A stretch of DNA of 33,344 nucleotides from Parcubacteria group bacterium GW2011_GWF1_45_5 (GTDB lineage: Bacteria > Patescibacteriota > Minisyncoccia > UBA6257 > Brennerbacteraceae). The notes beneath the pieces are model-generated. The model did not search any database. It was given only the letters and a program-made list of their open reading frames with translations, and was not told the origin of the DNA. The DNA lies in the NCBI GenBank assembly GCA_001001795.1, contig LCLB01000002.1:1-33344 (forward strand), given 5' to 3'. Shown piece by piece: positions 1 to 33,344 of the stretch. A program made the translations under genes and the position numbers. The stretch's first letter is position 1; each line of letters starts with the position of its first letter.

Positions 1-2782
1 CATAAACCGACGCCTGACCCGATTCGGGAAGCCCGGCGACCTTGAGTTCCTGCTTGATATCCTGCTCTTTGGCACCAGCAAATACCGGCGTGATGGCACG
101 ATACCCCAACGTATGGGCAGCCCACCCTAAATGGGTTTCAAGAATCTGTCCGATATTCATACGCCCCACCACCCCCAACGGGTTAAGGACAACATCAACC
201 GGAGTTCCATCCGCCAAATAAGGCATATCCTCTTCGGGAACCACGATGGAAACCACTCCTTTGTTTCCGTGGCGGCCGGCGAGCTTGTCACCTGCCGTAA
301 CTTTACGGAGTTCCGCTATTTCAACATGAATACGTTTAATCACGCCCGGGGAAAGCTTGTCTCCCTTATCGCGCGAAAATACCTTAATACCGATAACCCG
401 TCCCTTACGACCGTGTTCGAGCCGCAACGAAGTATCTTTCACTTCTTTCGCTTTCTCTCCGAAAATAGCCCGTAACAGTTTTTCTTCGGCGGACAGTTCC
501 GCCTCACCGCGCGGCGTAATCTTGCCGACTAAAATATCGTTGGCCTCGACTTCCGCACCGATACGCACCACTCCCTCTTCATCGAGATCTTTAAGCCTTT
601 CTTCCGAAACATTGGGAATATCAAAGGTGGTGATTTCAGGCCCCAATTTCGTATCGCGGACCTCGCACACGAATTCCTTGATCGTAATCGAAGTAAACCG
701 GTCTTCTTTCAAGACCCGCTCCGAAATAACAATCGCATCTTCGAAATTGTACCCATACCAGGGCAGGAAAGCGACCAATAGATTCTGGCCCAAAGACAGG
801 ACGCCCTGATTGGTTGATTCGCCATCGGCAATAATCTGGCCGCGCTTTATCCTGTCACCAACCCGTACCAATGGACGCTGGCTAATACAGGTATCCTGGT
901 TGCTGCGCGAAAAAATCGTCAATGAATACACATGGGGTTTTTGTTTGCCATTGTCGTTATATAAAATCGTGATCTGGCCCGCGTCAACTTTCGTCACTTC
1001 GCCGTCCCGGTCGGCAACTAGCAACTGTCCGGAATCCTGAGCAGACCGTTCCTCGAACCCCGTGCTCACCAACGGCGCCTGCGATCTGATGCAGGGAACC
1101 GCCTGACGTTGCATGTTCGCCGCCATCAGCGCACGGTTGGGATCGGTATTTTCCAAAAACGGAATAAGACCGGCACTCATGGAAACAAGCTGTTGGGGAG
1201 AAACATCGATACAGTCAACGTCTTTAGGTACGATAATATGCACTTCTCCTGCATACCTAACCTTCACTTCTTTTTCCTGAATAATTCCCCTGGCATCATA
1301 AGCGGTGCTGCCATGAGCAATCCGATATTTCTCTTCTTCATAGGCATCAAGCCAGATGATTTCCGAGGTTACCTTGCCTTTATCAACTTTAAGATAAGGG
1401 GTCTCGATGAACCCGAATGGGTTAAGACGGCTATAAGCGGCAAAGCGGACTACCAGCCCGATATTGGCTCCTTCCGGAGTCTGGATAGGACAAAGCCGTC
1501 CGTAGTGGGAAATGTGGACATCGCGCACCTCGAATCCCGCACGCTCCCGCTTCAATCCGCCGGGCCCCATGGAAGAAATGGTGCGCTTGTGCTCGAGTTG
1601 AGCAAGGGGATTCACCTGATCCATGAACTGCGAAAGCTGCGAGTTCATGAGAAAATCTTTAACGGGCTTAAGGAGCGCGCTGGTTACCACTAATTGAGCC
1701 GGCAATGCCGTAAGTGGATCGCACGTCGACATGCGGTCTTGAATCGCGCGACGCATCCTGACCATACCAACCATGAGCCGCTCCTGGAGCATCTCCCCAA
1801 CGGCCTTGATGCGGCGGTTTCCCAGGTGATCAATATCGTCGGGCTTCGCCTTGTGGTCGTTGTTCATTACGATAATCTGACGCAGCACGGCAACCACATC
1901 GTCGAGACAAAGCAGCTTGGCGTATGTTCCGTCGGTCTTGAAGTCCATTTTCCCGTAGACGCGCTGATTGAACTTGAACCTCCCTACTTCGCCAAAATCA
2001 TACCGTTCCTCTTTCTTGAACATGTTGTCCAAAAACGAACGGGCATTGTCGTACACCGGTGGTTCACCAGGCTTCAAACGACGGTATAGTTCCAAATACG
2101 CGTCAGGAACCGTTTCCGCAGCGTCGTGTTTCAGAGTTTTGGTTATATGCTGCGAGGTGGAATCAATGTCCTGGAACAGCTTCAATATGGCTTCGTTGGT
2201 TCCAAGCCCGAAAATACGCAGAAACGCGGTCACTGGAACCCGGCGCTTCTTGTCGATACGGACGCCGATGACGCCCTGAGGATCGGTATCAAACTCAACC
2301 CAGCTCCCCCGTGCAGGCAAAATTTGAGCGCCAAATAACTGGCGCTGCTTGAATGGACTCAAGGAAAAATAAACTCCTGCTGATTTTGTAAGTTGCGAAA
2401 CCACGGTCCGCTCCACCCCGTTGACCACGAAAGTCCCTCGGGAGGTCATCATGGGAAAATCGCCGAAATAGATATCCTGTTCCTTCTTTTCTTTGGTTTT
2501 CAAATTAACCAAGGCCGTCTTTACCCGAAGCGGCGCTTCGTAACTCAAGCCGTCATGACGGGCTTTGGTCTCGGAAACTTTCGGATCATCAAACCAATAA
2601 TTGGTAAAGGAAAGTTCCAGCTCTTTTGCTGTATAGTCGTGAATCGGTGAATATTCCTTAAAAACGCGCTCAACCCCCTTCTCTATAAGCCACCGGAATG
2701 AATCAAACTGGATTTTGCTGAGCGGGGGAATCTCAACGGGCGTATGAGGGTGCGAAGTGAAGACCTTTGTTTTTACAAACAT
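1..2782 (-). CDS. rpoB: DNA-directed RNA polymerase subunit beta (N-terminal ~927 codons; C-terminus beyond window)
   Basis: Reverse-strand reading from ATG (cat at 2780-2782) gives MFVKTKVFTSHPHTPVEIPPLSKIQFDSFRWLIEKGVERVFKEYSPIHDYTAKELELSF...GDFPMMTSRGTFVVNGVERTVVS, typical RpoB. Absent from the ORF track because it is open at the window edge; the listed + ORFs at 131-2650 are antisense. Confidence 0.97.
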   Translation of the reverse strand, partial: MFVKTKVFTSHPHTPVEIPPLSKIQFDSFRWLIEKGVERVFKEYSPIHDYTAKELELSFTNYWFDDPKVSETKARHDGLSYEAPLRVKTALVNLKTKEKKEQDIYFGDFPMMTSRGTFVVNGVERTVVSQLTKSAGVYFSLSPFKQRQLFGAQILPARGSWVEFDTDPQGVIGVRIDKKRRVPVTAFLRIFGLGTNEAILKLFQDIDSTSQHITKTLKHDAAETVPDAYLELYRRLKPGEPPVYDNARSFLDNMFKKEERYDFGEVGRFKFNQRVYGKMDFKTDGTYAKLLCLDDVVAVLRQIIVMNNDHKAKPDDIDHLGNRRIKAVGEMLQERLMVGMVRMRRAIQDRMSTCDPLTALPAQLVVTSALLKPVKDFLMNSQLSQFMDQVNPLAQLEHKRTISSMGPGGLKRERAGFEVRDVHISHYGRLCPIQTPEGANIGLVVRFAAYSRLNPFGFIETPYLKVDKGKVTSEIIWLDAYEEEKYRIAHGSTAYDARGIIQEKEVKVRYAGEVHIIVPKDVDCIDVSPQQLVSMSAGLIPFLENTDPNRALMAANMQRQAVPCIRSQAPLVSTGFEERSAQDSGQLLVADRDGEVTKVDAGQITILYNDNGKQKPHVYSLTIFSRSNQDTCISQRPLVRVGDRIKRGQIIADGESTNQGVLSLGQNLLVAFLPWYGYNFEDAIVISERVLKEDRFTSITIKEFVCEVRDTKLGPEITTFDIPNVSEERLKDLDEEGVVRIGAEVEANDILVGKITPRGEAELSAEEKLLRAIFGEKAKEVKDTSLRLEHGRKGRVIGIKVFSRDKGDKLSPGVIKRIHVEIAELRKVTAGDKLAGRHGNKGVVSIVVPEEDMPYLADGTPVDVVLNPLGVVGRMNIGQILETHLGWAAHTLGYRAITPVFAGAKEQDIKQELKVAGLPESGQASVY

Positions 2783-2971
2783 ATGCCGATAATTTCCTTT
2801 ATTACCAATACGAGATTCCCTCTTGAGCAAAAGAGGTGCATACAGTATCCCTTAAATATGTACGAGGGGGAAAAGTATGGTAAATAAAGTATTAATGAAG
2901 CACGTACGGAAAAATCCTGGTATAAAAATTCCGTTGTCCCTATTCAGATATCATACAATGCTTAGATTTTG

Positions 2972-3000
2972 AGTATACCTATAATACCCAAAAATGTCAA
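2972..3000 (-). promoter_or_regulatory. sigma70-like promoter for rpoB
   Basis: Minus strand TTGACA (2995-3000), 17-nt spacer, TATACT (2972-2977); implies a ~180-nt 5'UTR before the rpoB ATG. Confidence 0.7.
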
Positions 3001-3068
3001 TGGAATTGGGGATTTCCTGTGGGCGCATTGCGGTTTGAGTAAACCCATGCGTATAATACTCTTATTCT

Positions 3069-4676
3069 ATGGAATCAACTTCTCGGCTCTCAATCCAGAC
3101 AAAAGAACTCCTTGAGCACATCCAGAAACTCAACGAACAAAAACAAGAACGCCAATCGGACATAGATCTCATCAGTGTCAGCAACCTCACCAGCGGAATT
3201 GAGTTCGTATACGAAAAAATACGTAATGCCCTTGATTACCACGAAGAACATTTATGGCTGAAAAATGCGATTTTGCGCATTCTCAAACGCCGTCTTGACG
3301 AAATTCTCGCCAAGCAATCAGTGGGTAGAGGTCTAGTCGAAGAGCTTATCCGAGGCCGCTACCTTGAAAACAATCACTGGGAAGAGTCAAAAACACAGCA
3401 AATAGACGACATTTTAGAGAAATACCGGAGGGTACTCGAGATACTGGAAACCCAAACCGCGCTCCCGGAAAAAACCACGAGCCGGCTCGAGCAATGGTTT
3501 TTGGGTATTGCGGCAGTGGAGCTGGAAAATAGTTTCCAAAAAAACCACTATGACCGGCTCTATATCGATTATTTCTGGAGCAGCATCAAGGAACGTCTCA
3601 TTGTCGATCCCGAGCTGGCTTCCCCGGAGTTCGACCAACAACTCTATTTATCGGTATTTCGAAACTTCCTCCAGGCGGACGTCCAGCTTGAATCGTTCGA
3701 ACTCTTCCGTCTCCAGTACCCCCAATGGTTTACCGATTCCACGGCCATCGAACACTCCCTTGCCAATAATATCGAATCCATCAAGCTCAGTTTCGACCAT
3801 GCTTTAAGATTTCCCTTGCGCAAAAAGCTCGACTCCATTATGAAACGCCGAGGTCTCCTGATTTCGCTTCTGCGCGACATCATCGAAGAACAAAACGGCC
3901 AAACCGCCGCAACCCTAGAAAATCCCGAACTTCTCGAAGGAAAGCTCAAAGAATTTTACGACAAGCGGTACTTAGCAGGACGGGCAAAACTCCAAACCGC
4001 GGCGATCCGGGCAATAATTTTTTTGGTACTCACCAAAATGGCGCTCTTGTTCGTAACCGAAATCCCGTACCAACGCATTCATGAAGGACAGTTGAATATC
4101 CCCGTCCTTCTCTTAAATACCCTGATCCCGCCATTCCTTCTGATCGGATTCAGTTCCATGATCCGCATGCCTGGAGAAGAACAAAACTTCGTTAAGGTGG
4201 TTAGTGATTTCGTAAAAATCATCAAAGAGCCCGATCCTAATGGCGCCCTCGAAAGCGTGAAAGCCCCACGCAAACGCTCGGTGCCAGTCGAAATAAGTTT
4301 GGGGATGCTTTATGGTCTCAACTTCGGGTTTACCGGATGGTTGTTCCTTAACATATTCCGGACTTTTTCATATAATGTGGTTGATGGATTCGTCTTCGTA
4401 TTCTTCTTAAGCCTGGTCAGCTTCTTCGCGTTTCGTTTGCGTAAAACGGCGAATGAAATAACGGCTGTTGAGCAAAAAGAAAATCTCTTCATGACCGTTG
4501 TCGAAATCATCCTCCTACCGACCGTAGAACTGGGAAGATTCCTGTCCCAGGGACTCTCTGCCTTAAACCTCACCGCCTTTATCTTCGATTTCCTCATCGA
4601 AACACCGATCAAATCCCTTACCTCTATTCTTGAAGAATGGTTTGGATTTGTCAGGGAGCAAAAACAAAAACTCTAG
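3069..4676 (+). CDS. hypothetical membrane protein (large soluble N-terminal region, several C-terminal TM helices)
   Basis: 535-aa ORF with hydrophobic segments such as AIIFLVLTKMALLFV, IPVLLLNTLIPPFLLIGF, LGMLYGLNFGFTGWLFLNIF, VVDGFVFVFFLSLVSFFAF; upstream TATAAT at 3052-3057. Confidence 0.85.
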   Translation: MESTSRLSIQTKELLEHIQKLNEQKQERQSDIDLISVSNLTSGIEFVYEKIRNALDYHEEHLWLKNAILRILKRRLDEILAKQSVGRGLVEELIRGRYLENNHWEESKTQQIDDILEKYRRVLEILETQTALPEKTTSRLEQWFLGIAAVELENSFQKNHYDRLYIDYFWSSIKERLIVDPELASPEFDQQLYLSVFRNFLQADVQLESFELFRLQYPQWFTDSTAIEHSLANNIESIKLSFDHALRFPLRKKLDSIMKRRGLLISLLRDIIEEQNGQTAATLENPELLEGKLKEFYDKRYLAGRAKLQTAAIRAIIFLVLTKMALLFVTEIPYQRIHEGQLNIPVLLLNTLIPPFLLIGFSSMIRMPGEEQNFVKVVSDFVKIIKEPDPNGALESVKAPRKRSVPVEISLGMLYGLNFGFTGWLFLNIFRTFSYNVVDGFVFVFFLSLVSFFAFRLRKTANEITAVEQKENLFMTVVEIILLPTVELGRFLSQGLSALNLTAFIFDFLIETPIKSLTSILEEWFGFVREQKQKL

Positions 4677-4706
4677 ACCGGAAACCGGAAATACACAATT
4701 CTTTTC

Positions 4707-5885
4707 ATGAAACTTTTTCCCAAAAATTTTCTGTGGGGTACAGCGATTTCTTCCTACCAAACCGAAGGTAATACCGCCAATGCCGACTGGTGGCAGTGGG
4801 AAAAACAACATCCACCACCGGATAATTCCCGGTGCGGATCGGCGTGCGATTTCTGGAACCGCTACGAAACATATATAGAACATGCCGCAGCGCTGGGATC
4901 GCGGGCATTCCGCATTTCTCTTGAATGGTCACGTATTCAACCAACCCCTACAACCTGGGACGAACACGCTCTTTCCCAGTACAACGAAATTATCCAAACG
5001 ATCAAAAGCCACAACATGGAACCGGTGATAACCGTTTGGCATTTCAGCTTGCCCCAATGGTTCGCAAAAAAAGGAGGCTGGACCAGGAGCTATAATCGGG
5101 GGTACTGGAACGCCTACTGCGAAAAACTCCGAGACACACTGGCGAAAGACGTACGTTATTGGGTAACTCTCAATGAACCCGGCGCTTACGCGGCCATGGG
5201 ATACCTCACCGGATACTGGCCTCCGGGGAAGCATTCGATTTTCAAGTTTATTTCAACGCTCCATGGACTGATCCAAGCCCACCGGAACGCCTACGCTATT
5301 TTAAAAAACAAAGATAATCATATCGGCGTCAGCCTGAATCTTTCCCATGATGAACTTGTTCATCCGGCAAACTGGGGGGAACGATTTGTCGAGATGATTT
5401 TGGGACACTACTCCGACTGGGGATTCCTTTCCTACGTCAAAAACCGTATCGACTTTTTGGGCATTAATTATTATTTCCACAACCAAATCAGCTGGATTCC
5501 GGGCAAACAGCGCAAACGCCATCTGGATAAATCGGATCTGCGCTGGGACGTATGCCCGCGGGGAATGTATCAAGTTATGGTAAAAGCATACGCGCAATGC
5601 AAAAAACCTATCTTCATCACCGAAAACGGAGTCGCGGATAATCATGACACGATCCGGCAATCGTTTATTCGCGACCATATCGCGTGGCTCCATGAAGCTT
5701 ATAAAGAAGGTATTCCGGTAATCGGATATCTGCACTGGTCATTGATGGACAATGTGGAATGGCAGCGGGGAAAACAACCGCGCTTCGGGCTTATGGAAAT
5801 GGATTACGAACACATGACCGCAACTCCCCGGCCGAGCTTTTACCTTTACCAGGATATTATCAAAGCGTATACGGAAAGGATCTGA
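4707..5885 (+). CDS. glycoside hydrolase family 1 (beta-glucosidase-like)
   Basis: 392 aa; GH1 acid/base motif TLNEP and nucleophile motif ITENG; N-term FPKNFLWGTAISSYQTEG. Confidence 0.95.
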   Translation: MKLFPKNFLWGTAISSYQTEGNTANADWWQWEKQHPPPDNSRCGSACDFWNRYETYIEHAAALGSRAFRISLEWSRIQPTPTTWDEHALSQYNEIIQTIKSHNMEPVITVWHFSLPQWFAKKGGWTRSYNRGYWNAYCEKLRDTLAKDVRYWVTLNEPGAYAAMGYLTGYWPPGKHSIFKFISTLHGLIQAHRNAYAILKNKDNHIGVSLNLSHDELVHPANWGERFVEMILGHYSDWGFLSYVKNRIDFLGINYYFHNQISWIPGKQRKRHLDKSDLRWDVCPRGMYQVMVKAYAQCKKPIFITENGVADNHDTIRQSFIRDHIAWLHEAYKEGIPVIGYLHWSLMDNVEWQRGKQPRFGLMEMDYEHMTATPRPSFYLYQDIIKAYTERI

Positions 5886-5902
5886 CCCGAAGGGAACGTA
5901 TA

Positions 5903-5932
5903 AAAAATCCCGGTACACTGACCGGGATTTTT
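5903..5932. terminator. bidirectional intrinsic terminator between convergent GH1 and clpP
   Basis: aaaaatcccggt-acactg-accgggattttt, 12-bp perfect stem with A/T tracts on both sides. Confidence 0.85.
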
Positions 5933-5950
5933 CATAGTTCACGATTAACT

Positions 5951-6583
5951 TTATTTCGCTTTTTCCGATTTTTTCTTTTCGGATTCGCCGATAATCTCGT
6001 CAACAATACCATATACCTTCGCTTCCTGAGCGGTCATAAAAAAATCACGATCCGTATCTTTCTCGATCCGGCTCAATGGCTGACCGGTATTTTTTGCCAA
6101 GATTTCATTTAAGAGATTTCTCAATCGCATCATCTGCTTCGCGGCAATTGCCACATCCGTTGCCTGACCTTCAATTCCGGCACCCGTCATGGGCTGATGG
6201 ATGACCACCTCTGAATTCGGCAGGGCGAATCGCTTGCCTTTTGCCCCACTCGAAAGAAGAATCGCGGCAGCCGAAGAAGCGTTCCCGATACAAATAGTTT
6301 CCACCTGCGGCTTAATAAGCTGCATAGTATCGTAGACCGCCAGCGCGGAAGAAATAACGCCTCCGGGAGAATTGATGTAAAAACTGATTGCCTTGTTCGG
6401 GTCCGCGAATTGCAGATACAAAAACTGGGCAATCAAAGTGTTGGCGACACCGTCATCAATAGGCCCGCTCAAGAAAATCACACGGTGCTGAAGGAGTTTC
6501 GAGTACACGTCAAAAGCCCGATCGCCATAAGGGGTCTTGTCCACCACCATTGGAATGAGTTGATTATGCATAGATTCTCGCAT
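5951..6583 (-). CDS. clpP: ATP-dependent Clp protease proteolytic subunit
   Basis: 210 aa; GNASSAAAILLSSG (catalytic Ser) and PNSEVVIHQP (catalytic His) motifs. Confidence 0.97.
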   Translation of the reverse strand: MRESMHNQLIPMVVDKTPYGDRAFDVYSKLLQHRVIFLSGPIDDGVANTLIAQFLYLQFADPNKAISFYINSPGGVISSALAVYDTMQLIKPQVETICIGNASSAAAILLSSGAKGKRFALPNSEVVIHQPMTGAGIEGQATDVAIAAKQMMRLRNLLNEILAKNTGQPLSRIEKDTDRDFFMTAQEAKVYGIVDEIIGESEKKKSEKAK

Positions 6584-6593
6584 GTATAAAGAA

Positions 6594-7898
6594 TTATTTT
6601 ATATCTCCCTTATCGGCCAACGATTCCAGATGCCGAGAAACCTTTTCATTCTTTAGTATATCACGGGTTTGGGCGATCAGTGTCTTGGGATCAATGTCTT
6701 TTCCGGCCTGTACCAAAGACCGGTATTTGATCAAATACTTGTCCACTTCGGCCTGCACCTCTTCGTCACTCACTTCAACCTTTTCTTTTTTCGCAATGGC
6801 ATTGATAATCAAGGCAAAACGGATACGTTCCTGCGCCTGCGGCAAAAACTCTTGGCGTAAACCGTCTTCGGTTTTGCCGATTTGCTTCAAATATTCTTCC
6901 CACGCAATACCAGTTGATTCAATGGAGTTTTTGATGTTTTTAATCGAAGTGTCAAGTTCGGAAACAACTAGAACCTCTGGCGGCTCACAGATAGTGTGAC
7001 TGTCGATCTCTTTAAGGATGCGAACCCTGAACCGTTGCCTTTCTTTTTCCCGCTCCTCGAGTTCTAATCCTTCTTTTATGGAATGACGTAAATCCGCGGT
7101 GGTTTTGAAATTTCCCAGTGACTCCGCGAACGCATCATTGGCTTCGGGTAAAACTTCCTGCTGAATATCTTTCACGGTTACCGAAAAATGAATCGTTTTC
7201 CCGGCGATTGTCTTATTCCAATAATCGGCGGTGACCGGAAGGTTGAACTCCAGATTCTCTCCCTTGGAAACACCGATTAAGCGTTCCTCAAATCCGGAGA
7301 CTGCCTGATGCTGACCCAAACGGACCATAAAATCTTTTTGTTCTCCTTGTTCTATAGCAACCCCATTGTGCGTCATTGAAAAATCAACAATCACATGATC
7401 GGTTTGTTGGCTCGCCCCGATTCTACTTACGCGCGTGGCACGGGATTTTTGCAACCACACCAAAGAATCTTCTATCATTGCTTCGGTAACCGTAACCGTA
7501 CGGCGTTCCTTAGCCAAGGGTTTGAGTAACTCGGAGTAATCGGGTAACTCTATTTCAGGAAGCACCGCGACTCGTATCGTAAATTCGAGAGGATTATCGG
7601 GAGCCAATTTATGCAGCGTCACCTGGGGTGTCCCTAAAGGATCAACCCTGTGCTGATTCGCACATTGCGCATAAAAATGACTGATAGCATCGCGCGCCGC
7701 CTCTTCGTAAATATGCATTATACCCACCCTGTCCAAGATCATTGATTTTGGCGCTTTACCCCTGCGAAATCCGGGTATTTCCACTCCTTCTCCGATAGTC
7801 TTAATCGCATTTTCCACAAACGGAGCAAACTCATGAGGCTCGACTATACACGTTAGTTCTACCTCTGATTTCGGAAGTTTTTTTATCTCTGATTTCAT
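6594..7898 (-). CDS. tig: trigger factor
   Basis: 434 aa; ribosome-binding region IPGFRRGKAPKSMI, N-PPIase-C domain layout; adjacent to clpP. Confidence 0.94.
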   Translation of the reverse strand: MKSEIKKLPKSEVELTCIVEPHEFAPFVENAIKTIGEGVEIPGFRRGKAPKSMILDRVGIMHIYEEAARDAISHFYAQCANQHRVDPLGTPQVTLHKLAPDNPLEFTIRVAVLPEIELPDYSELLKPLAKERRTVTVTEAMIEDSLVWLQKSRATRVSRIGASQQTDHVIVDFSMTHNGVAIEQGEQKDFMVRLGQHQAVSGFEERLIGVSKGENLEFNLPVTADYWNKTIAGKTIHFSVTVKDIQQEVLPEANDAFAESLGNFKTTADLRHSIKEGLELEEREKERQRFRVRILKEIDSHTICEPPEVLVVSELDTSIKNIKNSIESTGIAWEEYLKQIGKTEDGLRQEFLPQAQERIRFALIINAIAKKEKVEVSDEEVQAEVDKYLIKYRSLVQAGKDIDPKTLIAQTRDILKNEKVSRHLESLADKGDIK

Positions 7899-7918
7899 GA
7901 ATGCTTAACGATTAATAA

Positions 7919-10399
7919 TTATACGCAACTTGTACCCGTAACTTCATCTCCTTGATCTAGGCGCATAAGGTGAACTCCCTGGGTGCTTCTGCCCTGAATA
8001 GGGATGGTGTTCAAGCTCATTCTAATGGTTTGGCCAGCGCGCGACGCCAGGAATGCTTCTTCCTGGTTCGTAACAACGAATGCGCCGGTCAGGTTGCCTG
8101 TTTTTTCCGTTACTTGAGTCGCTTTTATGCCAATACCGCCACGCTTCTGGATGCGATACTCCGAAAGCAAGGACTGTTTCCCGAATCCGGCCCTTGTGAC
8201 CACTAAAAGGTTGTTGGTCTTTCCTTTTTCGGCTCTGGCGACGCCCATGCCGACAACATAATCATGCTCCCGAAGCTCCATACCTTTCACCCCTTGGGCA
8301 ACCCTACCTTGCGCTTTCACCTGGCTTCCTGGGAAGCGGATCAACTGCCCATGAGCCGAAACAATAATACATTCGTTGTCGCTCCTTATAAACTGGGCGG
8401 CGATCAATTCATCGTCTTTGCGCAGATTTAGAACCCGAATTCCGGAGCGCACCGATCCCATAATATCTTGGAGGGGAAGTTTTTTAATCACCCCCATCTT
8501 GGTTACCAAAAGTAAATGAGAAAATTGTTGCAAAGAAGTGTTGTGCGGGTAGGCGATAAACGTAGCGATACTTTCTTGGGCGGTGATGCCGACGAAATTG
8601 TTTACAGGCTTCCCGCGGCTTGTCCGTGTTGCCTCGGGCAAATCGTAGACGCGGGAGAAAAAGAGTTTCCCGGAATTGGTGAGCAAGAAAAGGGTGTCAT
8701 GGGTGCTGCATGCCGCCACCATACGAAGCACATCTTCGTCGCTCTTGGTCTCGAATCCGGCGACCCCTTTCCCTCCCCGTTTCTGAACCCGGAAAACGTC
8801 CTGTTCAATCCGTTTGATGTAATCGGACTGGGATAACGCGACAATGACCTGTTTTTCAGAAACCAACTCTTCTTCGCGGAGTTCTTTTTTCTCGGAACGG
8901 ATAATCTCGGTTTTACGCTTATCGCCGTAGGCCGTCTGTATTTCTTTAATCTCGGTGCCCACCACGGACAATAATTTTTTCGGGGTATCCAGGATTTCCT
9001 GAAACTCTTTGGCCATACGCTGTTTTATCACTAGTTCATCCAGAATTTTTTGGCGCTCCAGCTTTGCCAAACTCTCAAGACGCATAAGGAGAATCGCTTC
9101 TGTCTGCTGATCAGAAAACTTAAAGGTTGCCATTAAGCTCTTTTTTGCCGCCTCACGGCTGACAGCCCCCCTGATGATTTTGATAATCGCGTCAAGATGA
9201 TCGAGCGCTCTCGCGAGCCCCTCTAAAATATGAATACGCTCTTTCGTTTTCGCCAGATCAAAGGCGGTCCGGCGCGACACCACGTTTTTTCGATGTTCCA
9301 AGAAAGCGGCAAGAATCTCTTTAAGGGAAAGTGTCTGCGGCTGGATCCCGTCAACAAGTGCAAGCAGATTCATGTGGTACGTTTTTTCGAGATCGGTATA
9401 ATGAAATAGTTGATTCAAGAGCCGCTGCGGTTGAGCGGATGATTTCAGCTCGATCACAACACGAAGCCCGTCTTTGTCCGACTCGTCCCTGATATCCCTG
9501 ATCCCTTCGAATTTTTTGTCTTCCACTAGCGCCGCTATTTTCTCTATGAGCGTTGCTTTATTAACCTCGTAAGGGATCTCGGTAATAACAATGTCGTACT
9601 CCCCTTTCTTCTTTGCCCGCTCCACGACCTCCGCTCTCCCGCGCGTAACCAAAGAGCCTTTCCCTGTGCTGTAAGCAGTGGTAATATCGTCGCGGTTGAA
9701 AATGATTCCTCCCGTCGGGAAATCTGGTCCCTGGATATATTCCAAAAGTTGTTCGGTAGTGGCATCGGGGTGACTTAAAAGATGCTCCAGGGCACCACAC
9801 ACTTCGGTTAAATTATGGGGAGGAATATTGGTTGCCATACCAACCGCAATACCCACCGAACCGTTCACCAATAAATTGGGAATCCGTGTAGGGAGAACCG
9901 CCGGTTCGGTTCGCGTGTTGTCGTAGTTCTGCCGGAACGCAACGGTTTCTTTTTCAATATCCTCCAGCAACGCATCCGCGTATACCGAAAGCTTCGCTTC
10001 AGTGTACCGTTCTGCCGCCGGAGGGTCTCCGTCGACGCTTCCGAAGTTCCCTTGACCTGTGACTAAAGGATATCGATAGGAAAATTTTTGAGCCATGCGC
10101 ACCAGCGCATCGTAAATGGCCAGATTGCCGTGGGGATGGTACTTGCCCATAACTTCACCGACAACACGGGCCGATTTCACTGTTTTCGCACCATGACGCA
10201 AACCCATTTCGTTCATGGCATACAAGATGCGACGCTGAACAGGCTTCAGGCCGTCGCGTACGTCGGGCAGTGCCCGGGAAACAATCACACTCATGGCATA
10301 TGCCAAATAAGACTCGCGCATTTCTTGCGTAATCTCTCTGGGCGACACGCTTTCACGTGACACCGTTTCTTCTTGTTTATGAATAGGGATGCGTGGCAT
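7919..10399 (-). CDS. gyrA: DNA gyrase subunit A
   Basis: 826 aa; [53 protein letters not shown], GyrA-box-like QKRGGKG. Confidence 0.96.
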
Positions 10400-10405
10400 A
10401 AAAAA

Positions 10406-10801
10406 TTATAATGCAGGAGAGGGGGAGACTATGGGAAGAAACACCGGGATTGTTGATTCAAGCGGTAAAACAACTGGTTTCCCCAATATCCGGCGCCACC
10501 ATCCGTAGAAAACTTCCGAAATGTTCATGGCACCGATAAAATCACCTCCCGCGACATAAATTTTATTCAAACCCAAGAAAAGTTGACCGGAAAATAAGGA
10601 AATACCCTGGACAACCCTCTCCCCTAACGCCGGAGGCGGCGATGCCTGGGGATTGCTGACTTGACGCAAGATGCCCGCAAAAGACACTGCCCATATCAGA
10701 ATAACAAAGGGAATAATAATCCATATAATTGTCTGGTGCACCTTTTCCCGTTTTGCCTTCGGCAACTTTCTCATCTGCTGTAAACGTTCGGTGATTTTCA
10801 T
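10406..10801 (-). CDS. hypothetical single-TM protein
   Basis: 131 aa, basic N-terminus followed by IIWIIIPFVILIWAVSFAGIL; in a run with gyrA and the upstream MBL gene. Confidence 0.75.
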   Translation of the reverse strand: MKITERLQQMRKLPKAKREKVHQTIIWIIIPFVILIWAVSFAGILRQVSNPQASPPPALGERVVQGISLFSGQLFLGLNKIYVAGGDFIGAMNISEVFYGWWRRILGKPVVLPLESTIPVFLPIVSPSPAL

Positions 10802-10812
10802 GCCCTGATGAA

Positions 10813-11454
10813 TTATTTTGCAAGCTGTGAGTGCAATACGATAATTGAGGTACGGTCGCGGGATATATCTTTTTTCCGGATGCTCAACCGATCCTGGTAT
10901 TCAACGGAAACATTCATGGCCTTAACCAGTTTTGCCACGGGACCGGATTCTTTCTGCGCAGATGCGTCGTGATACATGAGAGGGATGACAATATTTGCCT
11001 CCAGCTGCATGGCAACCGTTGCCGCTTGACCGCTGTCCGCAAGTCCGTCTCCGCCTATAGGCACACAAAAAATATCGGACCCGCTGCAGAAAGTGCGAAC
11101 CTGTTCGGGAATCTTCGATCCGCTCCAAGCGCCCAGATGGACCACGGTTAATCCTTCTGCCCGAATAACAAAAACGGTGTTTGCGCCGCCTTTGTCGGAA
11201 ACACAGGGAACACCGACAACCGTAATCCCTCCGATCTCGTACTCGCCCGGCGAGGTAATAATAAAAGGGGTTCCTTCGATCCCGGAAACGGTGTTGTACA
11301 GAGGATTATTGACCGAAACGCAGGCAATATTCGCCCGGAATCTTGGGGAACGATCGGCCCCCCATTGCGCATCTTTTCCGAACGGGTTACATACCAAAAC
11401 CGTATCCTGGGTTTCTAATTTTATACAGGACAGCCCGTACCACGTAATAATCAT
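10813..11454 (-). CDS. MBL-fold / UlaG-like metal-dependent hydrolase family protein
   Basis: Starts MIITWYGLSCIKLETQDTVLVCNPFG; start moved from 11562 to 11454 because the upstream extension overlaps a tRNA half. A minus-strand TTGTCC-17-TATAGT promoter ends 7 nt before this ATG. Confidence 0.82.
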   Translation of the reverse strand: MIITWYGLSCIKLETQDTVLVCNPFGKDAQWGADRSPRFRANIACVSVNNPLYNTVSGIEGTPFIITSPGEYEIGGITVVGVPCVSDKGGANTVFVIRAEGLTVVHLGAWSGSKIPEQVRTFCSGSDIFCVPIGGDGLADSGQAATVAMQLEANIVIPLMYHDASAQKESGPVAKLVKAMNVSVEYQDRLSIRKKDISRDRTSIIVLHSQLAK

Positions 11455-11521
11455 ACTCAAAACTATATCATACCGAATTACGAAGGACAATCGCGCGGAA
11501 TTCAGATTGCCGGATAAAATG

Positions 11522-11565
11522 TGCGCGCTGAGGGGATTGAACCCCCGGCCTACTCGGTGCACCCT
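11522..11565 (-). tRNA. 3' half of an interrupted tRNA (Ala(TGC)-like anticodon context; identity uncertain)
   Basis: Minus: GGTGCAC-CGAGT-AGGCC-GGGGG-TTCAATC-CCCTC-AGCGCGC-A. T-arm and acceptor 3' strand; AGCGCGC pairs with GCGCGCT of the half near 11746. Confidence 0.75.
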
Positions 11566-11581
11566 GTTAAATTTTTAACAG

Positions 11582-11653
11582 TGGGCGTTGTAGGGATTGA
11601 ACCTACGACCTTCTCGGTGTAAACGAGACGCTCTGCCACTGAGCTAAACGCCC
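11582..11653 (-). tRNA. tRNA-Val (anticodon TAC), no encoded CCA
   Basis: GGGCGTT TA GCTC AGTGGCA GAGC G TCTCG TTTACAC CGAGA AGGTC GTAGG TTCAATC CCTAC AACGCCC A; full cloverleaf. Confidence 0.96.
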
Positions 11654-11695
11654 TTATAAATATGAAGGGGTGTAAACCTGTTTGCTGGTAGGTGG

Positions 11696-11746
11696 ACGAG
11701 TCGACCTGCCTGCCGGTAGGCAAGTCTGCCACTGAGCTAAGCGCGC
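11696..11746 (-). tRNA. 5' half of an interrupted tRNA with a palindromic insert in the D-arm
   Basis: Minus: GCGCGCT TA GCTC AGTGGCA GA-CTTGCCTACCGGCAGGCAGGTCG-ACTCG; acceptor and ACTCG anticodon strand complement the 3' half at 11522-11565. Confidence 0.72.
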
Positions 11747-11828
11747 AAAACGAACCAATGGGTCGATGAGGCCTCTTGCCCTCTGGGGGAAATTGTATCA
11801 TTAAATATGAGCTTGAACATAGGGGCCC

Positions 11829-11861
11829 GCCCCGTTAGAAGCCTTAAGCTTCTAACGGGGC
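11829..11861. repeat. 14-bp-arm hairpin gccccgttagaagc-cttaa-gcttctaacggggc
   Basis: Perfect inverted repeat immediately upstream of the -35 box of the following gene; its TTAGAAGC/GCTTCTAA core recurs at 25445-25473. Confidence 0.85.
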
Positions 11862-11889
11862 TTGACACCAATACAGGTTCGCTTACAAT
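11862..11889 (+). promoter_or_regulatory. promoter for pilin-like gene
   Basis: TTGACA (11862-11867), 16-nt spacer, TACAAT (11884-11889). Confidence 0.65.
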
Positions 11890-11914
11890 ACATACTATAA
11901 GTAATATTTGTTTT

Positions 11915-12250
11915 ATGAAAATAGCAAAAATTCTTCTTGCAGTTGCGGTGATCGGAGCCATAATGGCACCTTTCGCGTTCGCAGCGGACGTCCCGGAAAT
12001 CCCACCAGGACCACAAAATTACGACGAACTCTTGGCTATCGTTAATACAATTTTGGGTTGGTTATTCGCCATCCTGCTCATCATGTCTGCGGTGGTCATT
12101 CTTATGGCTGCATACACCTATGTCACCTCAAAAGGAGATCCCGCAAAGATCAAGGAAGCGACCAATATGATTGTCTACGCGGCAATCGGATTGATTATTG
12201 CTCTCTTGTCTAATGTTTTGCGCAATATTATCCCGACCGTACTTTCGTAA
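11915..12250 (+). CDS. small secreted two-TM protein, T4SS-pilin-like (TrbC/VirB2-type topology)
   Basis: MKIAKILLAVAVIGAIMAPFAFAADVP signal peptide, then two hydrophobic helices and YVTSKGDPAKIKEATNMIVYAAIGLIIALLS; start placed at 11915 rather than 11807. Confidence 0.75.
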   Translation: MKIAKILLAVAVIGAIMAPFAFAADVPEIPPGPQNYDELLAIVNTILGWLFAILLIMSAVVILMAAYTYVTSKGDPAKIKEATNMIVYAAIGLIIALLSNVLRNIIPTVLS

Positions 12251-12270
12251 TACGCCAACCCTGGGAAACA

Positions 12271-12300
12271 ACAAAACCCTGCCTTCGAGCAGGGTTTTGT
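12271..12300 (+). terminator. intrinsic terminator
   Basis: acaaaaccctgc-cttcga-gcagggttttgt, 12-bp stem after the pilin-like gene. Confidence 0.85.
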
Positions 12301-12321
12301 TATACTGTTGATTGTAGTAAT

Positions 12322-12368
12322 GGGCAGGTGGTGCCTGCCTGAGGTAGGCAGGAAATGGCAGACCAGTC
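12322..12368 (+). tRNA. 5' half of an interrupted tRNA-Leu-like gene with a palindromic insert in the D-arm
   Basis: GGGCAGG TG GTG-CCTGCCTGAGGTAGGCAG-GAAATGGCAGAC.. ending near the anticodon-stem strand GTCCC; parallels GCTGGGG TG GTGGAATTGGCAGAC of the adjacent tRNA-Leu. Confidence 0.7.
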
Positions 12369-12379
12369 CCGTATAAAGT

Positions 12380-12461
12380 GCTGGGGTGGTGGAATTGGCA
12401 GACACACTAGCTTTAGGAGCTAGCACCGTAAGGTTTGCGGGTTCAACTCCCGCCCCCAGCA
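12380..12461 (+). tRNA. tRNA-Leu (anticodon TAG), no encoded CCA
   Basis: GCTGGGG...CTAGC TTTAGGA GCTAG, long variable arm, GCGGG TTCAACT CCCGC, CCCCAGC A. Confidence 0.95.
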
Positions 12462-12469
12462 CTTTATGT

Positions 12470-12512
12470 GGGATGCCGCAAGGCATGGGGGTTCAAGTCT
12501 CCCCTTGCCCAC
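12470..12512 (+). tRNA. 3' half of the interrupted tRNA-Leu-like gene
   Basis: GGGAT (anticodon strand) GCCGCAAGGC (class II variable arm) then T-arm GGGGGTTCAAGTCTCCC and CTTGCCC A; pairs with GGGCAGG and GTCCC of the 5' half. Confidence 0.7.
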
Positions 12513-12528
12513 AATAAAGCAAAAAATT

Positions 12529-13320
12529 ATGAAAATCGTTTCCCTCAACGCGTTCGAATCCCCTTTGTCGAGGACGAACAAAATCCGCCTGAAAAAGCTG
12601 ACCGAAGAACTGCTGCGGCTCAAGCCCGACATTATCTGCCTCCAGGAAATCATTAAGGCAAAAACGGCACGACGCATACAAAAATTATTACAGCCGTACG
12701 GATACCGGACATTCATCCAACCCAAAAGAATCTTTAACCATGGCGGCCTGGTCTGCGCCGTGAAGCTACCGGTTATAAAACATGAGTTTACTCCGTTCAA
12801 AAATCAAGGAGTTCACGTGTCGCTCCAGCTTGCGGAACGCATTATTAAAAAGGGATACCAATGCGTAAAACTCCAAACCGACACCTTTCCCGTCACGGTT
12901 TTTAACACTCATGTGGCGAGTATTTTCAGGAAAAAAAGTAAAAAACAATTGCAAACCCGTTTTGTCCACGTGCGCCAACTCTTAGACGCGATAGTCAAAA
13001 CAAAAGGGAATATAATCTCAACGGGAGACTATAATTTTACACCGCACGACCAGGAACATCGCTTTATGGAAAAAGCTGGCGGACTTACAGATCCCCTTGA
13101 AATCACTTACTTTCCTACGGTTTCTCCTAAAAATACCAATCGTAAAAAGAGTTTTATCTGGCCCAAATATTCGGTACGTCACGACTATACCTGGCTTTCG
13201 AAAGGTCTTTTGAAAAAACTACACAAACAAAAAATAATCTTCGATACGCCGTATAAAATAAAAAGAAGGTTTATACACCTATCCGATCATTACGGAATTT
13301 TAACTGAACTAAAAGTATAA
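12529..13320 (+). CDS. endonuclease/exonuclease/phosphatase-fold protein
   Basis: MKIVSLNAF...KPDIICLQEI...STGDYNFTPHD...LSDHYGILTEL; start moved from 12466 because the extension lies in a tRNA half. Confidence 0.85.
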   Translation: MKIVSLNAFESPLSRTNKIRLKKLTEELLRLKPDIICLQEIIKAKTARRIQKLLQPYGYRTFIQPKRIFNHGGLVCAVKLPVIKHEFTPFKNQGVHVSLQLAERIIKKGYQCVKLQTDTFPVTVFNTHVASIFRKKSKKQLQTRFVHVRQLLDAIVKTKGNIISTGDYNFTPHDQEHRFMEKAGGLTDPLEITYFPTVSPKNTNRKKSFIWPKYSVRHDYTWLSKGLLKKLHKQKIIFDTPYKIKRRFIHLSDHYGILTELKV

Positions 13321-13361
13321 AATCATAGAAAATCAGCCGCAAACATGCTATAAAAAATCAT

Positions 13362-13433
13362 CCCCTCGTAGCTCAATGGTAGAGCAACAGACTCTTAATC
13401 TGCTGGTTGAAGGTTCGAGCCCTTCCGGGGGGA
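13362..13433 (+). tRNA. tRNA-Lys (anticodon CTT), no encoded CCA
   Basis: CCCCTCG TA GCTC AATGGTA GAGC A ACAGA CTCTTAA TCTGC TGGTT GAAGG TTCGAGC CCTTC CGGGGGG A. Confidence 0.94.
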
Positions 13434-13453
13434 CAGATACTACATGCCGCATA

Positions 13454-13481
13454 TTGACGCCAACAGATAGCGTACTATAAT
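13454..13481 (+). promoter_or_regulatory. promoter of thrS attenuator transcript
   Basis: TTGACG (13454-13459), 16-nt spacer, TATAAT (13476-13481); predicted start coincides with the leader-peptide ATG at 13488. Confidence 0.75.
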
Positions 13482-13487
13482 CAATAC

Positions 13488-13550
13488 ATGCAAAAATTCA
13501 CCACAACTACTACAACCACAGCAACTCCTTTGTATAGGCAGTGGTTTTAG
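13488..13550 (+). CDS. threonine-rich leader peptide MQKFTTTTTTATPLYRQWF* (thrS attenuator)
   Basis: Seven Thr codons, six consecutive (13500-13520), in a short ORF upstream of threonyl-tRNA synthetase, followed by alternative antiterminator/terminator stems. Too short for the ORF track. Confidence 0.88.
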   Translation: MQKFTTTTTTTATPLYRQWF

Positions 13551-13588
13551 GACGTTAAAGTGATGCTCTTCAGTGAAAAACCGCTGCC
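13537..13588 (+). promoter_or_regulatory. antiterminator (2:3) stem of thrS attenuator
   Basis: GGCAGTGGTTTT (13537-13548) pairs with AAAACCGCTGCC (13577-13588): 12 bp with one G-U; mutually exclusive with the terminator. Confidence 0.82.
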
Positions 13589-13604
13589 CCAAGCAGCGAT
13601 TTTT
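13576..13604 (+). terminator. attenuator terminator (3:4) upstream of thrS
   Basis: aaaaaccgctgc-cccaa-gcagcgattttt: CGCTGC/GCAGCG core, one mismatch, A/T extension and T-run. Confidence 0.85.
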
Positions 13605-13631
13605 AATTTCTGCGGAAAGGAGGAAAACGCC

Positions 13632-13652
13632 ATGGCTGCGGAAACTACCTGA
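13632..13652 (+). CDS. candidate mini-ORF MAAETT* between attenuator and thrS
   Basis: ATG GCT GCG GAA ACT ACC TGA with a strong SD AGGAGG (13618-13623) 8 nt upstream; two Thr codons directly before the stop. Confidence 0.45.
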   Translation: MAAETT

Positions 13653-13713
13653 GCAGTCCGGGGGCTGGCAATCCAACCCCCACAAATATCAAAAAATAAT
13701 GTAAAATAAATAT

Positions 13714-15498
13714 ATGTCTAAAATTCTTGATGAAAAACTGTCCCAAAAATCGGACAAGGAACAGCAGCTCTGGGCGCTGCGCCACACCGCCGAGCACGTG
13801 CTCCATTGCGCCATGCAGAACCTGTATCCAGGGCTCAAGAAAGCCATGGGGCCGGCAACGAGCGATGGATTTTACCACGACTTCGATCTGGATGAAAAAA
13901 TAACTGAAGAAGATTTTCCGAAAATCGAAAAAGAAATGCAGCGCCTGATTAAGGCCGATTTCCCTATGATCCAAGAAATGGTTTCCCCCCAGAAAGCCCG
14001 GGAAATCTTTAAAGATAATCCATATAAACTCGAATGGATCAGCGACATCGAAAAGCGCGGGGAAGAAGTATCTATTTACAAAATGGGTGACGAAGATCTG
14101 GATTTATGCAGCGGCCCGCACGTAAAATCAACCGGAGATATTAAGGCATTTAAACTTCTTTCGGTTGCGGGTGCATACTGGCACGGCGACGAGAAAAATA
14201 AAATGCTCCAGCGCATGTACGGAACCTGTTTCTTTTCTCGAAAAGAACTCGATGAGTACCTTTGTATGCAAGAAGAGGCGGAAAAGCGCGATCACCGTAA
14301 ATTAGGCAAAGAACTAGATTTGTTCGTGTTCTCTGACCTGGTCGGAAAGGGCTTGCCGCTGCTGACTCCCAAAGGAACGGTTATCCGCAAAGAGCTCGAA
14401 AAATTCATACTTGAAGAAGAAACCAAGCGAGGCTATCAACACGTGGTTACCCCTCCTTTGGCAAAGGTTGACCTGTATAAAAAATCAGGCCATTTCCCGT
14501 ACTACAAGGACACCATGTACCCGGTCATGGCTATCGACGAAGAAGAACTTATCCTGCGCCCCATGACCTGTCCCCATCATTTCATGCTCTACAAATCACG
14601 GCCGCACAGCTATAAAGAACTGCCGGTACGATTCGCGGAAATCTCTCCCCAGTTCCGGTATGAAAAATCAGGGGAATTATCGGGTCTCACCCGGGTACGC
14701 ATGTTCTGTTTGGCTGATGCTCATATTATGTGTGCCAAAGAACAGGCGAAAGACGAAATTAAAAACGTACTCGAGCTTATTGACTACGCGAACAACATTT
14801 TCGGGCTTAAAAAGGGTACTGATTACCGCTACCGGTTGTCCTTAGGTGACCGCAATGACGACAAAAAATACTACAAAGATGATTCTGCCTGGGACAATGC
14901 GGAAAACGTATTGCGCGAAGTGCTTCAAGAAGTTAACGCTCCGTTTTTCGAAGCGGAAAAAGAAGCGGCATTTTATGGCCCGAAAATAGACATTCAAATG
15001 AAAAAAGTGAATGGCCAGGAAGAAACCGCATTCACCGTGCAATACGACTTTGTTATGCCGAAACGGTTCGAGCTCACTTATGTCGACAATGAAGGAAAAG
15101 AACGAGAAGTGGTGGTGGTGCACCGCTCCTCCATCGGCGCATTCGAACGCATCATGGCACTCCTGATCGAGCACTACGCCGGTGCCTTCCCTTTGTGGCT
15201 CGCGCCGGTTCAGGTCGCCGTGATGCCCATCGGATTAAAACATGTGGACTTTGCGAAAAACGTTATGCAGATGCTTAAGCAAAATAACATCCGCGTTGAT
15301 CTTTATGACGAAGATACTATTTCAAAACGCATTCGCAATGCGGAAATGCAAAAAATCCCATATATTGCCATAATTGGCGACAAAGAAATTTCAGCTGACT
15401 CGGTGGCCTTACGGGAACGCGGTAAGGGTGATACGGGACAGATTAAAATTCAAGATTTTATTGATCGCCTGATGCACGAAGCTAACACTAAAAAATGA
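13714..15498 (+). CDS. thrS: threonyl-tRNA synthetase (lacks an N-terminal TGS domain)
   Basis: 594 aa; editing-domain HTAEH and CSGPH motifs, class II motifs (RPMTCPHH, RFAEISPQFRYEKSGELSGLTRVR), C-terminal anticodon-binding domain; N-term begins directly at the editing domain. Confidence 0.96.
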   Translation: MSKILDEKLSQKSDKEQQLWALRHTAEHVLHCAMQNLYPGLKKAMGPATSDGFYHDFDLDEKITEEDFPKIEKEMQRLIKADFPMIQEMVSPQKAREIFKDNPYKLEWISDIEKRGEEVSIYKMGDEDLDLCSGPHVKSTGDIKAFKLLSVAGAYWHGDEKNKMLQRMYGTCFFSRKELDEYLCMQEEAEKRDHRKLGKELDLFVFSDLVGKGLPLLTPKGTVIRKELEKFILEEETKRGYQHVVTPPLAKVDLYKKSGHFPYYKDTMYPVMAIDEEELILRPMTCPHHFMLYKSRPHSYKELPVRFAEISPQFRYEKSGELSGLTRVRMFCLADAHIMCAKEQAKDEIKNVLELIDYANNIFGLKKGTDYRYRLSLGDRNDDKKYYKDDSAWDNAENVLREVLQEVNAPFFEAEKEAAFYGPKIDIQMKKVNGQEETAFTVQYDFVMPKRFELTYVDNEGKEREVVVVHRSSIGAFERIMALLIEHYAGAFPLWLAPVQVAVMPIGLKHVDFAKNVMQMLKQNNIRVDLYDEDTISKRIRNAEMQKIPYIAIIGDKEISADSVALRERGKGDTGQIKIQDFIDRLMHEANTKK

Positions 15499-15839
15499 AA
15501 ATGATAAGAAGAAAAAGCATTGTTCCCTTAATGCCAACACGCCCGGGCGCATACCGCGAACAAGCACCCGTGCTTATGCTTGAAAAAGTAATAGAAAACC
15601 TTTTAAAACCATTATTTATTAGGGTAGGGCTTGACGAGACAATCACTGGACCAGAATTGCAAGAAGCCAAGCAAAGTTTCTGGGCGCAAATAGACAGGAT
15701 TGAAATGATTAAAACCTACAAAGATAGTATCACCCCATTGTTAGAAATAACTGATACCGACCCCTGGACTGCCGAAACCCTTAAAGACATCGAAAAAGAA
15801 CTTATAAACATTGGGATTTATACTTCACCAAATCTATAG
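15495..15839 (+). CDS. hypothetical protein, translationally coupled to thrS
   Basis: 114-aa ORF whose ATG overlaps the thrS stop (ATGA). Confidence 0.65.
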   Translation: MKMIRRKSIVPLMPTRPGAYREQAPVLMLEKVIENLLKPLFIRVGLDETITGPELQEAKQSFWAQIDRIEMIKTYKDSITPLLEITDTDPWTAETLKDIEKELINIGIYTSPNL

Positions 15840-15928
15840 ACATGGCCGGACAATCAATGAAAATTATTCCCGAGATTAACCCGAGAACAAAGAATGAAAA
15901 TTCGTGAGGAAAAAACTGGAGAAAAATT

Positions 15929-16792
15929 ATGAAAAAAAATAACCTTATCATCGGTATTGACGCGGGCGGCACAAAAGTCAGGGGTGTGCTGATGGCGGGT
16001 AAAAAAATACTGAAACGTGCGGAAAAACTTCATGGCGTACCCAATCCTACCAAAAAAATATTCCTTGAGTCTCTTTTCTTTGTACTTAATGCTTTGTTTT
16101 CGCCAAAATTAAAGCGAGTTGGCATTGGTCTGCCTGGAGTTATCACAAAAAATCGTGTGGTTGGCGCCGGTAACGTAAAAATCCTATCGCGTTTGGATAT
16201 AAAAAAACTCATTGAAAAGAAATACAAGATAAAAGTGCTCCTGGATAATGATGTTAAAACCGCACTTCGCGCCGAGGCAACTCTTTTGCCCAAATACTCA
16301 TCCATTTTTATGCTCACTTTGGGAACCGGCATTGGCGCAGCCTGGTGGCAAAATAAACAGATTATGAAGGGAAGTTTCGGCACGGCTTACGAGCTCGGTC
16401 AGATGATTATAGACAAAAAACAAAAGCATTTTCTCGAATTGGAGGATTTTTGCGCCCGAAAGTTTTTCAAAACAAAAGGATTCACCCCATTAGTCTCGGA
16501 ACAACGCGCTTATCTAGGAAGCCAAACACATAAAAGACTCTGGAAAGAACTTGGAGAAAGCCTGGGGATTGCCCTCGCCAATATCACCAACCTGATTGAG
16601 CCGGAGATTATTATCATTGGCGGTGGGCTCAACCACGCCTGGCCCCTGTTTATTCCTTACACCAAAAAAACATTTAAAAAATTAGTGTTGTCTCCTATTG
16701 CTGCCAGAAAAACCAAGATTATCAAAGCTAAATTCGATAAATGGTCCGGTGCAATTGGCGCAGCGCTTTTGGCCAAGAAGCCGCGTCCGTGA
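15929..16792 (+). CDS. ROK family sugar kinase
   Basis: IGIDAGGTKVRGVLM, GIGLPGVI, LDNDVKTALRAEA, LTLGTGIGAAW, EIIIIGGGLNHAW. Confidence 0.9.
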   Translation: MKKNNLIIGIDAGGTKVRGVLMAGKKILKRAEKLHGVPNPTKKIFLESLFFVLNALFSPKLKRVGIGLPGVITKNRVVGAGNVKILSRLDIKKLIEKKYKIKVLLDNDVKTALRAEATLLPKYSSIFMLTLGTGIGAAWWQNKQIMKGSFGTAYELGQMIIDKKQKHFLELEDFCARKFFKTKGFTPLVSEQRAYLGSQTHKRLWKELGESLGIALANITNLIEPEIIIIGGGLNHAWPLFIPYTKKTFKKLVLSPIAARKTKIIKAKFDKWSGAIGAALLAKKPRP

Positions 16793-16862
16793 AACATCTG
16801 TTTCACGGAAATCCAATAATCCTATTTTGTGAAACATGCAAAACGTTTCACAATGTTTCACA
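16787..16862. repeat. GTGAAAC/GTTTCAC palindrome cluster (copy 1)
   Basis: ccgtgaaaca-tc-tgtttcacgg (16787-16808); ttgtgaaac-N9-gtttcacaa (16827-16853); half-site tgtttcac after it. Confidence 0.85.
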
Positions 16863-17217
16863 TGGTAATATTTTCGTAATGCCGGACGTCTTTAACCTCA
16901 CTGTTCCCTTTTAATTCCACGGCAACCAAATCTAGCTGGTAGTCAGTACCAATCACTCGCCTGTCTTTCAGGTAGGCGCGAATAGTGCGCTGCATTTTTT
17001 GCATTTTGTTTTCCGTAAAATGGAGTTCCGGTGTAAAGCCGTTCGCGTTTTCCTTTAAAGTCTTCACTTCAACAAAAATAATAACGTTTTCTTTCCGACA
17101 CACGATATCGAGCTCGCCGAACGGGGTGCGGAAATTCCGCTCACATATTTTGTATCCGTAACTTTCAAGATACTTCGTTGCACAATCCTCTCCTCGTTGG
17201 CCGGTTTCGCTTTGCAT
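16858..17217 (-). CDS. YraN family (UPF0102) endonuclease-like protein
   Basis: QRGEDCATKYLESYGYKICERNFRTPFGELDIVCRKENVIIFVEVKT; TACAAT 6 nt upstream of ATG. Confidence 0.9.
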   Translation of the reverse strand: MQSETGQRGEDCATKYLESYGYKICERNFRTPFGELDIVCRKENVIIFVEVKTLKENANGFTPELHFTENKMQKMQRTIRAYLKDRRVIGTDYQLDLVAVELKGNSEVKDVRHYENITM

Positions 17218-17269
17218 GTAAATATTGTATCATTGGAGTAGAGAATGGTTCATATAATGATAATGATGT

Positions 17270-18295
17270 ATGCAGATACTTTTACCGAAAAAACTGAATA
17301 CTGATAGTAAAATCCATCTCGTACCCATTTCCTCACCTGTCCAAAAATCAGATGCCGAATTATTCGCGGACGCGGTAAAACGTTTGAAAGAAGCGTATCC
17401 GCACACCAAGGTCTTCGATATCCAACACAAGAACCTTGATCCGCGATATTTGGCGGGTTCTGAAAACGAACGCCTCCGCATCTTGAAGCGCGCCATCCGC
17501 GAGGGCGCAAACTGGCTGATACCGATTTACGGGGGCACGGGGTGCGCCGATGTGGTGCGCTATATAAGAAAAGAAGACCTGGCCCTTATCAGAAAATACC
17601 GGCCCATTGTCAACGGCTTCAGTGATGCTACTTTTTTGCTCAATTTCCTGTGGTTTAAGATTAAACTTGTAACTTTCCACTTTTCCAATGCTTGCGGCCT
17701 TTTTTACTACACGAACCATGAAGATTTCTTTGACGCCATCTCGGGGAAAATCACAACCCTTTCGTACCATCGCCCGGAATACAGCTGGCTCACGCCAAAC
17801 AACACCGGACCGTCTGAACCGATTGTCGGTACCGCAATCGGCGGCAACCTGGGAACCTTCCGCGATCTTCTCGATATTTGTCAGATTAAACCGCGCTCAT
17901 GGGAAGACTACATCTTGTTTGTAGAAGATATTGACCTGGATATGGAAGACCTGCACCGCATCATCATTTCCCTTGATCAAAAGGGAGTGTTTATGCACGT
18001 CAAGGCAGTGGTGTTGGGCCTTATGAACGAAAAATCTTTCAGGAAAAGCTGGATGCAGCTTAACCGCACGTTCACCAACGAATCCATGGCTGATCACATG
18101 TTCGAGTACCTGATCAGTGACGTTATTGAAGAGCGCACTGAAGACCGCGATCCACTCTATATTTTGAAAGTTAATGATTTCGGCCACGAAGATCCTGCCC
18201 ACGGAGCGAAGGACCAAATGGTTATTCCCATAGGCGCACAGACTACCTTGCATCCCGATGGCACGATTGAATTCAAGGGCCCGTTCGTGGAGTAA
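17270..18295 (+). CDS. S66 peptidase family (LD-carboxypeptidase/MccF-like) protein
   Basis: LVPISSPVQ, IPIYGGTGCADVVRYI, NGFSDATFLLNFLW, GTAIGGNLGTFRDLL. Confidence 0.85.
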   Translation: MQILLPKKLNTDSKIHLVPISSPVQKSDAELFADAVKRLKEAYPHTKVFDIQHKNLDPRYLAGSENERLRILKRAIREGANWLIPIYGGTGCADVVRYIRKEDLALIRKYRPIVNGFSDATFLLNFLWFKIKLVTFHFSNACGLFYYTNHEDFFDAISGKITTLSYHRPEYSWLTPNNTGPSEPIVGTAIGGNLGTFRDLLDICQIKPRSWEDYILFVEDIDLDMEDLHRIIISLDQKGVFMHVKAVVLGLMNEKSFRKSWMQLNRTFTNESMADHMFEYLISDVIEERTEDRDPLYILKVNDFGHEDPAHGAKDQMVIPIGAQTTLHPDGTIEFKGPFVE

Positions 18296-18629
18296 TCACA
18301 AACTTACCACGTTCTTTGGCGCACCCGAAACGCAGGAAATAATATTGTTATACCAAATCTCAAACGTGCGAAGTTGAGATTCTTTGGTGTGCCAGCCGAG
18401 CGGAGGCAATATTGGTAAATTCCCAGGAAAATCATTCAAATTCCTACTAGTACTCTCAAGCGCTGCACCTGCAATTCGTCCGTCTTTCACCATTTGTATA
18501 ACCCATTCTGTGTCCCACGCAGTTTCTCCGGCAATATTAACGAGATAGGCGCCTTGCTTCAACAAAGAAAGTCTCTCCTTATTAAGAAAAGATATTGTTA
18601 ATGCAACACGGGGAAAATTCCCTACGCGG
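18296..18629 (-). pseudogene. remnant of a D-isomer-specific 2-hydroxyacid dehydrogenase (C-terminal part only)
   Basis: Minus-strand reading ..ALTISFLNKERLSLLKQGAYLVNIAG..TEWVIQMVKDGRIAGAALESTS..ILPPLGWHTKE..; the family match continues upstream of the predicted ORF start and is then cut by an in-frame stop; no N-terminal/Rossmann GxGxxG part. Confidence 0.75.
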
Positions 18630-18642
18630 GTAAACTAATCAG

Positions 18643-19200
18643 TTAAGCTCCGATTTTATCCTGATCAATTAATTTTCTCAAATATTCCGACTGATTCAGG
18701 CCATACTTACGCGAAGATTCTCGAAGGTATCGCACTTGGCTCGGTGACAAAAACAAGTTAAACCTTTCGCTTAACAGTGATTTCTGGGCGGTTTCCACAA
18801 ACTTAGCAACAATACCCTCAATGTTCTGCTCGTTGTACATTGTGCCGTGAAAATAACGAAGGTTGATTTTGTTGTCAATATTCTCGTGGACGGAAACGCA
18901 CAATACATGCTTCTTGCTCTGGACTGCGATCGTTGCTTCATGGCCAAGCTGGAAATCCTCATGGCTGATCTCGATAATAACCGCGTCGGCCCACTCTATG
19001 CCCCGCCGGATTGCTTCTCTGTGAACTTTATTCTGATCGCCGAGTTGTGCTATTTCTTGCTTCGACAAAAGCGATAAATAATTTCCCAGCTCCGGCGAAA
19101 TGACCTCCACGCAGATCTGTTGGATAGCCCGCAAAACCAAATCATAATACTTTTGATATCTGTTTTTTCCGTAATAAGAACAGGTATAGAATATTCTCAT
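18643..19200 (-). CDS. nucleoside 2-deoxyribosyltransferase-like domain with C-terminal RHH-like tail
   Basis: MRIFYTCSYYGKNRYQKYYDLVLRAI..ISPEL..HREAIRRGIEWADAVIIEIS..FQLGHEATIAVQSKKHVLCVS; tail LSPSQVRYLRESSRKYGLNQSEYLRKLI resembles a ribbon-helix-helix. Confidence 0.65.
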   Translation of the reverse strand: MRIFYTCSYYGKNRYQKYYDLVLRAIQQICVEVISPELGNYLSLLSKQEIAQLGDQNKVHREAIRRGIEWADAVIIEISHEDFQLGHEATIAVQSKKHVLCVSVHENIDNKINLRYFHGTMYNEQNIEGIVAKFVETAQKSLLSERFNLFLSPSQVRYLRESSRKYGLNQSEYLRKLIDQDKIGA

Positions 19201-19274
19201 ACTGATATATGTATATCATAATTGTTGACAATAAGTCAACTAATCGTATCATTGTGGTAAATATACATATACTT

Positions 19275-19724
19275 ATGTCTATCAATACCATCGGTACACA
19301 CATAAAGGTTTCAAACTTCAGAAAATCTGAAAGATTTTACAAATCTTTAGGGTTTAAGAAAGTTTTTGAGTATGGCCCGACAAAAAAAATTAAAGAAGAT
19401 TATTCTGGCGCGATTTTCGAGCACAGCGGATGCAAGTTGGAAATTGCCGACGGCCACCGGGCCGTGAAACACGATGTTTTCAAGCAAAGAATCACCACCT
19501 CGAAAATTTCCTTGACAATTAGCGTAAATAAAATTTCAGCTATTTTAAGGCTCTGCCGCCGATACCATATACCCATAGCAGTCTACCCCCGACATTATTA
19601 TTGGGGGACTTTAGAGATGGTAGTCAAAGACCCGGACGGATTAGTCTTGGTATTTATTACTCCTTACAGTGAAGCTGAAGCTCGAAAGATAAAAGTAGAT
19701 GAATCTTGGTCTATAAAACCGTAA
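19275..19724 (+). CDS. VOC/glyoxalase family protein
   Basis: MSINTIGTHIKVSNFRKSERFYKSLGFKKVFEYG...TLEMVVKDPDGLVLVFI; start placed at 19275. Confidence 0.85.
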   Translation: MSINTIGTHIKVSNFRKSERFYKSLGFKKVFEYGPTKKIKEDYSGAIFEHSGCKLEIADGHRAVKHDVFKQRITTSKISLTISVNKISAILRLCRRYHIPIAVYPRHYYWGTLEMVVKDPDGLVLVFITPYSEAEARKIKVDESWSIKP

Positions 19725-19730
19725 AAACTG

Positions 19731-20471
19731 TCAGAAAAGTTGATCTGTGTATCCTAATGGTTCAAAATACCCATCACCGTCTTTAATCTCATCCATTAAG
19801 TCATTAACTTCTTGTTCGCTTAAAGAACTTTTATACTGCAATAGGGCGTTTTTTCTTTTATCAATAAAACTGGTCACGTCAAAATATTTCACGCTAGAGT
19901 CGGAATATGCATCGCTAAATAAAATGTAATTAACAATATGCGGCGCCAAACCCTCTCGCCCGAAATGTTTCGGGAAGAATCCTCTGTCTCTTGAATATGG
20001 ATATACTGCGTCCCAAGTAACCAAGCCCGCATTCCGATGGTCTCGATGGTTAACCCATCTTGAGCTGTCTGAAAACCTTACTAGTATTTCCTTGGGGTTT
20101 TGGGATATGACAATATCGGGCTTAAATTGCCTTATATAGAATGCAATCTTTTCTATATTCTCGATGGACGGCTCGAGCTCCCCGTCGGGAATATTCAAAT
20201 TAAAGTTCTCGTCGTCGGGTATCCCTAATGCCTTCCCCGCCGCCATCTGTTCACCTACCCTTATTTTACCAAAATCATTTTCAGTAACATCGATCCTGTT
20301 TTGCATCCCCTTACCGCCGTTGGTCATAACTACAGAACGAACTTTCCTTCCCGTTGCAATAAGGCGTGCGACAGTTCCTCCGCAAATCAATTCCATATCG
20401 TCAGGGTGCGCCATAACAACTAAAACCCTTTTTACGTCTCGAAAAATTTCTTCAAAAGAATCTATTTTCAT
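19731..20471 (-). CDS. PIG-L/LmbE family deacetylase
   Basis: VLVVMAHPDDMELICGGTVARL, VVMTNGGKG, VNHRDHRNAG. Confidence 0.92.
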   Translation of the reverse strand: MKIDSFEEIFRDVKRVLVVMAHPDDMELICGGTVARLIATGRKVRSVVMTNGGKGMQNRIDVTENDFGKIRVGEQMAAGKALGIPDDENFNLNIPDGELEPSIENIEKIAFYIRQFKPDIVISQNPKEILVRFSDSSRWVNHRDHRNAGLVTWDAVYPYSRDRGFFPKHFGREGLAPHIVNYILFSDAYSDSSVKYFDVTSFIDKRKNALLQYKSSLSEQEVNDLMDEIKDGDGYFEPLGYTDQLF

Positions 20472-20512
20472 AATCGTTTTTAAATACTACAAATGCTATT
20501 TAATAAACTTTG

Positions 20513-20583
20513 AGCGGGTAGGGGGAATCGAACCCCCGTCATCAGCTTGGAAAGCTGAGGTAATGCCATTATACGATACCCGC
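20513..20583 (-). tRNA. tRNA-Gly (anticodon TCC), no encoded CCA
   Basis: GCGGGTATCGTATAATGGCATTACCTCAGC TTTCCAA GCTGATGACGGGGGTTCGATTCCCCCTACCCGC T. Confidence 0.95.
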
Positions 20584-20743
20584 CTTCGCTGAAGCTTCGG
20601 CGGACAGGCCCGTCAGCAACGCTATAGGTAGCAATGAAGATTAGCCTGCGCTATCGCCATTTTAATGAATAAACGCCGTAAAGACAAGTGGATTGAACTA
20701 AAAACGCGTTAAAAATCGTCACTATTTATAGTATAATGTACGT

Positions 20744-21357
20744 ATGTATATTGTTTTTGAAGGAATTGTCGGAACGGGCAAAACTACGCAATCCAAAAGG
20801 CTTTTTGAGTATTTGAAAGATAGGTGCCTTGATAAGAAAATTATCTGGACTCGGGAACCGGGCGGCACCAAGATTTCTGACGCAATAAGAACAATTGTAC
20901 AAGGGACTGCATTCGAAGAAAACATGGAACCGATCTGCGAAATATGCCTTTACGCCGCATCCCGCGCGCAATCTCTCCGCACAGTGGTTAAACCGGTTTT
21001 AGATGAGGGGGGATAGTAGTTTCTGATCGAAGTGTTTTGACTTCTTTAACCAATCAAGCTTATGGGAGGGAAATTGGTTTTGAAACTGTTTTTGCCATCA
21101 ACCGGATAGCTACTGGTGATATTTTGCCAACCCATATTATATTTCTGGATGTTCCCCTTAAAATTGGTTTGGAGCGGACATTTGACGAAAAGGGGGATAA
21201 ATTTGAGTCAATGGGGATGGACTTTTATAACAAAGTGCGCGATGGGTACGATTTCCTAAGCAAACATGAATTATTTACACATAATTTCTTACGGATTGAC
21301 GGCACCGGAACGCCTGACGAGGTGTTTACGAATATTATAAGAGCATTAAAGGTTTGA
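20744..21357 (+). pseudogene. tmk: thymidylate kinase, interrupted by a single-base frameshift at a G-run
   Basis: ORFs 20744-21016 (FEGIVGTGKTTQSKRL..TREPGGT..AASRAQ..PVLDEGG) and 21037-21357 (..TSLTNQAYGREIGFE..) are two parts of one Tmk; shifting frame at GATGAGGGGGG|ATAGTAGTTTCTGATCGA restores IVVSDRSVLTSLTNQAYG. Confidence 0.85.
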
Positions 21358-21382
21358 TTTTTCTACTGATTTTCGCTATACT
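21354..21382 (+). promoter_or_regulatory. promoter for S1-domain gene
   Basis: TTGATT (21354-21359), 17-nt spacer, TATACT (21377-21382). Confidence 0.7.
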
Positions 21383-21388
21383 CGTGTT

Positions 21389-21478
21389 GTACCCTACAAG
21401 TGATTTATATCCTGCTCGTCCAGTACTCTTTCTGTACTCGACTAGCATAGGCGCTTGTGGGCAATTAAAATTAAACCT
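21389..21478 (+). ncRNA. structured 5' leader of S1-domain protein mRNA
   Basis: Outer stem CCC(T)ACAAGTG (21392-21402) with GCTTGTGGG-region (21452-21461); inner stem TGCTCGTCCAGTAC (21413-21426) with GTACTCGACTAGCA (21434-21447), 12/14 paired, loop tctttct. Confidence 0.6.
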
Positions 21479-22546
21479 ATGCAACAACTTTTAGATTTAA
21501 GCAAACGAAAAATCGCCAAAGTGGGCGATGTTTTAACAGGAGCAGTCCTTCATAAGGAAGCACGCCGCATCTTTATTGATCTGGGCTCTTTCGGGACAGG
21601 GGTAGTTCTTGGCAGAGAATACCTTAACGCCCTGGGAACCATCAAAGGACTGAAAATTGGTGCTGAAATATCGGTAAAAATTATAGGATCCCTTAATGAA
21701 GACAGTTACTGGGAGCTTTCTCTATCCGAAGCGGATAAAGAGGCCGCCTGGCAGCGCATGAGAGACCTTAAGGACAAGAAAGAAACTCTTTCTATGGCGG
21801 TCATGGGGGTAAACTATGGTGGGCTCTTGCTCCAGCTCAACGGCATCGAAGGATTCCTCCCTGTTTCTCAACTCTCTCTTGAACATTACCCTAGAGTAGA
21901 CGGCGGCGATAAGTCGAAGATCCTTGAAGAATTGCGCAAGTTTACAGGAAAAGAGATGAAGGTCAGGATACTTGATCTTGACGAAAAAGAAGGAAAACTC
22001 ATATTCTCCGAACGGGAAGCGCAAAAAGAAGCCATCCAGCAGGCAGTGGCGCACTATCAAATCGGGGACACTATTGAAGGTGAAATCACTGGGCTTGCCG
22101 ACTTCGGTGTCTTTGTAAAGTTCGGCGGAGAATTCGCTCTTGAAGGACTCATTCATATCTCGGAAATCGACTATGCGTTGGTTGACGATCCTTCGAAGTA
22201 CGTACAGGTAGGTGAGAGGATAAAAGCACAAATCATCAACATTAAAGATGATCGTATTTTCCTGTCGCTCAAGGCGCTCAAACCTGATCCGTGGTCTCTG
22301 GTTAGTGAAACATACCAAAAACAAAATTCGTACACAGGGAAGGTTATCAAAATAAACCCTATTGGTGCGTTTGTGAGTTTTAACCAGGGTATTTATGGCA
22401 TTTGTCCCGTGGCGACATTTAAGGGCGACTTGGATGCTCTTAAGCAAATCCTGAGCGTTGACCGAGAATATTCATTCACGATTACCGAAATCGACAACAC
22501 CGAGAAACGGCTTATGCTCGAATACCACTCGGAACCAGGAAAATAA
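21479..22546 (+). CDS. rpsA: S1 RNA-binding domain protein (30S ribosomal protein S1-like)
   Basis: Repeated S1 domains e.g. GDTIEGEITGLADFGVFVKFGGEFALEGLIHISEI, GERIKAQIINIKDDRIFLSLKAL; start at 21479. Confidence 0.88.
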   Translation: MQQLLDLSKRKIAKVGDVLTGAVLHKEARRIFIDLGSFGTGVVLGREYLNALGTIKGLKIGAEISVKIIGSLNEDSYWELSLSEADKEAAWQRMRDLKDKKETLSMAVMGVNYGGLLLQLNGIEGFLPVSQLSLEHYPRVDGGDKSKILEELRKFTGKEMKVRILDLDEKEGKLIFSEREAQKEAIQQAVAHYQIGDTIEGEITGLADFGVFVKFGGEFALEGLIHISEIDYALVDDPSKYVQVGERIKAQIINIKDDRIFLSLKALKPDPWSLVSETYQKQNSYTGKVIKINPIGAFVSFNQGIYGICPVATFKGDLDALKQILSVDREYSFTITEIDNTEKRLMLEYHSEPGK

Positions 22547-22560
22547 GCAGAAATACCATA

Positions 22561-22593
22561 AACAAAAACCCGCATTATATGCGGGTTTTTGTT
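22561..22593. terminator. bidirectional terminator between S1 gene and HU gene
   Basis: aacaaaaacccgcat-tat-atgcgggtttttgtt, 15-bp perfect stem. Confidence 0.88.
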
Positions 22594-22610
22594 TAATGCC
22601 GTAAAACTGT

Positions 22611-22892
22611 TTATTTCACGAGGTCTTTGAATGCTTTTGCGACACGAAACTTAAGCTTCCGTGATGCAGCAATCTTGATGCGCTCTCCTGTCTTTGGATT
22701 AATGCCCATGCGCTCTTTGCGATCTACTAATTTGAAAACTCCGAATCCGGAAAACGAAACCTCGTCTCCCTTACGCACAGTTTCCATGATGTCGCCCAAA
22801 ATCATTTCAACCATCTCAGTTCCTTGTCTCTTGGAAAACTGATATTTTTCTGCAAGCTTGTTTGCAAGATCTGTTTTTTTCATAGAAAACAT
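22611..22892 (-). CDS. HU/IHF family DNA-binding protein
   Basis: MKKTDLANKLAEKYQFSKRQGTEMV...VSFSGFGVFKLVDRKERMGINPKTGERIKIAASRKLKFRVAKAFKDLV. Confidence 0.94.
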   Translation of the reverse strand: MFSMKKTDLANKLAEKYQFSKRQGTEMVEMILGDIMETVRKGDEVSFSGFGVFKLVDRKERMGINPKTGERIKIAASRKLKFRVAKAFKDLVK

Positions 22893-23013
22893 TATTTTAC
22901 TTTTATTTTTTCCGACGTTTTATATAGTAACCAGTATAAATCCCAAAAATACGCTTGTAAAGCCCATGAAATCAAGATTTTTTCACTATTGATAAAATCC
23001 CTTTAAAATAAGG

Positions 23014-24540
23014 CTATTTTGCGTATTCTATGGCCCTGGTTTCCCTGATAACCACTACCCTGATTTCTCCAGGAAACTTCAGTTCCTGACCAATACGGGT
23101 TGCGATATTGCGGGCGAGCTGCGCTGAACTGTAATCATCAAGCTGCCCCGGGGTGACGAAGACACGCAATTCTCGTCCTGATTGAATCGCGTAAGACTTT
23201 TCAACACCCGGAAATTCATTGGCAATACGCTCAAGGTCGCCAAGCCGTTTCAGATATTCTTCCAAGGCATCGCGGCGCGCCCCTGGTCGAGCCCCGGAAA
23301 TCGCATCAGCGGCATTAACCACATGGGCTTCCGGAATAGCAATCGGGTAATCTTCGTGATGGGACCGCATCGCCATAATAACCCGCTCGTCCACCTTGTA
23401 TTTTTGCAGGATTTTAATGCCCAATTCCATATGATCCCCCTCGATTTCATGGTCAACAGCTTTACCGATATCATGAGTAAGTCCTGCCTTTTTGGCGACA
23501 TCGGCATCGAGCCCCAGTTCTTCGGCAAGCATGCGCGCAATAGTCGCGACCTCCATGGAATGATTCAATACATTTTGCCCGTAACTGGTGCGGAATTTCA
23601 GACGACCGATAAGATGAATAATCTCCGGAGGGAAATCAATGATACCGACTTCATAAACCGCGTGCTCGCCCGCTTCCTTGATTGCCTGGCTCACGATCTT
23701 CTTCGCTTCTTCAATTTGTTCTTCGATACGTGCCGGTTGGATTCTGCCGTCTTGAATAAGACGCTCCAGGGCAACCCGCCCGACTTCACGGCGCACCGGA
23801 TCAAAGCACGACAGCATAATAGAATCCGGGGTTTCGTCAATCATTACCTCAACGCCCGTCAATTTCTCGAAATGCTTAATATTCCTTCCTTCTTTCCCTA
23901 TAATTCTCCCTTTTATTTCCTCACTCGGCAACGTAATAATCGAGGTGGTGATCTCCGAAACCATGGGACGCGAGTACCGCTGAATGACAGTCGCCACCAG
24001 ATCGGATGCCCGTCTTTCAATTTCTCCAGCCCGTTCGTTCTCAAGCTTTCGAAGCGATTCAAGAAGGTCCTGATGATGCACCTGTTTCATGCGCTCAAAC
24101 AATTCTTCCTGTGCCTGCTGGCGTGATAAATGAGACAACTCTTCGAGCCGTTCAAATTCTTTTTCCTGAGCGGCTTCAAGTTCGATTTTTATGTTTTTTA
24201 TTTTCTCGGCCTGCTCCAGTAATTTTTCTTCCTTGCCCTCGAGTTTTTTCGCCCGGTCATCAAGACCGACCTCTTTTTGCAAAAGCCGTTCTTGAGTCCG
24301 ATTTAACTGATCTTTTTCCTTTTTTAAACTTTCTTCTGCCGAGGCAAGCAAAGAAACCGCTTTATCCTTGGCCTCAAGGATCATCTGCTTTGCTTCTTCC
24401 TGGGCTTTCTCGACTTTCTCGCGAACCGTTGTCTCAATGCTCCCCATCTTTTTTTGGACAACGTATCGCCGCATCACATAACCAATACCTCCTCCAATAC
24501 CGAAAGCTATGAGACCTGCAACCAATGTATAAACAGACAT
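23014..24540 (-). CDS. rny: ribonuclease Y
   Basis: N-terminal TM, coiled coil, KH (EEIKGRIIGKEGRNIKHFEKLTGVEVMIDETP), HD (GLTHDIGKAVDHE); start placed at MSVYTLVAGL (24540). Confidence 0.95.
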   Translation of the reverse strand: MSVYTLVAGLIAFGIGGGIGYVMRRYVVQKKMGSIETTVREKVEKAQEEAKQMILEAKDKAVSLLASAEESLKKEKDQLNRTQERLLQKEVGLDDRAKKLEGKEEKLLEQAEKIKNIKIELEAAQEKEFERLEELSHLSRQQAQEELFERMKQVHHQDLLESLRKLENERAGEIERRASDLVATVIQRYSRPMVSEITTSIITLPSEEIKGRIIGKEGRNIKHFEKLTGVEVMIDETPDSIMLSCFDPVRREVGRVALERLIQDGRIQPARIEEQIEEAKKIVSQAIKEAGEHAVYEVGIIDFPPEIIHLIGRLKFRTSYGQNVLNHSMEVATIARMLAEELGLDADVAKKAGLTHDIGKAVDHEIEGDHMELGIKILQKYKVDERVIMAMRSHHEDYPIAIPEAHVVNAADAISGARPGARRDALEEYLKRLGDLERIANEFPGVEKSYAIQSGRELRVFVTPGQLDDYSSAQLARNIATRIGQELKFPGEIRVVVIRETRAIEYAK

Positions 24541-24775
24541 ATTTGATATATGCCCTGATCCACGAAAAAAAATGGGTATTCCTAAATTCCCGTTACGCTC
24601 AACACGCACATGAGAATACAAATCATAGAATCACAATCAATAAAAAGATAAAGTCGGGTATTCCTGACAACCCACTCAATTTCCGCAGATCCACGGGCAC
24701 CATTATTTACTATCGTTCAATAGCCGATCAACTGTGCGCTCGTGAACATTTCCATTGTATGCTCGGTACAAAACT

Positions 24776-24804
24776 TTGTCAAACCGGTCTGTCACCGCTA
24801 TACT
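24776..24804 (+). promoter_or_regulatory. promoter with leaderless geometry for PGRP gene
   Basis: TTGTCA-17-TATACT, 6 nt before ATG 24811. Confidence 0.7.
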
Positions 24805-24810
24805 GAAGAC

Positions 24811-25260
24811 ATGAAGCTTGTTAAGGAAAACATCCGCTATATTATTGTCCATCAGAGTGCTACCAATAGGGATACCACTACTTTTGAAAAAATCAAAAAA
24901 TTCCACCTCTACCAGGGCATGGGCAACATCGCCTATCACTACTTTATCGAAAACGACGGTAAAACACGGCGGGGGAGGAACGAATCGACCGCCGGCACCC
25001 ATACCAAGGCGAGTAATATGAACGAAAAAAGTATCGGGGTATGCCTGGCAGGCGATTTTGATAAAGAAGACCCAACCCAAAGACAACTCTCCTCCCTTAA
25101 CACAGTTCTCAGAATTCTCGTGGCAAAGTATAAAATAGAAATACCGAACGTACTCGGGCATCGTGAAGTCCCAGGGTCAGCCACAGAGTGCCCTGGGGAC
25201 TCTTTAAATGAATGGCTATTTGATTGGCGAAAATTATATAAAAAAGATAAAAAATCTTAG
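24811..25260 (+). CDS. PGRP/N-acetylmuramoyl-L-alanine amidase family protein
   Basis: RYIIVHQSAT...MGNIAYHYFIENDGKTRRGR...IGVCLAGDFDKEDPTQRQ...VLGHREVPGSATECPGD. Confidence 0.9.
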   Translation: MKLVKENIRYIIVHQSATNRDTTTFEKIKKFHLYQGMGNIAYHYFIENDGKTRRGRNESTAGTHTKASNMNEKSIGVCLAGDFDKEDPTQRQLSSLNTVLRILVAKYKIEIPNVLGHREVPGSATECPGDSLNEWLFDWRKLYKKDKKS

Positions 25261-25271
25261 ATTTTCTGACC

Positions 25272-25444
25272 TTGTGAAACATATTTGTTTCACAAAAACC
25301 TGTGAAACATGTTTCACAGGTTTTTGTTCCACGTGAAACATTTCAAAATATAACAATTCTGTGAAACACTTGTTTCACGCATTTTGTAAAACATGCCGTG
25401 CCACGTTTTACGTGGTTTCACAATAAAATGTTCCACGTGAAACT
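25272..25444. repeat. GTGAAAC palindrome cluster (copy 2) with parS-like sites
   Basis: ttgtgaaaca-tatt-tgtttcacaa (25272-25295); 32-nt perfect palindrome aaaaacctgtgaaacatgtttcacaggttttt (25294-25325); TGTTCCACGTGAAACA (25325-25340); gtgaaaca-ct-tgtttcac (25361-25378); ccacgt-ttt-acgtgg near 25401; TGTTCCACGTGAAACT (25429-25444). Confidence 0.9.
25325..25340. promoter_or_regulatory. parS-like centromere site
   Basis: TGTTCCACGTGAAACA exactly fits the ParB/Spo0J parS consensus TGTTNCACGTGAAACA; a second copy (25429-25444) differs at the last base. Confidence 0.75.
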
Positions 25445-25473
25445 TATTAGAAGCTGTAATACAGCTTCTAATA
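25445..25473. repeat. 13-bp-arm hairpin tattagaagctgt-aat-acagcttctaata
   Basis: Perfect inverted repeat sharing TTAGAAGC/GCTTCTAA with 11829-11861. Confidence 0.85.
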
Positions 25474-25722
25474 GGGTGAAACAAAAAAGAGTTATAGAAA
25501 CAAAATGGTCTATCGCATCATTGTAAGACAAAAGCGAACACCGGAACCCCACTAACAATCCTCACATGTTAGCTATTGGAGATTTGAAAAAAGCCTGAAT
25601 TACAAAAAATTCCGTGTAAATCGATAATCAAAATATCTTAGCTCAATAATAAGGTGTGCATCTGACCTTCTCTAAAAACAGATTCTTATTGCAAACACTT
25701 ATTTGCGCTATATAATATATGT

Positions 25723-26253
25723 ATGGAACAGATATTATTCGATGCGGAAAAGCTAGTCGGCAAATTAGAAATCCAGCCCGGCCAAACCGTTGCGGATTTC
25801 GGAGCAGGATCCGGTTTTATAACACTGTCATGCGCAAAACGGGTGGGAGCCGGAGGAACCGTGTACGCGCTCGATGTCTTGAGTGAATCCCTTGAGGTCA
25901 TCGCGACAAAGGCGCGTGAACAACAACTCTTCAATGTAAAACCAATCCGCGCCAATCTTGAAAAGCCAAACGGATCAACGCTTCCTGATGATTCTTGCGA
26001 CTGGGTGATCGTCTCGAATATTCTGTTTCAATCAGATCAGCAAGAAATAATTATCCAAGAAGCGACGCGCATCGCAAAATCAAAGGGTAATATTGTTATT
26101 ATCGATTGGTATCCGGAAAAAATGATCATTGCCAGCGGCCACTACCCGGTAGCATCCGCGCAAGTGAAGGCCATGGCCGAAAAATGCGGCGTACACGCGA
26201 AAACAGAGTTCGAATGCGACCCGTACCATTATGCGATTGTTTTCGAAAAATAA
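25723..26253 (+). CDS. class I SAM-dependent methyltransferase
   Basis: PGQTVADFGAGSGFITLSCAKRVGAGGTVYALDVL; TATAAT 6 nt upstream of ATG. Confidence 0.9.
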   Translation: MEQILFDAEKLVGKLEIQPGQTVADFGAGSGFITLSCAKRVGAGGTVYALDVLSESLEVIATKAREQQLFNVKPIRANLEKPNGSTLPDDSCDWVIVSNILFQSDQQEIIIQEATRIAKSKGNIVIIDWYPEKMIIASGHYPVASAQVKAMAEKCGVHAKTEFECDPYHYAIVFEK

Positions 26254-26271
26254 CCGATCCTCACACTATAT

Positions 26272-27540
26272 ATGCCGGTCACCAAACAACAAATAATTAT
26301 CATCGGCGGAATAATTCTCGTAATCGCAATCGGAGGATTCCTTTTGTATAGAGGTTTGAAACCCGCACCGAACAGCAACCTTACTATTACCGTCTGGGGA
26401 GTGGACGATGATAAAAATATCTGGGAAAACCTTACCAAACGCTACACGCAGGAAACAAAAAACAAAATCGTCTATATCAAGAAAAATGTAAAAACATACG
26501 AACGCGAACTGGTCGACGCCTTAGCTTCGGGAAGCGGTCCGGATGTATTTTATTTCCACAACACCTGGTTTTTGAAACATTATCAAAAAATCGTTGCTGC
26601 TCCGAAATCAATCGCTACCAGTAAAACAATCGAAGAAAACTATCCCAGCACCATTACCCACGATTTTGTTTCGAACAATCAGGTTATCGCTCTTCCCTTG
26701 TTCATTGATTCGCTTGCACTCCTTTACAATCCCGCACTTCTCGACCAGGCTGCTATCCCGTTTCCGCCGAAAACATGGGAAGAACTCACCACCATGGTTC
26801 CCAAGCTCACTAAACTCGATGACCGAAAAAACATTCTTTATAGCGGTGCGGCACTGGGAACGAGCAACAACATCGAGAATGCAGCGGATATTACCATGCT
26901 TCTCATGATGCAAACCGGATCACCTATGATCAATGCCAAAACCCTCCGCGCAGATCTCGGGACCAATCCGAAAGACGCTCTAAGTTTCTACACCCAGTTT
27001 TCGAATAACCAAACGGGTGTCTACACCTGGAACAACAGTATGGCCAACGCCCTCGATGAGTTCGCCCGCGGCAAAGTGGCTTTTGTGTTCGCTTATGCAA
27101 AAGATATCGCCTATATCCGCAGCGTCGCCCCGTACTTCACCTTCAAAATCGCCCTGATGCCCCAACCGCAAAAGGCAACATTGCGCAAAGATTTTTCGAA
27201 TTACTGGGGCCTCGCGGTTTCCAAACAATCACGCAACCAAACCGAAGCCTGGAGTCTGATTGCCGCCGTAACCGACGCCCAGGAAGCACAGTGGTACAGC
27301 CAACGGGTCAACGTAAGTCCCGCGAAAAAAAGTATCATCTCGCAGTTCCGCAACGATCCTATTCTCGATGTCTTCACACGTCAGGCCTACACTGCCTTTA
27401 ACTGGCCTCAGCCCGATACCGAGGGAATAAAAACCCTATTTAATGAAACAATCGACAATATCGTACGCAGCCGCGTTACCCTTGAAAACGCGATGCAATA
27501 CCTCAACGCCCAGATAAACAGAATGTTTGACGCTATTTAA
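26272..27540 (+). CDS. ABC transporter extracellular sugar-binding protein, N-terminally membrane anchored
   Basis: N-terminal TM IIIIGGIILVIAIGGFLLY then LTITVWGVDDDKNIWENLTKRYTQE..SGSGPDVFYFHN..PLFIDSLALLYNPALLDQAAIPFPPKTWEEL. Confidence 0.87.
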   Translation: MPVTKQQIIIIGGIILVIAIGGFLLYRGLKPAPNSNLTITVWGVDDDKNIWENLTKRYTQETKNKIVYIKKNVKTYERELVDALASGSGPDVFYFHNTWFLKHYQKIVAAPKSIATSKTIEENYPSTITHDFVSNNQVIALPLFIDSLALLYNPALLDQAAIPFPPKTWEELTTMVPKLTKLDDRKNILYSGAALGTSNNIENAADITMLLMMQTGSPMINAKTLRADLGTNPKDALSFYTQFSNNQTGVYTWNNSMANALDEFARGKVAFVFAYAKDIAYIRSVAPYFTFKIALMPQPQKATLRKDFSNYWGLAVSKQSRNQTEAWSLIAAVTDAQEAQWYSQRVNVSPAKKSIISQFRNDPILDVFTRQAYTAFNWPQPDTEGIKTLFNETIDNIVRSRVTLENAMQYLNAQINRMFDAI

Positions 27541-27622
27541 GGTACACCCTCTCACTTACTATAAACTTAAAGGCCTACATTATTATACGCGCGACCTCTT
27601 TATTCTGACCGATATGAAACTT

Positions 27623-27651
27623 TTGATCTTTAAAAAGTGCGGGGGTATAAT
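27623..27651 (+). promoter_or_regulatory. promoter with leaderless geometry for Cys-rich pilin-like gene
   Basis: TTGATC-17-TATAAT; 7 nt before ATG 27659. Confidence 0.65.
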
Positions 27652-27658
27652 GAAACAT

Positions 27659-28450
27659 ATGCGCAAATATCTTTCCCTTTTCCTTTTGCTCCTTTTGAGC
27701 ATAGTTGCGTTAACGCCGGTTTTTGCTCATGGTGCAGGGCTCGTGGTTTGCGACCCCAGCATCCCGATCCCTCAACCCGGGTCATGCGACATCTGCGCAC
27801 TCTTAAAAACCATTCAAAAAGTATTCGAATGGATAATCGGACTGGTATTTATCGGCGCCACGGGAATTTTGGTTTATAACGGAGTTTTGTTTTATTCGAG
27901 CCAAGGGAATCCCGGAAACGTAAAAAAGATTTTGGATAACATAAAAAATGTCGTGATAGGAATTATCATTGTCATGGCGAGCTTCATTTTCGTAAATACG
28001 ATTCTCAACTGGTTCGCGGCACCCGGATCCATACCAACATTCTGGAATAATATTGAGTGCGCCCCGGGAGCCGGTATCCCACTCGAATGCAGTGCCGGCG
28101 ATGCCAAATGCGAAAGTAATGCCGCGTACATGTGCGATGAGGGAACATGGGTCAAAACAATGGATTGTCCTTTTGGATGTGACACCAGCGCTCCGGTGTG
28201 CCTCCTAACCGCCACGTGTGGCAGCGGCACATACCTTGACTACCATTGCGTTGGGCCACTTATGCCACCACTGATACCCAATCACCTGTGGTGTATTGAT
28301 TTCCGCGACCCCCTCAATATCCATATGGTGTGTAAATCTCCGGCGTTATCGTTAACGGATAAATTCTGCAGCTTTGACGATCCGGCCAATATCAGCGAAC
28401 CGGTTCCTGCATCCTGCACCGGGATAGGCCTCATTTGCTGTCCTTTGTAA
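27659..28450 (+). CDS. T4SS-pilin-like protein with long Cys-rich C-terminal extension
   Basis: Signal peptide MRKYLSLFLLLLLSIVALTPVFA; two TM helices with SSQGNPGNVKKILDNIKNVVIGIIIVMASFIFVN; then a C-rich tail (CESNAAYMCDEGTWVKTMDCPFGCDTSAPVC...). Start could also be 27650. Confidence 0.75.
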   Translation: MRKYLSLFLLLLLSIVALTPVFAHGAGLVVCDPSIPIPQPGSCDICALLKTIQKVFEWIIGLVFIGATGILVYNGVLFYSSQGNPGNVKKILDNIKNVVIGIIIVMASFIFVNTILNWFAAPGSIPTFWNNIECAPGAGIPLECSAGDAKCESNAAYMCDEGTWVKTMDCPFGCDTSAPVCLLTATCGSGTYLDYHCVGPLMPPLIPNHLWCIDFRDPLNIHMVCKSPALSLTDKFCSFDDPANISEPVPASCTGIGLICCPL

Positions 28451-28491
28451 TATAATCTTATCTGTTTTTATTAATTAGGTAATAAAAAAAA

Positions 28492-28848
28492 ATGTCCAAG
28501 TTAAAAACGATTACTGCCATTACCGGACTAATTTTGATCGCCATGTCACCTGGGGTGATATGCCAGGCGACGACTACCGCGAGTACAAGCGGACTTTTCC
28601 CAAACCCTTCGAAGATCGGCACCATTGAAGAGCTGCTCGAGGCGATCATCAATTTTGTTTACGCCATGAGCTTTCCGATCGTCACCGGCGTAGTTCTTTA
28701 CGCGGCCTTTGTCATGATGACTTCTTCGGGGAAACCAGAAAAATTCCAACAAGGAATCACTATTATTATCTACGCGGCAATCGGATTCGTTGTTGTCCTT
28801 TTGAGCAAGGGTGTCGTGTTCATTATCAGAAGCATATTCGGGGCATAA
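28492..28848 (+). CDS. small T4SS-pilin-like two-TM protein
   Basis: Signal peptide, then FPIVTGVVLYAAFVMMTSSGKPEKFQQGITIIIYAAIGFVVVLLSKGVVF. Confidence 0.75.
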   Translation: MSKLKTITAITGLILIAMSPGVICQATTTASTSGLFPNPSKIGTIEELLEAIINFVYAMSFPIVTGVVLYAAFVMMTSSGKPEKFQQGITIIIYAAIGFVVVLLSKGVVFIIRSIFGA

Positions 28849-28884
28849 CCATCGGTTGACACGGACAACTCGCATGCTACACTG

Positions 28885-28914
28885 TAAAAGTTCCGCGTCT
28901 AGGCGGAACTTTTA
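28885..28914 (+). terminator. intrinsic-terminator-like hairpin between pilin-like gene and nusA
   Basis: taaaagttccgc-gtctag-gcggaactttta, 12-bp stem. Confidence 0.7.
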
Positions 28915-28946
28915 GTTGATACATCACATTTCTATAATACAAATAT

Positions 28947-30149
28947 ATGTTTGATTTAAAAACCATTATCGCATCCATACGGCAAATCGCCGAAGAGCGG
29001 GAGATCCCGGAGAGCAGAGTCCAGGAAATCATCGAAACCGCATTCGCGCATGCGTATAAAAAAGAGTACCGGGAAAAAAACGAGGTTATCCGGACAAAGT
29101 TCAATCCGGAAACCGGCGATGTTTTGTTTTTCCTGGTAAAAACTGTTGTTGACGAAAGTATGATCGAAGCGGAAGGAGAAGAAGAGCCGAAAGATCAGCT
29201 TACTGCCGCAAAAAAGGTTGTCTTCAGCCCGGAACGCCATATTATGTTCGAGGAGGCGATAGCCTTGAATCCCAACATTTTCCCCGGGGAAGAACTGGAA
29301 TTTCCCTTGGAACAGAAACTGGACTTTGGCCGCATCGCTGCCCAAACCGCAAAACAGGTGCTTCTGCAAAAGCTTCATGAAATAGAAAAAGAAACTATTT
29401 TCGACTTCTTCAAAAGCAAAGAAGGAGAAATCGTAAGCGGTATTATCCAGCGCATGGACAACAGAAGCGTTTATGTTGATCTAGGGAAGACTGTCGGGAT
29501 GATGTTTCCCGATGAAACCATTCCGGGCGAACGGTACTTCGTCGGCAACCGGATGAAATTTTATATTGTTTCGGTTGAACAAACTCCCCGCGGACTCATG
29601 GTGGCGCTTTCACGTTCCCACCCCAAATTCATCGGGAAATTATTCGCCAATGAAGTCCCGGAAATTTCCGATGGCATTGTCGAAGTTAAATCAATCGCCC
29701 GTGAAGCCGGCTCGCGCACAAAAATAGCGGTTAGCTCAAACACCGGTTCAATTGATCCTATCGGAGCATGTGTCGGCCAGAAAGGCACCCGAGTCACCAC
29801 CGTCACCAATGAATTGGGGGAAGAGGAAAAAATCGATATTATCCTTTGGTCGGACGATCCCATAGCCTTCATCTCCCATGCCCTGGCTCCCGCAAAGGTT
29901 GAAGAAGTTGAAATGAAAGCAACCAAAGAGGTCCGGGTCCTGGTCGCCGCCGATCAACTCTCTTTGGCAATCGGCAAAGGCGGTCAAAATGTCCGGCTTG
30001 CCGCCAAACTCACCGGTTGGCATATCGAGATCCGTTCAATCACGAAACCGGATGAAAGTATAGAAGGAGCGCAATCAACACCACCAACGGAATCCACGGA
30101 ACCAAACGAACCACCGGAAACACAAGATGGAACTACGGAAGTTTCCTAA
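28947..30149 (+). CDS. nusA: transcription termination/antitermination factor NusA
   Basis: N-terminal domain, S1 domain, KH domains (DPIGACVGQKGTRVTTVTNELGEEEKIDIILWSDDP; LSLAIGKGGQNVRLAAKLTGWHIEI). Confidence 0.96.
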   Translation: MFDLKTIIASIRQIAEEREIPESRVQEIIETAFAHAYKKEYREKNEVIRTKFNPETGDVLFFLVKTVVDESMIEAEGEEEPKDQLTAAKKVVFSPERHIMFEEAIALNPNIFPGEELEFPLEQKLDFGRIAAQTAKQVLLQKLHEIEKETIFDFFKSKEGEIVSGIIQRMDNRSVYVDLGKTVGMMFPDETIPGERYFVGNRMKFYIVSVEQTPRGLMVALSRSHPKFIGKLFANEVPEISDGIVEVKSIAREAGSRTKIAVSSNTGSIDPIGACVGQKGTRVTTVTNELGEEEKIDIILWSDDPIAFISHALAPAKVEEVEMKATKEVRVLVAADQLSLAIGKGGQNVRLAAKLTGWHIEIRSITKPDESIEGAQSTPPTESTEPNEPPETQDGTTEVS

Positions 30150-30150
30150 C

Positions 30151-30179
30151 TTGCCGCTCAAGTAAACTCGTGATACAAT
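30151..30179 (+). promoter_or_regulatory. promoter with leaderless geometry for rpsO
   Basis: TTGCCG-17-TACAAT, 6 nt before ATG 30186. Confidence 0.65.
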
Positions 30180-30185
30180 GCCTTA

Positions 30186-30449
30186 ATGCTGAAAACAAAG
30201 AAAAAATCAAAGATTATCGGGTTTCATAAAGTTCATGAAACCGACACCGGATCTCCGGAAGTCCAGATCTCCCTTCTTTCAGAACGGATCACCGAGGTTT
30301 CACAGCACCTTAAATCGCACCAAAAAGATTCCAGCTCACGCAAAGGATTATTGCGCATGATTATCCGACGCAAGAGATTAATGAACTGGCTTAAGGCCAA
30401 TGCCCCAAAACGATACCAAAAGTTAGCTAAATCACTCGGATTGGATTAA
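30186..30449 (+). CDS. rpsO: 30S ribosomal protein S15
   Basis: 87 aa; HETDTGSPEVQISLLSERITEVSQHLKSHQKDSSSRKGLLRMIIRRKRLMNWL. Confidence 0.97.
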   Translation: MLKTKKKSKIIGFHKVHETDTGSPEVQISLLSERITEVSQHLKSHQKDSSSRKGLLRMIIRRKRLMNWLKANAPKRYQKLAKSLGLD

Positions 30450-30456
30450 TTCTCCT

Positions 30457-30999
30457 ATGACCACTATTAAGCACAAAGCGCAACGGGTTGCTATTTTTAT
30501 TGACGTTCAAAATCTATACCATTCGGCAAAAAACCTGTTCCACTCGCGGGTAAACTTCGAAGCAATTATCAGAAGGGCTCTCGCAGGGCGCCAGTTGATC
30601 AGGATTTTCGCCTATGTCGTCCGTTCGGAAACAAAAGAGGTGAACGAACACGAGCGCGTCATTCCGACCGGCGAAACCGCGTTTTTCGACGCCCTGGAAA
30701 ATATGGGGGTTGACCTGCGTATGAAAGATCTTCAGGTATATTCCAGCGGAATGAAAAAAGCCGACTGGGATGTGGGCCTGGCGGTTGACGCAATCCGCCT
30801 TTCCGAAAGCGTCGACACCATCGTGCTCGTCACCGGCGACGGCGACTTTATTCCGCTGGTGGAATACCTGCAGGGACACGGCAAGCAAGTAGAAGTCCTG
30901 GGATTTTCCAAGAGCGCCTCGGGAAAATTAAAAGAGGCTGTGGATGACTTCATAGATCTCGGATCCCAACCAAAAGTTTTTTTGCTAAAAAGTAAATAA
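30457..30999 (+). CDS. NYN domain (LabA/DUF88-like) protein
   Basis: RVAIFIDVQNLYHSAK...WDVGLAVDAIRL..DTIVLVTGDGDFIPLVEYLQGHGKQVEVLGF. Confidence 0.92.
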   Translation: MTTIKHKAQRVAIFIDVQNLYHSAKNLFHSRVNFEAIIRRALAGRQLIRIFAYVVRSETKEVNEHERVIPTGETAFFDALENMGVDLRMKDLQVYSSGMKKADWDVGLAVDAIRLSESVDTIVLVTGDGDFIPLVEYLQGHGKQVEVLGFSKSASGKLKEAVDDFIDLGSQPKVFLLKSK

Positions 31000-31093
31000 A
31001 ATAAACAAGAAGTGATCATAAGCATACTGGTTTTACCCTGTAAGGTAAAATGTAGAGCCCGTGTTCCTGTGATTGCTTCTACAATATAAACCT

Positions 31094-33292
31094 ATGGAAA
31101 AGAAAGTATTCCGCAAAGAGTTCGCGGGAAAAGAACTCATCGTAGAATTTTCTCCGCTCGCACAACAAGCGGATGCGTCATGCCTGATCCGATACGGAGA
31201 AACCGTTGCGCTGGTAACGATTGTTATCGGAGCGACTGACCGTGTCGGCATCGATTTTGTACCCCTTTCGGTTGAATACGAAGAAAAATACTATGCCGCG
31301 GGAAAGATCTACGGATCCCGTTTCGTGCGTCGTGAAACAAGACCGACCGAAACCGCGATTTTGACCGGCCGGCTCATTGACCGCAGCATCCGGCCTCTTT
31401 TCGACAAACAACTCCGCCGGGACGTCCAGGTCGTTATCACCGTTCTTTCCATTGACGAAGAAAACGATCCGGAGCTCATCGCACTTCTGGGCGCCTCGTT
31501 GGTGATCCAGGCATCCGGAGTTCCTTTTAAAGGACCGATTGCTGGAGTACGTGTTGCGAAAAAATCTCCCGAAACCCCCATTATACTCCAACCATCGTAC
31601 AAAGATCGCGATCAAATATATTGCGATGCATTTTTTGCCGGAACCAACAGTACCATAAATATGATCGAGGTTGCCGGGTCGGAAGCTCAAGAACAAGAAA
31701 TATACGAACTTGGCACGCAAGCTCACGAACAAATTAAAGAACTCGTAGCGTGGCAAAAAGAAGTACTCAAAGAAATCCCCAGCACCACCGTTGCCATAAC
31801 CATCCAAGAAACAGATACGGAGCTTTCTGCCCTGGTTGAACAGTTTGTGGGCCAATACGGAGAACAGTTTATTTTCAACGCTAAATCAAATGCAAAAGAA
31901 AATTTCGCGTTGCTTAATTCTCGATTCATCGCTTTTCTCGAAGAACACGAAAAAACAGAACAAACAGAAATTGCCAAACAACTCCTTGATCGGGCCATAG
32001 ATGCGTTGGTCCACCAGAAAGCGATTACCGAACGGCAACGTCCCGACGGAAGAGGTATTGATGAAATACGTAACCTCGAAGCTATGGTGAAAGTTTTGCC
32101 ACGTACCCATGGTTCCGCGATTTTCATGCGCGGTGAGACACACGCACTCTCGGTTATCACGTTGGGGGCGCCCGGGGAAACATTGGTCATGCAGGGCATG
32201 GAAACAACCGGTGAAAAACGATTCATGCACCATTATAATTTTCCTCCATACTCTGTCGGTGAAACCGGACCTTTCAGGGGACCGGGCAGGCGGGAAATCG
32301 GTCATGGCGCCCTTGCCGAACGCGCTATTTTGCCTTTACTCCCGAAACAAGAAATATTCCCTTACACGATACGGGCCGTAACCGAAATCCTTTCTTCAAA
32401 CGGCTCCAGTTCTATGGCAGCAACGTGCGGAACCTCTTTGGCTTTAATGGATGCCGGGGTACCGCTGTCAAAACACGTTGCCGGTATGGCAATGGGGTTA
32501 ATGAGTAATGAAAATGGTGAGTCAGTGGTCTTAACCGATATTCAGGGACCCGAAGATCATTATGGAGACATGGACTGCAAAGTTGCGGGAACCAGGGACG
32601 GCATCACCGCTGTGCAAATGGATGTGAAAATCACCGGCATCACTACGGATTTGCTCAAAGAAATTTTGGACAAAGCCCGTACGGCACGCCTCACGGTTAT
32701 TCAGGTTATGGAACGGGTCCAGCCAAAATCAAACGAAACCCTGTCCCCGTATGCCCCGCGGATTGTCACGATTCACGTCCCTGTAGAAAAAATCGGTGAG
32801 GTTATCGGCGGAGGAGGTAAAACCGTTCAGGGCATTATCCGTGATACCAACACTCTTATCGACATACAGGACGACGGCACTATCTTCATTTCAGGAACCG
32901 ATGCCGCAGGTGTTCAAAAGGCCCAAGACACTATTCTCTCCATCACTAAAGAATTCAAAGCAGGAGAGATGATTGAAGGAACTGTAGCAAGATTCATAGA
33001 GTTCGGGGCGCTTATCGCGTTAAGTCCCAACAAAGACGCCTTGCTTCATATTTCCGAAATCACACCTTATGGAGTTCAGACCCCCGAACAACTCTTTAAG
33101 ATCGGGCAAAAACTTTCGGTAAAAATAACCGAAGTTCTCCTTGACGGAAAGATGAGGTTAACTCTTTTGGGAACCGACAACCCGGACCTTCCGGAACGCA
33201 AACAAGGCCAACCCCAAAACGAACGTCGCCCACCCCCATACAACAGGCAACCGTATGGTCAGTCAAGAAATGACCGCTACGGACGCTCATAA
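31094..33292 (+). CDS. pnp: polyribonucleotide nucleotidyltransferase
   Basis: RNase PH domains, KH (VIGGGGKTVQGIIRDTNTLIDIQDDG), C-terminal S1; start at MEKKVFRKEF (31094). Confidence 0.97.
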   Translation: MEKKVFRKEFAGKELIVEFSPLAQQADASCLIRYGETVALVTIVIGATDRVGIDFVPLSVEYEEKYYAAGKIYGSRFVRRETRPTETAILTGRLIDRSIRPLFDKQLRRDVQVVITVLSIDEENDPELIALLGASLVIQASGVPFKGPIAGVRVAKKSPETPIILQPSYKDRDQIYCDAFFAGTNSTINMIEVAGSEAQEQEIYELGTQAHEQIKELVAWQKEVLKEIPSTTVAITIQETDTELSALVEQFVGQYGEQFIFNAKSNAKENFALLNSRFIAFLEEHEKTEQTEIAKQLLDRAIDALVHQKAITERQRPDGRGIDEIRNLEAMVKVLPRTHGSAIFMRGETHALSVITLGAPGETLVMQGMETTGEKRFMHHYNFPPYSVGETGPFRGPGRREIGHGALAERAILPLLPKQEIFPYTIRAVTEILSSNGSSSMAATCGTSLALMDAGVPLSKHVAGMAMGLMSNENGESVVLTDIQGPEDHYGDMDCKVAGTRDGITAVQMDVKITGITTDLLKEILDKARTARLTVIQVMERVQPKSNETLSPYAPRIVTIHVPVEKIGEVIGGGGKTVQGIIRDTNTLIDIQDDGTIFISGTDAAGVQKAQDTILSITKEFKAGEMIEGTVARFIEFGALIALSPNKDALLHISEITPYGVQTPEQLFKIGQKLSVKITEVLLDGKMRLTLLGTDNPDLPERKQGQPQNERRPPPYNRQPYGQSRNDRYGRS

Positions 33293-33344
33293 TCCAAGCT
33301 TTTCTCTGGTATAATAAAGAAAAGTATATGGCGGGGAACAAGGA

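Follow-up and report, generated by a model that had tools for sequence, protein, structure and literature searches.

Why should a complete leucine tRNA gene lie inside another leucine tRNA gene, and which of the two does the cell use? The window, that is, the whole stretch of DNA analysed here, is a 33,344-base contig from a genome of 657 kb that is 96.6% complete and belongs to the Patescibacteria, very small bacteria without cultured members here. The sequence-only reading had described a complete tRNA-Leu(TAG) nested in a disrupted tRNA-Leu, and this was borne out by the sequence, ARAGORN and Rfam, with both outer halves where they had been placed. The locus is organized as follows.

12322..12333, plus strand: acceptor 5' strand (GGGCAGG) and start of the D arm of the outer tRNA-Leu; 7/7 pairing with 12504-12510
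12334..12352, plus strand: palindrome CCTGCCTGAGGTAGGCAGG within the outer D arm; the same palindrome class occurs in D arms of other outer tRNAs
12353..12366, plus strand: remainder of the outer D arm and stump ahead of the anticodon arm, from by-eye alignment with the intact Leu(TAG) genes L055 and L070
12367..12379, plus strand: left arm of the nested unit, TCCCGTATAAAGT; pairs with 12462-12473
12380..12461, plus strand: inner tRNA-Leu(UAG), presumably the working gene; ARAGORN, Rfam 56 bits; the sole Leu(TAG) found in the genome
12462..12473, plus strand: right arm of the nested unit, CTTTATGTGGGA; pairs with the left arm
12474..12511, plus strand: 3' half of the outer tRNA-Leu, with variable arm, T arm, CTTGCCC and A73; from the sequence read and nest parsing

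The outer acceptor stem was correctly recognized: GGGCAGG (12322-12328) and CTTGCCC (12504-12510) form seven of seven pairs, one of them G-U. The outer 5' half reads GGGCAGG...GGCAGAC (12322-12363), its D arm split by CCTGCCTGAGGTAGGCAGG, and the 3' half carries a T arm and the long variable arm of the Leu type. When the halves are joined, their nearest matches are Leu(TAG) and Leu(CAA) tRNAs, with Leu(TAG) genes from other families the nearest. D-arm palindromes of the same class were found in the outer tRNAs of L084, L100, L103, L194 and L228.

The inner tRNA, complete at 12380-12461 (or 12462), is preceded by TCCCGTATAAAGT and followed by ACTTTATGTGGGA, the arms of the nested unit, at whose foot lie GTCCC and GGGAT. 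These last two had been taken for the outer anticodon stem, wrongly, as TCCCG...CGGGA forms the arm base of inner units in other nests, of other isotypes; the outer anticodon arm itself is missing. The reported 14-bp helix, ATAAAGTGCTGGGG/CCCCAGCACTTTAT, does flank the inner tRNA, and the predicted fold of 12318-12515 lengthens it into a long helix that carries the inner tRNA between the outer halves (z = -5.2; none of 200 shuffled sequences was as stable). The left arm resembles TCCCGTTCAAAGT in L100, which encloses the same type of tRNA, and TCCCGTATAAAGC in L101, where arms TCCCGTATAAAGC/CTTTATACGGGA, nearly the same as those of the window Leu nest, surround a tRNA-Ser. The insert is about 107 bases long and consists of the tRNA and its arms only, with no integrase gene inside it. 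Rfam cmscan of the window returned only tRNAs and no RF00028, and detected the positive control from the same genome (L043); a group I intron reading of the insert was rejected, since no catalytic core was found by cmscan.

A second nested locus nearby, also claimed from the sequence, was confirmed as a tRNA-Val(TAC) nest on the minus strand at 11522-11746.

11522..11559, minus strand: 3' half of the outer tRNA-Val
11582..11653, minus strand: inner tRNA-Val(UAC), the sole Val(TAC) found in the genome
11696..11746, minus strand: 5' half of the outer tRNA-Val, with D-arm palindrome CCTGCCTGCCGGTAGGC at about 11705-11722

An intact Val(TAC) gene matching the outer Val halves is present in L063. 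Between the two nests, at 11830-11860, the window also holds a free palindrome, CCCCGTTAGAAGCCTTAAGCTTCTAACGGGG, akin to the nest arms.

Which genes are needed can be judged from the tRNA set of the genome. Counting the Leu isoacceptors, as had been proposed, we found every Leu acceptor without recourse to the outer gene: TAG (inner copy only), GAG (two), TAA, CAA and CAG. The Val acceptors are TAC (again the inner copy only), GAC and CAC. Because TAG and TAC occur only as inner copies and the other acceptors are present elsewhere, the outer Leu and Val genes are dispensable and the inner ones needed. From its sequence, the inner tRNA-Leu(UAG) is presumably the working gene.

The proposal that such nesting recurs, with a survey of related genomes as its check, proved right: nests number about 100 in dozens of related genomes. 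The survey pattern called for two T arms nearer to each other than two whole tRNAs permit (GTTCRANYC N35-65 GTTCRANYCC), with the reversed pattern as control. It matched in 102 of the 244 genomes of the order, some matches being ordinary adjacent tRNAs, and the control gave approximately zero in almost all of them. A tighter pattern matched 78 of 380 genomes in a sample of the phylum, partly through chance and tandem hits. From loci fetched after the survey we parsed 105 nests, the sequence examined around them consisting of stretches at tRNA genes. By nearest neighbor, inner and outer tRNA serve the same amino acid in 87 of the 105 (permutation mean 9.6, maximum 22 in 2000 permutations); the remaining nests mostly have degenerate outer genes or poorly represented isotypes. 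Fifteen amino acids are represented, Ala, Val, Ile and Gly being the commonest, and the outer 5' half is lost, weak or unrecognizable in 30 nests. Matches inspected outside Patescibacteria in the genome_contigs scan were mostly coding DNA or ordinary tRNAs. Viral carriage was ruled against: the eight matches in viral contigs proved to be coding DNA or tRNAs that were partial or merely side by side, without a clear nest among them, and a scan with a 14-base motif gave unspecific hits.

These data are probably best explained by tRNA cassettes with hairpin arms that insert into the loops of tRNA genes of the same isotype and replace them, the outer halves being remnants. The inserted unit would be a hairpin with a tRNA at its tip, the two arms being inverted copies of one another, and it would enter hairpin loops of tRNA genes, such as the anticodon loop and the D loop. 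Insertion would destroy the target tRNA, and the surviving insertions would be those bringing a tRNA for the same amino acid; the isotype match may thus arise because an insertion in a single-copy tRNA gene survives only if the same tRNA is brought along. The outer tRNA-Leu of the window would then be the wreck of a gene superseded by the inner tRNA-Leu(UAG). Since the window unit is too short to have its own promoter, the inner tRNA is probably cotranscribed from the promoter of the old gene. Its release would probably involve an RNase III cut in the arm helix, RNase P together with 3' processing, or both; the genome encodes both RNase III and the RNA of RNase P, which makes release from the arm helix feasible. 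The replacement tRNA may be targeted in turn, giving rise to Russian-doll nests while the outer halves decay. Movement as DNA, loop targeting, cotranscription and the release route are steps that we infer. No mobilizing enzyme was found, the Y1 transposase (PF01797) having been examined: this genome lacks it, its enrichment in nest genomes across the order is weak and not significant (odds ratio 1.8, p = 0.08), and Y1/REP transposases do not seem to account for the nests.

Serial replacement is visible in other loci. In L100, from another family of the same order, an outer Leu half has the D-arm palindrome class, the joint and the arms of the window nest; there, the GCTGGGG...CCCCAGCA tRNA, a homologue of the working inner gene of the window, is itself broken by a palindrome and encloses a newer Leu(TAG), GCCCGGG. 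Multiple nests were found in L100, L194 and L248, and triple nests occur. In the genome of the window, two Thr-like 3' halves stand one after the other downstream of a Thr(TGT) on contig 3, and on contig 4 a Leu(GAG) is preceded by its own dead 5' half with a CCCCG palindrome. In G001, a genome of the same family, the order of GyrA, a small ORF, an MBL-fold gene, Val(TAC), a small pilin-like membrane protein and Leu(TAG) is conserved, with Val(TAC) and Leu(TAG) both un-nested and with the GCTGGGG acceptor of the window inner gene in its Leu(TAG). Either the window nest is younger than the split between the two genomes or the outer halves were lost in G001; similarity to an outer 5' half remnant upstream of the G001 ortholog was not significant (p = 0.13).

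The arms are a shared feature of nests with different cargoes. The left arm of a nest is complementary to the right arm (median duplex score 10.3 vs. 6.3 in shuffled sequences), and the arm ends recur as TTCA-CCCCG...CGGGG-CAAG across isotypes and lineages, with the reverse orientation, CTTG-CCCCG...CGGGG-TGAA, in L136, L351 and L352. Arms TTCACCCCG...CGGGGCAAG carry Met, Val, Leu, Glu and Arg tRNAs, in some cases in Uhrbacteria and Moranbacteria. Arms TTCACCCCGCACCAAAA/TTTTGGTGCGGGGCAAG surround a Val tRNA in a Moranbacteria genome and a Met tRNA in one labeled Omnitrophota, and a close form surrounds Glu in L117. The Met nest with these arms (L193) lies on the contig labeled Omnitrophota, which reflects either transfer or a misbinned contig. 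A tRNA lies within most long-spaced arm pairs, pointing either way with respect to the arm ends, and pairs free of cargo are few. Palindromes with the exact ends TTCACCCCG..CGGGGCA were found without cargo in only 6 of 243 genomes, and this exact form free of a tRNA is rare. Insertion is mostly in the anticodon loop, a site that the search pattern favors; the nest of L352 lies in the D loop, and in L082, L100, L115 and L118, read by eye, the insert falls between the D and anticodon arms. Insertion points differ by isotype.

The main rival on the origin of the nests is that local copying errors, by template switching or tandem duplication near palindromes, put a tRNA into its own gene with nothing mobile involved. 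The inner tRNA is nearly identical to the outer one in about ten nests, L104, L142, L143 and L158 among them, and the upstream flank of the outer gene recurs in the inner left arm of L104; these cases fit local copying instead of arrival from elsewhere. However, inner–outer identity is typically only about 70% over 33 nt, and identical arm sequences occur with different cargo tRNAs in distant lineages, so that as an account of the nests at large local copying seems unlikely. The Gly(TCC) nests of the sister species L142 and L143 show a further peculiarity: inner and outer genes share species-specific differences, as if interconverted, and there is one double change within the arms.

A different view is that the nested unit is a true intron, with the outer tRNA spliced and both tRNAs functional. 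In several isotypes the outer halves do abut exactly within the anticodon, and joining them would yield a normal loop (Thr TTTG|TAA in L119, Glu TTC|TCA in L178). An acceptor stem with 7/7 pairing is kept by 64 of the 105 outer genes, in keeping with recent insertion and equally with some constraint. Ser, Arg, Val and Gly nests share a hairpin module (TTCCC-hairpin-GCAATCCCG) upstream of the inner tRNA, with double (compensatory) changes at 8 of 13 predicted pairs among only nine sequences. On the other hand, under a strict rule the inner anticodon can be rebuilt in only 19 of the 75 two-half nests; for neither the Leu nor the Val nest of the window does any cut restore an anticodon loop with the inner anticodon. 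Where the outer anticodon is readable it often equals the inner one, so that the outer tRNA would be redundant. Many outer 5' halves are lost or unrecognizable, the window insert has neither a group I nor a group II core, and the ligase candidate RtcB (PF01139) was found neither in this genome, at its 96.6% completeness, nor in 46 of the 61 genomes searched; RtcB-dependent splicing is not supported. The joinable interrupted tRNA with a structured intron that the sequence-only reading had suggested is not supported. Of the observations it had itself named as adverse, part holds: no outer anticodon can be rebuilt in this nest, and all Leu acceptors are present without the outer gene. Since most outer genes cannot be rebuilt, many are without one half and RtcB is mostly absent, splicing as a general function is unlikely, and we regard the intron explanation as rather improbable. 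An assembly or binning artefact or a chance resemblance is the least credible explanation and already contradicted by the survey: although the genomes are mostly draft or metagenome-assembled, nests occur in many independent ones, including few-contig genomes such as G104, their arms are conserved, and chance is excluded by the survey pattern against its reversed control and by an isotype match far over permutation.

Replacement by hairpin-borne tRNAs has partial parallels among known systems. Integrative elements that use tRNA attachment sites carry an integrase and re-create the 3' end of the tRNA they target. As in the nests, the element supplies what its insertion destroys, but it rebuilds part of the target, whereas the nested insert encodes no protein and puts a second, complete gene in place of the target. 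Among palindromic repeats, Rickettsia palindromic elements and REP/BIME sequences are short and mobile, and in some cases they enter genes. The nested units are likewise short palindromes lying within genes, mobility being a property of the known systems; we know of no Rickettsia palindromic element or REP/BIME with tRNA cargo or nested in tRNA genes of the same isotype. Group I introns in bacterial tRNA genes similarly interrupt the anticodon loop, but have a self-splicing catalytic core, which the window insert lacks. The nearest reports are those of moving archaeal tRNA introns and of rRNA introns in CPR bacteria (PMC10714607). The archaeal introns, described in Thermoproteales as moving between tRNA genes (Fujishima 2010, cited in PMC10714607), likewise lodge in tRNA genes and spread from one to another. 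They are spliced and carry no tRNA, whereas the insert of a nest holds a complete replacement tRNA and the outer gene can usually no longer be repaired. We found no description of such nested tRNA genes in a search confined to open-access papers, and novelty is provisional.

It is an evenly balanced question whether Patescibacteria in general have protein-free mobile elements, made up of a hairpin and one tRNA gene, that insert in tRNA loops and replace the tRNA they destroy, the tRNA set of the phylum being renewed by serial nesting. If true, an essential RNA gene would be exchanged in place for another copy, the old gene would persist around the new one as a fossil, and nests would be a natural record of tRNA turnover. 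This would account for unusual and overlooked tRNAs in Patescibacteria and raise the question of what enzyme carries tRNAs on hairpins into the loops of tRNAs.

Some related structures were observed outside nests. In G076 (contig 9, L344), a cluster of CCCCGTTAGA palindromes lies outside tRNA genes, one of them in the center of another. In the genome of the window, the sole tRNA-Asp found (contig 5, 12280-12366, L035) has a D-arm palindrome, CCTGCCTACCGGCAGGCAGG, flanked by the 6-base repeat TAGCCC; either the palindrome is tolerated or the real gene lies in a gap. A tRNA-Thr(CGT)-like sequence (contig 6, 5387-5483, L041) has an anticodon-loop hairpin, TGTCCCGGAGGGACA, without a nested tRNA. 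Finally, the only tRNA-Asn found in this genome is an Asn-like gene (contig 31, 8889-9162, L043 490-764) with a compact group I intron in its anticodon loop (Rfam 65 bits).
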